Below are positions 1 through 64,000 of a DNA stretch of 64,000 nucleotides, one piece after another (within the stretch, counting starts at the first letter, position 1; each line of letters opens with the position of its first letter). A program made the position numbers and the translations under genes. The stretch is from assembly GCF_000982415.1 (NCBI RefSeq), contig NZ_LANI01000001.1:186001-250000 (forward strand), in the 5' to 3' direction. The notes beneath the pieces were generated by a model. That model was not told where the DNA came from. It saw only the letters and a list, made by a program, of their open reading frames with translations, and made no database searches. The DNA comes from Kiloniella litopenaei. GTDB taxonomy: Bacteria; Pseudomonadota; Alphaproteobacteria; Kiloniellales; Kiloniellaceae.

Positions 1-298
1 GATTTGACCCCGTCACATATTTGTTGATCAGGCCAAAACCCAAAAGGAACCCCAGGATTGCCGTAATTACAGAAACCGCTATCCAGGTCATCCACCAGAT
101 CGGAAAGGACGTCAGCAAGCCCATATTCAAAAGTGCCTGAATAATTCCCCAGATACCCCAGATACCAAAAATAACGCCGATAAAACCCTGAAAGGGAACA
201 ATCCGGTCCAGTATCTGTTGTGCTGCGGGTTGTTTTCTGACAACAACCGGATAGGCAGCAAGCGCGCCTAAAATAATCAAACCAATGGCATAAAACAT
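1..298 (-). CDS. Membrane protein, partial (C-terminus off the window edge)
   Basis: The frame starts at an ATG whose complement is at 296-298 and runs off the left edge, giving about 99 residues. At least three hydrophobic segments are visible: residues about 2-16, 36-58 and 66-88. They are separated by a short basic stretch (VVVRKQ) and a loop. A W/G/I-rich segment (GIWGIWGII) and a PIWWMTW motif are notable. This is a small multi-pass inner-membrane protein of unknown function and I do not recognise the family. The 16-bp palindrome at 431-446 lies about 130 bp upstream and may control it. Confidence 0.7.
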   Translation of the reverse strand, partial: MFYAIGLIILGALAAYPVVVRKQPAAQQILDRIVPFQGFIGVIFGIWGIWGIIQALLNMGLLTSFPIWWMTWIAVSVITAILGFLLGFGLINKYVTGSN

Positions 299-430
299 AT
301 GATACGAACTCTCTTATCTGTTACAAAATCACAGTCATTGACGCTTGTGGGACGTTCCAGAAGAAATGTACCCGAACGAAATGCCTGAAATGTTCGCGAA
401 GATACTAAAATCACAGCGATAAAAGGCGCA

Positions 431-446
431 TACCCCAAAGGGGGTA
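431..446. promoter_or_regulatory. NarL/FixJ-type 7-2-7 palindrome, copy a
   Basis: TACCCCAAAGGGGGTA is two inverted heptamers separated by 2 bp. This matches the TACYYMT 7-2-7 layout known for NarL-family regulators. It lies upstream of the minus-strand membrane gene starting at 298 and just past the stop of the gene ending at 463. Related 16-mers occur at 5365, 5630 and 9490. Confidence 0.45.
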
Positions 447-462
447 CAGATCGTTTTTTAGC

Positions 463-927
463 TTAATTTTTTTTCATCGATCCGAATACCAAGGAAGAAA
501 CTACCAGAATCAACAATCCCCCAAGGCTGGCAAAAATCAGAATATATCCCCCTCCGCCAATCAGATAGGAAACCAGAAAACCCTGTTCATCAAATGGAAA
601 AGGATAGATAAAAATCCCCCTGATTTTATGGACCATGTAGATCAGAAAATAGCCACAGCCAAAAACCGTGGCACCAGTACCGAAAGCTCTTTTTCTTGAG
701 CACGGAAAGGTCAAATATTTTGGGAAGACAAAAAAGCCAGAGAATAGCAAAATTGGAACAAACCAAAGATCCCAAATCGAAAAGAGATCAAGAAATCCCC
801 GCTGCAAAGTGCTGTCCATACTTTGGATAAACGCTCGTTGTGATAAATATTCTGGAATATGGACAAGGGCATAAATCCCGCCACCACCAAACAGCGTAAT
901 CAGGCTCAGATATAATCGGGACATCAT
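463..927 (-). CDS. Four-TM membrane protein of unknown function
   Basis: A 154-residue protein with tandem ATG starts (927 and 924). Four hydrophobic segments lie at residues about 5-24, 48-70, 84-102 and 122-148, with a short basic C-terminus ending KK N. A double-glycine-rich run occurs in the first helix (FGGGG) and again before the last one. No family was recognised. A TATAAT hexamer on the minus strand at 940-945 is only about 13 bp from the start, so a very short leader is possible. An (AG)15(AC)6 microsatellite begins about 50 bp upstream, just outside the likely promoter, and could affect expression. Confidence 0.65.
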   Translation of the reverse strand: MMSRLYLSLITLFGGGGIYALVHIPEYLSQRAFIQSMDSTLQRGFLDLFSIWDLWFVPILLFSGFFVFPKYLTFPCSRKRAFGTGATVFGCGYFLIYMVHKIRGIFIYPFPFDEQGFLVSYLIGGGGYILIFASLGGLLILVVSSLVFGSMKKN

Positions 928-974
928 CAGAAAGTCTTTATTATAACTCCAGACACAACACCGTCCTTACACAA

Positions 975-1020
<46 letters not shown>

Positions 1021-1094
1021 AACAACAAGTCTCTCCCCCGGTTCCCTGTAAGTAACACCACCTGCTATCTATAGGTAATACAGATAATAATCCC

Positions 1095-4000
1095 TCACGA
1101 AGGGTCAGTAACAAGCGCCTGCTGATCAAGAAGATTATTGATAATCTGGATATCAGACAAACTTCCCCCCTGTGTCAGATCAATACCCTGAAGCAAAATC
1201 TCTTTATCCGTTCCACTGCCATCGCCATCTACATCTATTTCAATGCGGGTATCAGCCCCCGATTGGGTAAAATGCAAATAGTGATCAAGATTCTCACTAT
1301 TCTCGGCTGACAACAGTTCGCCAAGGTGAAGGATATCGCCCTGATCAACAGAAAAATCAGCAATGATATCATTATCGGTTTCACCACTTCGAAAGATAAA
1401 GACATCGGCACCTGCCCCGCCGTTAAGGGTATCATTGCCACGGCCACCTTCGATAAGGTCATCGGCTTCGGTACCTGCCAGAATGTCATCGTCCAAAGTA
1501 CCAATAACGTTCAGCCCCGGCGCGGTTCCGATAACAGAAACAGTCGTAGAGATAGCATCACTCTCATCGGTTCCATCATTGACTGTTACGTTGATCGTAC
1601 GACTTGATTGAAGACCACCGAGGTCAGGGTTATCCAGTATGCTGTGATAATTTATATGCTCAAGAACAGCTTCATATTCAGACGGGCTGGCTGCACCAGT
1701 CAGCATTAAAACACCATTGGAACTGTCATAGCTCATATTCAGACCTGCTGGCAGGCTATAGCCCCCAAGATCAAGTACATCCCCAACCACAAAGTCAGTT
1801 ATGGTCACGGTCGCCGAGATAATACTGTCCGCTGTATCAACATCTTCAAGATCAAGATCACTGAAAAGCGCGACCGGATCGCCCCCCTCGGTAAAGGCAT
1901 AGTAAGTCAAACCATCTTCGGTATTATAGTACGAACGAAGAGACCCATCAGCGTTATAGGTTTTGCTGACGATGTCGGTTCCCCTTGTCATTGTTACAAC
2001 CCAGCCACCATCTGCCAGTCCGGCAACAGAAATCGCCGCATCCCCAAGGTTGCCATACAATATGGTAACTGTATTTTCTTCGCCATACCGTGACCCATCA
2101 GCATTGAACATCTGGCTCTTGATACTAAGAACCCCCGGATCTGATTCTGTATCTGATACCCAGCAAGCAACCCACCCCCCATCCGTCAAAGAAGCGGTTG
2201 CAACATGTTGCTGATTACCCTCGCCAGCACTGTTCACCTGAAATTCTGCCCCCCTTTGGGTACCATCAGAATTGTAGGCCTGTGCATATATGCCATATCC
2301 GGAACCATCCAGATCATTACCGCTGTGCCATGCCACAACCCAGCCACCATCGTGAAGAGCTACGACAGAGGTATTTGCCTTAATCCCTTCAAGCTGACTA
2401 TTAACCATGGTTGCATCTGTGACAGGATTGCCATTTACGTCATAAACACGCATGAAGACATTTGACGAAGATCCATCAGGCTGATTACCGAGTTCATGCC
2501 AGGTTACAACCCAGTTACCGTTCACAAGCGTTGTGATTTCTGTCGCGTAATCAATTCCCAATGAAAGCTGATTACTTATTTCAACGACTTCTGTGCGCTC
2601 TGTACCATCTTCATTATAAACTCTTGCCTGAACTCTGCCTTGCCCCATTAACGTGACCCAGCTAACAACCCAACCACCATCGTCCAACGCTGTGATCGCA
2701 GGATTGACATCAATTCCCAAATTTTCATCCGAAATACTTATGATCTCGCCAGCAGTACCATCCGGCTCATAAAGGCGTCCGTAAATCGTTCTGGGATCGT
2801 TTTCGCCCCCCTTGCCAATCCAGCTTACAAACCAGCCACCGCCATTCAGGCTTGTCACATCAGCTTGGTGATATTGAAACCCTTCTTGCGCAGGAAAAAC
2901 CTCAAATCCGTCATGTCGCGGGCTGCCATCTGCATTAAAGACCCGCCCCTCGACATGTGTTGACCAATCAGAAGAACCATCTGCCGGCTTGTAATACATC
3001 CAGACAGACACCCAACCACCATCGGGCAAATGACTGACAGACGGAAAATACTGCACATCTTCTCGTGCTGAATTCACCCTCAACTCGTCTGTTATCGGCG
3101 TATCATTAACAAGAACGGGCGCATCATTACTGCCATTAATGGTAATAACAACTTCCTGTGTTGATGCCGGGCCGTTCCCATCTCTGATGGCAATTTGATA
3201 GCTTTGCGTCAGAATATCACCTTCGGACAAGTGCTCCAGATCGGCATCGTCAACAGTAAAGGTCCAGCTCACAACCTTGTTGTCCTGATCCATCACCGGT
3301 ATAAAGTGCCCCAAATAGCTTTCCCCGCCCTGTCCCAGAGAAAAGGTCACATAGTGCTGATCGGACAGGTCATCATCAGTAAAGGTGATGACCCCTTCTG
3401 TACGCAGTTCGGTATTGTTTTCCCCTTGTTGGTTATCAGCAATTTCATTAACAGAACCATTTGTATCAGCAGTGGTAATAACTGGCTGATCATTTGTCCC
3501 TTCGATGGTTATAACAACCTCTTGGCTAACACTGCCGCCATTGCCGTCTTCGATGGTAACTCGATAGATTTGGGTCAGGCTTTCTCCCTGTGCTAAATAA
3601 TTCAGGGCAGAATCTGCAACAGAGAAAGTCCAGTCGATTGTACCATCCGACTGATTTAAAACCGGTGAAAATCGTCCAAGGTAATCGTCCTGATCCGCTG
3701 TATAGCTAACGCTGTGCGTATCGCTTGTATCCGCATCGGAAAATGCAATAGTCCCCGTCGCACGATGCACCATTTGATTTTCGCCAATGGCACCATCACG
3801 CATTTCAGTGACTGTTCCCCCCGATGCTTCGGATGTAATGACTGGCGCATCATTCGTTCCATGAATAGTAATGATCACATCCTGTTGCGCTGTACCACCA
3901 TTCCCGTCATCAACGGTAACGCTGTAAACCTGGGTAAGGCTTTCCCCTTCGGCCAGATATTCCACCACAGAACCCGCAACCGTGAATGACCAGTTTATCG

Positions 4001-5180
4001 TTTTGCTTTCCTGATCAAGAACAGGTTGAAACTCGCCAAGATATTGTTCACCACGTGCGTCAAAACGAACCGAATGTGTGTCAATCAGATCCACATCTTC
4101 AAAGACAATATGCCCGTCGCTGCCAAGAACCTCATCTTCCTGTCCGTCAACCGCTTCGATTACGTCCCCCTGACCTGTCGCAGAGGTAATTATAGGGCCA
4201 TCATTGCTGCCCGTTAGGGTAATGGTAAATTGCTCGGTCACAACACCGCCATTACCGTCATCAATAACAACCCTATAATTTTGCATCAGCCGCTGGCCTG
4301 CGCCAAGAAAGTCGAGATCTGCATCCTCAACCTCATAAAGCCACAGAACACCTTTCATCCCGTCATTGCGATCTGGCGGGGTTATCAGCTCATGCCGAAC
4401 ACTGCCGAAATAACCGCCATCTTCTGCCACGATAGAAATCACATGATTATCGCCCAAATCCGGATCAACAAAAATGACGCCGCCTAATGTGGAATGGGTA
4501 AAGTCATTTTCACCTTCCCCGCCATCTGAAATTTCAACTAGCGGCGAATCATCCATTCCGGAAAGAATAATTGTCGGTGAAACATTGTTGTTCACACCGC
4601 CTTGAAATGTCTCACTCTCGGCTACTTCTGCAAGGGGAAAGGATGATTGCGTTACGAGCTCTGTCCCGGATAACAGCGCGCCCTGTGTTCCTAGCATTTC
4701 GAGCAGGTCGTCAACATCATCGCGATATTCACTGCCACCACCGCTTTGATTGACTGACTGGGTTTCGGGCCCCGCCGCAGTTTCTATACTGTTGTTTCCG
4801 TTCTCAAATGCCAATACTTGCGATATTAACTCACGGGATGACACCTCAACACCATTAATGACTAACAGAGGGGCATTTCCAGAACTCGCCAGATCAACCA
4901 GATCCAGGAAAATAATCCGGCCCGTCTCTTCACCTGTTTCACCCGCACCGTTATTCGCAGACAGAACAAGGTTTCCATCCTCAATCGAAAGCGTCACACC
5001 GGACATATCCATGTTTAAAACAGCTTGCTGCCCCAACGCCAATTTATGTTCAACCGTTTGACCGGATCGCCCCGGAAAACTGATGACAACAAAATCCTGA
5101 CCATTGTTAACAGCTGTTTCTGCGTCTTGGGTTTTGGCTATCTGCCCGCTTTTCGCAACTTTCCCGCTTTTCATCGACAT
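1095..5180 (-). CDS. Large RTX/VCBS-repeat protein, type I secretion substrate
   Basis: A 1361-residue acidic surface or secreted protein. The N-terminal about 200 residues lack a Sec signal. Four VCBS/cadherin-like repeats follow (about 200-690), each ending in a G-[ST]-N-D-x-P-[IV] junction. Then come seven about 55-residue repeats built on a DGGWVV-W core followed by a YN-DG motif (about 690-1110), and a further cadherin-like module. The C-terminus carries RTX nonapeptide-like GGRGNDTLN/GGAGADVF motifs and a T1SS_VCA0849-type tail (about 1225-1361). This layout is typical of substrates of TolC/HlyB/HlyD-type exporters, none of which is in the window. The ATG at 5180 is preferred because GAGGA lies 6 nt upstream; an in-frame TTG at 5183 is less likely. 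A palindrome about 185 bp upstream may regulate it. A role in adhesion or biofilm is inferred. Confidence 0.93.
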   Translation of the reverse strand: MSMKSGKVAKSGQIAKTQDAETAVNNGQDFVVISFPGRSGQTVEHKLALGQQAVLNMDMSGVTLSIEDGNLVLSANNGAGETGEETGRIIFLDLVDLASSGNAPLLVINGVEVSSRELISQVLAFENGNNSIETAAGPETQSVNQSGGGSEYRDDVDDLLEMLGTQGALLSGTELVTQSSFPLAEVAESETFQGGVNNNVSPTIILSGMDDSPLVEISDGGEGENDFTHSTLGGVIFVDPDLGDNHVISIVAEDGGYFGSVRHELITPPDRNDGMKGVLWLYEVEDADLDFLGAGQRLMQNYRVVIDDGNGGVVTEQFTITLTGSNDGPIITSATGQGDVIEAVDGQEDEVLGSDGHIVFEDVDLIDTHSVRFDARGEQYLGEFQPVLDQESKTINWSFTVAGSVVEYLAEGESLTQVYSVTVDDGNGGTAQQDVIITIHGTNDAPVITSEASGGTVTEMRDGAIGENQMVHRATGTIAFSDADTSDTHSVSYTADQDDYLGRFSPVLNQSDGTIDWTFSVADSALNYLAQGESLTQIYRVTIEDGNGGSVSQEVVITIEGTNDQPVITTADTNGSVNEIADNQQGENNTELRTEGVITFTDDDLSDQHYVTFSLGQGGESYLGHFIPVMDQDNKVVSWTFTVDDADLEHLSEGDILTQSYQIAIRDGNGPASTQEVVITINGSNDAPVLVNDTPITDELRVNSAREDVQYFPSVSHLPDGGWVSVWMYYKPADGSSDWSTHVEGRVFNADGSPRHDGFEVFPAQEGFQYHQADVTSLNGGGWFVSWIGKGGENDPRTIYGRLYEPDGTAGEIISISDENLGIDVNPAITALDDGGWVVSWVTLMGQGRVQARVYNEDGTERTEVVEISNQLSLGIDYATEITTLVNGNWVVTWHELGNQPDGSSSNVFMRVYDVNGNPVTDATMVNSQLEGIKANTSVVALHDGGWVVAWHSGNDLDGSGYGIYAQAYNSDGTQRGAEFQVNSAGEGNQQHVATASLTDGGWVACWVSDTESDPGVLSIKSQMFNADGSRYGEENTVTILYGNLGDAAISVAGLADGGWVVTMTRGTDIVSKTYNADGSLRSYYNTEDGLTYYAFTEGGDPVALFSDLDLEDVDTADSIISATVTITDFVVGDVLDLGGYSLPAGLNMSYDSSNGVLMLTGAASPSEYEAVLEHINYHSILDNPDLGGLQSSRTINVTVNDGTDESDAISTTVSVIGTAPGLNVIGTLDDDILAGTEADDLIEGGRGNDTLNGGAGADVFIFRSGETDNDIIADFSVDQGDILHLGELLSAENSENLDHYLHFTQSGADTRIEIDVDGDGSGTDKEILLQGIDLTQGGSLSDIQIINNLLDQQALVTDPS

Positions 5181-5364
5181 CAACTTTCCTCACACAAACA
5201 TAAATTCACGAATACAAGCAACCTGTCCCGAACGCAGTCATGCAGACGGAAATTGACAAGTGAACAAAGCATTGAGCCTGAAAATTAAGTCAGAAAATTT
5301 TTCCTGCGCCTTAACTGCTCAACATTTCTGAAGGCGACAATAGACAAGGGGCATAAAAGCGTCA

Positions 5365-5380
5365 TACCGCATATGAGGTA
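5365..5380. promoter_or_regulatory. NarL/FixJ-type 7-2-7 palindrome, copy b
   Basis: TACCGCATATGAGGTA lies about 185 bp upstream of the RTX gene. With flanking bases it is an inverted copy of the site at 5630-5645: both extend to a GGTATGACG tail read outward from the shared intergenic region. It is a candidate site for a LuxR/NarL-family regulator. Confidence 0.45.
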
Positions 5381-5629
5381 GCAAAAAGCCTCAATCAGAC
5401 AAAACATGGATGTGTCTTTTAAAGTTCTTATAGTTTGTGAAAAATACAACCCATAACCATCTGAAGAATAAAGATAATTATTTATAATTTAAGCTTAATT
5501 TTATTTTTATTTATCTAAACATAACAGGTATGAATTCAAAGCATGGTCGTATCCCTCACACCTTTTTAATCGATCATAATATTTCTGAAGACAAAATTAC
5601 GAAAAATGATCCGTTATCAAAACAACCCC

Positions 5630-5645
5630 TCCCTCATATGAGGTA
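5630..5645. promoter_or_regulatory. NarL/FixJ-type 7-2-7 palindrome, copy c
   Basis: TCCCTCATATGAGGTA contains the perfect core CCTCATATGAGG. It lies about 170 bp upstream of the GTG start of the cysteine-rich exported protein at 5813 and faces the related copy at 5365-5380. Confidence 0.45.
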
Positions 5646-5812
5646 TGACGGGTTATCTCCCCTTCGATAGATTGATACCAGTCGATTGCTTTGGTGATCA
5701 TTAATTAATCAGGCGATCGTCCCCTAAATAGTAGCTCCAAATAACGGCTAAGGCTGATTTATTGCAGCAATCCCTTTTTAGAAATTTATTAACAACACAG
5801 GAACTGGTCGCC

Positions 5813-6868
5813 GTGAAAAAACAAATTACAACTGGAACATCCTGCATGGCTCAATACACAAATAGATGTTCTGCTAGAAATTCTTGGGAGTTTGCCTTTG
5901 TTACGTCGCTGGCTTTTGTCGCGTCGTTTGGTATGGTTGTCAGCTTCACAACACCCGGTCATGCAGACGACGGCTGGTGTGGCTTTTCAAATAATGAAAT
6001 ACTTGAAGGTGGTATCAACAGGGATAGCAGCTGTCGAATTGACACAGCCAAAGGCGAGCTTGTTCTGGTTGAGGGAACGAAGAAATACAATGCCTCTATC
6101 ACCAGTTGGTTTACAGGGGCTGAAAACCCCCATGCTGGCGCCCAGCTAAATGAATGTCGTGGTCCCAAACGGAAAGTCTTGTCCGGCGATACTTTACTGA
6201 CGGCCCCCAAAATGCGTTTTACCTGTTCCCGATTGAAATCAGGTGACCATGTCATGCTTGACCGCAACGGCATGAAAGCCACCCTGCACTGCGATCAATA
6301 TGTTGCAACGAATATTACCCTTGAAGCCGAAGGTAAAAGCAAAAACTGTGCGATTCCAACTATCTTACAAGAATTGCCAGCCCATCTGAAAAAAGCGAAC
6401 GCATGGTATGGCCTGACCCCGGATGCCATTGAAAAGAAAGAGATTCAAAAAGACAGTGTCTGTGAAGTAACCGCAGATGATCAAAGCTATCCTGAAAAGA
6501 TGCAGTTTTCTTTTATCTGGGGCCGGAAATCCTGTCAGGCACTTAAATACTATTCTGACAGACACAGTTGTGGATGGTTTGCCCATAATCAGGGACTAAC
6601 CGGCAAGCGGCAATCCGACTATCTCCATGTTCCCAAACTGAACGAACTGTGCACTGGCAAAACCAACGAAGAAGTCCTTGTCACAGAACCCTTCTGGCGC
6701 AAAGACCATAAATCCACACCGAACATGAGTGAAATGAACGGCTATATTCAGTGTGAAAATGGTCAGGCCAAAAACGTCAGGCTTGAAATCAAGCCATTAG
6801 CCGGGGAAACTGCGGGAAAAACCTGTGCAATCCCTCAGGCACTCCTTGATGACAAACCAAATATCTGA
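5813..6868 (+). CDS. Exported cysteine-rich protein with internal duplication
   Basis: A 351-residue protein if read from the GTG at 5813, which has AGGA 10 nt upstream; an ATG at 5846 is an alternative. A hydrophobic segment at residues about 26-46 followed by PGHA-DD looks like a signal peptide cut near residue 51. The mature part has two related halves. Each begins with a W-x-G motif (WCGFS, WYGLT), has an I-x-x-D-S-x-C motif about 20 residues later, and ends in CAIP. The even spread of cysteines suggests disulfides in the periplasm or outside. No family was recognised. It is followed after 89 bp by a nuclease-fold exported protein, so the two are probably co-expressed. Confidence 0.75.
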   Translation: MKKQITTGTSCMAQYTNRCSARNSWEFAFVTSLAFVASFGMVVSFTTPGHADDGWCGFSNNEILEGGINRDSSCRIDTAKGELVLVEGTKKYNASITSWFTGAENPHAGAQLNECRGPKRKVLSGDTLLTAPKMRFTCSRLKSGDHVMLDRNGMKATLHCDQYVATNITLEAEGKSKNCAIPTILQELPAHLKKANAWYGLTPDAIEKKEIQKDSVCEVTADDQSYPEKMQFSFIWGRKSCQALKYYSDRHSCGWFAHNQGLTGKRQSDYLHVPKLNELCTGKTNEEVLVTEPFWRKDHKSTPNMSEMNGYIQCENGQAKNVRLEIKPLAGETAGKTCAIPQALLDDKPNI

Positions 6869-6957
6869 TCAGACAGAAACGTTGAAACATAACACCCTTT
6901 GAAAGTACTGAAGGGGTTTAACACAGGAAAGGCCACACTAGTGGGAAGAGAAAACAA

Positions 6958-7686
6958 ATGGCATTCGAAAAGATATTCAAGGCAGGGTGTTTTCTTTTCC
7001 TCGGTCTTGTTACGATGACCCAAGAGGTAAGCTCACAGGATTCAGATGCAGATTCAGTATTAATCCATCCCTTTCCATTACACTGCAACTTCGGGTGCCC
7101 CGTAAAAAAAGGTGAAAAGCACCCTGAAATTTATCCAAATCAGCTTTTTACAATGGGGCTTCTGGATGATGGAAAACCGGGGCATTGGCTTGCCTATTAC
7201 GTAACCACCACTCTCCTGAAAGAACGGGATGAAAGAAGAGCAGAAAACAAAGACCCTTCTTTGTCAATTCTGTCGGATACAACCACCCTGACACCGGATT
7301 TCTTTTGGGGGAACAAATCACCCGCTTGGAACAAATTGCTTGTTATGGAAGAAAGGCTGGCTGAAGAACCGGGAATTGCCAACGCTTTTGTAATCACAGG
7401 AACACTTCGTCATCATACAGACGTGGTCAGCGCAGAAACCGGGGGCCCATCTCAAGACAGCTTGTGGAAAATTATCTCCATCAACACAACGGCACATGCC
7501 TTTGTCAGTGCCTTTATCTTTCCCAAAGGATCAGAAGAAGCCGAAAATTACTGTTCCTATCTGGTTGATGTCGCCGAAATTGAACGCGAAACGGGTTTAC
7601 TCTTTTTCCCGCTTTCAAACCTGATTGACCCCGTGCAAAGCCCGGACTATTTCAAAAACCTTGCCCCGCATATTGAATGCCCCTAA
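6958..7686 (+). CDS. Exported DNA/RNA non-specific endonuclease-fold protein lacking the DRGH motif
   Basis: A 242-residue protein with an N-terminal hydrophobic segment (about 8-20) consistent with a signal peptide ending near VSS-Q. The body aligns by eye with the NUC1/EndA non-specific nuclease family: a CPV start, HWLAYYVT (family WVAYRVT), SILS...W-KL--ME-RLA (family SNM-PQ...W-LE--R-A), AFVITGTL (family VYVVTGP), AFIFP, and VDVAEIERETGLLFFP near the end. The segment that should carry the catalytic DRGH motif is replaced by a short charged stretch (about residues 85-103), and the metal-binding Asn is not evident. The protein is therefore probably catalytically inactive or has another role. 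It is also shorter than typical members. It likely forms one operon with the preceding exported protein. Confidence 0.7.
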   Translation: MAFEKIFKAGCFLFLGLVTMTQEVSSQDSDADSVLIHPFPLHCNFGCPVKKGEKHPEIYPNQLFTMGLLDDGKPGHWLAYYVTTTLLKERDERRAENKDPSLSILSDTTTLTPDFFWGNKSPAWNKLLVMEERLAEEPGIANAFVITGTLRHHTDVVSAETGGPSQDSLWKIISINTTAHAFVSAFIFPKGSEEAENYCSYLVDVAEIERETGLLFFPLSNLIDPVQSPDYFKNLAPHIECP

Positions 7687-7778
7687 AGCCTTTATACCGA
7701 GAATCCCAAAGGGCTTAACGGAACCGGAGGGTATAAGTATATATATGCGGCATAACACCAGCTGAAGGCTAACTTTAT

Positions 7779-8927
7779 TTACAGCGCCTGTGGTACGCTT
7801 ACTCTTAAAATCAGGCGCATTAAATCAGATCGTTTTTGAGTACCTGTTTTGAGGAAGATGGATTTGATCTGTGTCCGGGTCGTCGCAATTGAAACTTTGC
7901 GAATTTCTGAAATTTCCTCTGTACTATATCCCTCTGCCAACAGGGCAGATATTTCAATCTCTGCTTTCGTAAGGCCGTAGAGACCTTCCAGATTGTTACA
8001 GGTAATCCCCCGACGACAGGCCGGATCAGTCAGAAATAAAAGTGTCCCATCAGAACGCGATAGATCCTCAATCTGTCCGCAAGCTGGCGATACCTCTAGA
8101 ATAAAAGCATCACCACCAGAATGACGCTCGATAAAAATGGCCCCCCCTGATGCAATACCATTGGCCGCTATCGTTTCTTTACACCCGGCCAAAAGCGATA
8201 GAAAAACCGATTGAATACCAGCATTTTGGATGCATAGACACTGTTGTCTGTTTCTTTTAATACCATCCTCTAGTGACAAGATCCGCTCAGCTTCGTCATT
8301 TGAGAAAAGTATCTCTCCCTTCTTCGATACCAGAACAGCACCGACTGAAAGGCGGTTCAAAGCATTGAGGGAACTCTTAACAGAACTTTCAAGCTGGCAC
8401 AAAGGCTCTGCCAGTCGCAAAGCCCTCACCAAATGCGGGGCAAAAATCTTGACCAGTTCCTGAATAAAGACCGGATCAACTCTGCTCCCCTGATCACTGT
8501 AAAAAGTAACCAGGTCATTATAGCCATCCCGTTTGCCAAGGTTTGCAAAATACCTGTTTCCCAAGCCAAATACATCGGCTTTCCATACTGATGCAGGTGC
8601 TTGAGAATTTTCATAGCTGTCAATACTTCGACATAGATCCTGCTCTGCAATCAAGGCATGCGGGACAAACTTTCCAATTCCCCCAAGAACCTTGGCCTCG
8701 TCAGAAGCAAAGTCTTTGGAAAACTCTTTATGCGCCTTTTGATTTAACGGATAACTGCGCTGCGTAATTTGCAACACGCTATTTGTTGGGTCCACCCGCA
8801 AGATATTAACCGCCCCCACACCGGCCATCCTAGCAAGCTTACCAAGCTGGCTTGTCCATGTTTCATGGTCTAAGACAGTATCATATGTTTCAGATATGAA
8901 CTTTAAATGTTCTTCTGTTATTCGCAT
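7779..8927 (-). CDS. LuxR-family transcriptional regulator with N-terminal sensor region
   Basis: A 382-residue protein read from the ATG at 8927 (AGG 6 nt upstream). The C-terminal about 65 residues are a LuxR/GerE helix-turn-helix: LTKAEIEISALLAEGYST-EEI, then the recognition region VSIATTRTQIKSIFLKT. The N-terminal 300 residues look like a PAS-type sensor, with NALNRLSVGAVLVSKKGEILFSNDEAE in the middle. There is no phospho-acceptor receiver domain and no autoinducer motif. It stands alone between the exported nuclease-like gene and a 760-bp spacer. Four NarL-type boxes within 10 kb make it the obvious local candidate to bind them, but this is inference. Confidence 0.9.
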   Translation of the reverse strand: MRITEEHLKFISETYDTVLDHETWTSQLGKLARMAGVGAVNILRVDPTNSVLQITQRSYPLNQKAHKEFSKDFASDEAKVLGGIGKFVPHALIAEQDLCRSIDSYENSQAPASVWKADVFGLGNRYFANLGKRDGYNDLVTFYSDQGSRVDPVFIQELVKIFAPHLVRALRLAEPLCQLESSVKSSLNALNRLSVGAVLVSKKGEILFSNDEAERILSLEDGIKRNRQQCLCIQNAGIQSVFLSLLAGCKETIAANGIASGGAIFIERHSGGDAFILEVSPACGQIEDLSRSDGTLLFLTDPACRRGITCNNLEGLYGLTKAEIEISALLAEGYSTEEISEIRKVSIATTRTQIKSIFLKTGTQKRSDLMRLILRVSVPQAL

Positions 8928-9693
8928 TACCAACCTGCCGAAAAGCGACTAACCAAGTCACAGTACTTTATTTGTACTTCGGCCCAAAATAATCACGTGA
9001 ATTTGGTCTTTGACATACAAAGATAGCATAAAGAAACAAATTCACTTTGATCAAAACTGGGTTAAATTAAATATTTTGGACCTCTACCAGTCAAATATAT
9101 CCCTAGATAAAACCGAATATATTTTCCAATCGCAATTACAAAAAAGCTCATTCAATTAACCAGAAAGCTTTCACAAAAAAACTGTTTCGGCAAATCACCG
9201 GATAAAAAATATTAGCCAATTTCGTTTCCTTACTCTGTACAAAACAACAGTTACTGCACCAGAGTTCCCCAAACCATCGATTTGAAAAACAACAATTAAA
9301 CACAAGCAAGCAAACTAAATTACGGATCAGAAATACACCTTCTCAAAAATCATCTTGATGTCACGCCAATCCCTTATTGCACCTTCATTATACCAAAGGA
9401 AAAGCTATCAAAGATCCATCAGCTTTTCGATCCCTTTGTGCAAGTCTATACAACTTCTACCCTTGTTTCATTTCGCCCATCGCCCCGCATCCCCCAAATG
9501 GGGTATATCCATCGACTATTGTTCAGGATTTAATTTAAATTCCATAGATCAGCAACATAGCCTCTCTACCATCAGGCCCCTTATGTTAACGCCCACAAAT
9601 CAAGGTTCGGATGAATTTTATTCCTTGCTATTAGAGCACAAAATGTTCACTATACGTTCTAATCATTGGCGGGCTAGATTACAGCGAGTTCAA
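8928..9693. other. AT-rich intergenic region, about 765 bp
   Basis: Spacer between the LuxR-type regulator (minus) and the pyridoxamine-oxidase-like gene (plus). A 7-2-7 palindrome lies at 9490-9505. An open frame extends upstream of the plus-strand gene to 9355, but its translation is low in recognisable protein character, so I treat it as leader. Nothing else was found. Confidence 0.5.
9490..9505. promoter_or_regulatory. NarL/FixJ-type 7-2-7 palindrome, copy d
   Basis: TCCCCCAAATGGGGTA resembles the sites at 431, 5365 and 5630. It lies about 190 bp upstream of the pyridoxamine-oxidase-like gene, the same spacing as the two sites around the RTX intergenic region. Confidence 0.4.
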
Positions 9694-10245
9694 ATGGCAA
9701 AATCCGATAAACTATCCGACAAACATTGCGCTTTTATTCAGCAACAGCCTCTATTCTTTGTTGCAACAGCGGGAAAGGACAGCCGGGTTAATGTCTCTCC
9801 CAAGGGGCTGGATAGTCTGCGTATTATAAATTCAAATCGCATTATCTGGCTTAATGTCAGCGGCAGCGGCAATGAAACAGCGGCGCATCTGCGTGATATC
9901 AATCGTATGACCCTGATGTTCTGTGCCTTCGAGGGCGATACATTGATTTTACGTGTTTATGGTCAGGCCAAGATAATTCACCCCCGCGATGATAAATGGG
10001 ACGAAACACTTGCTCTCTTCCCCAAGGTCGCGGGCAGTCGCCAAATATTCAACATGACCATAGATCTTGTTCAGACATCATGCGGAACTGGTGTCCCGGA
10101 AATGTCTTTTGTCAAAAGCAGGGCCGAAGACGAACTTCTGCCCTTCTACGAAGAAATGGGACCCGAGGGAGTTGAAAAATATTGGGCACGTAAAAACACC
10201 AAAAGTATCGATGGTCACCCCACGGGTATTTTTGAGAATGAGTAA
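9694..10245 (+). CDS. Pyridoxamine 5'-phosphate oxidase-family protein
   Basis: A 183-residue protein starting at MAKSDKLSDKH. The N-terminal half fits the PNPOx-like split-barrel flavoprotein fold: QPLFFVATAGKDSRVNVSPKG, then RIIWLNVSGSGNETAAHL and RMTLMFCAFEG, with the C-terminal KSRAEDELLPFYEEMG segment seen in this subfamily. Such proteins bind FMN, F420 or haem and are usually general oxidoreductases of unknown substrate. The ATG at 9694 is chosen because family similarity begins here, although its ribosome site is weak. The frame stays open to 9355, so a longer form cannot be excluded. It converges on the downstream SDR gene. Confidence 0.85.
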   Translation: MAKSDKLSDKHCAFIQQQPLFFVATAGKDSRVNVSPKGLDSLRIINSNRIIWLNVSGSGNETAAHLRDINRMTLMFCAFEGDTLILRVYGQAKIIHPRDDKWDETLALFPKVAGSRQIFNMTIDLVQTSCGTGVPEMSFVKSRAEDELLPFYEEMGPEGVEKYWARKNTKSIDGHPTGIFENE

Positions 10246-10260
10246 AGAGTTTTTATAAAC

Positions 10261-10971
10261 TTAATAGGGGATAAGCTGTCCGTCCCACGCAAAAATCTGA
10301 CCACTATCTGCTGGCGTTACACCTTTGATAACCGACAATAATTTTTCTGCGGAATAGTCTGGCGTAAATAATTTTCCCTGAGGAACGTTTGATTGAAAAG
10401 GTTTAGAGAGATCACTATCAACCGTTCCCGGATGCAGACCAATAACTGCTGAATTTTTATGTGTTCGTTTCTGCTCAATGCTCGCTGTTTTAAGAAACAT
10501 ATTCAGAGCTGTTTTTGACATTCGATAGGCATACCATCCCCCCAAACGATTATCCTCAATTGATCCAACACGCGCGGATATTGCTGCAAAAACGGACCGC
10601 GACTTCCTGTTCAGTTTAGGCAGAAAGTACTTCGCAATCATTGCTGGTCCGATCGTATTCACGCTATAGAGTTCCATCATCTTTTCATAAGATAGGTCCC
10701 GCAATGATTTTTCAGGACTGCATCCCTTGCCATGCAGTTTTCCCGTCGCAACAATAACAAGATCAATGGGGTCTTTGATTCTGGCTGCGTTATTTTCAAG
10801 CTGGTCTTCATTCAGAAAATCCAGAGTATAAGTCGTCATGTTAGAGAGTGAATAGGCAGGAATATTTCTGGAAAATACATGTAACTTTGCCTGTGGATTT
10901 TCATTCGAAAGCTGTTTTACCAAGGCCTCCCCAATGGCGCCTGAACCACCAAAAACAACAATGTTATTCAT
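10261..10971 (-). CDS. Short-chain dehydrogenase/reductase (C-factor-like)
   Basis: A 236-residue SDR. The Rossmann glycine motif GGSGAIG is at residues 8-14. VATG replaces the usual NNAG near residue 82. A catalytic Ser lies in AAISARVGS, and YAYRMSK provides Tyr and Lys of YxxxK. PGTV-D follows. The pattern resembles the CsgA/YciK branch that acts on unknown carbonyl substrates with NAD(P)H. It lies 36 bp downstream of a broken fumarylacetoacetate-hydrolase-family gene on the same strand, so the two were probably one operon. Confidence 0.88.
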   Translation of the reverse strand: MNNIVVFGGSGAIGEALVKQLSNENPQAKLHVFSRNIPAYSLSNMTTYTLDFLNEDQLENNAARIKDPIDLVIVATGKLHGKGCSPEKSLRDLSYEKMMELYSVNTIGPAMIAKYFLPKLNRKSRSVFAAISARVGSIEDNRLGGWYAYRMSKTALNMFLKTASIEQKRTHKNSAVIGLHPGTVDSDLSKPFQSNVPQGKLFTPDYSAEKLLSVIKGVTPADSGQIFAWDGQLIPY

Positions 10972-11007
10972 GTATTTTTTCTTTCTTTTCCATATCTTTT
11001 GAAAAAT

Positions 11008-11853
11008 TCAGGGCCACTTAATCTTGTTACTTAGTATCCCGATCCCGTCGATTTCAACAGAAATTTCATCACCAGAAACCACTGCGGACGTTTGTCCGGG
11101 CGTTCCCATAAAAATCATGTCACCCGGTTTCAGCGTAAAATACTGACTTAAATAGCTAATGACCTTTTCCGGTTTGTGGATCATATGGGCTGTGGTTTCC
11201 TGCTGAACGATTTTTCCGTTCAATCTGGTTGTTAATAACAAATTATTCCAATCTAACCCTGTTACAACCGCCGGACCAACCGGACCAAAACCATCGCTCG
11301 CCTTGGCCCGCATCCATTGTAAATCAAGACTTTGCCATGACCTTTCTGTCAAATCATTTCCAATGGTAAGTCAAAAGATATAGTCCCGGGCATTTTCTTC
11401 GGAAACATTTTTGGCCTCTTTACCAATAACAATAACCAGCTCTCCTTCGAAATGAACATTTGTTGCATCATCAGATACAAGAACGTCTTTTCTATGCCCA
11501 ATCAAAGAGGACGGTAATTTCAAGAAAAGCGGGGGTGGCGCGTCTGCACGAGAAGACATATGACTGACAAAATTCATACCCACAGCAAAAACCTTTTCAG
11601 GTTCTGATGGCGGCAAAAGAAGAACATCATCTAATGCAACGGTATCTTCTGTTGTTTTGGACAAGGGGAAAATCCCCTCTTCTAACCGCGAAATTATCTG
11701 TCCAGATAAGAGCCCATAGTGTTTCTGTCCTTTAAATTCGTACCGCACATAACGCTCTATCTGCATATTACTGCTTTGAGCGACATTACCCGTCCATATA
11801 AGCCCCAAGCCGATACCCAGACCTATACAAAGGCATATTTGAAAATATCGCAT
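11008..11853 (-). pseudogene. Fumarylacetoacetate hydrolase-family gene interrupted by an in-frame TGA
   Basis: Two halves of one FAH-family protein lie in the same frame. The first (11371-11853) contains VFAVGMNFVSHMS, PPLFLKLPSSLIGH, and the metal-site FEGELVIVIGKEAKNV, and ends at DYIF. The second continues after the TGA at 11371-11373 with LTIGNDLTERSWQ, the MRAKASDGFGPVGPAVV segment and IFMGTPGQTSAVVSGDEI. Family members have a Gly at the stop position (typically GYT-xND), so a single GGA-to-TGA change would explain the break. There is no frameshift. An N-terminal hydrophobic stretch (residues about 4-22) is unusual for this normally cytoplasmic family and suggests export or membrane anchoring. 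It could also be a sequencing error or leaky readthrough. Confidence 0.8.
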
Positions 11854-12401
11854 CTTTTTTCGACCTGTTCAGTTCAAAGTACTTCAGATTTTTCAAGTAT
11901 AGCTGTTTCCTTGCTTAGACAGAGAGGTATATTTCAAAATACGTTCATGTCCCTTTGAATTATATCTATTTTACTTAGCTGTCTTGTAGTTTGCTAACTG
12001 CTTGAACAGTTGAATTCGGCCTCAATAGCAAGAACTCTCAGCAGCAAGAAAAATGAAAATCGAAATGCTTTCAATGAACCCTCATTAATAATGATAAAAC
12101 TCTTCTTAAGCATTGGCTTAGAACAATACACGACGACTACCTACATTATTTTAAGGTAATAGTTGAATAAAGGCATTTACTTATCCCTTATTCTAACTGT
12201 AATATCCCCGCCACAAAATAAGAAGCCGTGCAGCAAAGCCAAACAACACAATAAAATCTCTGCGGTAAAGGCTCACCCTAATAACACCGACATTAAGACA
12301 GTTATTGACAAGCTCTTGAAATCATAATGATTTTCGGAGCTTTTCGCCTATATAAACCTTTTGAAACTAGTGAATAAGCATCCGGGGGGGGGGTAGGTAT
12401 C
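11854..12401. other. Intergenic region, about 550 bp
   Basis: AT-rich spacer between the divergent FAH-family gene (minus) and the small membrane protein (plus). It holds a short inverted repeat near 12315-12333 (GAAATCAT/ATGATTT) and the G10 tract at 12384-12393. No small gene was found. Confidence 0.4.
12384..12393 (+). repeat. G10 homopolymer next to a start site
   Basis: Ten consecutive G residues lie 8 nt upstream of the GTG start at 12402, partly overlapping the ribosome-binding region (TAGGTATC). Stops occur in all three frames just before the tract, so slippage would alter the leader rather than the reading frame. Confidence 0.8.
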
Positions 12402-12857
12402 GTGAGCCCTGATAGCAGCGACGGTCAACAACCTGCTTTGAACAACGAAGCCAATAACAAGGCTTTGGAACAAAACAACTATCTGCACCCTTTGGATTCA
12501 GGTAATAAACGCCCGCGGATAAGCCTTATCGCTTCGGCGGCGACGACTTGTTCCATCATCCTTTGTTATGGCACTTTGATGCTTATTAACCTGTTGGGGA
12601 AAATGGGTTTTGAAATCACTGTGAACGAAACCCTGTGGGCTGGTGCGATAACAATCGCTTCTTTTTTTGCGCTTCTTGGATTGTTTGTAAATCTCTATCG
12701 CCACAAACACGTGTTACCAGTGGTCATGGGCAGTCTGGGGTGTGCCCTTATCAACTTTGTGATGCACTACAACTATAACCTTATGATAGAACTTACGGGC
12801 TTTGCCTGTCTCTGTCTGGCGGCCGTTTTCGACTGGCGGGCCTTAAAAAATAACTAA
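12402..12857 (+). CDS. Small four-TM membrane protein of unknown function
   Basis: A 151-residue protein with a GTG start preceded by AGGT. The first about 37 residues are polar and Asn-rich. Four hydrophobic segments follow at about 40-66, 76-98, 105-124 and 127-144, with a loop YRHKHV between the second and third. The layout loosely recalls MerC-like four-helix proteins, but the paired cysteines expected of MerC are absent. I do not assign a function. It is 78 bp upstream of the ThrE-like exporter on the same strand and may be co-transcribed with it. Confidence 0.7.
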   Translation: MSPDSSDGQQPALNNEANNKALEQNNYLHPLDSGNKRPRISLIASAATTCSIILCYGTLMLINLLGKMGFEITVNETLWAGAITIASFFALLGLFVNLYRHKHVLPVVMGSLGCALINFVMHYNYNLMIELTGFACLCLAAVFDWRALKNN

Positions 12858-12935
12858 TTTGTCTCATCATGTCACCGACGTGATCAAAATCTGATATCCT
12901 GTCCAAATGAATTATCGAATTGGCCACTCAATACC

Positions 12936-14222
12936 GTGACACAAAAGACACCTTCAGTTCCCAAGCCCGATCAAAACGAAACAATGTCCAGGCGTCGTGA
13001 CGATGACCCGGCTTATAATGATGCCTGTCGTTTTATCATTAAGCTGGGAACCGCCGTCCACAGTTATGGACCATCGGCTGCGCGCCTTGAAGCCTATCTT
13101 AATGGCGTTACAGAGACATTAGGATACCGGGGTGTTTTTCGTTCTACACCGTCTGAAATAACCTTTGCCTTCTCCAAACCCGGTCAGCTTTGGCAACGTA
13201 CCCATATCGCGGCAGTTCCCGTGGGCGGTTACAACATGGCAAAGCTGGCCTATGTTGGCGATCTGGTCGAAAAGCTTGTATCGGGGGAATACAATCTGTC
13301 AGAAGCTTATGAGCGTCTGGACGAAATCGAGAATATGTCAGATCCCTGGGGTGTCACCGCCTATGCGCTCAGCTTTGTCTTTGTAGGTATTGGCTTTGCC
13401 GGCCTCATTCAAGGTAACCTGTGGGATATTGGTATTTCCGGGCTACTCAGCCTGGCGGTTTATATCATTGTTGTTATTGCTGATAAAACCGGGGGGCGCT
13501 TTGCCGATGCCCTGCCTTTTGTTTCGGCCTATTTTGCCGGGGTAAGTGCCGCCGGAATCAAGCTGTTTTTACCCGAACTCAACCACACTGTCGTTACACT
13601 CTCTGCAATTGTTATTCTTATTCCCGGCTTTATGGTCTCGGCGGGCATTATTGAAATTGTCGAAAACCATGTTGTTGCGGGCTCTGCGCGCCTTATGGCA
13701 GGGCTGGTGTATCTGATCAAACAGTTTACGGGGGCATGGCTTGGCATCGCGACCATTGGTTTGCTTTGGTCCTCGGAAAACGGGGCGGGTGGTACACATT
13801 CCACGGGCAATGAAATCTGGCTGTATATTGCTGTTCTCTTTCTCGGGTTGTGTTTTGCCTATCAGACCCTGCTACGGGATTTTGTCTGGGTCGTCATCAG
13901 CTGTGCCCTGTCATTCGGTGCCGTTAGCATTAGCAGTACTCTGTTATCGGCTAACCTTGGCACTCTTTTCGGGGCACTGGCCGCCGGACTTTTTGCCAAC
14001 CTGTGGGCCAGAACCACCGGGCGACCAACGTCCATAGTGCTCATCCCCTCTATCACTGTTCTTGTTAGTGGATCAATCGGCTTTCGGGGGCTGGTTGTTG
14101 CCGCTGCAGGACAAACAGATCAAGGCATTGACCAGTTTATACAGATGTTCGTTGTTGCACTGGCAATTGCGGCGGGGCTGTTGGTCGCCAACACGATCCT
14201 GCGCCCCAAGGTAACACTCTGA
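12936..14222 (+). CDS. Threonine/serine exporter (ThrE/YjjP-YjjB fused type)
   Basis: A 428-residue protein. The N-terminal domain (about 25-270) matches the DUF1212/YjjP half: CRFIIKLGTAVHSYGPSAARLE, STPSEITFAF and LIPGFMVSAGIIEIVENH. The C-terminal about 150 residues match the YjjB half, with further membrane helices and the ANLWARTTGRPTSIVLIPSI region. About ten membrane segments are visible. The family exports L-threonine/L-serine and small peptides by proton exchange. The GTG at 12936 gives the longest form; the ATG at 12984 is an alternative that removes only a polar tail. Two hairpins at 14365-14430 terminate it against the convergent pyrophosphatase gene. Confidence 0.88.
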   Translation: MTQKTPSVPKPDQNETMSRRRDDDPAYNDACRFIIKLGTAVHSYGPSAARLEAYLNGVTETLGYRGVFRSTPSEITFAFSKPGQLWQRTHIAAVPVGGYNMAKLAYVGDLVEKLVSGEYNLSEAYERLDEIENMSDPWGVTAYALSFVFVGIGFAGLIQGNLWDIGISGLLSLAVYIIVVIADKTGGRFADALPFVSAYFAGVSAAGIKLFLPELNHTVVTLSAIVILIPGFMVSAGIIEIVENHVVAGSARLMAGLVYLIKQFTGAWLGIATIGLLWSSENGAGGTHSTGNEIWLYIAVLFLGLCFAYQTLLRDFVWVVISCALSFGAVSISSTLLSANLGTLFGALAAGLFANLWARTTGRPTSIVLIPSITVLVSGSIGFRGLVVAAAGQTDQGIDQFIQMFVVALAIAAGLLVANTILRPKVTL

Positions 14223-14330
14223 CGCCCAGGATAACATGCTCTGTGCCACAAGGTAACGCGCTATGACACAGGGGGGCTATTCAAACATATAACTGAACGT
14301 GTAAAAGCCCATAAACAGCTTCCGCCATGG

Positions 14331-14354
14331 TATTGGAGGATATATCCCCCAATA
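14331..14354. repeat. 24-bp near-perfect palindrome
   Basis: TATTGGAGGATA is followed directly by TATCCCCCAATA, an inverted repeat with one mismatched pair and no spacer. It lies in the intergenic space between two convergent genes, just before two stronger hairpins. Confidence 0.6.
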
Positions 14355-14364
14355 CAAAACAAAG

Positions 14365-14398
14365 GAGGCAGAAAGATCATAGCAAATCTTTCTGCCTC
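14365..14398. terminator. Hairpin, 13-bp perfect stem
   Basis: GAGGCAGAAAGAT (14365-14377) pairs with ATCTTTCTGCCTC (14386-14398) around an 8-nt loop. It lies between convergent thrE-like and ppaC genes, so it probably serves both strands; there is no long T-run. Confidence 0.6.
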
Positions 14399-14407
14399 TC
14401 AATGTAT

Positions 14408-14430
14408 AAGGGTGCCACGTCGGCACCCTT
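14408..14430. terminator. Hairpin, 9-bp GC-rich stem
   Basis: AAGGGTGCC (14408-14416) pairs with GGCACCCTT (14422-14430) around ACGTC. It is 26 bp past the stop of the pyrophosphatase gene on the minus strand, where the transcript would read the stem then TTATACATT. Likely terminator for ppaC. Confidence 0.65.
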
Positions 14431-14456
14431 TCCTGTCAATCAAACGGGACGGGTTA

Positions 14457-15374
14457 TTAGATCGCCAAGTTGGGAATAATCTGTTTTTTACGGGATACAA
14501 TACCGGGCAAGACAACACTATCGCCAGAAACATTCACGCCAAAAGATTTTTCGGCAACCTGCTTCACCAGATCATTTGCAACAAGCAATGTTGCTTCTTC
14601 TTTCAGAATATTCACCACAAAAAGAAGAACCTGATCAATTCCGTCTTCGGCGGCAACCGTAGCCATCGACGACATTAAACTGTCCTTGCGGGCAAAGATC
14701 GTTTCCGGGCTGGTAGTTTCCAGAACTGAAACACGGAATTTTGTATCACCGATTTCATATTTCTTACTGTCCAGACGCAGCAACTCCGCATCGGAAAAAT
14801 GAGAAACATCAGATTTCGCCGCGAACATTTCCCCTGCGTAAGCCGAAATATCCAGCCCCAGATCAGCCGCAAGATCTGCCGCAAGCTGGCGATCAACATC
14901 TGTTGTTGTCGGGCTTCTGAATTCCAGGGTATCGGACAAAATACATGACAGCATCAAACCTTTGATGCCTTCTGGTGCCTTGGCAATATCATCCCCCATC
15001 ATGCCAATCATAATGGTCGCAGTAGATGCCAGCGGCTTGATGGTAATATTAATTGGCTGTTTTGTTTTGATGCCACCAACCAATAGGTGGTGATCAATAA
15101 TTTCAATGATATTGGCATCATTGATATTCTGCGGAAGTTCGCCCGGGTTGTTGGTATCAACAATAACCACATCCTGACCGGCCTCTAGATCCCCCAGAAG
15201 GGCAGGTACATCAAAGCCCCAGCGCTTAACAACAAACTGTGCCTCTGTATTCGGCGCTTCCAGAACAAAGGCTTCTGCCGCCTGCCCTTTGATTTCGTTA
15301 AGATACCAGGCCCAGATAAGGGCCGAGCAAGTCGCATCTGTGTCTGGTGCCAAATGGCCAAAAATTTTGATCAT
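14457..15374 (-). CDS. ppaC: Manganese-dependent inorganic pyrophosphatase
   Basis: A 305-residue family II (DHH/DHHA2) pyrophosphatase. The metal-binding motifs are all visible: GHLAPDTDA (residues 6-14), VIVDTNN (about 69-75), IDHHLL (about 93-98), and the substrate-binding SRKKQ near the C-terminus (about 295-299). The length is typical. It hydrolyses pyrophosphate to phosphate in the cytoplasm using Mn2+ or Co2+, driving biosynthetic reactions. There is no regulatory CBS insert. It is a single gene, terminated by the hairpins downstream. The ATG start is clear because the protein begins with the conserved MIKIFGH. Confidence 0.97.
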   Translation of the reverse strand: MIKIFGHLAPDTDATCSALIWAWYLNEIKGQAAEAFVLEAPNTEAQFVVKRWGFDVPALLGDLEAGQDVVIVDTNNPGELPQNINDANIIEIIDHHLLVGGIKTKQPINITIKPLASTATIMIGMMGDDIAKAPEGIKGLMLSCILSDTLEFRSPTTTDVDRQLAADLAADLGLDISAYAGEMFAAKSDVSHFSDAELLRLDSKKYEIGDTKFRVSVLETTSPETIFARKDSLMSSMATVAAEDGIDQVLLFVVNILKEEATLLVANDLVKQVAEKSFGVNVSGDSVVLPGIVSRKKQIIPNLAI

Positions 15375-15634
15375 GTCTAAACAGTCGTCATTTTTATCAA
15401 TAAAAGGTCGGATTCATACGCTGTTATAATAAAGCACAGGGCGTCTGTCACGATCCTTTCCCCTCGAACGTAAATAGCCGGTTCACCGCAAAAGCAATAC
15501 CCCATGAAACAAGGCATACTGCATCAGGGAAATTACGGAAAACTCCGGTGACAGTCTGACATTTAAGAAGTTGAAGTAAATACGAAATTGTACAATGAAC
15601 TCAACACAGTACCAAGCTCAATTCAAAAGAGCCA

Positions 15635-16462
15635 TTAACTCGGATCATTGTTTTTCGTTCCATGAAAACCATACTCTGCCAAAATTTGATCATACCGCCC
15701 GGTTTCTTTCAGAATCTCAATGCCCCGATCAAAAGCCAAGGTCAATTCCTGTTTGCGGAAAACAGCATATTTGTGCCCCGGTAAAAACACCTGATGAATG
15801 GCAATAGGTTGGGTTGTATCAAGCCCAGTGCGAAAACGGGCATTTTTGGCAAACCATGCCAGAATATTTTTATCCCCAATAACCAAATCGACATCCCCGG
15901 CATACAATCGGGTAATCTGTTCACGCTGTTTGGCAACTTCCTGATAAAACTCAAACGTCGGAATAAGTCGGGCAAAATCTTTACCCAAAACCTTTGAAGC
16001 TGTCTGAAAAGCGACAACCCGCATTCCTTTCAGATCCGATAGACGGTTAATCGCCAGACGGTTATCTGCCAGCGATATGGCAACGTTTTGATAGGTGATA
16101 TAGGTCTTGGAATAAAATCCATCCAACTCTTCCAACGAAGAAACAGTTATAGCCCCGTCGGTCACGCCGTCTAGAAATTCGGTATTTCTACGTTTGTTCG
16201 AAACATAAAAGGGAATAATCTCGTACCCTTCCAGTGCCATGGCTTCCCGCACGATATCTAGCTCTGCCCCCCGGTTCTGGCTTGTTATTACATAGGGGGG
16301 CACAGAAAACCCGACACTGATGTGAATAATCTTGTCACTTTTGGGCGTAACAGTCGACTGCGCCCAAAGCGATGCGGGAAACACGACCAGAAACCCCATC
16401 GATAATCCCAACGGTAGAAGCAAACACCGAATAAGAGAATATAGAAGAAGTTTCGAGGTCAC
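15635..16462 (-). CDS. Solitary periplasmic substrate-binding protein (SBP_bac_3 family)
   Basis: A 275-residue protein with a GTG start and a clear signal peptide (hydrophobic 5-32, SLWAQS cleavage region). The body has the amino-acid-binding-protein layout: IHISVGFSVPPYVI, GAELDIVREAMALEGYEIIPFYV, GAITVSSLEELDGFYSKTYITY, LKGMRVVAFQTASKVLG, DLVIGDKNILAWFA, and a C-terminal AFDRGIEILKETGRYDQILAEYG helix pair. No permease or ATPase gene is adjacent, so either it serves a distant ABC transporter or it acts as a sensor. It is one of five such orphans in the window. Confidence 0.88.
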   Translation of the reverse strand: MTSKLLLYSLIRCLLLPLGLSMGFLVVFPASLWAQSTVTPKSDKIIHISVGFSVPPYVITSQNRGAELDIVREAMALEGYEIIPFYVSNKRRNTEFLDGVTDGAITVSSLEELDGFYSKTYITYQNVAISLADNRLAINRLSDLKGMRVVAFQTASKVLGKDFARLIPTFEFYQEVAKQREQITRLYAGDVDLVIGDKNILAWFAKNARFRTGLDTTQPIAIHQVFLPGHKYAVFRKQELTLAFDRGIEILKETGRYDQILAEYGFHGTKNNDPS

Positions 16463-16769
16463 TTTTCCAACCTTCTTGATTCTGAATTATGTGACAGCTA
16501 ATGACCCGCCCATATATTACGTTTTCAATCTTTGGATCGTACCATTTAACAGTCCAGATTAGCCCGTTTGTACACAACACTATACAATACAGCGTAAAGA
16601 AATACTTACCGACAACGGGAAAAATCACCTATAACAAGAAAAATCCCACCTAAACACACCTGAAATTGTCGCCTATTATCTAGGTAAATTTTGCAAAACG
16701 TCGGGGAATAGGGTCTCTGCCCAGATTAATAACTATTCCCGTGCACGTATGCGCGCCAAGAACGTGATG
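16463..16769. other. Intergenic region, about 300 bp
   Basis: Spacer upstream of the binding-protein gene (minus) and downstream of the XRE gene (minus). AT-rich, with no convincing gene, repeat or terminator. Confidence 0.4.
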
Positions 16770-17006
16770 TTATCCATAGTCCAGAATATCACCCGGCTTA
16801 CAATCCAGAACCTCGCAGATTTTTTGCAAGGTATTAAAACGTATCCCTTTGACTTTGCCGGATTTAAGAAGTGACAGATTTTGAACTGTTATACCAACCA
16901 GCGCTGCCAACTCATTTGATCGCATTTTTCTTTTCGCCAGCATCACATCCAGCGTCACTATAATTTCTTTTTGCGGGCTATCTGTGTTTGTAGCTTTGTC
17001 ATTCAT
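16770..17006 (-). CDS. XRE-family helix-turn-helix regulator paired with DUF2975
   Basis: About 78 residues from the ATG at 17006; an ATG at 17027, overlapping the upstream gene, is also possible. A compact Cro/C1-type HTH covers nearly the whole protein: LDVMLAKRKMRSNELAALVGITVQNLSLLKSGKVKGIRFNTL, then KICEVLDCKPGDILDY. This is the small HTH_26/YozG-like type that is commonly encoded directly after a DUF2975 membrane protein, as here. It probably controls the two-gene operon, sensing something through its membrane partner (inference). Confidence 0.9.
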   Translation of the reverse strand: MNDKATNTDSPQKEIIVTLDVMLAKRKMRSNELAALVGITVQNLSLLKSGKVKGIRFNTLQKICEVLDCKPGDILDYG

Positions 17007-17010
17007 TGCG

Positions 17011-17544
17011 TTAAACAATCTTTCCATAATCTTCGGCGATTTCCCCTGCACGCATCATAACCGATGCCATAAGCCACAAAAGAACACCAACCAGCAAAAG
17101 AACAAAGGCAACAGGTGCCGTCGCTGCATCCAGATCGAGTGTGATCATGCGCTGCCCCACAGGATTGTTATAGGTCAGGGCAACGCTCATCAATGCCTGA
17201 ACCACTGGTATAGATAGCGTGAAGACCACTAACGACAGCCCAAAACGCCGCAGCAATTGACTGAAAGAAGGCAAGTACCATTCAGCTTTGTCAATCTGGG
17301 TAAAAATCCGCGACACAGCCAATAATCCAACGGCCAAAATCATCAGATGTAGCGTAGAAATAAGGCCGCCCAACAATCGATTGCTTATATCAACATTAAA
17401 ATTGGCATCACTCAAACCGGAATAAGCACGGGCGGGAAACTCAACAAGATCCGGGCTCATCCACAGTCCAATATTTGCGATAAGGAACACGATCGCCAAC
17501 AAACGCGAAAAAAAGGCCAAAAAGGGGGTAAAAGACAATGACAT
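17011..17544 (-). CDS. DUF2975 membrane protein
   Basis: A 177-residue protein read from the ATG at 17544, which has AGGA 9 nt upstream; a TTG at 17580 would add 12 residues. Four hydrophobic segments are visible at about 8-30, 55-77, 100-122 and 133-158. The order of helices and the SRIFTQIDKAEWYLPSFSQLLRRFGLSL stretch in the middle fit DUF2975. Function is unknown. It almost always occurs with a small XRE regulator, which follows here within 4 bp. Confidence 0.82.
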   Translation of the reverse strand: MSLSFTPFLAFFSRLLAIVFLIANIGLWMSPDLVEFPARAYSGLSDANFNVDISNRLLGGLISTLHLMILAVGLLAVSRIFTQIDKAEWYLPSFSQLLRRFGLSLVVFTLSIPVVQALMSVALTYNNPVGQRMITLDLDAATAPVAFVLLLVGVLLWLMASVMMRAGEIAEDYGKIV

Positions 17545-17850
17545 ACCAAACATTCCTAATTTATTTAACTTGATAAACAATTATCGTTTAACATTAATTT
17601 TGTCAAATAAAACATATATGGATTCGAAAGCAACCCTCGAAAATGCCACCTGCCAAACGACGGTTTCCCCCCGTATACAAGATTTATAACATCCCGGTTT
17701 TATACCGTCCCCTCGATCAGAAAGTTAGATCTCTTGGGAAAAGAGTGTTTGATCTCAAGAAAAGATAGGGGCATGATCTTTCCCAGACACCTAATCCAAT
17801 TAGGTGAGATGTTATGCCCTGTCCATCTACCCGAAAATCGAGGGAAAATC

Positions 17851-18351
17851 GTGATCCGTTTGTTTCTTTATTTTTTACTGTCACTGACACTTTCTTTTCC
17901 TGTGCTCGCCGATGATCTGGAAGACGCGAAAACAGCGGTTAAACAACGCGATTACAATACGGCATTTAATCTGTACCTTCCCCTGGCGGAAGAGGGAAAC
18001 CAGGAAGCCCAATACGCCTTGGGGCAAATGTACAGCAAGGGTCTGGGCACAAAACAAAATGTGACCACCGCCGCTAGCTGGTATGAAAAGGCCGCAGATC
18101 AGGGGCACCTGCTGTCACAGGTTCAGGTCGGGCGTATTTACTTCCTGATCACCAACGAGCTGGTCAAAGCACACAAATGGCTGAATGTCATTACCCTGCG
18201 CAAAATCGAAGGTGCCAAGAAATTACAACTCTTTGCCAAACAAATGCGCAATGACATTGCCAAGGAAATGACGCCCGAAGAAATAGAACAAGCAGAAAAA
18301 GAAGCGAAGGACTGGATCGCTAAGCACGAGGAAACCGGCCAAACCAAATAA
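17851..18351 (+). CDS. Exported Sel1-repeat (TPR-like) protein
   Basis: A 166-residue protein from a GTG at 17851 with AGGG 7 nt upstream. The signal peptide (residues 1-18) ends at PVLA-DD. Sel1-like repeats follow: AFNLYLPLAEEGNQEAQYALGQMYSKGLG, then AASWYEKAADQGHLLSQVQVGRIY, then a partial third repeat AHKWLNVITL. The last 40 residues are a charged, likely helical tail (MTPEEIEQAEKEAKDW). Sel1 proteins mediate protein-protein contacts, often in the periplasm. The partner is unknown. It stands alone and converges on speE. Confidence 0.85.
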   Translation: MIRLFLYFLLSLTLSFPVLADDLEDAKTAVKQRDYNTAFNLYLPLAEEGNQEAQYALGQMYSKGLGTKQNVTTAASWYEKAADQGHLLSQVQVGRIYFLITNELVKAHKWLNVITLRKIEGAKKLQLFAKQMRNDIAKEMTPEEIEQAEKEAKDWIAKHEETGQTK

Positions 18352-18413
18352 CAGCAGCCCCTTTGGTTCAAGCTAACGTCCACAGCACAGAACACAATCA
18401 ACAACTGGCCTGC

Positions 18414-19241
18414 TTACGCATCAGGCTCCAGATAAAAAGCCGCCTTGTGTATTCGCTCGCTGTAGTAACGGGTGCAAAAGTCTGTTGCCCTTAAGCCGAC
18501 GGTATTTTGTTCTGCCAACGCCGCCAGATCAATTCCATCACTCCCCCATGCAAAGGCATGAAGCCCGCCAACATAGGTCGGGATTGCCGCATGATAGAAC
18601 CCTCCAAAGCCAAACAGAGACAGCATTCGGCCTCGCATATGTTTCAGGATTGAAGGTTGATAAGACGGACATCCTGCCTGCGCAACCATCACTCCGTCTT
18701 TGGTTAGACGGTCTTTGCAGTTTTGGTAAAAATTGTTTGTAAACAGGCTGGTTGAATTATCATCTGGATCGGTGGAATCAATAATAATCGCGTCGTATTG
18801 ATCTTCACAGGAAGCCAAAAACCCTGCCCCATCCCCGATAATCAAATTTAGCCGGGGATCGTCATACGCCCCATCAAGAAGCGTTGCGAAATGATCCCGA
18901 CAAACCTTGATCAGGGCACCATCCAGTTCGACCATTGTCACCTGTTGTACTGTTTTGTGTTTTAGTACTTCGCGCAGGACCGTGCCGTCCCCCGCCCCAA
19001 TAATTAACACGGCTTTTGGGTTTGGGTGAGAAAGCAAAGGGATATGACTAATGCTCTCGCTATAGATCTGCTCATCATGCTCTGTTATCTGAATGGCATC
19101 ATCCAGAACAAGGACCCGTCCCAACAGATCATTAGCAAAAATTTCGACCTGCTGAAAGTCTGTTTTACCTTCGAAGAGCACCTGATCCCGGCGAATTGAT
19201 TGCCGTATCTCAGGATGAATTCCTTCTACGAACCAGGACAT
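18414..19241 (-). CDS. speE: Spermidine synthase (polyamine aminopropyltransferase)
   Basis: A 275-residue protein with the N-terminal beta domain (RRDQVLFEGKTDFQQVEIF, LVLDDAIQITEHDE) and the Rossmann domain with IGAGDGTVLREVLKH. The last is a variant of the usual GGGDGG motif, with Ala for the second Gly. VELDGALI, DGAGFL, IIDSTDPDDNS (catalytic Asp region) and the C-terminal WGSDGID-L segment complete the family pattern. It transfers aminopropyl from decarboxylated S-adenosylmethionine to putrescine, releasing methylthioadenosine, which the mtnN product at 25.3 kb could recycle. A 7-bp inverted repeat at 19257-19278 lies just upstream. Confidence 0.93.
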   Translation of the reverse strand: MSWFVEGIHPEIRQSIRRDQVLFEGKTDFQQVEIFANDLLGRVLVLDDAIQITEHDEQIYSESISHIPLLSHPNPKAVLIIGAGDGTVLREVLKHKTVQQVTMVELDGALIKVCRDHFATLLDGAYDDPRLNLIIGDGAGFLASCEDQYDAIIIDSTDPDDNSTSLFTNNFYQNCKDRLTKDGVMVAQAGCPSYQPSILKHMRGRMLSLFGFGGFYHAAIPTYVGGLHAFAWGSDGIDLAALAEQNTVGLRATDFCTRYYSERIHKAAFYLEPDA

Positions 19242-19349
19242 TTTTCGAGAACTTTCAATAGCTTAAAATATAGCTATTAGTCATAGGCTCTCTAACGGGA
19301 AAAGTCCATGACATTCCCTTTACCCTTCGCTTTATCTCGCCAAATTCCC

Positions 19350-20675
19350 TTATGAAAGCAGGACATCAATGATTTCATTTGCGGCCTGTTGCCCTGTCAG
19401 ATAGGCCCCCGGTGCCATGGTTGCCCATTTGCCGTGCAATGCTTCACCAGCAAAGAATAGTCGTTCGGCCACGGGCCGACGTGCCGTTTCCCTTAGATGG
19501 TTTTTGCCAACATTGGAATAGGCATAGCCCCCGCGTGCAAAGGTATCCGCTAACCATTTTGTTGCATGACCCTTGCGAAAAAGCTTTTTGACATCACTCC
19601 CTAAAACAGATGCAAGTGACGACAACGCAAAGTCCTTTGCGGCCTCTTGGCTATCCGCCGAGATATCCCGCGCCAACTGTCCGCCGACGAACATCGTGCT
19701 CATGGCCTGCCCAAAGGGACACAGAAGGTGACTGTGCCAGCTGTCGATCTGGTTCATCCCTTGTGGTGCTTCGATATAGGCTTCATTGGTATCCGCATCG
19801 GGCACAAGCGATCGAAAGGCCGGATCGAACTGAAGAGTTATTTTATCCAGCACAGCCATCGGCAGTTCATGAAATGCGGCCATTTTGTCCGCTGGTAATG
19901 CCGGTAAGAATTTCAGGGTCTCATCGGCAATGATTTCGGTGGGCACCGTTACCACAACCGCACGACAAGTTATCGTGCCTTGGTTGGTTTGCACCTTGAT
20001 CGTTGGTCCCTGCCAATCAACCTTTTCGACGGTCACACCCAACGTAACCGGCACCGGCCCCAGAGTCTTGAAAATCCCCGCGGCAAAACCTTGCGGTACC
20101 ATCCATTCCGTTCCGGTTTCATACTGTGTTTGGTAATCAATGACCGACAAACGATCAGAATGCACACCGGCTTCAAATGGCCCTTTTCGAAGTTGTGCCA
20201 ACGCATCCCATTTATTTTTAGGTGGACGCAAATCGTGGATGGAAATATCGCCATGGGTAACAGCATCATACGCCCAGAGATCGTCATAGAGCGCATCTTC
20301 TGCCTTCTCGATATCAATGACTTCCTGCGCTGTGGCCCTTCGCCCCGTTTGGTGTCCTGTCTGATTTTCTCGGACAAAATAAATTGGCTCTCTGGCCCCA
20401 AAATCAAAAATATCATATCCCGCCTGATCCCGGATTAGGGGAGACAGGGGATTAACATCAGCAGAATGCAACCATGTACAGCCGTGATCATAGGGTACAC
20501 CAAAGGTTTCCTGTTCCGTATAGGCCCTGCCCCCGATACGATCCCGTGCTTCAAGAACAAGCACCGACACCCCTTGTTGCATTAATGTCCGGGCGGCTGT
20601 CACCCCCGCTATTCCAGCGCCGATGACAATCACATCAGGGTTTGATAGCTCCCCGGTGACTTTATCGTTACCCAT
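19350..20675 (-). CDS. Flavin-containing amine oxidase
   Basis: A 441-residue FAD-dependent amine oxidase. The dinucleotide fold is at the N-terminus ([17 protein letters not shown]), followed by the [11 protein letters not shown] motif, and the C-terminal FAD-binding [28 protein letters not shown] is intact. Such enzymes deaminate monoamines, polyamines or amino acids. The nearby spermidine synthase makes a polyamine substrate plausible but unproven. The ATG at 20675 overlaps the stop of the ArsR gene by 8 bp (ATGGGTAA), so the two are translationally coupled. A TTG further upstream is unlikely. Confidence 0.92.
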
Positions 20676-21375
20676 AATCAAAACTATTCCATTGTTTGAT
20701 ACCCAGCTTTTGGCCAAGTTGTTGGCGACCGAGGTCAGTCAGTTTAATAATTCGGCGATGCCTTGTTCTTTCAATCCATTTCAAATTGAAAGCCAGCAGT
20801 GTTATCGCGGCCCCCAGTGCCCCGGCCACATGTGGCTTGCGCTCACTCCAATCCAGACATTGGGGCGCGAACTGACGTCTTGTTTTTCGTAAAGATCCCA
20901 GATCAATTCCCAGTTCAGCAAAAAACTGCTCTCCCTTCGTCGTTACATTATAGTGACGGTCTTCTATACTGAGGTATCCGTGTGCGACCAACGCTGTCGT
21001 TATTGAAACGCCTAATTCCCCCGCCATATGGTCATAACACAGACGGGCACATCTTATCTGTTTCTGTTCCGATGATGCTTGACGAATTGGTGCAGGTTTG
21101 TGGCGCACCAGATGTATCAAAGGTTCCAGTGCTTCGGCGACGTCTTCCCCCGCCAGCTTATAGTAGCGATGGCGACCATGTTTTTCGCAGACCAGCAAAC
21201 CGCCCGTAACAAGTTTGGACAGATGTTCACTTGCCGTCGCAGCAGAAACACCCGCAGCTTGCGATAATTCTGTCGCGGTCAGCGCCCGTCCATCAAAGAG
21301 TAGCGCCAACATCGCCGAGCGCGCTGGCGATCCGATCAACGCCCCGATAGAGGCCATAGAAGGTTCTGCATCCAT
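20668..21375 (-). CDS. ArsR-family transcriptional regulator (long form)
   Basis: A 235-residue protein. The N-terminal winged helix is clear: [48 protein letters not shown], then the wing [10 protein letters not shown]. The C-terminal half, with [19 protein letters not shown], is typical of the longer ArsR regulators often found beside transporters. The metal-binding ELCVCD motif is absent, so metal sensing is unlikely. It overlaps the amine oxidase gene and faces the EamA exporter at 21461. The natural reading is that it controls both. Confidence 0.9.
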
Positions 21376-21460
21376 ATTTCGGTTTTATCCAAAACATATC
21401 GACAAAGCAAGTGATATGGTGTTTACATTAAACAACCATCGCGTAGAAAAGCCCCCACCT

Positions 21461-22423
21461 ATGACAACTCAAAACACGTCAAAAGCAACAACTTCAAAAC
21501 CCCGGATCAATGCAGATCAAAACACGGTCAAAGCAAGCACCAGCGGCGCAATAGATCAGGAAAATACCGCGCGCATAAAAAGGGGCATTCTTCTTGTCGT
21601 TTTATCCGCTACGCTTTTCAGTTTGGCTGGTATTTTCACCAAAAGTATTCAGGCAGAAACCTGGTCTATCATTGCGTGGCGCGGTATTTTTGCAGCTCTT
21701 TTTCTCTTTCTCTGGATCGGCTATCAAAAAAGCTTTACCCGCAGCTTCCTGCAAATGGGCCGAAGCGGGCTTTTGGTCGCTATAATCGGTGCAATGGGAA
21801 CAGCAGCTTTTCTATCCGCATTCAAACTAACTTCTGTCGCCAACGTTTCCCTGATCTATGCCGCGGCCCCTTTGCTCGCTGCGATTATCGCATGGATCTG
21901 GCTCAAAGAAAAAATCACCAAGCCTGTTGCATGGGGGTGTTTCGGGGCAATTTCCGGGGTGCTGATTGTGGTCAGTGGCTCGCTGGGGCAAATAAATCTG
22001 AAAGGCGATCTTCTCGCCCTTATCATGACCTGTTCCCTTGCCGTGATCATGGTGATCTATCGCCGCTATCCGAACACACCATCCGCGGGGCCGACAGCCT
22101 TGTCATCACTGTTATTAATCCCCGTGTGTTTTTACTTTGGGTCCCCCCAGAACATAGATTTACCAGAACTGATCCCGTTGGCTCTTTTCGGGTTGATATT
22201 TGCAATTGCAGCAATATCCCTGACTGAAGGGGCTAAACTGATTCCATCGGGCCAGGCCGCACTGGTCAGCTCCCTCGAAACCCCAATCGCCCCATTTTTG
22301 GCATGGCTAATCCTGTCAGAACAACCAACACCACAGGCTGTCATCGGGGGATTTGTAATCATGACTGCGGTTATTTACAGTCAACGCACGCATCCCCACA
22401 CACAACGATCCAAAGAAAACTAG
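21461..22423 (+). CDS. EamA/DMT-family exporter
   Basis: A 320-residue protein with a polar N-terminal tail of about 45 residues and then ten membrane segments in two EamA repeats. The first repeat begins GILLVVLSATLFSLAGIFTKSI; the second ends with SLETPIAPFLAWLILSEQPT, the usual conserved ending. Drug/metabolite exporters of this type move amino acids, metabolites or drugs out. The ATG at 21461 is chosen; an in-frame ATG at 21416 is nearly as good and neither has a strong ribosome site. It is divergent from the ArsR regulator with an 85-bp shared promoter region. Confidence 0.9.
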   Translation: MTTQNTSKATTSKPRINADQNTVKASTSGAIDQENTARIKRGILLVVLSATLFSLAGIFTKSIQAETWSIIAWRGIFAALFLFLWIGYQKSFTRSFLQMGRSGLLVAIIGAMGTAAFLSAFKLTSVANVSLIYAAAPLLAAIIAWIWLKEKITKPVAWGCFGAISGVLIVVSGSLGQINLKGDLLALIMTCSLAVIMVIYRRYPNTPSAGPTALSSLLLIPVCFYFGSPQNIDLPELIPLALFGLIFAIAAISLTEGAKLIPSGQAALVSSLETPIAPFLAWLILSEQPTPQAVIGGFVIMTAVIYSQRTHPHTQRSKEN

Positions 22424-22435
22424 GACATCAGATCA

Positions 22436-22490
22436 TTAGCACGACCTTGGTCGCTCTATCCATTTCAAGATAAAAGCCAGCCTACAAAGA
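22436..22490 (-). pseudogene. Fragment resembling the C-terminus of the ArsR-family gene
   Basis: The minus strand reads LAFILKWIERPR before a stop. The intact ArsR protein at 20668-21375 reads [12 protein letters not shown]. The DNA match covers about 37 bases with 7 differences. The two copies are in the same orientation and flank the ArsR/EamA segment about 1.7 kb apart. It may be a decayed duplicate or a recombination scar. The match is short, so confidence is modest. Confidence 0.4.
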
Positions 22491-22562
22491 GTCTGTTCGG
22501 TAGGCGCAGGATCGTACGTTAGTGCTGGCATCCGTTCGCGGGCGACGCGCCGCGAAAAACTC

Positions 22563-23288
22563 TCAACCCGGTTGAAATAAATCTGCGTCAAAGAACTCGT
22601 CGGTCGCCAGGATGGGGCCCGTAGGCACACCGGTCGGCGAGCCGCCCTCTGGTTCGTCCGATACAGCTAATACGCCGCCATTGATCAAGGCAGCAATTTC
22701 TGGCGTGATTTCAAACAGGCTTTCGCGATCCGCCGGAACCACCCCCAGGGACACGGGCGCATCGGCATTCGCACTGATCACCCAAAGCTCAAAAACCCTA
22801 CCCGCCGCTGGTACCCCCTGTTCAGGGATCACTTTGAACAAGTTTCCGTTCGGGGCGTAGCCTGCCTCAATATGCACAGCGCCGTCCGCCGAGATCAGCG
22901 TCGCATGGTGTGTCGGGTCGAATGCCGGGTCACGCAGCATAGGGCTGAAGACAAGGAATGCGGCAACAGCGAATGCGGGGAAGGCAAACCACCCCCAAAA
23001 CCCGCCCCACCCAGACCCTGCACGCCCGAACCTAGAACGCCCGGATCTTGCTTTTTCGCCGTTCAGTTCGGCGACAAGCTTCGTCTTGACCGAAGGCGAT
23101 GGATTGTCTGAAGGTAAATCAGTGGCTAGGGCTGCAAACTCCCTCTCCCAAAAGCGCAGATGCACACGCAGGTCCGGTTCGGCCTGAAGCCGCGTTTCAA
23201 ATGCCCGCTCCGCATCTGCGTCCAGCAGGCGCAAGACGTATTCGGCGGCCAGTGCCTCGTCTTCGCTCATGTCCTGTTGGTCGCTCAT
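22563..23288 (-). CDS. Anti-sigma factor, RskA/anti-sigma-K type
   Basis: A 241-residue protein starting at an ATG that overlaps the sigma gene stop (ATGA), implying coupled translation. The N-terminal about 75 residues form a helical anti-sigma domain (EDEALAAEYVLRLLDADAERAFE, then RFWEREFAALA). One membrane helix follows at about 100-118 (FPAFAVAAFLVF). The C-terminal periplasmic part has the RskA signature FKVIPEQGVPAAGRVFELWVI, then ESLFEI and AVSDEPEGGSPTG-P-G. It holds the ECF sigma factor inactive at the membrane until a signal arrives. Confidence 0.92.
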   Translation of the reverse strand: MSDQQDMSEDEALAAEYVLRLLDADAERAFETRLQAEPDLRVHLRFWEREFAALATDLPSDNPSPSVKTKLVAELNGEKARSGRSRFGRAGSGWGGFWGWFAFPAFAVAAFLVFSPMLRDPAFDPTHHATLISADGAVHIEAGYAPNGNLFKVIPEQGVPAAGRVFELWVISANADAPVSLGVVPADRESLFEITPEIAALINGGVLAVSDEPEGGSPTGVPTGPILATDEFFDADLFQPG

Positions 23289-23827
23289 CGCGAAAGGCAC
23301 TCCTTTAAAGATATCAGGCTGCGACGCAGCCAGGTTCGCATCGTGTTCAGCGGCACATCAAAGCGGTCCGCAAGCGCTTGATAGGTCGCACCGTCTAGAT
23401 AGGCAGCACGGACAGCATCGGCGCGGTCTTGCGGTAACTCCTCGAAACAGGTGCTGATCCGGCGCTGCTCTGACGTGGCAATAGATGTAGCTTCAGGTCC
23501 TGGACGTTTTTCGACAAGCTCACCAACGCTGTCGAGATCCACGTGGTTGCTTTTCCTCGCGCGCAGCCGATCAATCGCCAGGTTACGCGCAACAGTGATG
23601 AGCCATGTCATCGGACTATGACCCGTGACCTGATATCGGTCAGCCTTGGCCCAGATCCGAAGGTACACGTCCTGTAGCGCATCTTCGGCTTCCGGCCTGC
23701 TCTTCAAAACACGCAGACAGATACTGAAAAGTTTCCCGTTTGTGGCATCATAAAGCACAGTCAGCGCAGTCTTGTCGCCAAGCGCAACCCTGCCGATCAG
23801 CTTTTCAATGTCCTTGCGGTCGGTCAT
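23285..23827 (-). CDS. ECF sigma factor (SigK/RpoE-like)
   Basis: A 180-residue sigma-70 family protein. Region 2 is visible as ALTVLYDATNGKLFSICLRVLKSRPEAEDALQDVYLRIW and region 2.3-2.4 as SPMTWLITVARNLAIDRLRARK. Region 4 follows (ELPQDRADAVRAAYLDGATYQALADRF-VPLNTMRTWLRR). It is encoded directly upstream of, and overlapping, its anti-sigma factor. A candidate target is the DUF4394 gene at 23957-24808, whose upstream region carries an ECF-like promoter. Oxidative stress control is known for some relatives but is not shown here. Confidence 0.94.
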   Translation of the reverse strand: MTDRKDIEKLIGRVALGDKTALTVLYDATNGKLFSICLRVLKSRPEAEDALQDVYLRIWAKADRYQVTGHSPMTWLITVARNLAIDRLRARKSNHVDLDSVGELVEKRPGPEATSIATSEQRRISTCFEELPQDRADAVRAAYLDGATYQALADRFDVPLNTMRTWLRRSLISLKECLSR

Positions 23828-23878
23828 ACGCGTTCATAAACAGTTCGGGTAGTTTCTTCTTCCTGCCTGTCTAACAGA

Positions 23879-23916
23879 AATGGCCCGGAACAGCAATCTC
23901 TCACTACCGGGCCATT
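23879..23916 (-). terminator. Rho-independent-like terminator after the DUF4394 gene
   Basis: AATGGCCCGG and CCGGGCCATT form a 10-bp perfect stem around an 18-nt loop. On the minus strand it is followed by TCTGTTAG. It separates the DUF4394 transcript from the sigma factor gene, suggesting separate promoters. Confidence 0.75.
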
Positions 23917-23956
23917 TGCATAGGTACTAATAAAATCTAGACTTAATCGCCGAAAG

Positions 23957-24808
23957 TTACATGCCGATCGATGCCGCAAAACCGGTAATGCCACCCATTC
24001 CGAGGTCAGCTTTCATCGTGGCCGCACCTGTTTCGAGGTCAATCTCGTAAAGACCTGCTGACGCGGCGCCTTCCATTTGCAGGATGGCAAGTCCCATGTT
24101 CTCACCTTCCGCTCTCGAGACGATATCAAAACCTCCCATCGGGGCCAGATCGACGGGTACACCGTCAACGGTAATCTTGCCTATGGTTTCCAGCGTACCT
24201 TTGTTGTTGGCCAAACTGATCAATGTATCAGTGGCTGCATCAAGCGCATACTGGAATGTCGCGCTGGCCTTTTTGCCATTGATGGCGTTTGTATAGGCGT
24301 TGGCAAAGACCATCGGAGAAGTACCTGCCATGGCATCACCCTTAGCATAAGCCAGGTCAGTGAAACGGCGCACCGACCCCGCACGCTTATCATTGTCACC
24401 AAAGCCTTCGGGGAAATAGACAAGGTTATCGCCCGCGGACGTCACAGCGCGTACGGCGTCAATCTTGTTGTTGAAATCAAACGCAACCATCTTGCCGTCG
24501 CCAATCATCGCATCATCCATAAATGTCGCACCCAAATTCGTCAGATCACCCGACATCGGGTCAATCGTCGCGATCATACCGTCAGAGAAGCCAAGAAGTT
24601 CACCCGTAACCGGACGCCAGGCAATCGCTTTCAGAGGAGATGCCAGGCTGTAGGTCATCACGTCACCAGGGGCATGCACGTCACTCATCACGACAAGCGT
24701 TGCGCCATCATCTGCCAGTGCATAGCCGGAAACCGATGCGTGACCATCTGCAAATGCCGGGGTAGCCGCCAGTGCGATAAGAGATGTCACAAGAGTCTGG
24801 ATTTTCAT
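23957..24808 (-). CDS. Exported DUF4394 protein
   Basis: A 283-residue protein from the ATG at 24808 with AGGA 7 nt upstream. The signal peptide (MKIQTLVTSLIALAATPAFA) is followed by a DUF4394 body: YALADDGATLVVMSD, LASPLKAIAWRPVTGELLGFSD, then GDNLVYFPEGFGDNDKRAGSV and a repeated pattern suggestive of a beta-propeller. Function is unknown. DUF4394 genes recur next to ECF sigma/RskA anti-sigma pairs, so it is probably a target or envelope partner of that system. The hairpin at 23879-23916 ends its transcript. Confidence 0.88.
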   Translation of the reverse strand: MKIQTLVTSLIALAATPAFADGHASVSGYALADDGATLVVMSDVHAPGDVMTYSLASPLKAIAWRPVTGELLGFSDGMIATIDPMSGDLTNLGATFMDDAMIGDGKMVAFDFNNKIDAVRAVTSAGDNLVYFPEGFGDNDKRAGSVRRFTDLAYAKGDAMAGTSPMVFANAYTNAINGKKASATFQYALDAATDTLISLANNKGTLETIGKITVDGVPVDLAPMGGFDIVSRAEGENMGLAILQMEGAASAGLYEIDLETGAATMKADLGMGGITGFAASIGM

Positions 24809-24868
24809 TATTTTTCCTTTCAAGTTGGTCGCAGTGCGCACGTGGTCGGGTGCGCTCAATGTTCAACC

Positions 24869-24893
24869 ACGAAAGGCAATGCTGAATAGTTTC
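24869..24893 (-). promoter_or_regulatory. Candidate ECF sigma promoter for the DUF4394 gene
   Basis: On the minus strand a GAAACT hexamer is followed after 16 bp by CGTGG, about 60 bp upstream of the ATG at 24808. The arrangement fits the GAAC/CGT type of ECF promoters. A GAAACT also occurs upstream of the sigma gene (23851-23856), but there the -10 would lie too close to the start codon. Confidence 0.35.
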
Positions 24894-25257
24894 ATCGCGG
24901 TGTAAATATTTTTGGATTAGAGGGCAGTGATGCCCGAACCAATGCGTAAGCCGGGCCAAAGTGGACTGTTTTACACACTGCCTTCGTCCGCAGAATGTCT
25001 GTTCAGACAACGCGCCGCGCCTATTAATTGGGCAGGATATTCAAAGTGCCAATCAGGAAAAAGCTCAAAAGGGTACAATCCCTGTCGCTCTACAAGCTTT
25101 CAAAAGCACAATGCTTTACTATTCCTTTAGGTTGATACCCTAAACTTCTTCAGTCCCTATTTTGGTGTGTATGTTTATGGCCCTCTAAATTCGGCCTGTT
25201 TTCAGGGAACAAGCAATAGGTCCGTACCAAGCAATAGGTCCGTACAAGGAGATCACC
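24894..25257. other. Intergenic region with tandem 18-bp repeat
   Basis: Divergent spacer between the DUF4394 gene and mtnN. Base composition shifts here from the GC-richer sigma/anti-sigma block to the AT-richer flank. The only structured element is the tandem repeat at 25210-25245. Confidence 0.4.
25210..25245 (+). repeat. Perfect 18-bp tandem duplication before mtnN
   Basis: CAAGCAATAGGTCCGTAC occurs twice in direct succession (25210-25227 and 25228-25245), ending 4 nt before the ribosome site (AAGGAG) and 12 nt before the mtnN start. It may be a recent slippage duplication or a double binding site. Confidence 0.9.
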
Positions 25258-26001
25258 ATGTTAGGCGTTATTGGCGCAATGAACGAAGAGGTTCAATTGT
25301 TGCTGGGGCAACTTAGCGATATCAGTGAAAGTACTCATGCCGGCATTACCGTAAGCACAGGCAATTACAAAGGAACTGACATTGCCTTGGCCCAGTCTGG
25401 TATAGGCAAGGTCAATGCCACGATCTGCACCCAGATGATGATTGACCTTTTCAAGCCAGAGAAACTGGTTTTCAGTGGTGTTGCCGGCGGGCTGCTACCT
25501 AATATGCAAGCGGGTGATATTATCATCGCCAGTCACGTCGTTGAATATGATATGGATTTGACGGCTTTCGGGCGGCGTCATGGGGAAACCCCGGGCAGAG
25601 AACGCCTGATTGAATGTGATCCCGACCTTGTCGGCAAGGCCACCACGGCATTTGACACTGCCTTCGAAGGCGTCGATGGTGCCCCCAACCTGATGCTTGG
25701 CACCATTGCTTCTGGCGATACCTTTGTACAGGACCGCGACAAACTACGGTGGCTCCAACGGGAATTTGCGGCCCTTGCAACCGAAATGGAAGGCGCAGCC
25801 TTTGGCCAGACATGCCGCCTCAACGGTTTGCCCTTTGTGGTTATTCGGGCCTTGTCTGATTCATCTTCGGACAGTGCCAGCGAAGATTTTGAAGCAAACC
25901 TGCACCGTGCCTGTCGTAATTCTTTTGAGCTTATGGACCTGATGATCCCAAAGGCCCTAAAAGATTGGGACCAGGTCGATCGTAGAAACAGTAGGGAATA
26001 A
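25258..26001 (+). CDS. mtnN: 5'-methylthioadenosine/S-adenosylhomocysteine nucleosidase
   Basis: A 247-residue nucleoside-phosphorylase-fold enzyme: MLGVIGAMNEEVQLL at the start, QSGIGKVNAT, VFSGVAGGL, VEYDMDLTAFG, SGDTFV and the catalytic/ligand ATEMEGAA, with the catalytic Asp in RALSDSS. These match MTAN closely. It cleaves methylthioadenosine and S-adenosylhomocysteine, by-products of polyamine synthesis and methylation, in the cytoplasm. The start has a strong AAGGAG. The C-terminus is extended by about 15 charged residues relative to E. coli MTAN. It converges on the SDR gene across a hairpin at 26090-26138. Confidence 0.95.
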   Translation: MLGVIGAMNEEVQLLLGQLSDISESTHAGITVSTGNYKGTDIALAQSGIGKVNATICTQMMIDLFKPEKLVFSGVAGGLLPNMQAGDIIIASHVVEYDMDLTAFGRRHGETPGRERLIECDPDLVGKATTAFDTAFEGVDGAPNLMLGTIASGDTFVQDRDKLRWLQREFAALATEMEGAAFGQTCRLNGLPFVVIRALSDSSSDSASEDFEANLHRACRNSFELMDLMIPKALKDWDQVDRRNSRE

Positions 26002-26089
26002 CAGCACTACCAACCTGAACAGCAAAGGTAAAATAACGTCCTGCCCTCTATTACAGCGTTGATCACAGCACATGCGGAACAGAAGATAC

Positions 26090-26138
26090 AAACAGGGTGT
26101 GAAGAACTGATCTTTCAAATTCATCACACCTGCTGTTT
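26090..26138. terminator. Imperfect hairpin between convergent genes
   Basis: AAACAGGGTGTGA pairs with TCACACC-CTGTTT (13 bp with a 2-nt bulge) around a 21-nt loop. It lies between mtnN and the convergent SDR gene. Short T/A stretches flank both sides, so it is a weak terminator candidate. Confidence 0.45.
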
Positions 26139-26279
26139 ATTATTCCAGACCTCAGCTTCAAAAGCCGATTTTCAGTTATATGATCAACATTGAAAATCAC
26201 TTTTTAAAACCTGTGCCACTGGATCTTTACTCCTCGGCAAAATAGTTTCACCTCTGGGTGACTATCCCTCTAGAGGTCA

Positions 26280-27020
26280 TTATTCTGGCAACATCTCTCC
26301 GACCTGTTTTTCCAACGCTTTAGGATCGCTTAGGAACCCTGCGTGAAAGTCAACGGACATAGGATCGGGGTAAACATCTTCGATACCATTCTCCACAGCA
26401 TTCAGAACTTCTTTTGCCACAATGTTCGGCGCTGTTTTGTCCAACGGCACACTCGCCGTCATGTCCGTATCGATTGGTCCGGGATATACACCAACAACAT
26501 GCGTCCCCTGCCCAGCCAGTTCGGCCCGCACCCCTTGGGTCAGGGAATGAACCGCAGCCTTTGATGCAGAATAAGATCCCAAAACAGGAAAGTTCAAATA
26601 GCCCGCAACTGAAGAGATATTAACAATGGCCCCACCATTATTTTCTTTTAGAACCGGGGCAAAGGCACGAATCATATTCAAGGGCGCAAAATAGTTTGTT
26701 TCCATTTCATCACGCGCGTCATCCAGCGATGGTGCCGTCATGAAGCTTGTAAAGCGGGCGATCCCTGCATTGTTAATCAACAAGGCAACATCTTTAAAAT
26801 CATTGGCAAGTGTCTTGATGGTTTCAGCTTGGTTTACATCCAGCGTAACCGGAATAACCTTGCCTTCATTTTCCTGAACCAAATCTGACAACTTATTTGC
26901 GTCACGCGCCGCGGCATAAACCTTGGAAGCCCCGGCCGCAATCAGCTCCTCAACAAAAGCTCGGCCAATGCCACGATTAGCCCCGGTTACAAATGCGACT
27001 TTACCCTTAATATTACTCAT
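26280..27020 (-). CDS. Short-chain dehydrogenase/reductase under TetR control
   Basis: A 246-residue classical SDR: GKVAFVTGANRGIGRAF (TGxxxGIG), LLINNAG, NISSVAGY (catalytic Ser), YSASKAAV (YxxxK) and PGPIDTDM. Start chosen at 27020 with GAGG 7-8 nt upstream. Substrate is unknown. It faces a TetR regulator across 240 bp that carry three copies of one operator-like sequence, two of them within 110 bp of this start. The pair is therefore very likely a regulator and its target. Confidence 0.93.
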   Translation of the reverse strand: MSNIKGKVAFVTGANRGIGRAFVEELIAAGASKVYAAARDANKLSDLVQENEGKVIPVTLDVNQAETIKTLANDFKDVALLINNAGIARFTSFMTAPSLDDARDEMETNYFAPLNMIRAFAPVLKENNGGAIVNISSVAGYLNFPVLGSYSASKAAVHSLTQGVRAELAGQGTHVVGVYPGPIDTDMTASVPLDKTAPNIVAKEVLNAVENGIEDVYPDPMSVDFHAGFLSDPKALEKQVGEMLPE

Positions 27021-27063
27021 TATTTTTTCCTCAAAACCATGCTTGTGTTTTTCAGGCAAATTA

Positions 27064-27079
27064 AATACCGATAAGTATT
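27064..27079. promoter_or_regulatory. TetR operator-like palindrome 1
   Basis: AATACCGATAAGTATT matches the AATACC-N4-GGTATT pattern of the two sites at 27113 and 27225 with one change. It lies about 45 bp upstream of the SDR start. Confidence 0.5.
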
Positions 27080-27112
27080 AAAATATAAACACGAGATGAA
27101 ATGTCAAATTAA

Positions 27113-27128
27113 AATACCATTCGGTATT
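27113..27128. promoter_or_regulatory. TetR operator-like palindrome 2
   Basis: AATACCATTCGGTATT has perfect 6-bp arms. The same sequence recurs at 27225-27240. It lies about 95 bp upstream of the SDR start. Confidence 0.65.
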
Positions 27129-27224
27129 AATTTAAATGGTTATCCTATATTGTGCCTCATACGACTCTGCCCCTCGTCTTGGCTTAACTGATTTGAGACT
27201 TGAAGAAATAAGCTCACCTGATAA

Positions 27225-27240
27225 AATACCATTCGGTATA
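27225..27240. promoter_or_regulatory. TetR operator-like palindrome 3
   Basis: AATACCATTCGGTATA repeats the 27113 site except for the last base. It lies 20 bp upstream of the tetR-type start, consistent with autorepression. Confidence 0.65.
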
Positions 27241-27260
27241 TATATTTGATCGAGATGACA

Positions 27261-27860
27261 ATGGGACGCGGCCGACCACGTAAAACAGACCCGGAAGAAG
27301 TGCTGGACACAGCAATGAAAGTCTTTTGGAACAAAGGTTTCGAAGGCACATCCATGAGTGATCTTGTTGACGCAACAGGTATGGCAAAACCAGGACTATA
27401 CGCCTGTTTTGGTGATAAAGAGTCCCTCTATAAAAAATCTCTTACGCGCTATTTTAATAGCCTAGGCACACCGTTGTTAGATGATTTGGAATGCTCTGAC
27501 GATCCTTTGCCCCTTGTTGTGCGTCGCTTTTTGGAAACAGTCGCTCATTCCATGCTGGATGACAGCTGCCCCAGCGGCTGTTTTGTCGTCAACAGCCTTA
27601 TCGAAGGCGCATCACAACACCCTGCTTTACAAGCCATCGGTAAAGAATACGATCAAAGACGTCGGGATGTTTTTGCCCAACGATTTGCAAAGGCCCAGAA
27701 GAACGGCGAACTGCCGCCACAGGTTGATGCCCAAGCACTTGCAGAATTTTTTGCCGCACAATCCCTTGCCTTGGGGGTGATGGGGCGGACGGGCACAAAT
27801 AAACAAGAACTGAGCAACTTCATCAACGTTGCCATGACTGCTTTGCCTGCAAATCATTAA
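27261..27860 (+). CDS. TetR-family transcriptional regulator
   Basis: A 199-residue protein. The N-terminal HTH is clear: GRPRKTDPEEVLDTAMKVFWNKGFEGTSMSDLVDATGMAKPGLYACFGDKESLYKKSL is spread over residues 4-60. The C-terminal ligand domain includes CPSGCFVVNSLIEGA, which recalls regulators of the YxaF/AcuR type that often control SDR or reductase genes. ATGs at 27255 and 27261 are both possible. It is divergent from the SDR gene, with three matching operators between them. Confidence 0.93.
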   Translation: MGRGRPRKTDPEEVLDTAMKVFWNKGFEGTSMSDLVDATGMAKPGLYACFGDKESLYKKSLTRYFNSLGTPLLDDLECSDDPLPLVVRRFLETVAHSMLDDSCPSGCFVVNSLIEGASQHPALQAIGKEYDQRRRDVFAQRFAKAQKNGELPPQVDAQALAEFFAAQSLALGVMGRTGTNKQELSNFINVAMTALPANH

Positions 27861-27955
27861 AAACAACCCTGTCCGAAATATTCAAGACCAGAAAATATTT
27901 CGCCTTTAATCTGAGTTTCATATTTAATGACAGCATCAGATCAAAGGAGAAACAG

Positions 27956-28342
27956 GTGCAACTCGCCTATACCATTCTTTATGTCCAGGACGTGGCCGCA
28001 ACATTGCAATTTTACCAAAAAGCCTTTGGCTTTAAGCAGAAAATGCTTCACGAAAGTGGCGATTACGGGGAACTTGATACGGGGCAAACAACCTTGTCTT
28101 TCTCATCTCTTTCCCTCATGAAGGAACTGGGTAAGAACCCATCATCCCCGCAAAAAGAACATCCCTGTTTTGAGATCGCATTCACCACGGATAATGTCTC
28201 AGAAGCATTTGATCGCGCTTTACAAGCTGGTGCAGTACCCGTGCAAGAACCAGCAGAAATGCCATGGGGGCAAACAACAGCCTATGTAAGCGATCTTAAC
28301 GGGTTTCTGGTGGAAATCTGTACGCCAATAATAATTCAGTAA
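27956..28342 (+). CDS. VOC-family (glyoxalase/bleomycin resistance-like) protein
   Basis: A 128-residue protein with a GTG start and an excellent AAAGGAG ribosome site. It has the two beta-alpha-beta-beta-beta modules of the VOC superfamily: YTILYVQDVAATLQFYQKAFGFKQK in the first, and FEIAFTTDNVSEAFDRALQAGAV, then AEMPWGQTTAYVSDLNGFLVEI in the second. The metal ligand Glu near the end is present in the VEIC motif. Substrate is unknown. It follows the tetR gene by 95 bp on the same strand and could be co-expressed. Confidence 0.9.
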   Translation: MQLAYTILYVQDVAATLQFYQKAFGFKQKMLHESGDYGELDTGQTTLSFSSLSLMKELGKNPSSPQKEHPCFEIAFTTDNVSEAFDRALQAGAVPVQEPAEMPWGQTTAYVSDLNGFLVEICTPIIIQ

Positions 28343-28402
28343 TCACAAACACCGACTTAAATCAGAATATTTTAATCTACGACAAAAATTTCTATTCTCA
28401 CC

Positions 28403-28444
28403 ATCTATAATAAGTATCTCTTATTGCAGGTACTTATTATAGAT
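28403..28444 (-). terminator. 14-bp perfect hairpin spanning the stop codon of the binding-protein gene
   Basis: ATCTATAATAAGTA (28403-28416) and TACTTATTATAGAT (28431-28444) are perfect inverted repeats around a 14-nt loop. The distal arm encodes the last residues of the minus-strand gene (YNKY), and its TAA lies in the loop. After the stem, the minus strand reads GGTGAGAATAG then AAATTTTTGTC. It is a likely terminator that begins inside the coding sequence. Confidence 0.7.
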
Positions 28445-29206
28445 ACGATGATACGTTCCGTCTTCACGCATCTCGGACAACGCCGCATTAAAAGCGGGTA
28501 AAATGTCAGCATAAGAAGAATCTTTTCGAATGAGAAATCTGAATTCAACTTCGTCAAAGGGATAGGTGCCCTCTTCGAGTATTTCACTGTGTTCTTGGTT
28601 AAGCTTCCCCTCTTTGATCAGGCGATTTATGTTGTATTTCAAGATAAAGTCGTGCTCGATCATCCCATCAAAAGATGAACCTCTTTGAACCAACATAATT
28701 AAGGCCTGTGTAAATTTGGGTGCATAGGTCACTTTCAAATTTTTCAAATTTTCTTCGGCCCAACCATTTCCCAAATATGACAAAAGTCTAAAATCCCTAA
28801 GATCAGCTGCGGTTCGCGCTTTCAACAGAATATTTTTATTTGGATTTTTTTTATTTGCAAACAATCGCCAGGTAAATGTAAAGACGGGATCACTCGCGGA
28901 CAGGTACGATAAGCGTTCAGGAGTTGCTATTGTCAACATTGCGTCCCCCTTCTTGCTCTTAACCAAAGATTGCGTCCGTTTCCAGGGGTAAAGTTGAATA
29001 GTCAACGGCTTATCCAGCCGATTAAAAATTTCTGAAATAACCTCTATAAACAAACCTTTTGGGCGATTATCTTCTCCATTGTATATAAAGGGTTCGTAAT
29101 CTGAATCATCCAACCAAACAAAACTTTCAGATGCCTGGCTTTTCCCGATTGCACCACTCATCATGAACAGGAAAATACATATTGAGAAACTTAATCGACT
29201 AAACAT
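28421..29206 (-). CDS. Solitary periplasmic substrate-binding protein (SBP_bac_3 family)
   Basis: A 261-residue protein, ATG start with AGGAAC upstream, and signal peptide (hydrophobic 6-20, SQA-SES). The amino-acid-binding layout is visible: DDSDYEPFIYNGEDNRPKG, FIEVISEIFNRL, IQLYPWKRTQSLVKSKKGDAMLTIATP, then FRLLSYLGNGWAEENL and a C-terminal FNAALSEMREDGTYHRIYNKY. There is no transporter gene beside it. It is divergent from another binding protein at 29430, with which it shares the family but little sequence. The W-K-R motif (PWKRT) is typical of the subgroup seen in solitary sensors or transport proteins. Confidence 0.88.
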   Translation of the reverse strand: MFSRLSFSICIFLFMMSGAIGKSQASESFVWLDDSDYEPFIYNGEDNRPKGLFIEVISEIFNRLDKPLTIQLYPWKRTQSLVKSKKGDAMLTIATPERLSYLSASDPVFTFTWRLFANKKNPNKNILLKARTAADLRDFRLLSYLGNGWAEENLKNLKVTYAPKFTQALIMLVQRGSSFDGMIEHDFILKYNINRLIKEGKLNQEHSEILEEGTYPFDEVEFRFLIRKDSSYADILPAFNAALSEMREDGTYHRIYNKYLQ

Positions 29207-29429
29207 TAATGTTCCTGTTCAAATACCTAAATCTTTTTGTGGTTACAAAATTTTATCTAACTAAGTTCTAAACATTCATTAATGAGTTGTTGATTTTTAT
29301 TGGAAACAAAAAGTTCAACACAAATATAGTAATTATAAGTATTTCCCGTATAAAGTTTATGTTAACATGTATTTTTTTAGGAAAGGATAGTCAGGGCGAT
29401 TAGATATTGAATTAATCACCCCAGTCAAA

Positions 29430-30194
29430 ATGTGGAATAGATCACACCTTATAAAAAATCTGTTCTCTCTTATACTCACCCTGGTAATCTACGGGATAGT
29501 GTTTCCCAGAGCCGTTTTTGCTGAACAAAGTAAAATCACAATATATGCTGTTAACTACCCCCCCTATTCTATTGAATTTCCGCCCAAAAATGAATTACGC
29601 GGATTTGATGTAGAGGTTGCCATCGCCGCTTTTGACCAGGTCGGTATAAAAGCCAGCATTGAATACATGCCGTGGTCCAGAATTTTACTTCGGGCGAAAC
29701 AAGGTAAAATAGCCGCCGTATTATCCTGTGCCAAAGCAGCAAGCAGAGATTCATTCCTTTATTTTTCAGCCCCGATCAGCAACGCAACCAACAGCTATAT
29801 TGCGAAACAATCCTATACAGGAAAAATCCCGCAAAGCCTGTTGGACGGTCAGGGTAAAAAAATTACGGCTGTTGATGGGTATACGGGGGCATTGGAACTA
29901 AAAAAAGCAGGTATTCCCCATCACTCTGTGACAAATGACGAAGCTGCACTCAATATGCTGTTAAAAAGGGACTTTGATTTTTTCTATTCTAATCGGGAAT
30001 TCATCGAATACATAGCTGTTAGCAAGGACCTAACTTCACAGCTTAAGTATTTTGACCTGAAGCAAAAAAACTTCCATCTTTGTTTTAGTCAGAAGTGGCC
30101 GGACGCTAAAATTCTTTTGGAACAATTCAACAAAGGCCTATCCATAATAAAAGATGACGGTACATACGACAGAATTCATGCGAAATATAAATAG
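29430..30194 (+). CDS. Solitary periplasmic substrate-binding protein (SBP_bac_3 family)
   Basis: A 254-residue protein with a signal peptide (hydrophobic 11-27, VFAEQS cleavage region). Motifs: ITIYAVNYPPYSIEFPP, LRGFDVEVAIAAFDQVGIKASIEYMPWSRILLRAKQGKI, FSAPISNATNSYI, and the C-terminal LEQFNKGLSIIKDDGTYDRIHAKY. No permease or ATPase is adjacent. It is divergent from the binding protein ending at 28421 and converges on an AraC regulator. AT-rich relative to many neighbours. Confidence 0.88.
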   Translation: MWNRSHLIKNLFSLILTLVIYGIVFPRAVFAEQSKITIYAVNYPPYSIEFPPKNELRGFDVEVAIAAFDQVGIKASIEYMPWSRILLRAKQGKIAAVLSCAKAASRDSFLYFSAPISNATNSYIAKQSYTGKIPQSLLDGQGKKITAVDGYTGALELKKAGIPHHSVTNDEAALNMLLKRDFDFFYSNREFIEYIAVSKDLTSQLKYFDLKQKNFHLCFSQKWPDAKILLEQFNKGLSIIKDDGTYDRIHAKYK

Positions 30195-30213
30195 TCGCGT
30201 TACCACAAAGAAC

Positions 30214-30855
30214 CTAGCCATAGCCAGATTGAAAAACGTTCTGTTGCCGGGATACCTTGGCAAAGTTTCGGGGACTTAGGGAAAACCACTGTTTGAATTC
30301 CCGGTTCATATGTGCCTGATCTGAAAAACCGTGATCAAAAGCAAATTCAGCAAGAGAATTCGCCTGTTCTATATCACGTCCAGCCCGGCGTACACGGGCC
30401 AACCTGTGCCAGAAAACCGGGGATTTTCCGGTTTCTTTTACGACATAGCGCTGTAACGTTCTGGAAGACACACCAAGATTTGTCGCCGCTTGTCCAACAG
30501 TCCCCACACCAGATGCCAGACACAACAACGCATCCTCTGTTTGCATTCGGTAGATCGTATAGTCATTGATCAAATCAACAATATTATCACTGTTTATGGG
30601 GCATTGCCCCGCGACTGCCCTCAAAAGTTTTTCCATATCAACGGAAGTACCGGGCCTTAATCGATAACCTTTGAAAAAGTCCCCTTTGAACATAGGTACT
30701 GTTTGCGTCGTTTCCGCCAGATGAGAAAGAAACCACACGGGTTCTTGCCCTGGTCTGAATTTGAAAATCAAATCACAACAGCCATCAGGAATAACAATCG
30801 CCTGATCATCATTATCAGTTGTTGCATCCCAGATATCCAAAACGTTGTTGTGCAT
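30214..30855 (-). CDS. AraC-family transcriptional regulator
   Basis: A 213-residue protein. The C-terminal DNA-binding domain has the two AraC helix-turn-helices: VGQAATNLGVSSRTLQRYVVKETGKSP and SLAEFAFDHGFSDQAHMNREFKQWFSLSPRNF. The N-terminal half starts with PDGCCDLIFKF, like the DUF6597-type sensor domain of this subfamily. It lies head-to-head with the TRAP transporter operon across about 380 bp and is a plausible controller of it, although the palindrome in that spacer looks more like a GntR site. Confidence 0.92.
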   Translation of the reverse strand: MHNNVLDIWDATTDNDDQAIVIPDGCCDLIFKFRPGQEPVWFLSHLAETTQTVPMFKGDFFKGYRLRPGTSVDMEKLLRAVAGQCPINSDNIVDLINDYTIYRMQTEDALLCLASGVGTVGQAATNLGVSSRTLQRYVVKETGKSPVFWHRLARVRRAGRDIEQANSLAEFAFDHGFSDQAHMNREFKQWFSLSPRNFAKVSRQQNVFQSGYG

Positions 30856-31232
30856 GGCGGTGAATTATTTATTTAAGATACAAAATTCGTAGATAGCATA
30901 GATCTAAGTATATCAATACCTTCTAATAATCTCATCCCCTATTTAACCAGTTAAACACACAAACGACTCGTATACTTAATATTTAATATTGAATATTGTA
31001 TACAATAATTGCTATGCTGCTTTTACTGAGTGGTTGAAGATAACAAAGCAGACTTTAAAGGCGCTAAGTTTTATCCGCTTTAAACTGAGTCAGTGAATTC
31101 AAAAACAAACAACCGCTTAACATATCAATTAGGTCGCACGACACAGTATCTGGTGGTTGCTCTAGACCAAGTATTGGGTGTACGGCCCCAATCAAGCCCC
31201 GAAAAAAGGGGTATGTAATAGTGGAGGACTTC
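30856..31232. other. Divergent intergenic region upstream of the TRAP operon
   Basis: AT-rich spacer of about 380 bp between the AraC gene and dctP. It contains repeated AATATT steps at 30977-30997, the palindrome at 30995-31006, a TATGCT that could be a -10 near 31013, and a CCCC/GGGG inverted repeat just before the dctP ribosome site (about 31195-31213). Confidence 0.45.
30995..31006. promoter_or_regulatory. Perfect palindrome ATTGTATACAAT
   Basis: A 12-bp perfect palindrome typical of GntR/FCD-type operators. It lies about 230 bp upstream of dctP and just before a possible -10 hexamer. No GntR gene is adjacent; the only one in the window is at 46246 and its own intergenic region shows a different motif. 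Confidence 0.5.
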
Positions 31233-32300
31233 ATGTTAAAAAAGTTTATTACCCCGGCTCTTATTGCGGGTTCCATCTGCATAGGCACAATAGCAAACGC
31301 GGCTGAAATCACGTGGCGCATGCCAGCAGCTATTTCCGAAGGATCTTTTTTCTATAAAAACTTTATGGAACGCTTTGCTGCAAATGTAGAAGTCACAACA
31401 GGTGGCAAGCTAGAGGTACAGCCCTTTGGTGCCGGGGTTATTGTTCCAGCCTTTAAAGTATACGAAGCTGTTCAAGACGGTTTGGTCGATGCAGGGCACT
31501 CCACCCCTTCATATCTTGTCAATCAGGACCCCACAAATGCCATTTTTGCGAGCTTCCCCGGCGGCATGTCAGGCGAAGCAACCCTGCACTGGGTGTATAA
31601 TGGCGGCGGCGAAAAGATGCTACAGGATTTCCGCCGCGAAAAAATGGGCCTTCATTCCATTGTTGTAGGCATTGGAACATCCGAGTTTATGGCACATTCA
31701 AACAAGGAAATTAAGTCAACAGCTGATCTCAAAGGTCTGAAATACAGAACATCTGGTGCGTGGGCTGCTGTGGTGAAAGAAACTTACGGTGGCATACCAA
31801 CAGTGGTTCCAGGTGGTGAAATTTACACCTTGCTTCAAAGGAAAGGTGTTGATGCCATTGAATGGTCAACTCCCGGTGCGAACCTGAGTGAAGGTTTTCA
31901 CGAAGCTGCCCCCTATATCATTATGCCTGGCGTACACCAGCCATCTTTCCTTTGGGAAGTCTTTGTTAAAGCAGAAACATGGGATGCTCTTTCAGATGAA
32001 CTCAAAGCTCAAATCGAGGCAGCTGCAAAACTAACGACTTACGAAAGCTATGCCCATTTTGGCAACACAGACATAGAAGCTATGGCAGAGTACAAAAAAA
32101 CAAACGTTAAAATGATCACACTCGATAATGTTGTTGTTGAAGAACTGCGTGAATCTGGTCGCAACTGGGCACGTAAAAAGGCCAAAGAGCTTGCAGATGC
32201 AGGTGATACCTCTATGCAGACAATTATGGAATCATACTTTGCGTATCAAAAAGCCTGGGCAGAAAACTCTGAATATCGTGTCAGAGATATCGTGAAATAA
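31233..32300 (+). CDS. dctP: TRAP transporter substrate-binding protein, DctP/TakP type
   Basis: A 355-residue periplasmic protein from the ATG at 31233 with GGAGG 5 nt upstream. The signal peptide ends near NAA-EI. The body matches the DctP family: TGGKLEVQPFGAG, VYEAVQDGLVDAGHSTPSY, LKGLKYRTSGAWAAVVKE with the conserved Arg that binds a substrate carboxylate, then VPGGEIYTLLQRKGVDAIEWSTPGAN and MPGVHQPSFLWEVFV. The last segments resemble the TakP (2-keto acid) branch, so an organic-acid substrate is likely but not proven. It is the first gene of a complete TRAP operon. A strong hairpin after it could raise its level over the permeases. Confidence 0.94.
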   Translation: MLKKFITPALIAGSICIGTIANAAEITWRMPAAISEGSFFYKNFMERFAANVEVTTGGKLEVQPFGAGVIVPAFKVYEAVQDGLVDAGHSTPSYLVNQDPTNAIFASFPGGMSGEATLHWVYNGGGEKMLQDFRREKMGLHSIVVGIGTSEFMAHSNKEIKSTADLKGLKYRTSGAWAAVVKETYGGIPTVVPGGEIYTLLQRKGVDAIEWSTPGANLSEGFHEAAPYIIMPGVHQPSFLWEVFVKAETWDALSDELKAQIEAAAKLTTYESYAHFGNTDIEAMAEYKKTNVKMITLDNVVVEELRESGRNWARKKAKELADAGDTSMQTIMESYFAYQKAWAENSEYRVRDIVK

Positions 32301-32330
32301 GACGCTGTTCTTTTCCGTAGTTCACATTGG

Positions 32331-32355
32331 GTGAGCCTGCTTCATGCAGGCTCAC
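32331..32355 (+). terminator. Intercistronic stem-loop between dctP and dctQ
   Basis: GTGAGCCTGC and GCAGGCTCAC form a perfect 10-bp stem with loop TTCAT. It lies 30 bp after the dctP stop. There is no T-run, so it more likely stabilises dctP mRNA or gives partial termination, a common way to make more binding protein than permease. Confidence 0.7.
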
Positions 32356-32433
32356 TTAAAGCTCCTGTTCAACAGGACAGTTAAAAAAGTTTGATCAAAT
32401 AACAAACTAATCCATATACAATCGGGGTAAACC

Positions 32434-33003
32434 ATGACCTCTTTTCTGTCTTTCATAGACAGGGTTTCCAACTTCTTTGGTAGCATCTCAAAGTTGGTAA
32501 TACTCTGTCTGGTTATATCAATGATCTATGAGGTCGTTGCACGTTATATCTTTGATGCCCCCACTCTATGGGCTTTTGATATTTCCTATATGCTCAATGG
32601 GACAATCTTTTTACTTGGCGCCGCGTTTACATTGCAGGCAGATGCCCATGTCCGTATCGACTTTCTTTCCAGACAATTGAGTCACAAAACACAGCAATAT
32701 CTTAACGGCTTTGTTTACAGCTTCCTTTTAGGGCCTTGCTTCTGCGTCTTTACCTACATTGCTGGAACGAAAACTTATAAAGCCTTCATTACCAATGAAG
32801 TTGAAAATGTAAGCCCATGGGCACCTGTGGTCTGGCCCTTTTACAGCGTCATTGCGGTTGGGCTTGGCATTTTTGCACTTCAGTTCTTCTGCGAAGGAAT
32901 AAAATACCTCAGGCGTGAAAAAATTCCCGGCGAACATGCCGGAGAAATAGATAATGTCGAAGTTGGTAATATTAAAATTGATAATACAGGAGAAAAGCCA
33001 TGA
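32434..33003 (+). CDS. dctQ: TRAP transporter small permease subunit
   Basis: A 189-residue protein with four membrane segments (about 16-36, 52-70, 92-112, 134-156). It carries the DctQ hallmarks: YEVVARYIFDAPTLWAFDISYMLNGTIFLLGAAFTLQADAHVRIDFL split across residues 29-78 and WAPVVWPFYSVIAVGL. It forms the membrane transporter with DctM and uses a sodium gradient. A charged cytoplasmic tail of about 25 residues at the C-terminus is longer than usual. It overlaps dctM by four bases (ATGA). Confidence 0.94.
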   Translation: MTSFLSFIDRVSNFFGSISKLVILCLVISMIYEVVARYIFDAPTLWAFDISYMLNGTIFLLGAAFTLQADAHVRIDFLSRQLSHKTQQYLNGFVYSFLLGPCFCVFTYIAGTKTYKAFITNEVENVSPWAPVVWPFYSVIAVGLGIFALQFFCEGIKYLRREKIPGEHAGEIDNVEVGNIKIDNTGEKP

Positions 33004-34316
33004 ATTTTCTTCCTATTATCATGTTCCCCGCCCTTTTTGCACTTGTCTTCATGGGCCTTCCCGTGGCCTTCGCGCTGGTTCTGATATCTGTACTTTTTGG
33101 ATATATCGTCTTTGGCGATATGATTTTCCTTCAACTCTATGGCCCAATTCTGTCAACAAGTTCTAACTTTATCCTTGCAGCAATTCCGCTATTCATCTTT
33201 ATGGGGGCCATTCTGGAAAGATCCGGGATAGCGTTACGTCTGTTTAAAGCACTACAGCTTTGGGTCGGTCGACTTCCCGGCGGTATTGGTATTGCAACGA
33301 TCTTAATGTGCTCCGTATTTGCAGCGGCATCAGGTGTTGTTGGCGCGGTCGAGATTGTCGTAGGCCTTATGGCAATACCGGCAATGCAGCGGTATAACTA
33401 CAACGGAGAGCTTATTGCGGGCACAATATGTGCGGGTGGATCACTCGGCACCATTATACCACCTTCTATTGTTGTTGTTGTCTATGCATCAATCGCACAG
33501 TTATCCGTCGGACAGCTTTTTGCGGCTTCTCTTATTCCTGGTTTGCTTATGGTAGCCTTCTTTTTGGGGTACCTGTTAATAAGGGCAATTATTAAACCTC
33601 AAGATGCACCGTCTATTCCCGTTGAAGATCTCAATATTTCACTTTCAGAAAAGCTAACCATAACCCTCAAAGCTCTTATTCCGCCTTTAGTATTGATCTT
33701 TGCGGTTTTAGGGTCCTTACTTGCCGGGGCAGCGTCACCAACTGAAGCCGCCGCAGTTGGCGCAATTGGTGCCCTGTTGCTTGCAGCATCGTTCAGAGAA
33801 CTTAGCTTTGAAACATTAAAAGCATCATTGGCTGTAACCGTTCGTGTTACCTCTATGATCATGTTGATTGTTGTTGGCGGCACAATGTTTACTGGCATAT
33901 TCGCACTCGCCGGTGGTGGTAATCTGATTAGAGATCTGGTTGACTTTATCGGGTTTGGGAATACCGGATTAATTGTCTTCTTATTGCTAATCGTCTTCAT
34001 AGCCGGGTTCGTTCTGGATTGGATATCAATCGTCCTGATCTGTATTCCTATCTTTGCCCCTATAGTGAAATCAGCTGGCATTGACCCTATCTGGTTTGCT
34101 GTGATGGTTATGGTTGTTATCCAAACATCTTATCTGACCCCGCCAATGGCCCCGTCAATCTTTTACCTGCGGTCCATAGCGCCACCAAGTTTGACTTATC
34201 AGCATATGTACAAAGGCGTTATTCCCTTTGTTATCCTACAGCTACTTGTTTTACTCGTCGTCGCGCTTATTCCCGAAACGGCAACCTATCTGCCCTCATT
34301 ATTAGTGGGATTATAG
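33000..34316 (+). CDS. dctM: TRAP transporter large permease subunit
   Basis: A 438-residue protein with about 12 membrane helices. DctM motifs are clear: FIFMGAILERSGIALRLF, SVFAAASGVVGAVEIVVGLMAIPAMQ, CAGGSLGTIIPPSI, AASPTEAAAVGAIGAL, LDWISIVLICIPIFAPIV and QTSYLTPPMAPSIFYL. It is translationally coupled to dctQ through an ATGA overlap. With DctP and DctQ it makes a complete high-affinity, sodium-driven uptake system for an organic acid. The operon ends at the hairpin at 34339-34369. Confidence 0.95.
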   Translation: MNFLPIIMFPALFALVFMGLPVAFALVLISVLFGYIVFGDMIFLQLYGPILSTSSNFILAAIPLFIFMGAILERSGIALRLFKALQLWVGRLPGGIGIATILMCSVFAAASGVVGAVEIVVGLMAIPAMQRYNYNGELIAGTICAGGSLGTIIPPSIVVVVYASIAQLSVGQLFAASLIPGLLMVAFFLGYLLIRAIIKPQDAPSIPVEDLNISLSEKLTITLKALIPPLVLIFAVLGSLLAGAASPTEAAAVGAIGALLLAASFRELSFETLKASLAVTVRVTSMIMLIVVGGTMFTGIFALAGGGNLIRDLVDFIGFGNTGLIVFLLLIVFIAGFVLDWISIVLICIPIFAPIVKSAGIDPIWFAVMVMVVIQTSYLTPPMAPSIFYLRSIAPPSLTYQHMYKGVIPFVILQLLVLLVVALIPETATYLPSLLVGL

Positions 34317-34338
34317 AGTTCAGTTAACGCGCTCAATC

Positions 34339-34369
34339 ACTCAGGACTGCTTTAACCACAGTCCTGAGT
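34339..34369 (+). terminator. Terminator-like hairpin after the TRAP operon
   Basis: ACTCAGGACTG and CAGTCCTGAGT form a perfect 11-bp stem with a 9-nt loop, 23 bp after the dctM stop. Only a weak T-stretch follows. Confidence 0.65.
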
Positions 34370-34619
34370 TCGCCGTTAAAAAAGTACTTCAACAATCCTG
34401 CACACGTAAACCAAAGATGTCAGTTCAACGTAACTATCAAGGGTCAATATCGCTGTTAAAATACAAGCAACCAGCTTGTTTCCTCTCCGAAAACCCATGA
34501 CCCTTTAACTGGTTAATCCCTATACCCATCTCCTTTTATTGAAACTGTTACTTTCTGTAAGAATAAATACCGCGTTCACAAAAGCGTGATGTTCTCTGAT
34601 ATTTTATAGGTTCTCATTG

Positions 34620-34665
34620 AAAATAGAACAATCGGTCTAAATATGTTTAAAACCGATCGGTACTA
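34620..34665. promoter_or_regulatory. TetR/NemR-like operator half-sites
   Basis: ATCGGTCTA (about 34631-34639) and ACCGATCGGT (34652-34661) resemble the TAGACC-N4-GGTCTA type bound by NemR-like TetR repressors. They lie 50-80 bp upstream of the CMD-family gene, where a repressor controlling an oxidative or electrophile response would bind. No matching regulator gene is adjacent. Confidence 0.35.
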
Positions 34666-34712
34666 ATTTAAGCGCTGATCGAAAATTTTACTATTTTCTA
34701 AGGACTATAAAC

Positions 34713-35249
34713 ATGAGCTTTACCCTGCACACAAAAGAAACCGCCCCTGAAAAAAGCCAACCGCTTCTTGATAATGCACTAGAAGCATTTGGCATGATCC
34801 CGAATTTAATCGCTGTTATGGCCGAAGCTCCCGCCACTTTGGAAGCGTATCAAACCCTTCATTCCCTTTTTCAGCAAACCAGTTTTGATGCCGAAGAGCT
34901 GACGGTTGTCTGGCAGACGATCAATGTGGAACACGAATGCCATTATTGCGTGCCAGCACATACCGCCATTGCCCATATGATGAAGGTCGATGCAGGCATT
35001 ATTGATGCCCTCCGCAACAAAACAGACCTGCCAACAGAAAAGTTACAGGTACTACGTCGAACAACCCTCGCCCTGGTTAAAAACCGTGGCCGCCTTGCTC
35101 CATCAGATGTTCAGGCTTTTAAAGCTGTTGGCTATGAAAACAAACAGCTTTTGGAAATTGTACTTGGTATTTCCCAAAAGGTAATCAGCAACTACACAAA
35201 CCACCTTGCCGAGACACCTGTGGATGAACCCTTTAAACAGTTTGTTTAA
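34713..35249 (+). CDS. Carboxymuconolactone decarboxylase-family (AhpD-like) protein
   Basis: A 178-residue protein with the AhpD/CMD core: FGMIPNLIAVMAEAPATLEAY, then EHECHYCVPAHTAIA carrying the redox Cys-x-x-Cys and the His, and a helical C-terminus. The family includes alkylhydroperoxidases and decarboxylases; the CxxC plus His favours peroxidase or thiol-redox activity. It has a good AAGGA ribosome site, a likely TetR-type operator upstream, and its own rho-independent terminator, so it is a single-gene unit. Confidence 0.92.
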   Translation: MSFTLHTKETAPEKSQPLLDNALEAFGMIPNLIAVMAEAPATLEAYQTLHSLFQQTSFDAEELTVVWQTINVEHECHYCVPAHTAIAHMMKVDAGIIDALRNKTDLPTEKLQVLRRTTLALVKNRGRLAPSDVQAFKAVGYENKQLLEIVLGISQKVISNYTNHLAETPVDEPFKQFV

Positions 35250-35262
35250 CAGTACTAACCAC

Positions 35263-35301
35263 AAAGGCCTGAACCAAATCGTTCAGGCCTTTTGTTTTTT
35301 T
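35263..35301 (+). terminator. Rho-independent terminator
   Basis: AAAGGCCTGAAC and GTTCAGGCCTTT form a perfect 12-bp stem with loop CAAATC, followed by TGTTTTTTT. It ends the CMD-family gene, 13 bp after the stop. Confidence 0.95.
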
Positions 35302-35511
35302 GGCGTTTCAGCTACAGACGTGCTTCAAGGAAAATCAGCTATCTCCGATGAAAAGCAGGCAATATTGTGTTTATCCAAAGTGTGTTTGGCAAGATCAAAT
35401 AAGTAACTAGCCAGTTGCCCATACAAGCCTACAGTTGCAACTTAAAGCAAAACTAGATATATAAATTACAACAAATAAGATCTTTTTCGTTTGTTCTAGC
35501 AGAGTATAAGT

Positions 35512-35940
35512 ATGATTGTATTACAAACACTTGGTGGATTAGCAGCTTTCATCGGAGTTTTATGGGCTTTTCTGGCCTTTAATAATCATTGTGCTGAAAA
35601 ATTCGAATATCAATTTTTTACAAAATTGTCATTTATCATAGTCGGAATTGCTGTTGGTTTATTATGGATTGGTAATGAATGGCGTTTAAATTCGATCGCA
35701 GAAAATGGCGACATTCTAAACGGCACTATTCTTATGATTATTGGGGTGTGTATAGGCCTCTTTTTAATCATCCAAAATTTTAGAGCAACAAACTTCCTTT
35801 ATGGTTTCGGTGGCAGTATTGTACAAATCTCAGTATTCAGTATTTTGGCATATTTTGGCGTAATTATACTTATATTAGGCGTATTCCTGAGCGTTATAGC
35901 CAGTCTAGGAGCTAAACGAGTCCATGTAGTTAATCAATAA
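35512..35940 (+). CDS. AT-rich four-TM protein of unknown function
   Basis: A 142-residue protein with four hydrophobic segments (about 4-22, 38-56, 74-90, 105-133). The start ATG has only a weak GAGTATAAG upstream. Codon use is clearly more AT-rich than neighbours such as the LysE gene. No family was recognised. It stands alone, with spacers on both sides. The composition and lack of context hint at acquired DNA, but this is weak. Confidence 0.6.
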   Translation: MIVLQTLGGLAAFIGVLWAFLAFNNHCAEKFEYQFFTKLSFIIVGIAVGLLWIGNEWRLNSIAENGDILNGTILMIIGVCIGLFLIIQNFRATNFLYGFGGSIVQISVFSILAYFGVIILILGVFLSVIASLGAKRVHVVNQ

Positions 35941-36050
35941 AATCGACTCTGGTGTCTCATTTCAGTAATGTTTCAATCCTACTTATATTTGGATATAATG
36001 TGTTTTTTTACAATCCAATACAAGTTGCGAAAAACCTAACCGCCCCATGT

Positions 36051-36683
36051 TCATGATCGTTTAGTTATCGCTAGGGCAACCCCAGTAACGACCAGTAGAA
36101 CACCCGTTATTTTATTTCTTATCGCGGCCCGTCGTGCGCCCAAAAGATAGGGGCGTAAACGGCCCGCCAGAAAAGCATAGGTCGTGTCCAAAAATGCAGC
36201 AACAAAAAGAAAAGTGACACTCAAAACAAAAAGCTGTCCCGGTGCGGATAGGCTCGGGTCCATAAACTGAGGGAAAAACGCAGCATAGAATATAATTGTT
36301 TTCGGGTTTGTGATCGCCACAACAACACCCTGTAGGAACAAAGACTTACCGGGTTTAGTTGCCTCTTGATCTTCCAGTCCCTGTCCCTTGCTACGCCATG
36401 ATTTTATGCCGAGATAAATGAGGTATATTGCCCCTGCAAGTCGCAGAACATCAAACCAGTTCGACAAGGCCGTCAGAACCCACGCCATTCCCAGACCACC
36501 GATGAGAAAAAGCACGACGTTTCCCAAAACCGTGCCCATCACATTGGCCACACCTGCACGGGTTCCCTGATTGAGGCTATTGGCAATCACCAGCGTCACA
36601 ATCGGCCCCGGAATAATAGCCAACACAGCAGTGGCCAAAACAAAAGCCAGCCAAAGGCTAGGATTTATCGCAATATCTAACAT
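36051..36683 (-). CDS. LysE/RhtB-family amino acid exporter
   Basis: A 210-residue protein with about six membrane helices. The N-terminal motif LAIIPGPIVTLVIANSLNQGTRAGVANVMGTVLGN spans residues 21-55 and is the LysE/RhtB signature (PGP and G-x-xAG). AGAIYLIYLGIKSWRS and QGVVVAITNPKTIIFYAAFFPQF in the second half confirm it. It exports amino acids such as homoserine or threonine. No regulator is adjacent. Confidence 0.95.
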   Translation of the reverse strand: MLDIAINPSLWLAFVLATAVLAIIPGPIVTLVIANSLNQGTRAGVANVMGTVLGNVVLFLIGGLGMAWVLTALSNWFDVLRLAGAIYLIYLGIKSWRSKGQGLEDQEATKPGKSLFLQGVVVAITNPKTIIFYAAFFPQFMDPSLSAPGQLFVLSVTFLFVAAFLDTTYAFLAGRLRPYLLGARRAAIRNKITGVLLVVTGVALAITKRS

Positions 36684-36810
36684 GCCCTTATTCTTTCCTT
36701 TTCAAGTGATCACCCCAAGCAAAGAACCGAAAGAGAAAAGAAGTCAAGAGCCTGACAAACAAAAAAAGCCTAAAGGTGCTATTCTTGCAGTTAAAGCGCC
36801 ACGGCAAGAC

Positions 36811-36839
36811 AAAAAAAGCCCCAGATAGAGGCTTTTTTT
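36811..36839 (-). terminator. Rho-independent terminator
   Basis: AAAAAAAGCC and GGCTTTTTTT form a 10-bp stem around CCAGATAGA. It lies 39 bp after the stop of the minus-strand glyoxalase gene. The A/T arms make it bidirectional, with T-runs on both strands. Confidence 0.9.
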
Positions 36840-36877
36840 AATCATCGGATAAACCAGCTAAATGAAACTACCGAGTT

Positions 36878-37297
36878 CTACCAGCTACCGATATTTTCCA
36901 TGGATGCCCAGGGTTCTTGAATTGGCAAAGATCCGTCCGCATGCAAAAGCTCAATGGATATCCCGTCGGGGGATTTGATAAAAGCCATGCGTCCGTCGCG
37001 TGGCGGACGGTTAATTGTCACCCCTTGATCCATAAGCTTTTGACAAAATTCATAGATGTTATCAACTGCATAGGCCAGATGGCCAAAATTACGACCCCCG
37101 AACAGTTCTTCAGGATCATAGTTATAGGTTAGCTCCAGCTCGGCTTCCTGTTGGCCCGGTGCTGCCAGCATGACAAGGGTAAACCGCCCTTCCGGATTAT
37201 CAAACCGCCGCGTCTCGACAAGACCCAGCTTGTTGCAATAAAAGTCCATGGACTCTTCCAGATCAGTGACCCGCACCATGGTGTGTAAGTATTTCAT
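36878..37297 (-). CDS. gloA: Lactoylglutathione lyase (glyoxalase I) family protein
   Basis: A 139-residue VOC protein matching glyoxalase I: KYLHTMVRVTDLEESMDFYCNKLGL, EGRFTLVMLAAPG, AELELTYNYD, NFGHLAYAVDNIYE and SPDGISIELLH. The expected metal ligands are His5, Glu in the ELELTYN strand, His in NFGHLAY and Glu in IELLH. It isomerises the methylglyoxal-glutathione hemithioacetal to lactoylglutathione. The C-terminal tail (about 15 residues) is slightly longer than in E. coli GloA. Terminated at 36811-36839. Confidence 0.85.
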   Translation of the reverse strand: MKYLHTMVRVTDLEESMDFYCNKLGLVETRRFDNPEGRFTLVMLAAPGQQEAELELTYNYDPEELFGGRNFGHLAYAVDNIYEFCQKLMDQGVTINRPPRDGRMAFIKSPDGISIELLHADGSLPIQEPWASMENIGSW

Positions 37298-37405
37298 CCC
37301 TGTTTCTTTCCTTCATCGTTACCCAGCATTCAATTTATCCAGCATGCTATCCATAAAGATCCCTTTTGGAAACAGAGAGATAATCACTAAAACGCGATAC
37401 AAAAA

Positions 37406-38086
37406 TCATAACCTCTTGAGGTAATCGCGGAATTCTTTACCTGCTTCCCTGCGAAAGCTCTTTCCGGTTCGCCGGACACTTTGCAAACGGTCAATCCGAA
37501 AAGACCGAAAATCATCACTTTTTTCGCACCACGCGGTCAACAGCCACACCTTGTCAAACGCCGTAAGCCCCAGAGGGCGAACAATACGCTCACTCGCTTG
37601 ATCCTTTAAGTCCAGATAACCGATCTCCAGCAACGCCCGGTCACGCACGGCTGTTCTTACCGGGCTGAGGAAATCAATGGTTTCTTCTTCGGATTTTGGT
37701 TGCACGGAATAGGCCAGCAAAGGCGCATCATAGTAACTGTCTTCCATATCTTCGGGCAGCACAGCCGATATTTTGGCCGATGCCCGTGTTGCAGCATCGG
37801 CAAGTGGCTTGTCCCCACGTGCTGCCACCAACCGCATGCCGATAATAATAGCGTCCAGTTCATCCGCATCAAAATGCAAAGGCGGTAGGAAATAACCCTT
37901 TTCGATCTGATAGCCAATGCCCCCTTCGCCGCGTACAGGTGCCCCCATGGACTGTAACGTTACCATGTCGCGATAGATCGTCCGCAGCGAGACGCCGAGT
38001 TCGTCGGCAAGACTTTCGGCCGAGACAGGCTGTCGCCTTGCCCGTAAACGGTCGAGGATGGAGAAGAGTCTTTGAACGCGCATCAT
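37406..38086 (-). CDS. YafY-type HTH/WYL-domain regulator
   Basis: A 226-residue protein with tandem ATG starts (38086, 38083; GGAA favours the second). An N-terminal HTH_11 domain reads RLFSILDRLRARRQPVSAESLADELGVSLRTIYRDMVTLQSMGAPV. The WYL domain follows in RALLEIGYLDLKDQASERIVRPLGLTAFDKVWLLTAWCEKSDDFRSFRIDRLQSV, read in segments. WYL regulators bind a ligand or nucleic acid and may activate or repress. An inverted repeat at 38106-38131 directly upstream is its likely operator, shared with the divergent gene at 38263. Confidence 0.93.
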   Translation of the reverse strand: MMRVQRLFSILDRLRARRQPVSAESLADELGVSLRTIYRDMVTLQSMGAPVRGEGGIGYQIEKGYFLPPLHFDADELDAIIIGMRLVAARGDKPLADAATRASAKISAVLPEDMEDSYYDAPLLAYSVQPKSEEETIDFLSPVRTAVRDRALLEIGYLDLKDQASERIVRPLGLTAFDKVWLLTAWCEKSDDFRSFRIDRLQSVRRTGKSFRREAGKEFRDYLKRL

Positions 38087-38105
38087 TTTTCCAGATTAGA
38101 TAAAC

Positions 38106-38131
38106 TACCCTGACATAAATTGTCAGGGGTA
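38106..38131. promoter_or_regulatory. Inverted repeat, likely WYL-regulator operator
   Basis: TACCCTGACA, TAAAT, then TGTCAGGGGTA. The arms pair over 9 bp with one extra G. It lies 20 bp upstream of the WYL gene and about 130 bp upstream of the divergent gene, as expected for control of both. Confidence 0.65.
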
Positions 38132-38262
38132 TCCAGTATAAGTCGTTTCACAAGCCCATGTGCCAAACCCAACATCCAATCCCGGGAGGCAAGTGGCAGC
38201 ACGCCATCAGCACATAAATTACTGATGCGAAACACTTATATCGATAGAAACGGAAAACAGGC

Positions 38263-38898
38263 ATGTTCAAAAAAGATCTTGGTTCCCTTAAAACAATGGG
38301 CTTTGCCCGCTATGAAAAGCGCGATGGTGTCGAAACCGCAGAAATTATCGAAGCAGCGCTGAACTGGCGTCATGATTTCCTGTCAACACAGGAAGGTATC
38401 GCCACGCATTGCTTTCTGGGTAATGACAAAGGGCATTTTGCCGACGCCATCATGGCGCGTGATCACCAATCATTCATGGCGATGTGCGAAGCTCACCCAC
38501 AAGCCAAAAGTTCACAGGAATTCATGGCCTTACTAAAACCCGACAGCATTCGTCTGACCGCCAATACTATCCTGAAAGAAAACGTGACGGCTCCGACAAA
38601 TTTTTCCTCTATTGAATTTGGCACCTTCAGTCCAAAGCCAGAGGTCTTTGATGAGGAAAAAATGCTGGAGATATCAAACCGAATTGAAGAGAACTATTTA
38701 AACCAGTTTACCGAAGCACGCGCCCACTTCATGGGTAAAATTGATGACACAACCTATTCTGAAATCGCCTTTGTCGAGAACCTGGGCATGGCCCGCAGAA
38801 TTTGTAATGGCTATGTTCAGGATGATACCTGTCTGGAACTTCTGGATATTTTTGACCCGGAAAGTGTCGATCTGGACTTCTGGTTCAAGCTGGCCTGA
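38263..38898 (+). CDS. Unknown cytoplasmic protein divergent from a WYL regulator
   Basis: A 211-residue soluble protein with no signal peptide or membrane helix. It has one repeated-looking feature: two central stretches rich in F/H/E (HCFLGNDKGHFADAIMA and HFMGKIDDTTYSEIAFVENLGM) that could be two related halves. I did not recognise the family. It is paired head-to-head with the WYL regulator and ends at a hairpin, so it is probably that regulator's single target. An antibiotic-biosynthesis-monooxygenase-like fold is conceivable but not supported by a clear motif. Confidence 0.75.
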   Translation: MFKKDLGSLKTMGFARYEKRDGVETAEIIEAALNWRHDFLSTQEGIATHCFLGNDKGHFADAIMARDHQSFMAMCEAHPQAKSSQEFMALLKPDSIRLTANTILKENVTAPTNFSSIEFGTFSPKPEVFDEEKMLEISNRIEENYLNQFTEARAHFMGKIDDTTYSEIAFVENLGMARRICNGYVQDDTCLELLDIFDPESVDLDFWFKLA

Positions 38899-38940
38899 TC
38901 AGATCACATAATCATCCCAGGGGTATGGCCCCATACTTAT

Positions 38941-38987
38941 AATACCATGCTTCGAGCTTTGTTGGGTAAAGCCCAGAGCATGGTATT
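38941..38987 (+). terminator. Terminator hairpin
   Basis: AATACCATGCT and AGCATGGTATT form an 11-bp perfect stem around a 25-nt loop that has its own small stem (GCTTT/AAAGC). It is followed by AATTTTCA and lies 42 bp after the stop of the unknown gene. Confidence 0.75.
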
Positions 38988-39138
38988 AATTTTCATGCTA
39001 CTCACTCTACTGTTGATTTCCATTAAAAATCGTAGCTCTATTATGTCTTCTTTATTTCTGCCCGTTATTTCTACTTGACCTCAAGCTGACTTGATGAAGT
39101 AGAAATTATCCACCTTCAATCAGGAACAGGTCCCGACA

Positions 39139-39774
39139 ATGGAAGAAGACTTTTGGCATGACAGATGGCAAAACAACCAAATAGGGTTTCACGAAACCAA
39201 GCCCAATCCCATTCTGATTCAACATTTTCATAAACTGGATTTAAAAGATCAAAGTCGGATTTTTGTTCCTTTGTGTGGCAAAACCCTCGACATTCAATGG
39301 TTGCTTTCTCAAGGTTATCGGGTCGTTGGTGTCGAATTAAGCGATATTGCTATCAAACAACTTTTTGACGGTCTCGGTCTGGTACCTGAAATTAAACAAA
39401 CAGAGGCTTTTAAACATTATCAGGCAAAGAACATTGATATTTTTGTTGGCAATTTTTTTGATCTGACATCATCAATTCTAGGTCGTGTTGATGCCATATA
39501 CGACAGAGCTGCTTTGGTGGCCTTACCTGAAGATATGCGCAAAAAATACACTAAACATCTAATAGAAATTACCCATAAAGCACCCTATTTATTGCTAACC
39601 TACAGCTACGATCAAAGCCTTACCAACGGCCCACCCTTTTCCGTTGATGAGCAGATGGTGCAAAACTATTACAGCGCTCATTATTCAATCAACTTTCTCG
39701 ACGAAATTCCCGTTCCCAACGGGCTTCGCGGTCAATTTCCGTCAACACAGAGTGTATGGATCTTAAAACCATGA
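39139..39774 (+). CDS. tpm: Thiopurine S-methyltransferase
   Basis: A 211-residue class I methyltransferase: FWHDRWQNNQIGFHETKPN at the N-terminus, RIFVPLCGKTLDIQWLLSQGYRVVGVELS for the SAM site (split over residues 41-69), IDIFVGNFFDL, DAIYDRAALVALPEDMRKKY, and a C-terminal segment VPNGLRGQFPSTQSVWIL. The length and order match bacterial TPMT, which methylates thiopurines and inorganic selenium or tellurium compounds using SAM. It stands alone. No operon partner is visible. Confidence 0.95.
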   Translation: MEEDFWHDRWQNNQIGFHETKPNPILIQHFHKLDLKDQSRIFVPLCGKTLDIQWLLSQGYRVVGVELSDIAIKQLFDGLGLVPEIKQTEAFKHYQAKNIDIFVGNFFDLTSSILGRVDAIYDRAALVALPEDMRKKYTKHLIEITHKAPYLLLTYSYDQSLTNGPPFSVDEQMVQNYYSAHYSINFLDEIPVPNGLRGQFPSTQSVWILKP

Positions 39775-39994
39775 TTGCCCGTATCTGGACTGCCCGTTTT
39801 CACCTTGCAAAGTCTGATGCGCTCATAAATCGTTGCCTTTACCAGTAACGTCAAAGGGGGATGCCGATCTTTATCCCTGATCTAAAGCTCACGTCCATAG
39901 GCCATCGCTATAGCCAAAACGGATATAATCCATCATAAAGATCAAGCATCGTCACCCTTCTTTCAAATCAGGTCTTTCAAAATCAGGCAGACTT

Positions 39995-40921
39995 ATGGAA
40001 ACATGGTACTACTGGGCAGAAAATCAGGAATTTGGACCTGTAACCAAACTGGACCTCTATAAGCTTTACAAAGCCAACGTTATTGCGGGTTATAGCTTTG
40101 TGCGAGCAAAGGACAGTGATACATGGCTTGCCTATAAAGAACTCAGGATCCGCAGAAGTGATTTCACTTGGGATGAGCTAAACGGGCCAAAGTCCGATGA
40201 GCGTGAGCTAAACGGGCCAAAGTCCAATGGGCGTGAGCTAAACGGGCCAAAATCAAATGATAAAGAGATAAACGGCGATAGGTTAAGGGCAAATGATGAT
40301 CAACAATCATCAACCTCTGACGCCGCATCAAAACAAGGGCCTAATGATCACCCGAAAGGGATCTGGAACGATGTCTCTCCGCATCCCTGGCGACGGTACT
40401 TTGCCCGTTGGGTTGATATATCAATCTATGCAAATCTGATCTTTTCACCTCTGTTGGCAAAATTTACGCCCGCTGATCTGAATAAATACTCTGAACAGCT
40501 TTCTCTTTTGGAATTGATTGCCATCCTGATCATCGTACCTGTGATCTTCTTTGGTGTTGTTGCTATCGTAAACACGGCACTAATCGGGGCCTTCGGCACC
40601 ACAGTTGGTAAATGCCTTCTGGGGATCAAGGTTTTGGGCAAGGATAACAGGGGGCTGACTATCCAGAGCACAGCCAAACGCGAAGCCTTGGTGTATATCA
40701 AAGGCTTTGCCCTTGGCCTGCCCGTCCTATCCCTCATCGCACAGATGTACGGTTATTTTGATCTGACCATGGATAAACAAACCCTTTGGGATAAAGAATT
40801 GAATACCACAATTGCCCATCGGACAAACAACAGTCTTCAATTCTGGATCGGTCTAATTGTTATCGGTGTATATCTTTATTTTTCCCAAAGCCCCTACTCC
40901 CCCTATATCGCGTGGCTCTAA
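39995..40921 (+). CDS. GYF_2-RDD membrane protein with a coding minisatellite linker
   Basis: A 308-residue protein. The first about 50 residues form a GYF_2 domain (WYYWAENQEFGPVTKLDLYKLY, then SFVRAKDSDTWLAYKEL). A linker of about 75 residues contains three and a half copies of a ten-residue repeat (ELNGPKSN-xR). The C-terminal about 180 residues are an RDD domain with four membrane helices: RYFARWVDISIYANLIFS, GTTVGKCLLGIKVL and RREAL-like KREALVYIKGFALG. GYF_2-RDD fusions are common but of unknown function; GYF domains bind proline-rich peptides. Confidence 0.88.
   Translation: METWYYWAENQEFGPVTKLDLYKLYKANVIAGYSFVRAKDSDTWLAYKELRIRRSDFTWDELNGPKSDERELNGPKSNGRELNGPKSNDKEINGDRLRANDDQQSSTSDAASKQGPNDHPKGIWNDVSPHPWRRYFARWVDISIYANLIFSPLLAKFTPADLNKYSEQLSLLELIAILIIVPVIFFGVVAIVNTALIGAFGTTVGKCLLGIKVLGKDNRGLTIQSTAKREALVYIKGFALGLPVLSLIAQMYGYFDLTMDKQTLWDKELNTTIAHRTNNSLQFWIGLIVIGVYLYFSQSPYSPYIAWL
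40175..40280 (+). repeat. In-frame 30-bp minisatellite
   Basis: The 30-bp unit (starting GAGCTAAACGGGCCAAA) occurs at 40175-40204, 40205-40234 and 40235-40264, with a partial fourth copy after that. It encodes ELNGPKS-type decapeptides in the linker of the GYF-RDD protein. A unit of 30 keeps the frame, so copy number can change without breaking the gene. Confidence 0.9.
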
Positions 40922-40930
40922 TCCATAACT

Positions 40931-41422
40931 TCACGCCACGATAACAGCCAACTTACGCTCCTCTGCATCCATCGGTTCAAAGATGGTTTCACAGAAATCA
41001 AAAATCTCGCGGGACACCTCGAATTGAAAGGTTTCTGTCTGCGCTTCGTTCCGATGGCGCACGCGATCCCAGCGGGTTTCTTTATCCACGTCCAGATAGT
41101 GCACCTGAAATTCGCAACCATGATCTTTCAGGAAGTCCGTGACCCTTTCGCGCTGGCTTTTCGCAAAGAACCCCAGATCCAGAATAACCGGAATCCCCTT
41201 GTCCACCACCTTCAATGTTTCCGCAAGCTGTTGGCTTTCACACCGCTGCGTTCGCTCCAGCGCCCATGAATAAAGTGGCGGATCAGGCATATCCATAAAG
41301 AACAGGGTTTTCATCCATTCATCAACGGAAAAGATGATGGCATTTTCCCGCTGGGCCAGCTGCGCCGCATAGGTACTTTTGCCCGCCCCCGTGTTGCCGA
41401 CAATCAAATAGACACACGTCAA
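40931..41422 (-). CDS. P-loop AAA/kinase-like protein (zeta-toxin/AAA_33 type)
   Basis: A 163-residue protein. Walker A is near the start (VGNTGAGKSTYAAQLA). SVDEWMKTLFF follows, then VILDLGFFAKSQRERV, the Walker B-like strand in this kinase group, and an Arg-rich HYLDVDKETRWDRVRHRN lid region. Many members phosphorylate small molecules; some are toxins, but no antitoxin gene is adjacent. The likely start is the TTG at 41422, which has GGGGA 8 nt upstream; a TTG at 41455 gives a longer form, and there is no ATG. Confidence 0.8.
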   Translation of the reverse strand: MTCVYLIVGNTGAGKSTYAAQLAQRENAIIFSVDEWMKTLFFMDMPDPPLYSWALERTQRCESQQLAETLKVVDKGIPVILDLGFFAKSQRERVTDFLKDHGCEFQVHYLDVDKETRWDRVRHRNEAQTETFQFEVSREIFDFCETIFEPMDAEERKLAVIVA

Positions 41423-41614
41423 AATAAAATTCCCCAAGTCAGTAATATAAACCAATAATATAGATAAGTCCGTTTTTAACGACTATTCAGATACCAGACA
41501 ACATTGATACAAAAACAAAATTGACCTTCGTTCTGCAACCATCGATGATAAAAGAGCTATTTATATGAAATACCGTGTACAGTCCTTGATAGATTATCAA
41601 ATCTAGAGAAACAT

Positions 41615-42721
41615 ATGAACACCACCGAGCAAATAGAACCCCCACCGCAATCACTGGATCAAATTCCGGTTACCCGTGCCTTGATTGATCAGCTTTACAG
41701 CTATGGCAAAATCAATCGCCAAGCGCGTAACGCGGCATTACAGCACCTGATCCCCCATACACAGTGGGGGATTTGGGCATCACGGTTGCTATTGGGGCTT
41801 GGGGTTTGTCTGGTCCTGTCCGGCGTCATATACTTCTTTGCCTTTAACTGGGCCAAGCTGTTACCCGCCCATAAACTTGGCGGTATTCAGTTTGCAATTA
41901 TCGCCAGCATTATTGCCGCTTGCGTCTGTGGTCTGCCCCGTCTTTCCGGCCAACTCGCCCTGATATCAGCCAGTGTTTTTGTCGGAGCTTTTCTGGCTGT
42001 CTTTGGACAAATTTACCAAACCGGGGCCGACGCCTATCAGCTTTTCATGGTCTGGAGCCTGTTGATATTTGGCTGGACGATCCTCTCAAGATTTGCGGCC
42101 CATTGGGTTCTCTGGCTTGTGATTTTTAATGTATTCCTGGGTCTTTGGTGGGAACAGGTCCCCATATCTCGATCATGGATTGGACCGGACTGGTCGCCAT
42201 TGATTTTACCGCTTCTTGCCTGTTTCAACGGTCTTGTCCTTTGCACACGCGAAATCCTGTCAAATAAAACGTCCTTTCGCTGGCTCGCCGCAAAATGGAC
42301 CCGCTGGATTATTCTGATCCCGATCCTTGTTCTTTTAAATATTCCCATCCTTCTATTAATTGCCGATCCTGATCAGGCCTATGAAGGCGTTTTTATTGGC
42401 TCTTTTGTCGGGGCAATTGGTCATATTTGTGTTTATGTCTATTACCGCAAAATTGTCAGGGATATCTGGTCGCTGGCGGCCATCACCATTTCGGCCCTGA
42501 TCATTGTTGAGACCCTCGCCATCCGCGTACTATTCGAAATACTTATGGACGAAGAAGAACTTGGTTTATTACTGATGGGCATCGTCACCATCGGCATTAT
42601 CACAGGTTTTACAATGTATCTGCGGCACTTGACCCGCGTGCTCAATGAAGAAGACAAAAAACAGAGCACAGAGAAACCCGCCATTTCAGAAAAAGAAGAT
42701 ATGGGGGCCTCTGATGCCTAA
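41615..42721 (+). CDS. DUF2157 membrane protein
   Basis: A 368-residue protein. An N-terminal soluble segment of about 60 residues (TRALIDQLYSYGKINRQARNAALQHL) leads into about ten membrane helices starting GLGVCLVLSGVIYFFAFNWAKLLPAHKLGGI, the DUF2157 signature. GQIYQTGADAYQLFMVWSLLI is typical of the family. Function is unknown. It is the first gene of a three-gene operon with DUF4401 and GDYXXLXY proteins, a set that recurs in many bacteria and probably forms one membrane assembly. Confidence 0.92.
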   Translation: MNTTEQIEPPPQSLDQIPVTRALIDQLYSYGKINRQARNAALQHLIPHTQWGIWASRLLLGLGVCLVLSGVIYFFAFNWAKLLPAHKLGGIQFAIIASIIAACVCGLPRLSGQLALISASVFVGAFLAVFGQIYQTGADAYQLFMVWSLLIFGWTILSRFAAHWVLWLVIFNVFLGLWWEQVPISRSWIGPDWSPLILPLLACFNGLVLCTREILSNKTSFRWLAAKWTRWIILIPILVLLNIPILLLIADPDQAYEGVFIGSFVGAIGHICVYVYYRKIVRDIWSLAAITISALIIVETLAIRVLFEILMDEEELGLLLMGIVTIGIITGFTMYLRHLTRVLNEEDKKQSTEKPAISEKEDMGASDA

Positions 42722-43886
42722 GCCAGATACAGTGCAAAACCAGCAAAAGAAAATCTCTGCTGCAGACCTTGTTGATCATCTTTCAAGCGAGAATCTGATT
42801 GCCGATCCCGAGGGCATCAACACCTTTATTCAAGCACAGCAACAAATGCCGGACATTCCCATCTATCTGAAGATTTTATCCGGCATTGGGGCCTTTATTG
42901 CCTCTGTCTGTTTTATTGCGTTTTTGGTCCTGATCGAAGTCATCAACTTTAACAACCCTGTCGGTGCTTTGACGACCAGCGTTATTTTCATTGTTGCAGC
43001 AATCGGGCTGTACACTGCTACGTCAGATGATAGCACCACCGGAAAAAACTTCTTTCTACAGGTTTCCTTTGCCCTGATGGGCACTGGTAAATTCCTTTTT
43101 ATCTTTGCAACGCTGGAATCGTTTGGCGAAGACTTGCTTGCGATAGCCTTGTCTTCGTGTCTCATTACCGCGCTGACTTATCCCTTTTATCGGCTTCATG
43201 TCGAACGTTTCATGTCCTGTTGCGGGGTGTTATACGTTATTCTGCTCAATATCCTCTGGGGAGATAAACTCGGGCTGCCAACCGATATTGCCTTTAACCT
43301 CTTTATTCTTGGTCAGCTTGTCGCGGCGGGCTGGCTTCTTTTCCACCCCAGAGTACCCGCCTTTTTTCAGCCCTTGTCACAGGCACTAATTGTTGGCCTT
43401 GCCGGCTCGGTTCTCTTTCTGTCTTCACACACAGAATTTAACTATCTGGACAATCCGCTTGTTATCTCTCCTTCGATCAGCAACATCTTGTTTGCCTTGG
43501 CCCTCATCTTCTTGATCATCTGGGCGGCTGGCGGAAAGGAACACATGAAGCGAGAGCCTGTTATTGTTGGCGTGATCGGGGCCATCCTCCTCGCCGTTCT
43601 ATCGGCACCGGGCATCCTGTTGTCGCTTGGCCTGATGATTTTTGGATACGCCCGCCATGACCGGCTTTTTACCTTGTTTGGCTTCGTACTCTTGCCTGTT
43701 TTCCTCTGGCTTTATTATTATAACCTCGACATTTCCCTGCTACAGAAATCAATTATTCTGGTCACCAGCGGCATTGTTATGATTGCGGGTAAATTTTATC
43801 TGAAACTCAGGGGATGGGACCGGGCTGCCCCCCAGGAACCACTCAAAAATGAGATAGTTGATAAGGGGGATACATCATGCGCTTGA
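42714..43886 (+). CDS. DUF4401 membrane protein
   Basis: A 390-residue protein. The ATG at 42714 lies inside the end of the DUF2157 gene (8-bp overlap), implying coupled translation. A cytoplasmic segment of about 60 residues is followed by about 12 membrane helices, with LKILSGIGAFIASVCFIAFLVLIEVI as the first. Late GYARHDRLFTLFGFVLLPVFLWLYYYNLDISLLQKS spans the family signature. Function is unknown. It partners with the genes on each side. Confidence 0.92.
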   Translation: MPKPDTVQNQQKKISAADLVDHLSSENLIADPEGINTFIQAQQQMPDIPIYLKILSGIGAFIASVCFIAFLVLIEVINFNNPVGALTTSVIFIVAAIGLYTATSDDSTTGKNFFLQVSFALMGTGKFLFIFATLESFGEDLLAIALSSCLITALTYPFYRLHVERFMSCCGVLYVILLNILWGDKLGLPTDIAFNLFILGQLVAAGWLLFHPRVPAFFQPLSQALIVGLAGSVLFLSSHTEFNYLDNPLVISPSISNILFALALIFLIIWAAGGKEHMKREPVIVGVIGAILLAVLSAPGILLSLGLMIFGYARHDRLFTLFGFVLLPVFLWLYYYNLDISLLQKSIILVTSGIVMIAGKFYLKLRGWDRAAPQEPLKNEIVDKGDTSCA

Positions 43887-44344
43887 AAATCATGATCGGC
43901 CTGACGGTTCTTATCCTTCTGGTCCTGAATTATAGCATTTATCAAAAGGAAGAAATTATAGACAAGGGCGAGACCGTCTTGCTGGAACTGGCCCCGGTTG
44001 ATCCACGCTCTCTTATCCAGGGGGATTATATGCGCCTGCGCTATGTAATCGAAAATGTCGCGGGCGATGCCAATGCATCACCAGATGTCAAAAGCGGTTA
44101 TATGGTTATCAAGGTCGATGCCCAACAAATAGCCCGCTTTGTCAGGTTTGATGACGGCACCCCACTGGCCGAGGATGAAAAACACCTCTATTACCACCGA
44201 TCCTATCGCGGGCTAAAGATCGCCCCGGACTCTTTCTTTTTTCAGGAAGGTCACGCCGATCGCTATGAAAATGCGCGGTATGGTGTCTTCAAGTTTGATA
44301 ACAGCGGTAATCACATCCTGACCAATCTGGTTGATGAACCATAA
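43877..44344 (+). CDS. GDYXXLXY-domain membrane-anchored protein
   Basis: A 155-residue protein with one N-terminal membrane helix (residues about 5-21) and a periplasmic domain with the defining motif QGDYMRLRY at about 49-57. The motif DPRSLIQGDY is typical. A strong AAGGGGG ribosome site lies 7 nt upstream of the ATG, which overlaps the DUF4401 gene by 10 bp. It is the last gene of the DUF2157/DUF4401 operon; the three probably act together at the membrane. Function is unknown. Confidence 0.93.
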   Translation: MRLKIMIGLTVLILLVLNYSIYQKEEIIDKGETVLLELAPVDPRSLIQGDYMRLRYVIENVAGDANASPDVKSGYMVIKVDAQQIARFVRFDDGTPLAEDEKHLYYHRSYRGLKIAPDSFFFQEGHADRYENARYGVFKFDNSGNHILTNLVDEP

Positions 44345-44393
44345 AGCACCATCTACCCTACTTTAGTACTATCTCAAGGATCAGAAATAAAGA

Positions 44394-44960
44394 ATGTTTT
44401 ACGATTGGCTATTTGAAGATTCCATAGCGAGTGGAGTTTGTAGTAATGCATCCTTTTGCATAGCTCATTTTCAAACTTTGATATCTGGCTCCTTAGCTGT
44501 TATCGCAGCAGTTTGTACTGCAGGAGTAGTTTATTGGTCTGCATCAATGCCAATTAGACAACAAAAAGAAAGAGACAAAATCAAAGATAAACGCATAAAA
44601 ACTGTAATAGATTTAGAATTTAGATCAGAAATGAATAAGATAGCTAAAAGAGCAATAACTATCAAAAGCACTATAGTTGCTTATAGAGCCGCTAACACTG
44701 AAGTTAACGACAACACACGGCCAAAGCTGTTTTTACCTGAGCCCGAACTTGCTCAACAAAGAGAGCTAATGGCTTTCTTAGGACCGAATACAACAGCTAA
44801 CTTCTTATCTTTAATGTTACAAATCTATGCACACCAAGATAATATAAGGGATACCAATACTTTTATGGTAGATGCTTATTTTGAACAAGTTACAAAAAGA
44901 TTAGAGCTTATTGGAAATTCAGCTCAATCCTTAGCTAATAAAGAAAAAGAAGATATTTAA
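44394..44960 (+). CDS. AT-rich membrane-anchored protein of unknown function
   Basis: A 188-residue protein with a single membrane segment (about 28-52) followed by a charged, helical region (RQQKERDKIKDKRIKTVIDLEFRSEMNK in pieces) and a soluble C-terminus. It may be coiled-coil in part. The base composition is noticeably more AT-rich than the operon before it, which hints at transfer. No homologue was recognised. It starts 49 bp after the GDYXXLXY gene and converges on lldD. Similar orphan proteins of this layout occur in many genomes as hypothetical proteins. Confidence 0.65.
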   Translation: MFYDWLFEDSIASGVCSNASFCIAHFQTLISGSLAVIAAVCTAGVVYWSASMPIRQQKERDKIKDKRIKTVIDLEFRSEMNKIAKRAITIKSTIVAYRAANTEVNDNTRPKLFLPEPELAQQRELMAFLGPNTTANFLSLMLQIYAHQDNIRDTNTFMVDAYFEQVTKRLELIGNSAQSLANKEKEDI

Positions 44961-44973
44961 ATATTCAATTACG

Positions 44974-46113
44974 TTAATACCTCTTAAGAATAGATTGATC
45001 CACATCCTTGATATCACGCTTGCCGCACAGGGCCATAGTGATGTCCATTTCGTTGCGGATAATTTCCAGCGATTTGGTCACGCCTTTCTTGCCCATAGCC
45101 CCAAGACCATAAAGGAAAGGCCGCCCGATATAGGTTCCCTTGGCCCCCAGCGCCACAGCTTTCAACACATCCTGCCCGGACCGAATACCGCCATCCATAT
45201 GGATTTCAACTTTATCCCCGACGGCCTCTACAATTTCCGGCAGCGCTTCGATAGAAGAAATCGCCCCATCCAGCTGACGCCCACCATGGTTGGAAACAAT
45301 GATCGCATCCGCCCCGGTTTTCAGGGACATTTTGGCATCTTCGGGATCAAGAATACCTTTGAGGATCAACTTACCGCCCCAGCGTTCCTTAATCCACGCG
45401 ATATCATCCCAGGAAAGTTTGGGGTCAAACTGTTCTGCTGTCCATGAAGAGAGTGAACTCAGGTCTTCGACCCCCTGTGCATGGCCAACGATATTGCCAA
45501 AGGTACGGTTCTTGGTGCCCAACATGCCAAGACACCAGCCCGGTCGCGTTGCCATCTGCCAAATATGGTGCGGTGTAAACTTGGGCGGTGTGGAAAGACC
45601 ATTGCGCAGGTCTTTGTGGCGTTGTCCCAAAATTTGCAGATCAAGGGTCAAAACCAGCGCAGAACAGCCCGCAGCCTTGGCACGATCAATCAGGCGTCCG
45701 GCAAAATCCTTGTCCCGCATGACGTAAAGCTGGAACCAGAAGGGCTTGGTTGTTTTCTCGGCAACGGCCTCGATAGAACAAACTGACATGGTGGATAGCG
45801 TAAAGGGAACTCCCGCCTCTTCACAGGCTTGTGCCGCCAGAATTTCGCCATCTGCGCGCTGCATTCCGGTCAGGCCCGTCGGGGCAATAGCCACTGGCAT
45901 GGATACATCCTGCCCAACCATCTGACTGGCAAGGCTCCGGTCTGTCATATCCACCGCAACTCGTTGGCGGAACTTGATTTTTTGAAAGTCGCTTTCATTG
46001 GCGTGATAGGTTCCTTCGGTCCAGGACCCGGAATCTGCATAGTCGAAAAACATTTTTGGCACACGACGTTGCGCCAGCTTTTTCAGATCGGCAATTTCCA
46101 GAACCTGTGCCAT
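44974..46113 (-). CDS. lldD: FMN-dependent L-lactate dehydrogenase
   Basis: A 379-residue alpha-hydroxy-acid dehydrogenase: KMFFDYADSGSWTEGT at the start, MPVAIAPTGLTGMQRADGE, FWFQLYVMRDK, LILKGILDPEDA, IIVSNHGGRQLDGA (catalytic His and FMN/substrate Arg) and IHMDGGIRSGQDVLKA. Length and motifs fit LldD, which oxidises L-lactate to pyruvate at the membrane and passes electrons to the quinone pool. Other substrates such as glycolate or mandelate remain possible. It is divergent from a FadR-type regulator with matching inverted repeats between. Confidence 0.93.
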   Translation of the reverse strand: MAQVLEIADLKKLAQRRVPKMFFDYADSGSWTEGTYHANESDFQKIKFRQRVAVDMTDRSLASQMVGQDVSMPVAIAPTGLTGMQRADGEILAAQACEEAGVPFTLSTMSVCSIEAVAEKTTKPFWFQLYVMRDKDFAGRLIDRAKAAGCSALVLTLDLQILGQRHKDLRNGLSTPPKFTPHHIWQMATRPGWCLGMLGTKNRTFGNIVGHAQGVEDLSSLSSWTAEQFDPKLSWDDIAWIKERWGGKLILKGILDPEDAKMSLKTGADAIIVSNHGGRQLDGAISSIEALPEIVEAVGDKVEIHMDGGIRSGQDVLKAVALGAKGTYIGRPFLYGLGAMGKKGVTKSLEIIRNEMDITMALCGKRDIKDVDQSILKRY

Positions 46114-46182
46114 AACACGTTTTCCTTATTTTGGGGCATTCTTCACGAACAGATGAAATATTGACATATTGGATAAATAATT

Positions 46183-46218
46183 TTACCAATTATGTAAAGT
46201 GGTAAATTATTATTACCA
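46183..46218. promoter_or_regulatory. FadR/LldR-type operator cluster
   Basis: TTACCA (46183-46188), TGGTAA (46200-46205) and TTACCA (46213-46218) form alternating inverted half-sites in the 132-bp space between lldD and its regulator. TGGT/ACCA half-sites are typical for PdhR/LldR-type GntR proteins. Confidence 0.6.
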
Positions 46219-46245
46219 AATCATCATAAAGCGTGTTCAGGCAAG

Positions 46246-47049
46246 ATGGCACTTAACAAAATACGATCTGAAAAACTATCGGATACCGTGGCAAAACAGC
46301 TGGAAAACTATATTCTCGAAGGTGTTCTGCCACCGGGCGAATACCTGCCCGCCGAACGTGATCTGGCAAAACAACTGGATGTTTCCCGCCCTTCCCTTCG
46401 TGATGCCTTACAAAAACTGGAATCTCAAGGCTTGCTGGAAACCCATCAAGGCGGCGGTACGCTGGTCAAAAACTTTCTGGGGCCTTCCCTGACCAATCCT
46501 CTAACAGCGATCTTTCAAAACCACCCCGATACCGTAAATGACTTTATGGAATTCCGGGCCATTTCCGAAGGCAATGCCGCCTACTATGCCGCCCAACGGG
46601 CCACGGATGCTGATCGGGAAATACTCACCGCCTGTATCGCCGATATGGATGCGGCCCATGAAAAGGGTGATCTGGAACTGGAAGCCAGCATCGACGCAGA
46701 TTTTCACATGAACATCGCCGAAGCCGCCCACAACGTTGTACTTCTGCACGTTATCCGTTCTTTGGTCGAAGTTTTGAAACAAGGCGTCTTCCTGAGCCGA
46801 AAGCAACTCTATACCCATCAGGGATCGCGGGATCACCTGCTTGCCCAGCATCACGCCATCTATGACGCGATAATGGCTGGCAACCCGGAACAGGCCCAAA
46901 AGGCATCACAGGATCACCTTGCCTATGTCCGGCAAGCCATCCGCGACTTGGAACGCGAAGACCACCGTATCGAAGTTTCAAAACGACGGCTGGAACGTTT
47001 TATGGCTAAACAGCGTCAAGATACCAAGAGCACCAGGAAAAAATATTAA
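46246..47049 (+). CDS. GntR/FadR-family regulator, probably of lldD
   Basis: A 267-residue protein. The winged-helix domain is at the N-terminus (KLSDTVAKQLENYILEGVLPPGEYLPAERDLAKQLDVSRPSLRDALQKLESQGLLE in segments, residues 9-64). The C-terminal FCD ligand domain has the metal-binding-type D-x-x-x-H (DADFHMNIAEAAHN) and QHHAIYDAIMAGNPEQAQ. It belongs to the PdhR/LldR group. Its position opposite lldD, with TGGTAA/TTACCA repeats between, supports a lactate-responsive repressor role. Confidence 0.93.
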   Translation: MALNKIRSEKLSDTVAKQLENYILEGVLPPGEYLPAERDLAKQLDVSRPSLRDALQKLESQGLLETHQGGGTLVKNFLGPSLTNPLTAIFQNHPDTVNDFMEFRAISEGNAAYYAAQRATDADREILTACIADMDAAHEKGDLELEASIDADFHMNIAEAAHNVVLLHVIRSLVEVLKQGVFLSRKQLYTHQGSRDHLLAQHHAIYDAIMAGNPEQAQKASQDHLAYVRQAIRDLEREDHRIEVSKRRLERFMAKQRQDTKSTRKKY

Positions 47050-47103
47050 ATAACAACAGGGTTAGATTGTATCTTCGCTAAATTATCGCCTCTGCTACCT
47101 ATC

Positions 47104-47979
47104 CTAACTGTTAAAAAGAACCTTGATCTTTTCTATTACCTGTATTGTTTCCGGTGACATTTCGCGATTGGGACGGATAAGTGTATAACCTTGTGGCAAT
47201 AAATGACCTGACAAGTTGAGACAGGCAAGATCATCGGGCAAGGGATGTAATTCCTGCATCCAGAGGGCAACACCCAGTTTCTGGATAGCCCCATCAATGG
47301 TTAACCCGTAATCCCCCAAAATCCGGTCTGTACGCTTGTTACTTAACGAGATCCCTTCTCGCTTGCACCAAGAAGCCCACAACGAACGGTCAGTATTGTG
47401 CAATAAGGGAGCCGTTTTAAAAAACGTATCTGGCTGATCTTTCCATTTTTCGGCAAGACTTTTATGGACCACAGGACGATAGGTTATCTTTTGCGAGCAG
47501 ACCTCAAAAACGTCACTCCACCCGCCAATACCAAACCGGATGGCCAGATCATGGTTACCCTTTTCCAAATCCTGAACCTCTTGCGAGGTAATCAGGCTTA
47601 AACGCACGCCCTTTTCTTCGAGCATACTCAACCGTGGCAAAAGCCAAAATCGTGCAAAAGAAGATGTGGTTAAAATACGAACAGCACCAGCCGCAGGCTC
47701 CCTCCCCCTGCGATCAATCAAGCCATCCATATCATTTAGAATTTTACTCACGCGGCTCAAAAAACGTTGTCCGTCCTCGGTGGCCAGAACCCCCCGTGCT
47801 TTGCGCTCAAACAAGAGGTAACCACACCAGTTTTCAACAACAGCAACCCGTCGACTGATGGTCGCATGCGTCAAGTTCAAATAATCAGCTGCTGCCGAAA
47901 AAGATCCTGTTTTCTGGGCAACAAAAACTGCCTGAAGGCAGTCAAGCGGCGGAAGAGAACCAAACAAATTGTGCGTCAT
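47104..47979 (-). CDS. LysR-family transcriptional regulator
   Basis: A 291-residue protein starting at the ATG of MTHNLFG (a GTG two codons earlier is possible). The N-terminal HTH is clear: LDCLQAVFVAQKTGSFSAAADYLNLTHATISRRVAVVENW. It resembles the GcvA/TrpI branch rather than the larger CysB branch. The C-terminal effector domain includes ASFARFWLLPRLSML and IRFGIGGWSDV. It is divergent from an EamA exporter with 102 bp between starts, the usual layout for regulator and target. Confidence 0.93.
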   Translation of the reverse strand: MTHNLFGSLPPLDCLQAVFVAQKTGSFSAAADYLNLTHATISRRVAVVENWCGYLLFERKARGVLATEDGQRFLSRVSKILNDMDGLIDRRGREPAAGAVRILTTSSFARFWLLPRLSMLEEKGVRLSLITSQEVQDLEKGNHDLAIRFGIGGWSDVFEVCSQKITYRPVVHKSLAEKWKDQPDTFFKTAPLLHNTDRSLWASWCKREGISLSNKRTDRILGDYGLTIDGAIQKLGVALWMQELHPLPDDLACLNLSGHLLPQGYTLIRPNREMSPETIQVIEKIKVLFNS

Positions 47980-48081
47980 ATGCACAGAAATATCACTATC
48001 TATGCACTAACTCAACAGCATCTACTGTGATATCCCCCTTGGTATTCCAGTAATACACGCCCCACCAAGGAAGTTATCACG

Positions 48082-48951
48082 ATGCCTTTAGCCCTGTTCG
48101 CTGCCTTTGCAACGGTCCTTTTGTGGGCCAGTGCTTTCCCCTTTATTGGATTGGCTTTGAGAAGCTTTGATCCCATTGCCTTGGCCAGTTTGCGTTTTGC
48201 CGTTGCGGGCATCTTGCTGGGGGGCTGGTTAGTCTGGAAACGCCCGTCTTTACCAAAGATCAAAGATGGATTGCGGTTTCTGCTTTGTGCTGCGATTGGC
48301 ATTGCGCTCTATAATATTTTACTCAATTCCGGGCAAACCACCGTTTCCCCCGGTGCAGCAAGCTTTATTATTAACACCGTACCAGTGATCACTGCCATTT
48401 TGGCGATCTTCTTTCTAAAAGAGCGTTTTGGTATCTGGGCCTGGGTGGGCACCGGGATCAGCTTGCTGGGTGTTGGGTTGATTGCTTCGGGACAAACGGG
48501 GGGACTGTCCTTTGGGGCCGGAACCACGCTGGTCCTCGCCGCGGCCTTGTGTCAGGCGGCCTATTTTGTGCTTCAACGACCTTTGATACCCAAATACGGC
48601 GCACCAGTTTGCGCCTCTATCGTAATGGTTCTTGGCGGCTTTTGTCTTGCCCCCTGGCTACCATCAGCTTTGGTACAGGCAAGCAGTGCGAGCACAGAAA
48701 GCTTCTTTGCCGTTTTATACCTGGGCATCTTCCCCGCCGCAGCAGGCTATGCAACCTGGACTTTCGCTCAGCAAGCTTTTGGTGCCAGCAGGGCCAGTAA
48801 CTTCCTCTATCTCGTACCGTTTGTGGCAACCGCCCTTGCGATCCCCATCGTTGGGGAATGGCCAACCTTGCTCACTGTAACAGGGGGTGCACTGGCTATC
48901 ATCGGGGTTATTGTTGTCAACACAATCGGACGCGAAACCAAAACTGCCTGA
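48082..48951 (+). CDS. EamA/DMT-family exporter
   Basis: A 289-residue protein with ten membrane helices in two EamA repeats. Motifs: ATVLLWASAFPFIGLALRSFDPIALASLRF at the start, LNSGQTTVSPGAASFIINTVPVITAILAIFFLKERF, and the second repeat ending in FLYLVPFVATALAIPIVGEWPT. It likely exports amino acids or other small metabolites. It is divergent from a LysR regulator and unrelated in detail to the EamA protein at 21461. Confidence 0.94.
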   Translation: MPLALFAAFATVLLWASAFPFIGLALRSFDPIALASLRFAVAGILLGGWLVWKRPSLPKIKDGLRFLLCAAIGIALYNILLNSGQTTVSPGAASFIINTVPVITAILAIFFLKERFGIWAWVGTGISLLGVGLIASGQTGGLSFGAGTTLVLAAALCQAAYFVLQRPLIPKYGAPVCASIVMVLGGFCLAPWLPSALVQASSASTESFFAVLYLGIFPAAAGYATWTFAQQAFGASRASNFLYLVPFVATALAIPIVGEWPTLLTVTGGALAIIGVIVVNTIGRETKTA

Positions 48952-48988
48952 GCCCTTTATCCCCCCTCGACAGGGAAGGCCAGTATAA

Positions 48989-49450
48989 TTACCTGATCAT
49001 CCTTTGAAGTCGCGGATCGTAATAGAAATCGGCCTCATCAACGATTTTTATAGTATTCGCGTCGGGATGATTAGGGTTTATCAACAGATTGTATTCGTCT
49101 TTTACAATTGCCGAGGGGATCTGTAACCCGGCCGTTTTTTGGCCTTCCAGCCAAGTGCTGCCAAAATCTCTGGATACAAAAGTATCCGGCAATTGATCCC
49201 AACCCTTGGGCAGTTGTTTTTCCGTATAGTGTTTGACAGTAAAATTATCAGGCACCCAGATTGTTAACATTTTTAGCCGGGGCAATGTATGTGCTGTTTC
49301 ATGAACAAAACGTTCCAGCGCAGCAAGCGAACGCGACGACGCCGTATAGAGAACGGGATACCCCTTGTGATGCCAGCGCCCCGCCCCATAATTTCCCCCT
49401 TTACCAGACAAGTCTGCAAACTTTGCATGGGCCAGACGATAAACCTCCAT
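48989..49450 (-). CDS. RES-domain toxin of a type II toxin-antitoxin system
   Basis: A 153-residue RES protein: YRLAHAKFADLSGKGG, GRWHHKGYPVLYTASSRSLAALERFVH (conserved Arg, Tyr and Glu), and the C-terminal NLLINPNHPDANTIKI. Characterised RES toxins deplete NAD+, the better studied ones acting as NAD+ phosphorylases. It starts directly after the antitoxin stop (TAA-ATG), as usual for this module. Both conserved catalytic positions appear intact. Confidence 0.95.
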   Translation of the reverse strand: MEVYRLAHAKFADLSGKGGNYGAGRWHHKGYPVLYTASSRSLAALERFVHETAHTLPRLKMLTIWVPDNFTVKHYTEKQLPKGWDQLPDTFVSRDFGSTWLEGQKTAGLQIPSAIVKDEYNLLINPNHPDANTIKIVDEADFYYDPRLQRMIR

Positions 49451-49870
49451 TTAGGCAGTCATCCCAAACTTCATCCGGTTAAGAACATCATTTACAAAGC
49501 TGATCCCGGACATGGTATCCAGATACTCAAAAGCAGTTTTATTTCCGAAAATCACCTGTGGTGTTTTCATCCAGTTCAAGGCGATCTTCTGGTCCTCAAA
49601 ATACTCTGTCGCATTGGTAAGAACACTGATAATAGCCAAAGTGTGCTCACTTTGCTGGGGGGTAAGGTGATCGCTATCTTTTTTACGCTGCAAGCTGCGT
49701 AAATTGGCACCAATCAAAGGCACTAACTCGCCTTTTGGCAGATGCAAAACCGATACAGCCTGATCCACCATGCTGACAGGCAGCCCCTTTCGAATAACAT
49801 TCAACGAGCTCTCTGTTGTACTCATAACCTGCGTATCACCACCAAGCAGAGCATATTCAGTTGCGTACAT
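49451..49870 (-). CDS. Xre/MbcA/ParS-type antitoxin of the RES toxin
   Basis: A 139-residue protein from the ATG at 49870 with GAGGAGG 5 nt upstream. The middle carries an Xre-like helix region (GLPVSMVDQAVSVLHLPKGELVPLIGANLRSLQR) and the C-terminus a MbcA/ParS/Xre toxin-binding domain (DUF2384): ATEYFEDQKIALNWMKTPQVIFGNKTAFEYLDTMSG in pieces. This is the standard partner of RES toxins and normally represses its own operon. Inverted GCGACA/TGTCGC half-sites at 49900-49935 fit that. Confidence 0.94.
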   Translation of the reverse strand: MYATEYALLGGDTQVMSTTESSLNVIRKGLPVSMVDQAVSVLHLPKGELVPLIGANLRSLQRKKDSDHLTPQQSEHTLAIISVLTNATEYFEDQKIALNWMKTPQVIFGNKTAFEYLDTMSGISFVNDVLNRMKFGMTA

Positions 49871-49899
49871 AACAACCTCCTCTTCACCTCTACAATATA

Positions 49900-49935
49900 G
49901 CGACAATTGACGCATTTTCAAGTGACAAATGTCGC
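49900..49935. promoter_or_regulatory. Inverted half-sites upstream of the toxin-antitoxin operon
   Basis: GCGACA (49900-49905) and TGTCGC (49930-49935) face each other across 24 bp and lie 30-65 bp upstream of the antitoxin start. A second partial copy (TTGACGC) lies between. Likely autoregulatory operator. Confidence 0.5.
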
Positions 49936-49997
49936 CGCAATTTAGTGAAAAGAAAAATCACGGCCGATCACAATGATCTAACCCTATTTAAACAGCG

Positions 49998-50816
49998 CTA
50001 GAATGACTTGGCTTCGTCATTGACATTATTGCCCAGCTCGGACCAGCTCTGCCCTAATATATCTTTATAGAACTTGTCCAGTCGTCCATCTTCTGCCCGT
50101 ACACGTAACGCGTTTTCAAACTTTCGATATAGATTTTCCCGTCCCAATGCATAAGCCAGATAATTTTTCTCAGACGCTATGGCGGGCTTTAGCACTTTAA
50201 GATTTAGATCATTTTCCTTAATAATCTTTTCCGAGAAAATAATATCTTCAAGAAAAGTATCTCCCTGTCCCGTTTCAATCATGGTAAAGGCATGTGGTAC
50301 AACATCAGGATTATCGCCATTAAAGTACCCGACTTTTGAAACCTTCCAATATGGATCAAAGTTCCTTATTTTTTCAGGATACTCATAATCTAGCACCTGC
50401 AAAACTTTCTTTCCCTTGAACTCTGACAAGCCCGTAATATGGTTTTTGGGGTAATCTTTTTTAACAACAGCACCGATCTGCCATGTTACCAATGGTGTTC
50501 GCCCCATAAGGACACCGGTCGTAGAACCAGTAACCATAAGAATGTCAATCTTGCCCTGAGAAACTTGCTTCATACATCTTTTAAAGGGCAAAAGGCGGAA
50601 TTGAATTTCAAATCCCGTCTCACTAGCAATCTCGTTTAAAAGCGTAACAACAACGCCGCCTGCTTCATACTCGGAATTTGCGTAATAAAACGGTTCCCAA
50701 CCATCATAACAAGCTGTGATTTGCTTACTTTCCGCTTTTGTATAGTGCGGGATAACCCCGAGAAGAAAAACAAACCAAAAAATAGAAAACAACTTAACTT
50801 TATTAAATAATACCAT
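49998..50816 (-). CDS. Solitary periplasmic substrate-binding protein (SBP_bac_3 family)
   Basis: A 272-residue protein with a signal peptide (hydrophobic 8-22, TKAES). Motifs: ITACYDGWEPFYYANSEYEAGGVVVTLLNEIASETGFEIQFRLLPFKRCMKQVSQGKIDILMV in segments, the ligand-binding region VTWQIGAVVKKDYPKN, and the C-terminal FENALRVRAEDGRLDKFYKDILG. It has a Cys pair in the mature domain. No transport partner is encoded next to it. One of five orphans of this family in the window. Confidence 0.88.
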   Translation of the reverse strand: MVLFNKVKLFSIFWFVFLLGVIPHYTKAESKQITACYDGWEPFYYANSEYEAGGVVVTLLNEIASETGFEIQFRLLPFKRCMKQVSQGKIDILMVTGSTTGVLMGRTPLVTWQIGAVVKKDYPKNHITGLSEFKGKKVLQVLDYEYPEKIRNFDPYWKVSKVGYFNGDNPDVVPHAFTMIETGQGDTFLEDIIFSEKIIKENDLNLKVLKPAIASEKNYLAYALGRENLYRKFENALRVRAEDGRLDKFYKDILGQSWSELGNNVNDEAKSF

Positions 50817-51012
50817 GATACTAACGCACGCAATTTTTTACCGAGATCACATTAAATTTCCCGCGTTAATATTTTACTACGGCTGGATATAAATAAAAGA
50901 CGAACTTACGGCTTAGCTTTAGATCGCCCCTTCTGCTTCTTTCGCTTGTGTGACTTCTTCCTTGAACTTTCTGGCTTTGAAAATCGGTTTCAACAAATAA
51001 TCTGGAATAAAG

Positions 51013-51546
51013 TCAGTCTTTAAACATGGCCTTGAGCTTTTCCAGATCAATATCCTGTTCCGACAGGCTTTCCGGGTCCCATTCACTGCGCTCTGCTTCG
51101 AAAAAATCACCGCCATATACATGGATTGCCCCGGTCAATTTTGTGATCGGGTTTGCCACGGAATGGATGATATCATTTCCCAGCGGCGTGTAATCCCCCG
51201 TGCTGAGAGACGCGGCCCCGGCGGCTTCTATGCGTCCATCCGGGTCATCTTTAATACGTCGCCAAAATATATTGTCTTCGCGTCCGCCATAAACACCAAT
51301 CATCGCCCACATATTATGATTATGCGGCGGGATTATCATCGACGGTTTCCATACCAGGTTGAGAATAGCCACATCCGAAGAACAATAGATCGGCGTTATA
51401 CCAGCCTTTTCCGGTTCCCCCAACGCAGCCGTAATGGCCGAGGGATCATGAAAGGCACGATCAAATATATCTGTGACACTCTTATGCGTTTTATCCGTCC
51501 GCACCGCGGCACAACAGTCTTCGACAAAACGTTCCAGACTAAACAT
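51013..51546 (-). CDS. Cupin-fold metal-dependent enzyme (cysteine dioxygenase-like)
   Basis: A 177-residue protein from the ATG at 51546 with AAGGGGA 6 nt upstream. The double-stranded beta-helix core has WKPSMIIPPHNHNMWAMIGVYGGRED (the H-x-H metal pair) and a second conserved stretch LGNDIIHSVANPITKLTGAIHVYGGDFF with the third His. This fits the predicted metal-dependent beta-helix enzymes related to cysteine dioxygenase. Substrate unknown; thiol oxidation is a guess. Past the stop, another frame stays open for about 30 codons (50919-51012). Confidence 0.8.
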   Translation of the reverse strand: MFSLERFVEDCCAAVRTDKTHKSVTDIFDRAFHDPSAITAALGEPEKAGITPIYCSSDVAILNLVWKPSMIIPPHNHNMWAMIGVYGGREDNIFWRRIKDDPDGRIEAAGAASLSTGDYTPLGNDIIHSVANPITKLTGAIHVYGGDFFEAERSEWDPESLSEQDIDLEKLKAMFKD

Positions 51547-51687
51547 CGTATTCCCCTTGCAGTTCAGCAACTAACTTTGTATCGGCAAATACACGTCAGT
51601 CACAAAGTTACCCACAGCGGGACAGGAGCAATCACAAGTATTGCAAAATTACGACGATAAATCCAGAACACCCCCGACCAGAGATAT

Positions 51688-52236
51688 TTAGTCTTGTTTA
51701 AAACTTTGGATCAATTGATCAAATCCCTTTTGCACCAACTCTTTTTCTTCATTGGTCGTTTGCGTAAAAATAATCACGCGATCAGATTGAACCTTCATTT
51801 CATAAAAATCTGCGGTATGGGGAACCTCGACATCCGCAAGGGTTATAGAAAACTGATTCCGAAGTGCCTTTTCAACTTTGTCGGTTTGATCAACTTCAAA
51901 CTCTACGATGTCACCTCTGTCTCTTGATCCAACCGGCAGTAAATCATTAAAACTGTCAATGATCAGATTGACATAATCCTCTAGATTGAACATTGCACCA
52001 TTGCTGAAAACTGAAATTCCGGCGACCGCATCGGTGGATGTTGCGATATCGATATAACGAAATCCCTCTTCCCTCTCCTCACCAACAACCTTCCAGTTCC
52101 CCGGTAAGATAAAGCTTACACCATCCTTTTCATAGGATTGGCTGTTCGCAAGATCAGCAGGTTCATCACAGGCAAAAAGAACAAAAACCAGTAACAACGA
52201 ACAAATATTTTTCCACATACCAATAGATCTTTTCAT
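51688..52236 (-). CDS. Lipoprotein of unknown function
   Basis: A 182-residue protein from the ATG at 52236. The signal peptide ends in a lipobox-like LFAC, then DEP at about residue 22. The mature part reads like a PsbP/DUF1795-type fold: YEKDGVSFILPGNWKVVGEE then a strand-rich domain ending in VQSDRVIIFTQTTNEEKELVQKGFDQLIQSF. The family suggestion is low confidence. ATGs at 52287 and 52218 are alternatives. It lies downstream of the ABC-F gene on the same strand. Confidence 0.7.
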   Translation of the reverse strand: MKRSIGMWKNICSLLLVFVLFACDEPADLANSQSYEKDGVSFILPGNWKVVGEEREEGFRYIDIATSTDAVAGISVFSNGAMFNLEDYVNLIIDSFNDLLPVGSRDRGDIVEFEVDQTDKVEKALRNQFSITLADVEVPHTADFYEMKVQSDRVIIFTQTTNEEKELVQKGFDQLIQSFKQD

Positions 52237-52319
52237 CAAAAAAATAAATCCAGAGCAAAGACAAATACACCCTTTACTATGAGACACAGGGACACAGGGA
52301 CATCGGGAACAGGTACTTC

Positions 52320-53846
52320 TTACCCGGATGACTGCTCCCCCAATGAAGCTGCAAAGAAATCTTCCGGGTCATCGACTTCTTTCAAGCGTTTGTTTTCAAT
52401 TAACCAGTATCTGGTGCCCGTGTTGCGCACAAAGGCCCGATCATGACTAACCAGAAGACAGCTGGCATTATGGGCCTGTAATTCTTCTTCCAGCGCTTCC
52501 TGTCCCTCAATATCCAAGTGGTTGGTTGGCTCATCCAACAGGTAAAAGTTTGGATTGCGCAATCTTAGATCCAGCATCGCCAGACGGGATTTCTGTCCGC
52601 CAGACAGCGCACCAATGGGCTTGCTTTGCATATCCAGATTAATACCCGCCCCGGCCAGCAGTGCAATGGCGCGCTGATCTCCAACATCAAAGCGTTCCGT
52701 AATCACCTCTGTTGGCGTTGCTTGATCGTCCAGCTGAGACAAGGCCTGATCAGAATAGCCCATCACAACGCTTGGCGTGGATTTGATCGTCGGGTGTTCC
52801 CCGGTCACGGCCTGTTGCACCATCCGGATCAATTGGGTTTTCCCGGTTCCGTTTCGGCCCAACAAAACAATACGATCCCCCCGTTTGATCCAAAGAGGCG
52901 GTATCTTGAACAACACTTTCCCGTCGGGTGCCGTGACCTCCCCCTCTTCCAATGTGATTAAAGCCTTGGCATGGGTATCGGAATTGACAAGCTTTATGGC
53001 ACCCGCTGACTTGTCCTTATAGGCCGCTTGGGATTGCTGCTCAATCTTGTCTGCGCGTTCTTTGAGCTGTTTGGTTTTCGTGATCAGCAAATCACTGCCC
53101 GAATTGATCCCGATATTTTTCAGCTTGGCGGCCTGACGACGAAGCTGCTGCGCTTTGCGACTATCATTTTCAAACTGACGCTCTTTCGCGGCATCACTTT
53201 CATCCAAAGCCGCCCGCGCAGAACTATAAGAAAGCGCAAAGCTTTGCGACTGATCTTCCCGCAGAAAAAGCGTACGGTTGGTCACCGCATCCAGAAAAGC
53301 ACGATCATGGCTGGCCACCAGTATGGGCGTGTCCCGTGCCACAGTGCCCAACCAGTTTTGCAAAAAACCAATACGCGAAAGGTCCAGATGGTTGGTCGGC
53401 TCATCCATCAGCAAGAGATCAGGTTCCCCCACCCATACACGGGCAAGCAACATCACGCGCTGCCAACCGCCCGACAGTTCCCGAACCAAACGATGGTGTA
53501 ATTCCACAGGCACCGCAAGATCATCCAGCACAACATCAACGCGCCAGCTTTCGTATTCTGCCTGTTCTGTGGGTAAAGCAGATAGCACCGCATCATAGAG
53601 GCTTTGTTCCATAAGGTCGCCCGGAACATTTTGTTCCACATAGCCAACTTTAAGTCCCCGAGCACGGGTGATATCACCTTCGGTTGGCTCCATCCCTCCG
53701 GCAAGGCAACTCAACAACGTGGATTTGCCACGACCATTGGCAGCAACCAGTCCGATATGATCACCTTTGTTGATGGAAAAGTTCAGGTTTGTGAAAAGCG
53801 GCATACCAAGGGTAATGCCCAGATCTTTGGCATTTAGAAGTGTCAT
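52320..53846 (-). CDS. ABC-F family ATPase
   Basis: A 508-residue protein with two ABC domains and no membrane segments. Domain 1: LVAANGRGKSTLLSCLAGG (Walker A), ELSGGWQRVMLLARVW (signature), LLMDEPTNHLDL. Domain 2: LLGRNGTGKTQLIRMVQ, ALSGGQKSRLAMLDLRL, YLLDEPTNHLDI. A charged linker of about 80 residues rich in Lys, Arg and Gln (including AKLKNIGINSGSDLL) joins them. ABC-F proteins act on ribosomes in translation or antibiotic resistance; the subgroup is not clear. The ATG at 53846 is chosen over a longer frame. Confidence 0.95.
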   Translation of the reverse strand: MTLLNAKDLGITLGMPLFTNLNFSINKGDHIGLVAANGRGKSTLLSCLAGGMEPTEGDITRARGLKVGYVEQNVPGDLMEQSLYDAVLSALPTEQAEYESWRVDVVLDDLAVPVELHHRLVRELSGGWQRVMLLARVWVGEPDLLLMDEPTNHLDLSRIGFLQNWLGTVARDTPILVASHDRAFLDAVTNRTLFLREDQSQSFALSYSSARAALDESDAAKERQFENDSRKAQQLRRQAAKLKNIGINSGSDLLITKTKQLKERADKIEQQSQAAYKDKSAGAIKLVNSDTHAKALITLEEGEVTAPDGKVLFKIPPLWIKRGDRIVLLGRNGTGKTQLIRMVQQAVTGEHPTIKSTPSVVMGYSDQALSQLDDQATPTEVITERFDVGDQRAIALLAGAGINLDMQSKPIGALSGGQKSRLAMLDLRLRNPNFYLLDEPTNHLDIEGQEALEEELQAHNASCLLVSHDRAFVRNTGTRYWLIENKRLKEVDDPEDFFAASLGEQSSG

Positions 53847-54198
53847 GACTGTCTCAAGAAGCGCAACAGAAAAGAATTGTAGCACTACCTTTACAACATA
53901 AGCCCTTCGCCCGTGAGATAGCCTCCAAAACTATTGGAAAAGACTGGGAAAGGTAGAATTATTGAGCGAGCATGCAATCATATCTTATATAAATCAAGAA
54001 ATATAAACTAAATAGATCAAAGAACTACAATAACGCTCTACACAGGCCCTACGTTGTATATCTAAATAAATAACAATCTATAAGCATAATTTATTTGATT
54101 TAAAATTACATAGCATGTACTCAACCAAAGGAACCAAATAAAATCAATGCATTCAACTATAAGTTAAGGGCACTCCTAACCGTTTGAAGGAATATTTT
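53847..54198. other. AT-rich divergent intergenic region, about 350 bp
   Basis: Spacer between the ABC-F gene (minus) and the lipoprotein gene (plus). Very AT-rich in the middle, with no palindrome or small gene that I can support. Promoters for both genes must lie here. Confidence 0.4.
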
Positions 54199-54843
54199 AT
54201 GCGTAAGCTTGTTTTTGTTCTTGCTTTATTTTTTGTTTTGACAGCTTGCTCATACCAAGCAACAACCAGCGTTAGTCCAGCCTATAACGTTTATTCGAGT
54301 TACGAAGATAAAATCCCCGGTTCATTTGCGCTGTATGTAGATTCAGATGAAATGAAAGGAACATACAAAGTAAGGGGCTTTACTTGTTCTGCACATAAAT
54401 TCCCCATCGACGCACAAAAATCCTTTGAAATCTCTGTACTCAAAACAACACAAGATTTATTTGAAAACATCGAACTTGTCACGAAACCGCTATCAAAAGA
54501 ACAATTGGCCTCTTTAAATTACGATGCGATTGTTATCGTCGAAGCTGAAGATATTGATGTCAAAATCTCTGTAATTCAAGGGTTCTGGTCCGGAGAAATT
54601 GAAGCTGAAGTTGAAATAGTTGCAAGTGTCATAGTGGACTCTAAAAACGAACGTATACTTGGCGCAACAGTAACAGCTGAAAAAGATTCACTTCATCCAG
54701 CAGGAGCAGCCTGCTCAGGAGGAGCAAATGCATTAGGAGAAGCAACAAATGAAAGCTTAGAAGAAACAATGAAAAGACTGGGCGAAAAGCTAACTAACTC
54801 CAAGAAACTAAGAAATATGAACACATCCCCCAAAGCAATTTAG
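54199..54843 (+). CDS. Lipoprotein of unknown function
   Basis: A 214-residue protein from the ATG at 54199, with AAGGA 8 nt upstream. The signal peptide ends in LTAC (lipobox) at about residues 16-19. The mature domain includes GSFALYVDSDEMKGTY, EISVLKTTQDLFENIEL and YDAIVIVEAEDIDVKISVIQGFWSGEIEAEVEI, a mixed alpha-beta fold. A glycine-rich C-terminal GGANALGEATNESLEETMKRLGEKL follows. I do not recognise it; it is AT-rich and converges on the dehydratase operon. A surface or outer-membrane lipoprotein is likely. Confidence 0.75.
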   Translation: MRKLVFVLALFFVLTACSYQATTSVSPAYNVYSSYEDKIPGSFALYVDSDEMKGTYKVRGFTCSAHKFPIDAQKSFEISVLKTTQDLFENIELVTKPLSKEQLASLNYDAIVIVEAEDIDVKISVIQGFWSGEIEAEVEIVASVIVDSKNERILGATVTAEKDSLHPAGAACSGGANALGEATNESLEETMKRLGEKLTNSKKLRNMNTSPKAI

Positions 54844-54870
54844 TTATCTTAATCAAACGCTGATAAGAAT

Positions 54871-55833
54871 TTATCCCCCCCTCCGCTGCTCCCAGACCAG
54901 TGATGCTACGGCGATGTCCTGGGCGGCAATGCCCGTCAGGTCGGCGATCGTTATATCATCAGCATTTAATCGTCCCGGTTTCTCTCCGGCCAAGACAAGC
55001 CCCAGTGAAACGGCACGGTCTTGTGAAATTAATCCCTCACGCACTGCATGCCCCAGATCACCGTGATGGACACATTGAGCAAGATCATCGACCATAATAC
55101 CCCGGGCCTGTGCAAACAACGCAGGGTCCAGCTCCTGTTTGCCCGGATTGTCCGTTCCCATGGCGACAATATGGGTACCGGGTTGCACATCATCCTTCAA
55201 GACCAAAGCTTTTGAAGATGGGGTCGTCGTGATGATGAGATTACATTGCCCCAAAAGATGTTTGATCTCTGATGCTATGCTGACATCATAGCCCTGTGTT
55301 GTCATGTCATCGACGTATTGCGCTACCTGTTCAGGGTTGCGCCCATAAACCACGACAGACTTTACCCCCAACAAACGACAGGTCCAATGTGCCTGTAACC
55401 GCGCCTGTTCTCCTGTGCCGATAATTCCCACGGCCGTTACTTTATCCGGTGCCCCGACCTGTGCCGCCAAAGCCCCCGCCGCTGCGGTGCGAATATCCGT
55501 CAACCAGCCTTTGTCGTCCAACACACAGACGGGTGCACCCGTTTGCGCGCTCAGGACCAGCATCAAGCCGCTATTGGGGGACAAGCCAAGCTTGCCGTTA
55601 TCCCGAAAACCGCTTGCGACCTTTACCACAAAGGTATCTGCCCCCTTTTGGTTGCCATACTTGATGTGGCATTCCCCCACGGCCGGATGATCAAGCTGTA
55701 AAATACCCGGCGGCGGCGAATTTACATCGCCACGCCCATGGGAAATGAGGGCTTCTTTTACAGCCGAGAGGATATCATCATCGCGCAAACAGGCTTTGAT
55801 TTCATCAAGGGGTATGATGGGCAATCTGTTCAT
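54871..55833 (-). CDS. Ornithine cyclodeaminase/mu-crystallin-family enzyme
   Basis: A 320-residue NAD(P)-dependent enzyme. The N-terminal part contains CHIKYG and FVVKVASGFRDNGKLGLSPNSGLMLVL. The Rossmann part has GWLTDIRTAAAGALAAQV and VGIIGTGEQARLQ, with VYGRNPEQVAQY and HIVAMGTDNPGKQELDP after it. Family members include ornithine cyclodeaminase, EutC of ectoine use, iminosuccinate reductase (BhcD) and DauB. It is the last gene of a four-gene overlapping operon and overlaps the aminotransferase by 4 bp. Reduction of an imino acid to an amino acid is the most consistent role. Confidence 0.88.
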   Translation of the reverse strand: MNRLPIIPLDEIKACLRDDDILSAVKEALISHGRGDVNSPPPGILQLDHPAVGECHIKYGNQKGADTFVVKVASGFRDNGKLGLSPNSGLMLVLSAQTGAPVCVLDDKGWLTDIRTAAAGALAAQVGAPDKVTAVGIIGTGEQARLQAHWTCRLLGVKSVVVYGRNPEQVAQYVDDMTTQGYDVSIASEIKHLLGQCNLIITTTPSSKALVLKDDVQPGTHIVAMGTDNPGKQELDPALFAQARGIMVDDLAQCVHHGDLGHAVREGLISQDRAVSLGLVLAGEKPGRLNADDITIADLTGIAAQDIAVASLVWEQRRGG

Positions 55834-56954
55834 GTGTTACTCTTGAGATAAGCGCGGAAAGCGGCCAGACCTTCATCAATATTTTTACGACCAAAGCCAA
55901 TCCGAAAACGGTTCCAGCTCACAGGCAACAGATCAGATTTGTAAATGCGTGGCGGCAACAGTAACACGCCAGATTTGTTGATCAGGTCTTCGCAGAAATC
56001 ATCCGTTGTTCCCTTGCCTTTGTAGGCCGGAAAACCGACACAGCCACCATCAGGCACCTGCCAGTCAAACAGGTCCGAAAACTCATCAAAAAATGCCGTC
56101 AACTTGCCCGCGTTCTCTTTGACCAGTTTACGATTATTATCCAGTATCTGTTCACGCGCCCTCAGGGCGATAATGGACAACCACTCGCTCGGCCCGGAAT
56201 TACAAATGGACAGGTAATGTTTGTAACATTCCATCTTTTTCAGAAGATTCCGGTCCTGACAGGCAATCCAGCCGATACGCAAGCCCGGCAGGCCATAAGC
56301 CTTTGACATTACATTTAATGACAGTGCCTTTTCATAAACGTCTGCGGCCTGTGGCAATCGCAAATTCTCTTCACGTTCTACGCCCCGATAAACCTCGTCA
56401 CTGAACAGGTAAATACCATGTGCCCGACAAAGTTCAATCAGGTGATAAAAAGAACTGCGCTTTAGAATAGCGCCCGTAGGGTTATTGGGAAAATTAATGG
56501 AAATAAGCTTTGTATTGGGCCGGATTGCGTCTTTCAGTGCATCCATATCCAGCGACCAGTTATCATCCGGATCAAGGGGAACACCTGTCACGTCACAGAT
56601 ATCAAGCGGCACTGTTTCCGCCGCCTGATAATTGGGCACAACAACAATGGCATGATCACCGGGTTTCAACAGAACCCGCATGGCCACATACACACCTTCC
56701 TCGGCCCCCGCAAAACACAGGATATCTTCCGGTGCCAACCCCGTGTAGCTGTTGGCAATTTCCTGCCTTAACAGGGGGTGCCCAAAGGTTTCTGTATAGC
56801 TTAAGGGCAGATCATAAAACGCGTCACGATCTTCTTCGCTTGCCATTGCCAAAAGCTCATTGATGGTCATGCTTTGAATATCAGATGCCGTCATGTGATA
56901 CCGGGCTTTGAACTCCCAGTCAGAAAAGAAAGTCTCCAGTGAAAAATTACGCAT
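55830..56954 (-). CDS. Class I/II aminotransferase
   Basis: A 374-residue PLP enzyme. LSYTETFGHPLLRQEIANSY leads the cofactor domain; SINFPNNPTGAIL, FSDEVYRGVE and the PLP lysine in SKAYGLPGLRIGW are present, and the substrate Arg is in RFRIGFGRKN at the end. The FxxxWEFxARYHMTASD start is typical of a subgroup found near amino-acid metabolism genes. It overlaps both neighbours in the operon, so it must share a pathway with the dehydratase and the ornithine-cyclodeaminase-family enzyme. Substrate is unknown. Confidence 0.9.
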   Translation of the reverse strand: MRNFSLETFFSDWEFKARYHMTASDIQSMTINELLAMASEEDRDAFYDLPLSYTETFGHPLLRQEIANSYTGLAPEDILCFAGAEEGVYVAMRVLLKPGDHAIVVVPNYQAAETVPLDICDVTGVPLDPDDNWSLDMDALKDAIRPNTKLISINFPNNPTGAILKRSSFYHLIELCRAHGIYLFSDEVYRGVEREENLRLPQAADVYEKALSLNVMSKAYGLPGLRIGWIACQDRNLLKKMECYKHYLSICNSGPSEWLSIIALRAREQILDNNRKLVKENAGKLTAFFDEFSDLFDWQVPDGGCVGFPAYKGKGTTDDFCEDLINKSGVLLLPPRIYKSDLLPVSWNRFRIGFGRKNIDEGLAAFRAYLKSNT

Positions 56955-57951
56955 TTCTTTTCTCTCCCTCTACCGAGTTAAGCACATCACAAAATGTTTC
57001 GTAGCCAATGTTACGTCCACAGATCACAACCGCGATCTTTTTCCCCTGATAATCTCGTCCGGTCTTGAGGGCCGCAGCAACGGCAACACCGGCAGAACCC
57101 TCAATAATAAAGCGTTCATTGGCCGCAACATCGCGCATGGCCTGTGCGATTTCGTCCTCGCTTACCAACTCATGGCGATCAATGACTTTTTGACAAATCG
57201 GAAAGGTAACAGTGCCCTCTTCCACACCACCGGCGGATCCATCGGCAAGGGTATCTGTTTCCCACGCGTCATAAATCTCGCCCTTTTCCAGACAGTGATG
57301 CATCGATGCCGCATTTTCAGCCCAGCAGCCGATAATATCCACATCGGGTAAACGCGATTTGAGATAACTTCCCACGCCGGAAATAAGCCCGCCACCGCCA
57401 ACACAGATATAAACAGCGGCAAGATCGGGGCATTGCGCCGCAAGCTCCAGGCCGATTGTGCCCTGCCCGGCAATGACATCAAGGTCTGCATAGGCAGAGA
57501 CATAGGTAATGCCCTGCTCCGCTGCGGCTTCTCTCGCCGTGTGTTCACTATCCACACAGGTGCCTTTGACCAAAATTGTCTTGGCCCCCATTCGGGTAAT
57601 ATTTTCATGTTTCAGGGGCGAAACTGTATCCGGCAAATAGATCGTGGCCTCAACATTTCCAACACGGGCGGCCTGCGCCGTTGCCATTCCGTGGTTTCCC
57701 GTTGATGCCGTGGTTATCCCCTTTGCACGCTGTTCTTCAGTCAAGGTCAGAACCTTGTTCATGGCCCCACGCATTTTGAAAGAGCCCGTGCGCTGTAGAT
57801 GCTCACCCTTGAGCAAAAAGCTCGCGCCCGTCCGCTCACTAAAAGATGGCGCTTCGTCCAAGGGCGTTTCCCGCACACCGCCATCCACAGCTTTAACACG
57901 CTGATTGGCCGCAATGATTTCATCGACCAGATTACGATCATCTATGATCAT
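56947..57951 (-). CDS. Threonine/serine-dehydratase-like PLP enzyme
   Basis: A 334-residue fold-type II PLP enzyme. ETPLDEAPSFSERTGASFLLKGEHLQRTGSFKMRGA (PLP lysine in SFKMRG) lies at residues 28-63, STGNHGMA follows, and GGGGLISGVGSYLK is the phosphate-binding loop; ENAA and GSAGVAVAA are also visible. It resembles EutB of ectoine use and beta-hydroxyaspartate dehydratase (BhcB) as much as IlvA. It lacks the regulatory ACT domain. The start overlaps the regulator stop (ATGA). Its product would be an enamine/imino acid, matching the reductase encoded at the end of the operon. Confidence 0.9.
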   Translation of the reverse strand: MIIDDRNLVDEIIAANQRVKAVDGGVRETPLDEAPSFSERTGASFLLKGEHLQRTGSFKMRGAMNKVLTLTEEQRAKGITTASTGNHGMATAQAARVGNVEATIYLPDTVSPLKHENITRMGAKTILVKGTCVDSEHTAREAAAEQGITYVSAYADLDVIAGQGTIGLELAAQCPDLAAVYICVGGGGLISGVGSYLKSRLPDVDIIGCWAENAASMHHCLEKGEIYDAWETDTLADGSAGGVEEGTVTFPICQKVIDRHELVSEDEIAQAMRDVAANERFIIEGSAGVAVAAALKTGRDYQGKKIAVVICGRNIGYETFCDVLNSVEGEKRNA

Positions 57952-58592
57952 ACCGATCCCCTCTGTTCTTTTAGATATTTGTAAACGGTGGCACGCCCAA
58001 GCCCCAGACAACGGGCGACATAGTTGGCTGATCCCTGCCCCTGAAAAGCCCCTTTGGTTTCCAGCGCCAAGACCAGATCACGCTTGTCACTTCGGCCAAG
58101 CGCTTGCAGGCTCAACCCCTTTTCCTGCAACCATTCCTGAATAAAAATATTAATCCGCTCATGCCAGTCATCGCGAAAGATTTCTGCAACCTTGTCGCTT
58201 TGCATCCCGCTATCTTCCGTTAATTGGTGGCCTTCTGCCTGCGCCCCGAGCATCATTCCCAGAACCTGATGCATCCGGTTCATGTCCGACATATCCAGAT
58301 TTATGCAGATCATGGCCTCTGCCTGACCGTTGCTATTCCGCATCACAACACTGATCGATTTCAGGACCTTGCCATCCCAGTTCACCTTGCGATAGGGGCC
58401 AAGAACCCGATCACCTTCGGTAAATTCCACCTCGTCCATATGGGACGGGGACCCGATTTCCCGATTGGAATAGTTATTCGCCAGATAAACAATCTCTTGG
58501 CGTTGCAAATCATGTATGACGACTTCGGCATGGGGATACATTAGCGCTGCAACCCCATCTGCCATTGATTTATAATTGTCTAAATTTTCCAT
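57948..58592 (-). CDS. YheO/DauR-type PAS-HTH regulator
   Basis: A 214-residue protein with an N-terminal YheO-like PAS domain (LMYPHAEVVIHDLQRQEIVYLANNYSNREIGSPS in segments) and a C-terminal HTH: GRSDKRDLVLALETKGAFQGQGSANYVARCLGLGRATVYKYLKE. The same architecture occurs in DauR, which controls the D-arginine genes dauBAR in Pseudomonas and is encoded beside an ornithine-cyclodeaminase-family gene. Here it is the first gene of the operon it probably controls. Its ligand is unknown; an amino acid is likely. Confidence 0.92.
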   Translation of the reverse strand: MENLDNYKSMADGVAALMYPHAEVVIHDLQRQEIVYLANNYSNREIGSPSHMDEVEFTEGDRVLGPYRKVNWDGKVLKSISVVMRNSNGQAEAMICINLDMSDMNRMHQVLGMMLGAQAEGHQLTEDSGMQSDKVAEIFRDDWHERINIFIQEWLQEKGLSLQALGRSDKRDLVLALETKGAFQGQGSANYVARCLGLGRATVYKYLKEQRGSV

Positions 58593-58938
58593 AAATAGAC
58601 ATATAGTCCATATTTAGAATGTGAGTCTATACCTATTTTACAAAAAATAAAGCGGCGCAAAAAACACTGGTATTAATTCTTTGGCACCAGTTCTCTGGAG
58701 TTAATTTTGGCAGGACAAAAAACAGGGGACAAAATACGATATAGAATCAATCTACAAGCCCGTCCGGAACCTCGCCGGGATAAACTTTTAAGTTGTGTAA
58801 GTCCAAAATAACAATATACTAATAATACATTGTTATGTGAATCCCTCATAATAACAATCCGTCGGTTCAACCTTCGGCTTCATCATAATTATTTACTGCT
58901 GATCATCCCGATTGGCTGATGGCTGATGGATTTTTTAC
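58593..58938. other. Intergenic region, about 345 bp, with repeated half-sites
   Basis: Divergent spacer between the DauR-type operon and the XRE gene. It contains ATAACAAT at 58808-58815, its inverted partner ATTGTTAT at 58829-58836, and a third AATAACAAT near 58850. These could be operators for either flanking regulator. Confidence 0.45.
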
Positions 58939-59295
58939 GTGCCAAGTACCCGCAATATAGATGATATTCACACGCGCAATACCACTATTGGCGTCAACAT
59001 TCGCTATGCCCGGCTCTTGAAAAACATGTCCGAGAGCGATCTGGCACATCAAGTTGGTGTCAATTCGTGCTACATTCAAAAATGTGAAGCCGGACAGATC
59101 GAAATTCCCCCACCCTTGCTACAAGATATCGCCAATATACTCGGGGTGACGGTTTCAAGTATTGCCCACACAACAAAGCGCGCCCCGGCCAGTAACAAAA
59201 GCTACCTGTCGAAAGCTTTGGATGCGGTTAATCAGCTAGAGAATTTTATTGAAACCAAGCAAGGTAAATTGGTTAAGGTTGGTACGCCCACTTAG
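58939..59295 (+). CDS. XRE-family helix-turn-helix regulator
   Basis: A 118-residue protein with a GTG start. The HTH_3 domain covers residues about 16-72: VNIRYARLLKNMSESDLAHQVGVNSCYIQKCEAGQIEIPPPLLQDIANILGVTVSSI, read in segments. A charged C-terminal segment follows (AVNQLENFIETKQGKLVKV). It stands alone and converges on the LuxR gene at 59323. AATAACAAT repeats upstream may be its operator. Similar XRE proteins can act in stress control, but nothing here shows the target. Confidence 0.9.
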   Translation: MPSTRNIDDIHTRNTTIGVNIRYARLLKNMSESDLAHQVGVNSCYIQKCEAGQIEIPPPLLQDIANILGVTVSSIAHTTKRAPASNKSYLSKALDAVNQLENFIETKQGKLVKVGTPT

Positions 59296-59322
59296 CTTGT
59301 GGGTTAATAGAAAGGTCCCCGC

Positions 59323-60024
59323 TTAATCCGAAACTTTTTTCCCAAGCTGCTTGATAATCGCCCCCGTGAAGGTCGTCACCCCTTCTTTTTTGGCAATTTT
59401 CTTGTGGTGCGCAAACAACGTGTTCACAGAAATTCCCAGTGTTTCTGCCATCGCCGCGTTGGATAATTCAGGGTGATTAATCTGTAGTTTCAAGATCTTT
59501 TGCTGTATCGGCGACAGTGTAATATTCTCTCTGCTCAACTGCCGCAACAATGGATGCCCGGGATAAAGCTGTTGGTCCAACTTGTCTGCGGCCAAAGCCA
59601 ACACCCCGGAATACTCGCTGTACAAATTCTCAACGGGTCCCTCGGTTGTCAAAATCAAAGCAGATTTCAAATTAGATCGGCCGGAAAAAACGACAACGCC
59701 ATCCCCCATACCAAAAAATTTCCATAAATTTTCTGCAACTGCGGCCTGCTCTCTACCTACCGAAATAGCGTTCCGTGCCTCGGCAAAGGTATAGCTTCGA
59801 TGCCATTGATGAATAGCGCGTGCTACAGGGCAAAAACGATAAATTTGTGCAGCGTAATAGTGTTCCTGAAACCCTTTGGCGAGATGACCTTCCCAGTTAT
59901 CCATCATCTCTGGGTACCAACGCTGAAAAAACAGACCATTGAACCCCAGATCTATGATCAGATCCTTGGTCTCTCCAGGCGTTTCCGCCTGGAGAATATT
60001 TTGGGCAAATCTAAGCTCTTTCAC
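59323..60024 (-). CDS. LuxR-family regulator with autoinducer-binding-like domain
   Basis: A 233-residue protein with a GTG start and AGGA 10 nt upstream. The N-terminal domain has FNGLFFQRWYPEMMDNW, HYYAAQIYRFCPVARAIHQWHRSYTF and AVAENLWKFFGMGDGVVV, corresponding to the Autoind_bind pattern; the position usually Asp in DPV is Cys here. The C-terminal LuxR HTH reads LSPIQQKILKLQINHPELSNAAMAETLGISVNTLFAHHKKI in segments. It follows a GNAT acyltransferase-fold gene by 9 bp in one operon, so the two may form a signal/receptor-like unit. Confidence 0.88.
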   Translation of the reverse strand: MKELRFAQNILQAETPGETKDLIIDLGFNGLFFQRWYPEMMDNWEGHLAKGFQEHYYAAQIYRFCPVARAIHQWHRSYTFAEARNAISVGREQAAVAENLWKFFGMGDGVVVFSGRSNLKSALILTTEGPVENLYSEYSGVLALAADKLDQQLYPGHPLLRQLSRENITLSPIQQKILKLQINHPELSNAAMAETLGISVNTLFAHHKKIAKKEGVTTFTGAIIKQLGKKVSD

Positions 60025-60033
60025 ACTTAATAT

Positions 60034-60606
60034 TTATCCTTGAGCCTGAGCGTCTTGTACTTGGGCAAAAACATCCGGAAAGGCACGAACAGCCTGTCGC
60101 AAAGTAACTGCGTGTTTCATAGTATCTTCGTTTTTCCTGACCGCCAAAGACAATTTAATCGGGGTATATTCATGACCACGGTAATTCAAAGGCTTTTCCC
60201 CGGTCGGTTTAAAGCCATAAAGCCGCCAGAACCGCATCAATTTAGGATTTTCAACAATACCTAGAACAGTACGCAGGCCCATGAATTCCGTGTACCGCTT
60301 TGCATTTAAGAGCAGGGATCGAAAAATCCAGGGATTTTTCTCTCGGGCATTTTTCTGAACCGCCAACCGTTCCCACATGGCTGTTCCGCCTTCGTCCATG
60401 GAAATGATACGAATGCGCATCGTCCCACAAACCACTCCGTCCCACTTCGCGATCAAATGCACCGAACAAAAATCATTGCCATCAAACTGCTCGTCTTCCG
60501 GTTCACCACCTTCATCCATAAAAACCTCCCGTCTTATGGTATAAGCGAGTTCCAGTTCCTCAAGGCTTTTAACAATAGCGACATCAATAGCAGACTTGGT
60601 CATCAT
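60034..60606 (-). CDS. GNAT-family acyltransferase upstream of a LuxR regulator
   Basis: A 190-residue GNAT protein. ELELAYTIRREVFMDEGGEPEDEQFDGNDFCSVHLIA spans residues 16-52 and the acyl-CoA-binding region is around ERLAVQKNAREKNPWIFRSLLLNAKRY. The N-terminal RREVF-x-x-E-x-G pattern is shared by ElaA-like acetyltransferases and recalls acyl-homoserine-lactone synthases, which have the same fold, but the LuxI signature residues are not all present. ATGs at 60606 and 60603 both follow AGGA. Substrate unknown. Confidence 0.85.
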   Translation of the reverse strand: MMTKSAIDVAIVKSLEELELAYTIRREVFMDEGGEPEDEQFDGNDFCSVHLIAKWDGVVCGTMRIRIISMDEGGTAMWERLAVQKNAREKNPWIFRSLLLNAKRYTEFMGLRTVLGIVENPKLMRFWRLYGFKPTGEKPLNYRGHEYTPIKLSLAVRKNEDTMKHAVTLRQAVRAFPDVFAQVQDAQAQG

Positions 60607-60652
60607 TTTATCCTAACGTTTAAAGTGAACGAACACCCGTCAGGATAATGGT

Positions 60653-60668
60653 GAGAAGAAATTTTCTC
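60653..60668. promoter_or_regulatory. 16-bp palindrome upstream of the GNAT-LuxR operon
   Basis: GAGAAGAAATTTTCTC is symmetric except for one pair. It lies 47 bp upstream of the GNAT start, where a lux-box-like site for the co-encoded LuxR regulator would be expected. Confidence 0.4.
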
Positions 60669-61472
60669 GCGCTAAAGGTGTTAAAGCAGGTTATAAAACA
60701 CCCAATAACCACGATAAATTTAAGCTAAAAAGATCATCTTTGGCAAAAACGATATCTGATTTATTTGCTCAAGTTTCCGTATTTTTTTATGCAAATTTGC
60801 TTCGTGTCTGGCAGCAGGAATTCATCTTGTTTTCATAGCGACACCAAAAAACAAATATTTTTCCCTGAAAGAACAACGCCCTGCCTCACCTTATTCCAAC
60901 AAAAACCCACACGAACTTTGCACTATATCAAACAGGTACTTAACCCCAAATATAGCCCCTTCAAAACCACCGCCATACAACCACTATTACAATTATGTGA
61001 AATTCTTCTTCTCAAAAGACGTATTTTCGGGTTATAGTATTTGGAAAGTTGTTGACGTAAGTGCGTTACCTGAGTGTTTAGCAAGACCACTAGGGGGGCC
61101 AACAGATGACTGATCATAAGAATTATCACACCGGATATCTCTCTCGGGATCTGACAGAGTATAACCGTTTCCATGATCAGAAAGTTAGCGCTTCCAATAT
61201 TGGCTCCTTCAGGCTTTGTTTTTTATACGCGCTTATAAAAACAGTTTCTATTTTCAAAGATTTTTCTTTTAGCACTTTCTGTACAGCACTGGTCGTTTGC
61301 ATAAAACATTTGGTTCTTCACCATATTATTAAAATTCTATGTGGTCCTCCCTCAACATTTTGGGTTTTCCGTCAAAAAGCTCCGATTTGCTGTCATTTAA
61401 ATCACCATTCTCTTTTAAGCCATAAAACCTCCCTACCCTGAGCAAGTATAGTTTGTGTCAACTTGCTAACTT

Positions 61473-61502
61473 CCCCGGCCTCCCTTAGCCGGGGATTTTT
61501 TT
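61473..61502 (+). terminator. Rho-independent terminator without an obvious gene
   Basis: CCCCGGC and GCCGGGG form a 7-bp GC stem around CTCCCTTA, followed by ATTTTTTT. A second hairpin, AGCAAGT (61441-61447) with ACTTGCT (61461-61467), lies just before it. Confidence 0.92.
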
Positions 61503-61677
61503 ACCCCGTCCTTTGGATCAGTCATTTCCCGACCCGATAATTACGCCTCAAAATCACCCCTCAAAATTTCAGCCCAAATTACAACAGGCAAAAACCTATT
61601 GTTCTGCCAGGCTGAATCTTTAATATTTCCCAAATTGCATTTACATCAGATAGTTAAAGCAGGGCCAAAGGCAAACC

Positions 61678-62271
61678 ATGACTGATATCCCGTTAAAATG
61701 CACCTGTGGCGAGGTAAAGGGCATCGCACGTAATATATCGCCGCACACCGCAAGGCGTGTGATCTGTTACTGCCAGGATTGCCAGGACTTTGCGCGAAAG
61801 CTTGACCGTGCAGATGATATTCTCAATGCCTTTGGCGGGACTGATATTATTCAAATAACACCTTCACAGGTCGAAATTACCCTCGGAAAAGATCGTTTGC
61901 GTTATTTAAAACTGTCCGAAAAAGGAATTTACCGTTGGTACACGGACTGTTGTAAAACACCCGCCGGGAATATGATTGGTCCCAAGTTTCCCTTTTTAGG
62001 TGTTGTCCATAATTTCATAGCGCAAAATGATGCCCCAAACGATATAAGAGGCAAAATTTTAGGGCCTGTCCGATATTCAATAATGGAAAAGGATATCATC
62101 AAACCACTTGTTACGCCGCCCCCGGAAATGCCAAGGGCAGAGCATTCGGCAGATAAATTTCCCCTTGGTCTGATGATTAAAATTTTCACACGGTTATTTC
62201 TTGATACCCTTAGCGGGAAAAACAAACCCAATCCCTATTTCAAACCCGACGGAACACCTATTTCAGAATAG
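61678..62271 (+). CDS. DUF6151 / Gfa-like cysteine-rich protein
   Basis: A 197-residue soluble protein. The N-terminus has CTCGEVKGIA and CYCQDCQDFARKLDRAD, with a further TDCCKTPAGN around residue 88. This pattern matches DUF6151, related to the glutathione-dependent formaldehyde-activating (Gfa/CENP-V) zinc fold. The cysteines probably bind zinc. Function unknown. It stands alone after the terminator at 61473-61502. Confidence 0.85.
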   Translation: MTDIPLKCTCGEVKGIARNISPHTARRVICYCQDCQDFARKLDRADDILNAFGGTDIIQITPSQVEITLGKDRLRYLKLSEKGIYRWYTDCCKTPAGNMIGPKFPFLGVVHNFIAQNDAPNDIRGKILGPVRYSIMEKDIIKPLVTPPPEMPRAEHSADKFPLGLMIKIFTRLFLDTLSGKNKPNPYFKPDGTPISE

Positions 62272-62653
62272 ATATTTCCCCGGAAACAGCTACACACGAA
62301 TAAATCAGGAAATAATCGGCCTATTTTCTTTTCTGTTCCCGTACTTTTACTGAAACACGACAAGGAATTTCGGATTTTGGAACGTCAAAAACCCGGGTCA
62401 GGCCTTTAAAAAAAGTAAGCAGTGGTTTTAGTAATACCATTACGGTCTTCCTTATGAGTTTGCTTTTTATCTGTTCCCACGTTTTGGAACATTCTTTCCG
62501 GGGTCGCCTGTTGGAACTTATCCAAACCCCTTTACCTTGCGAGCAAATTTATCAAGGAGCACCCTTAGCAATGAGTGTGTTTACAGACTATATTTTGCCA
62601 AAGAGTCTTTAAAAATAATTTAACAAATAAATCAGATTACGTATGAAAAGGAT
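62272..62653. other. Intergenic region, about 380 bp, holding a small gene
   Basis: Spacer between the DUF6151 gene and the binding-protein/Cache gene. It contains a 39-residue minus-strand gene with a good ribosome site (62321-62440). The rest shows nothing I can support. Confidence 0.4.
62321..62440 (-). CDS. Small basic protein, 39 residues
   Basis: Reads MVLLKPLLTFFKGLTRVFDV at the N-terminus and ends in VKVREQKRK before TAG. AAGGA lies 8 nt upstream of the ATG, which is ideal spacing. The first half looks amphipathic or membrane-associating and the second half is basic. The codon choice looks like that of its neighbours. It is encoded on the opposite strand to the DUF6151 gene and downstream of the binding-protein/Cache gene, and it is too short for most gene callers. 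I do not recognise it. Confidence 0.5.
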   Translation of the reverse strand: MVLLKPLLTFFKGLTRVFDVPKSEIPCRVSVKVREQKRK

Positions 62654-63949
62654 CTAAAATGGCATCCCCTCAGCGTAATCACGAAGAGAAATATCCGCAT
62701 CAAATCCAAAGGTGATTGCAGCAATTTTTCTATCCGTTTCAGGGTTAAAAATCGGCACTGTTACCGAAACCAGAAACTTACGCGCCGAGCTATCGAATTG
62801 AATTCGAGAAAAATTTATTGGCTCACTATCATCAAAAATACGACGGTACTTTTCTTCGTCTCCCTGCCAGTAATCCGACGTAATCTGGCTAAGGCCCAAT
62901 ATATATCCCTGATCATCAAAAACAAAAACTTCAGAAATTTTACCCTGCGACTTTTGTTCCATTTGCTTTAATTTTTTAGATAATGAATTCGCCAAAATGG
63001 ATTTCATAAAAGGGGTCAGAGTTTTTTGTTGCCCTTGTCTGGCCTCTATCCACGCCACGTCCTGTTGTCGCCTGGTAATCATTTTGCCGGTAACAGCTGT
63101 GTGGTCGCGGTCGCTGCTTTCGTTAGCCTGCTTAACAATAATATCTTGTAAACCCTCAAAAGAAGCAAAGGCCATTGCTAGATCAGCAAGTCTTTGCTTT
63201 TCAGTTACCGTAGGCTGTTTTTCATCTGCAGGACAGAGATCAATTCGACCATTAAATTCATCTAAAAATGTAGGGTTAAGTGCCAGAAAATCATATGAAA
63301 AATGAGCAACAAGGGGAACATAGCGCACAAAGGAAGATCCAACATTCTCCACACTTAAGTCATTTTCTTTGGCGGCTTGATAAAAAGCGGCCTCATCAGC
63401 CAAAACATAATCAACCCGTTTATTTAACAGAACTTTGATCAAGCTCTTCATATCACTGGAAAAAGCAGTCTTCTCAAATCGATGTTGCGACAACCAACTT
63501 CCTTCATTCGATCCAAGAACACTACCTATTCTGTCACTAAGATTAGGTACGGGATCAATGGATGTATCCAACGGCGCCAAAAGGCGAAAAAATTTCCACC
63601 TTTCCAGGGCCAGTGGTTCTGTTGCAATTCCCATTTTGTTCAATTCAACATTGGGAGTATTCAGAAAAAGACCATCCACCTTTCCTGTTGCCATTAGGTG
63701 CCGATTTCTGTTTGGCGGGGATAGAATAATTTCATAATTACGGCCCATTTGCGTCAAGACACATCGGACAACCTGTACACCTGTTCCTGTTAACTCTTTA
63801 CCAATCAAAAGCTGATAGGGCGGATGCAGATGCGTCCTGAGCTGAATAATAGCATCGGCATCTGCGGCATAACCAACAGCGGCATAAAAAAAAGACTGCC
63901 ACAAACACCCTGTAAGGGAACAAGCGATACATATCTTTCTCAGAAACAC
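62654..63949 (-). CDS. SBP_bac_3-like periplasmic protein fused to a Cache-like domain
   Basis: A 431-residue exported protein with a GTG start and GGAG 5 nt upstream. The signal peptide (hydrophobic 8-28) is followed by a binding-protein domain (about 30-245): LRTHLHPPYQLLIGKELTGTGVQVVRCVL, PPNRNRHLMATGKVDGLF, KVLLNKRVDYVLADEAAFY. The second half (about 275-425) has a PDC/Cache-like pattern, with a helix LKQMEQKSQGKISEVFVFDDQGYILGLSQI and FLVSVTVPIFNPETDRKIAAITFGFDADI. There is no membrane anchor or signalling output domain after it. The combination suggests a periplasmic sensor subunit rather than a transporter component. Confidence 0.82.
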   Translation of the reverse strand: MFLRKICIACSLTGCLWQSFFYAAVGYAADADAIIQLRTHLHPPYQLLIGKELTGTGVQVVRCVLTQMGRNYEIILSPPNRNRHLMATGKVDGLFLNTPNVELNKMGIATEPLALERWKFFRLLAPLDTSIDPVPNLSDRIGSVLGSNEGSWLSQHRFEKTAFSSDMKSLIKVLLNKRVDYVLADEAAFYQAAKENDLSVENVGSSFVRYVPLVAHFSYDFLALNPTFLDEFNGRIDLCPADEKQPTVTEKQRLADLAMAFASFEGLQDIIVKQANESSDRDHTAVTGKMITRRQQDVAWIEARQGQQKTLTPFMKSILANSLSKKLKQMEQKSQGKISEVFVFDDQGYILGLSQITSDYWQGDEEKYRRIFDDSEPINFSRIQFDSSARKFLVSVTVPIFNPETDRKIAAITFGFDADISLRDYAEGMPF

Positions 63950-64000
63950 TTTATCTCCAATAATTACAGCACTAACAGCCCATAGTTCTGGTTCTAACTA

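Follow-up and report, generated by a model that had tools for sequence, protein, structure and literature searches.

A four-gene operon is situated on the minus strand of the window, i.e. the 64,000-nucleotide stretch of Kiloniella litopenaei DNA analyzed here, with a dauR-like regulatory gene followed by genes for a fold-II PLP dehydratase (DH), a fold-I PLP enzyme (AT) and a reductase of the OCD family (OCD) (Table 1). The four genes are retained across several Kiloniella loci, where purifying selection acts on them, and in Aestuariispira, so the arrangement is not a product of chance. The operon probably salvages some modified amino acid, and we give an even chance to it being a DauR-controlled operon for salvage or catabolism that relies on imine chemistry. 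No paper describing such an operon was found in the literature.

Table 1. Features of the operon and its upstream region, with positions counted from the first letter of the window.
Feature	Position	Strand	Basis
dauR-like regulator, YheO-type PAS domain and HTH_22, 214 aa	57948..58592	-	Pfam PF08348, PF13309; DauR tree
Candidate DauR operator TGGAC-TATAT-GTCTA	58596..58610	-	3 bp ahead of dauR start codon
Second candidate operator copy, imperfect, TAGAC-TCACA-TTCTA	58615..58629	-	19 bp farther upstream; one-mismatch pattern scan
DH, fold-II PLP dehydratase, PRK06815 family, 334 aa	56947..57951	-	NCBIfam NF005292; tree; motifs SFKMR, ASTGNHG
AT, fold-I PLP enzyme, PRK07324/GntC/VioD group, 374 aa	55830..56954	-	NCBIfam, alignments, structure comparison
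OCD-family NAD(P)H imino-acid reductase, PRK06823-like, 320 aa	54871..55833	-	Pfam PF02423; tree; motifs GIIGTGEQA, VVVYGRN

The original prediction of four genes overlapping by 4-8 bp was borne out, the overlaps being 4, 8 and 4 bp. The Pfam domains of the four genes are PAS_6 with HTH_22, PALP, Aminotran_1_2 and OCD_Mu_crystall, all far over the cut-off, the term aminotransferase being valid for the third gene at the level of fold only. The identical gene order was found in three further Kiloniella loci, two of which have the same overlaps while one has 4 bp, 8 bp and a gap, as well as in Aestuariispira, where the DNA flanking the four-gene set can no longer be aligned with that of Kiloniella. 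For the operon genes, dN/dS was 0.03-0.13 against the three other Kiloniella loci and 0.08-0.18 against Aestuariispira, with dS near saturation in the latter comparison. Among the loci sampled, only these two genera had the full set, and DH was found in just five out of nine Kiloniella genomes. No transporter or downstream catabolic gene adjoins the operon in the window.

The dauR-like protein of Aestuariispira is 65% identical to that of the window. Upstream of dauR, the palindrome TNGAC-N5-GTCNA was present in 28 out of 51 loci, where 1.7 were expected; this newly found motif is a candidate DauR operator. The copy nearest to the start codon is kept in the alignment of Kiloniella and Aestuariispira. 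Allowing one mismatch, the scan gave two matches within the window, a number that by itself is not significant, and the TAGACT element of the second copy aligns across the species. Tandem candidate sites likewise occur in Streptomyces and Kangiellaceae. Ahead of AT genes that lack a dauR neighbor, the candidate operator was found in 3 out of 48 cases, i.e. without significant enrichment.

Judged by its kinship in sequence and structure, AT is not an ordinary aminotransferase, a point overlooked by the original prediction. The best NCBIfam matches were PRK07324, GntC and VioD, every one under its cut-off (GntC 235, cut-off 415; VioD 206, cut-off 391). The nearest solved structures were 3OP7, an uncharacterized enzyme, and then the hydroxyarginine cyclases GntC and OrfR, with Z scores of 41.0 and 40.4, respectively, versus 37.8 for the best ordinary aminotransferase; in the structure alignments, identity to the GntC/OrfR/VioD-type cyclases was 23-27%. 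AT has the fold of these cyclases, their PLP lysine (K218, aligned with K219 of GntC) and, from the catalytic motif, E7 as the N-terminal Glu and S24 as one Ser, the catalytic residues of GntC being E9, S25, S26 and K219 (PMC10367076). Besides missing their family cut-offs, it differs from them at two residues: where GntC and OrfR have the second Ser of a pair, the AT clade has Asp (D25 in the window's AT), and the guanidinium-pocket His of GntC is replaced by Ile, so that these residues do not point to a guanidino substrate. Relatives of AT are widespread, from Desulfobulbaceae to actinomycetes, while a scan of a viral contig set gave no match. No assigned function was found for this type of GntC-like enzyme, even though the PDB has offered a structure of the closest solved relative since 2010, and no arginine hydroxylase or peptide-synthesis gene was seen near AT. 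A link to canavanine was considered as well, since GntC-type chemistry resembles that of canavanine lyase.

The partners of AT recur far beyond Kiloniella. In 87 sampled AT loci, which are not independent of each other, the adjacent gene was OCD in 19 and dauR in 40, counts far above expectation for genomic neighbors, and such adjacency was seen in both Proteobacteria and Streptomyces. Around half of the loci have no dauR neighbor, and AT may for this reason have an independent role; those listed with AT alone had no constant third gene. The DauR-AT-OCD combination occurs in Streptomyces, Pseudomonas and rhizobia, and the partial sets DauR-DH-OCD and AT-DH-OCD also recur. DH was found with relatives of OCD, DauR and/or AT in Caballeronia (L121) and in loci L175, L178, L037 and L177; in Sulfitobacter it adjoins AT relatives. 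The place that the imine-forming DauA holds in DauBAR is taken in Enterobacter and Pantoea by an AT relative, next to a DauR gene and a reductase of the DauB clade, and the Enterobacter locus has ast genes of arginine catabolism and a gene for a lysine/arginine/ornithine-binding protein nearby. Mesorhizobium displays an OCD-AT-RidA arrangement, Rid proteins being hydrolases of imines (PMC5619798).

Neither DH nor OCD could be placed in an established route. DH reaches the curated cut-off of PRK06815 (NF005292; 415.8 bits versus 371), a family annotated as threonine/serine dehydratase for which no tested function was found, and falls below those of two EutB models (278 and 253, cut-off 413 for both), the BhcB model (203, cut-off 550) and the hydroxyaspartate-lyase model. 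OCD scored 330 bits with PRK06823 (cut-off 438), 231 with EutC (cut-off 472) and 167 with BhcD (cut-off 500). In the trees, DH lies outside the EutB clade (100/100), with BhcB forming a separate clade, and OCD lies outside the EutC clade (100/99), the BhcD clade and the DauB clade (100/100), which holds DauB together with proteins from Klebsiella, Caballeronia, Enterobacter and Pantoea. Membership in EutBC, the beta-hydroxyaspartate cycle and DauBAR was rejected on these cut-offs and trees, and given the latter the operon is not a known member of any of the three routes. The phylogeny, which had been put forward as a check on the original prediction, thus grouped DH and OCD with neither EutB/EutC nor BhcB/BhcD. 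A genome search gave no match to BhcD, and the four operon genes include neither the aldolase BhcC, in line with the aldolase's absence as first noted, nor the transaminase BhcA.

The imino-acid route as such, stripped of this clade membership, fits the anatomy of the operon and the repeated co-occurrence of its families, and is partly supported by them: a dehydratase-type PLP enzyme may feed an imino acid to the OCD reductase under a DauR-type regulator. We infer the reactions, the cofactor and the order of the steps as follows. DH, in which GNHG is preceded by Thr as in EutB and not by the Ala of E. coli TdcB, would remove the beta-hydroxyl from a hydroxylated amino acid, giving an enamine or imino acid. 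AT, a relative of enzymes that eliminate the hydroxyl from hydroxyarginine, would take this compound or a sister of it, deprotonate it at the alpha position and carry out elimination or transamination. In OCD, beta-2 ends in GR, from which NADPH is expected in such a fold, and the enzyme could capture the imino acid with this cofactor to yield an ordinary L-amino acid. DauR might bind an amino-acid signal, the substrate being what it would sense, and act at the palindrome ahead of its own gene. As a guess, the leading candidate substrate is a basic amino acid bearing a hydroxyl, of the hydroxyarginine or hydroxyornithine kind. The missing transporter and downstream gene, the AT loci free of dauR, the altered cyclase residues and the narrow range of the full set speak against this reading. 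Given its conserved partners and the candidate operator, the role of this widespread GntC-like enzyme is directly testable, and that role, once known, would tie the annotated-only families PRK06815, PRK06823 and PRK07324 to one chemistry.

Other readings were weighed. Ectoine hydrolases, stated to be absent in the original prediction, are indeed absent from the window but not from the genome, where a doeA/eutD match of 702 bits (cut-off 613) is found on contig C24, away from the operon, in a cluster that reads as also having an M20 deacetylase, a Lrp/DoeX-like protein, an aldehyde dehydrogenase and a class-III aminotransferase. Neither eutB nor eutC was seen in it, so the complete eut cluster that would have spoken against the prediction was found in part only, and without EutBC grouping. 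DH and OCD, being sister-type enzymes of EutB and EutC, could replace these in converting hydroxyectoine-derived 3-hydroxy-2,4-diaminobutyrate to diaminobutyrate and complete the contig C24 cluster, all the more as the genome search gave a single further OCD-family member. This is quite unlikely, however. Five DH carriers (G467, G589, G490, G487 and G122) gave no match to ectoine hydrolase at E<=1e-80; conversely, the hydrolase is present in K. laminariae and Denitrobaculum, in neither of which a DH relative adjoins AT, and a search at 1e-80 gave no DH relative at all in Denitrobaculum (G257). Judged by this co-occurrence the case is weak; the clade placements also oppose it, and AT has no place in that route.

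A slim chance is left to a DauBAR-like D-amino-acid or racemization route, with DH as a serine/aspartate-type racemase or a D-amino acid lyase and OCD providing the L form. A DauR-type regulator is present, and the solved structures closest to DH include those of serine and aspartate racemases. The Thr preceding GNHG in DH also fits, as racemases have Thr/Ser at this position. Some rhizobial dauR-AT loci, moreover, have a neighboring gene that reads as an Asp/Glu racemase. Yet the operon has no ORF for a FAD-dependent dehydrogenase of the DauA kind, which sits beside DauB in the P. aeruginosa arrangement, as seen in L201, OCD is outside the DauB clade, and in most loci OCD partners GntC-like PLP enzymes rather than racemases. 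Rather improbable, too, is ordinary serine/threonine deamination, with a catabolic DH, AT as a general aminotransferase and OCD as an alanine/2-aminobutyrate dehydrogenase, merely co-regulated. The PRK06815 annotation suggests it, the nearest solved relative of OCD is an archaeal alanine dehydrogenase, and the fold permits it, but the genome already has several more PALP enzymes, one with a TdcB-like SAGNHA motif, general aminotransferases are more distant from AT than GntC/OrfR are, and DauR would be an odd regulator for such a role. Hardly credible is a variant beta-hydroxyaspartate cycle in which DH would be the dehydratase and OCD an iminosuccinate reductase, for in spite of the same pair of enzyme types the BhcB and BhcD clades are separate, the scores are far too low, the genome gave no BhcD match and the operon has no aldolase.

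The proposed salvage operon built on imine chemistry may lastly be set beside the known systems. EutB and EutC likewise are a fold-II dehydratase and an OCD-family reductase encoded by overlapping genes in one operon, the dehydratase carrying STGNHG and beta-2 of the reductase ending in Arg, but they form separate clades, and the window operon has no eutA, doeA or doeB beside it and adds a fold-I PLP enzyme and DauR. BhcABCD shares the combination of a dehydratase and an OCD-family imine reductase, while the window operon has no aldolase, its proteins are outside the Bhc clades and the Bhc nucleotide-binding motif differs (no GR). DauBAR, which acts on D-arginine in Pseudomonas aeruginosa, likewise combines a regulator of the DauR type with an OCD-family reductase acting on an imino/keto acid, whereas the window operon has two PLP enzymes in place of DauA and its OCD is outside the DauB clade. 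A doubtful extension of these likenesses is that the operon represents a so far undescribed route for breaking down basic amino acids that carry a hydroxyl (hydroxyarginine, hydroxyornithine or capreomycidine-type compounds). Two unrelated PLP enzymes would in this case supply a single NADPH-using imine reductase, controlled by a DauR branch that has a conserved operator of its own, and DauBAR, EutBC and the window operon would be versions of one plan, i.e. an imine former joined to an OCD-family imine reductase.

The four overlapping genes of the original prediction are real and are placed as it described. In order, they are a regulator gene (dauR-like), a fold-II PLP dehydratase (DH), a fold-I PLP enzyme (AT) and an ornithine-cyclodeaminase-family reductase (OCD), overlapping by 4, 8 and 4 bp. 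The identical order was found in three further Kiloniella loci, two with overlaps of 4/8/4 bp and one with 4/8/gap, and dN/dS was 0.03-0.13. AT is 92-93% identical to its counterparts in Kiloniella strains. Aestuariispira insulae retains the gene order at 53-72% protein identity, with alignment of the flanking DNA lost; dN/dS against this species is rough, because dS is near saturation. At E<=1e-80, DH was found in five of nine Kiloniella genomes and in none of 32 other relatives. Just upstream of the operon (59323-60606), a LuxR-type regulator gene adjoins a GNAT-like gene, possibly a quorum-sensing-like pair, and at 18414-20717 spermidine-synthase-like and flavin amine-oxidase-like genes adjoin.

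Genes of the operon and candidate operator, with positions in the window
Feature	Position	Strand	Pfam domain or motif
Candidate operator (in front of dauR)	58596-58610		TGGAC-TATAT-GTCTA
dauR-like	58592-57948	minus	PAS_6/HTH_22
DH	57951-56947	minus	PALP
AT	56954-55830	minus	Aminotran_1_2
OCD-family	55833-54871	minus	OCD_Mu_crystall

The phylogenetic comparison proposed with that prediction was run, and DH and OCD group neither with EutB/EutC (hydroxyectoine utilisation) nor with BhcB/BhcD (beta-hydroxyaspartate cycle). DH passes the NCBIfam cut-off of PRK06815 (415.8 bits vs 371) and lies far below those of EutB, BhcB and hydroxyaspartate ammonia-lyase; in the maximum-likelihood tree its clade (99/98) consists of dehydratases, many adjoining DauR, OCD or AT relatives. 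The missed cut-offs and separate clades (EutB 100/100) rule out EutB and BhcB. The substrate loop of DH, STGNHG, is as in EutB, whereas E. coli TdcB has SAGNHA. The closest family of OCD is PRK06823 (330 bits, under the cut-off of 438), and its clade (96/97) comprises reductases adjoining AT genes. Its position apart from EutC, BhcD and DauB in the tree, together with scores short of the EutC and BhcD cut-offs, rules out all three. OCD, unlike BhcD, ends beta-2 with GR, a feature that in this fold suggests NADPH.

The claimed absence of ectoine hydrolases holds for the window but not for the genome, since another contig (C24) carries one (702 bits vs a cut-off of 613). Reading of the neighbouring sequences suggested a deacetylase of the M20 family, a regulator of the Lrp type, an aldehyde dehydrogenase and a class-III aminotransferase, with no eutB or eutC seen in the cluster, a gap that DH and OCD could fill. 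However, ectoine hydrolase is missing at E<=1e-80 from five other DH-bearing genomes, while K. laminariae and Denitrobaculum possess it and have no DH adjoining their AT. On the same contig, the M20-family deacetylase gene occupies the usual doeB place of an ectoine-degradation cluster (locus L212, 4813-10833).

The top NCBIfam ranks of AT were PRK07324 and the hydroxyarginine cyclases GntC and VioD, every one under cut-off. Nearest to its AlphaFold2 model (pLDDT 90) was 3OP7, a Streptococcus suis protein solved by structural genomics (Z 42.7), followed by GntC (41.0) and another hydroxyarginine cyclase, OrfR (40.4), with ordinary aminotransferases at 37.8 or less. Judging by the residue roles given for GntC/OrfR (PMC10367076), both the PLP lysine and the N-terminal Glu are retained in AT, as is the first of two catalytic Ser, but the second is replaced by Asp and the guanidinium-pocket His by Ile. 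Both replacements are near-universal in the AT clade, which spans proteobacteria, actinomycetes and others. This kinship, with these replacements, places AT by model and sequence in the probable neighbourhood of PLP eliminases/cyclases, yet does not allow the label cyclase.

A dauR gene adjoins AT in 40 of 87 sampled AT loci and OCD does so in 19; although the loci are not independent of one another, such neighbours would seldom arise by chance. DauR-AT-OCD occurs in Streptomyces, Pseudomonas, Mesorhizobium and others. Further arrangements are DH-OCD-DauR (L175), AT-DH-OCD (L037), OCD-AT-RidA (Mesorhizobium) and, in Sulfitobacter, a PLP enzyme of the DH group adjoining AT. A Caballeronia locus combines DauR, DH, OCD and an AT relative with a binding protein of the basic-amino-acid type and a hydrolase of the M14 type, the last two named from reading of the sequences; one in Enterobacter has DauR, a DauB-clade reductase, an AT relative, a LAO-binding protein and a desuccinylase-family protein. 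In three loci (L030, L031, L032), DauR-AT lies beside a gene resembling, by eye, agmatine deiminase, a further hint of arginine metabolism. The OCD relative adjoins a threonine synthase gene in L011 (11992-14461; annotated in S. meliloti) and in L057 (5570-10110; identified by eye), where a homoserine-kinase-like gene also precedes AT.

The candidate operator reads TAGAC-N5-GTCTA in other Kiloniella species and in Aestuariispira. Of 51 dauR genes, 28 had GAC-N5-GTC in the 150 bp upstream, whereas 300 shuffles gave an expectation of 1.7 and never exceeded 7; without 11 rhizobia and 4 Kiloniella, 13 of 36 had it by hand count. These counts are suggestive of an operator but do not prove one, because redundancy was reduced manually and by k-mer similarity, and the pattern was picked after the motif was seen in Kiloniella. 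Streptomyces and Nonomuraea dauR genes also carry it; at DauBAR-type loci of the sample it was not found. Tandem palindromic elements of this form lie at 58596-58629 ahead of dauR and recur upstream of dauR across phyla. Since the window DauR leans to the DauBAR/DH half of the DauR tree (94/91) and OCD groups with AT-linked reductases, the operon has the look of two modules joined together.

The best-supported account is that the PLP enzymes would form an imine, which would next undergo NADPH-dependent reduction, an inferred order of steps, with DauR controlling the operon. The substrate is a guess in which hydroxylated basic amino acids rank highest, given that AT is akin to GntC/OrfR and that sister loci have arginine-related genes nearby. 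A search of open-licence papers found no description of this gene combination, its distribution or the candidate operator; the gene families and the type of module are already known. The shared plan of these loci is an OCD-family reductase adjoining an imine former, as in the DauBAR system of P. aeruginosa, whose arrangement was seen in the locus comparison and in which DauA yields iminoarginine and DauB converts this to L-arginine (PMC5619798).
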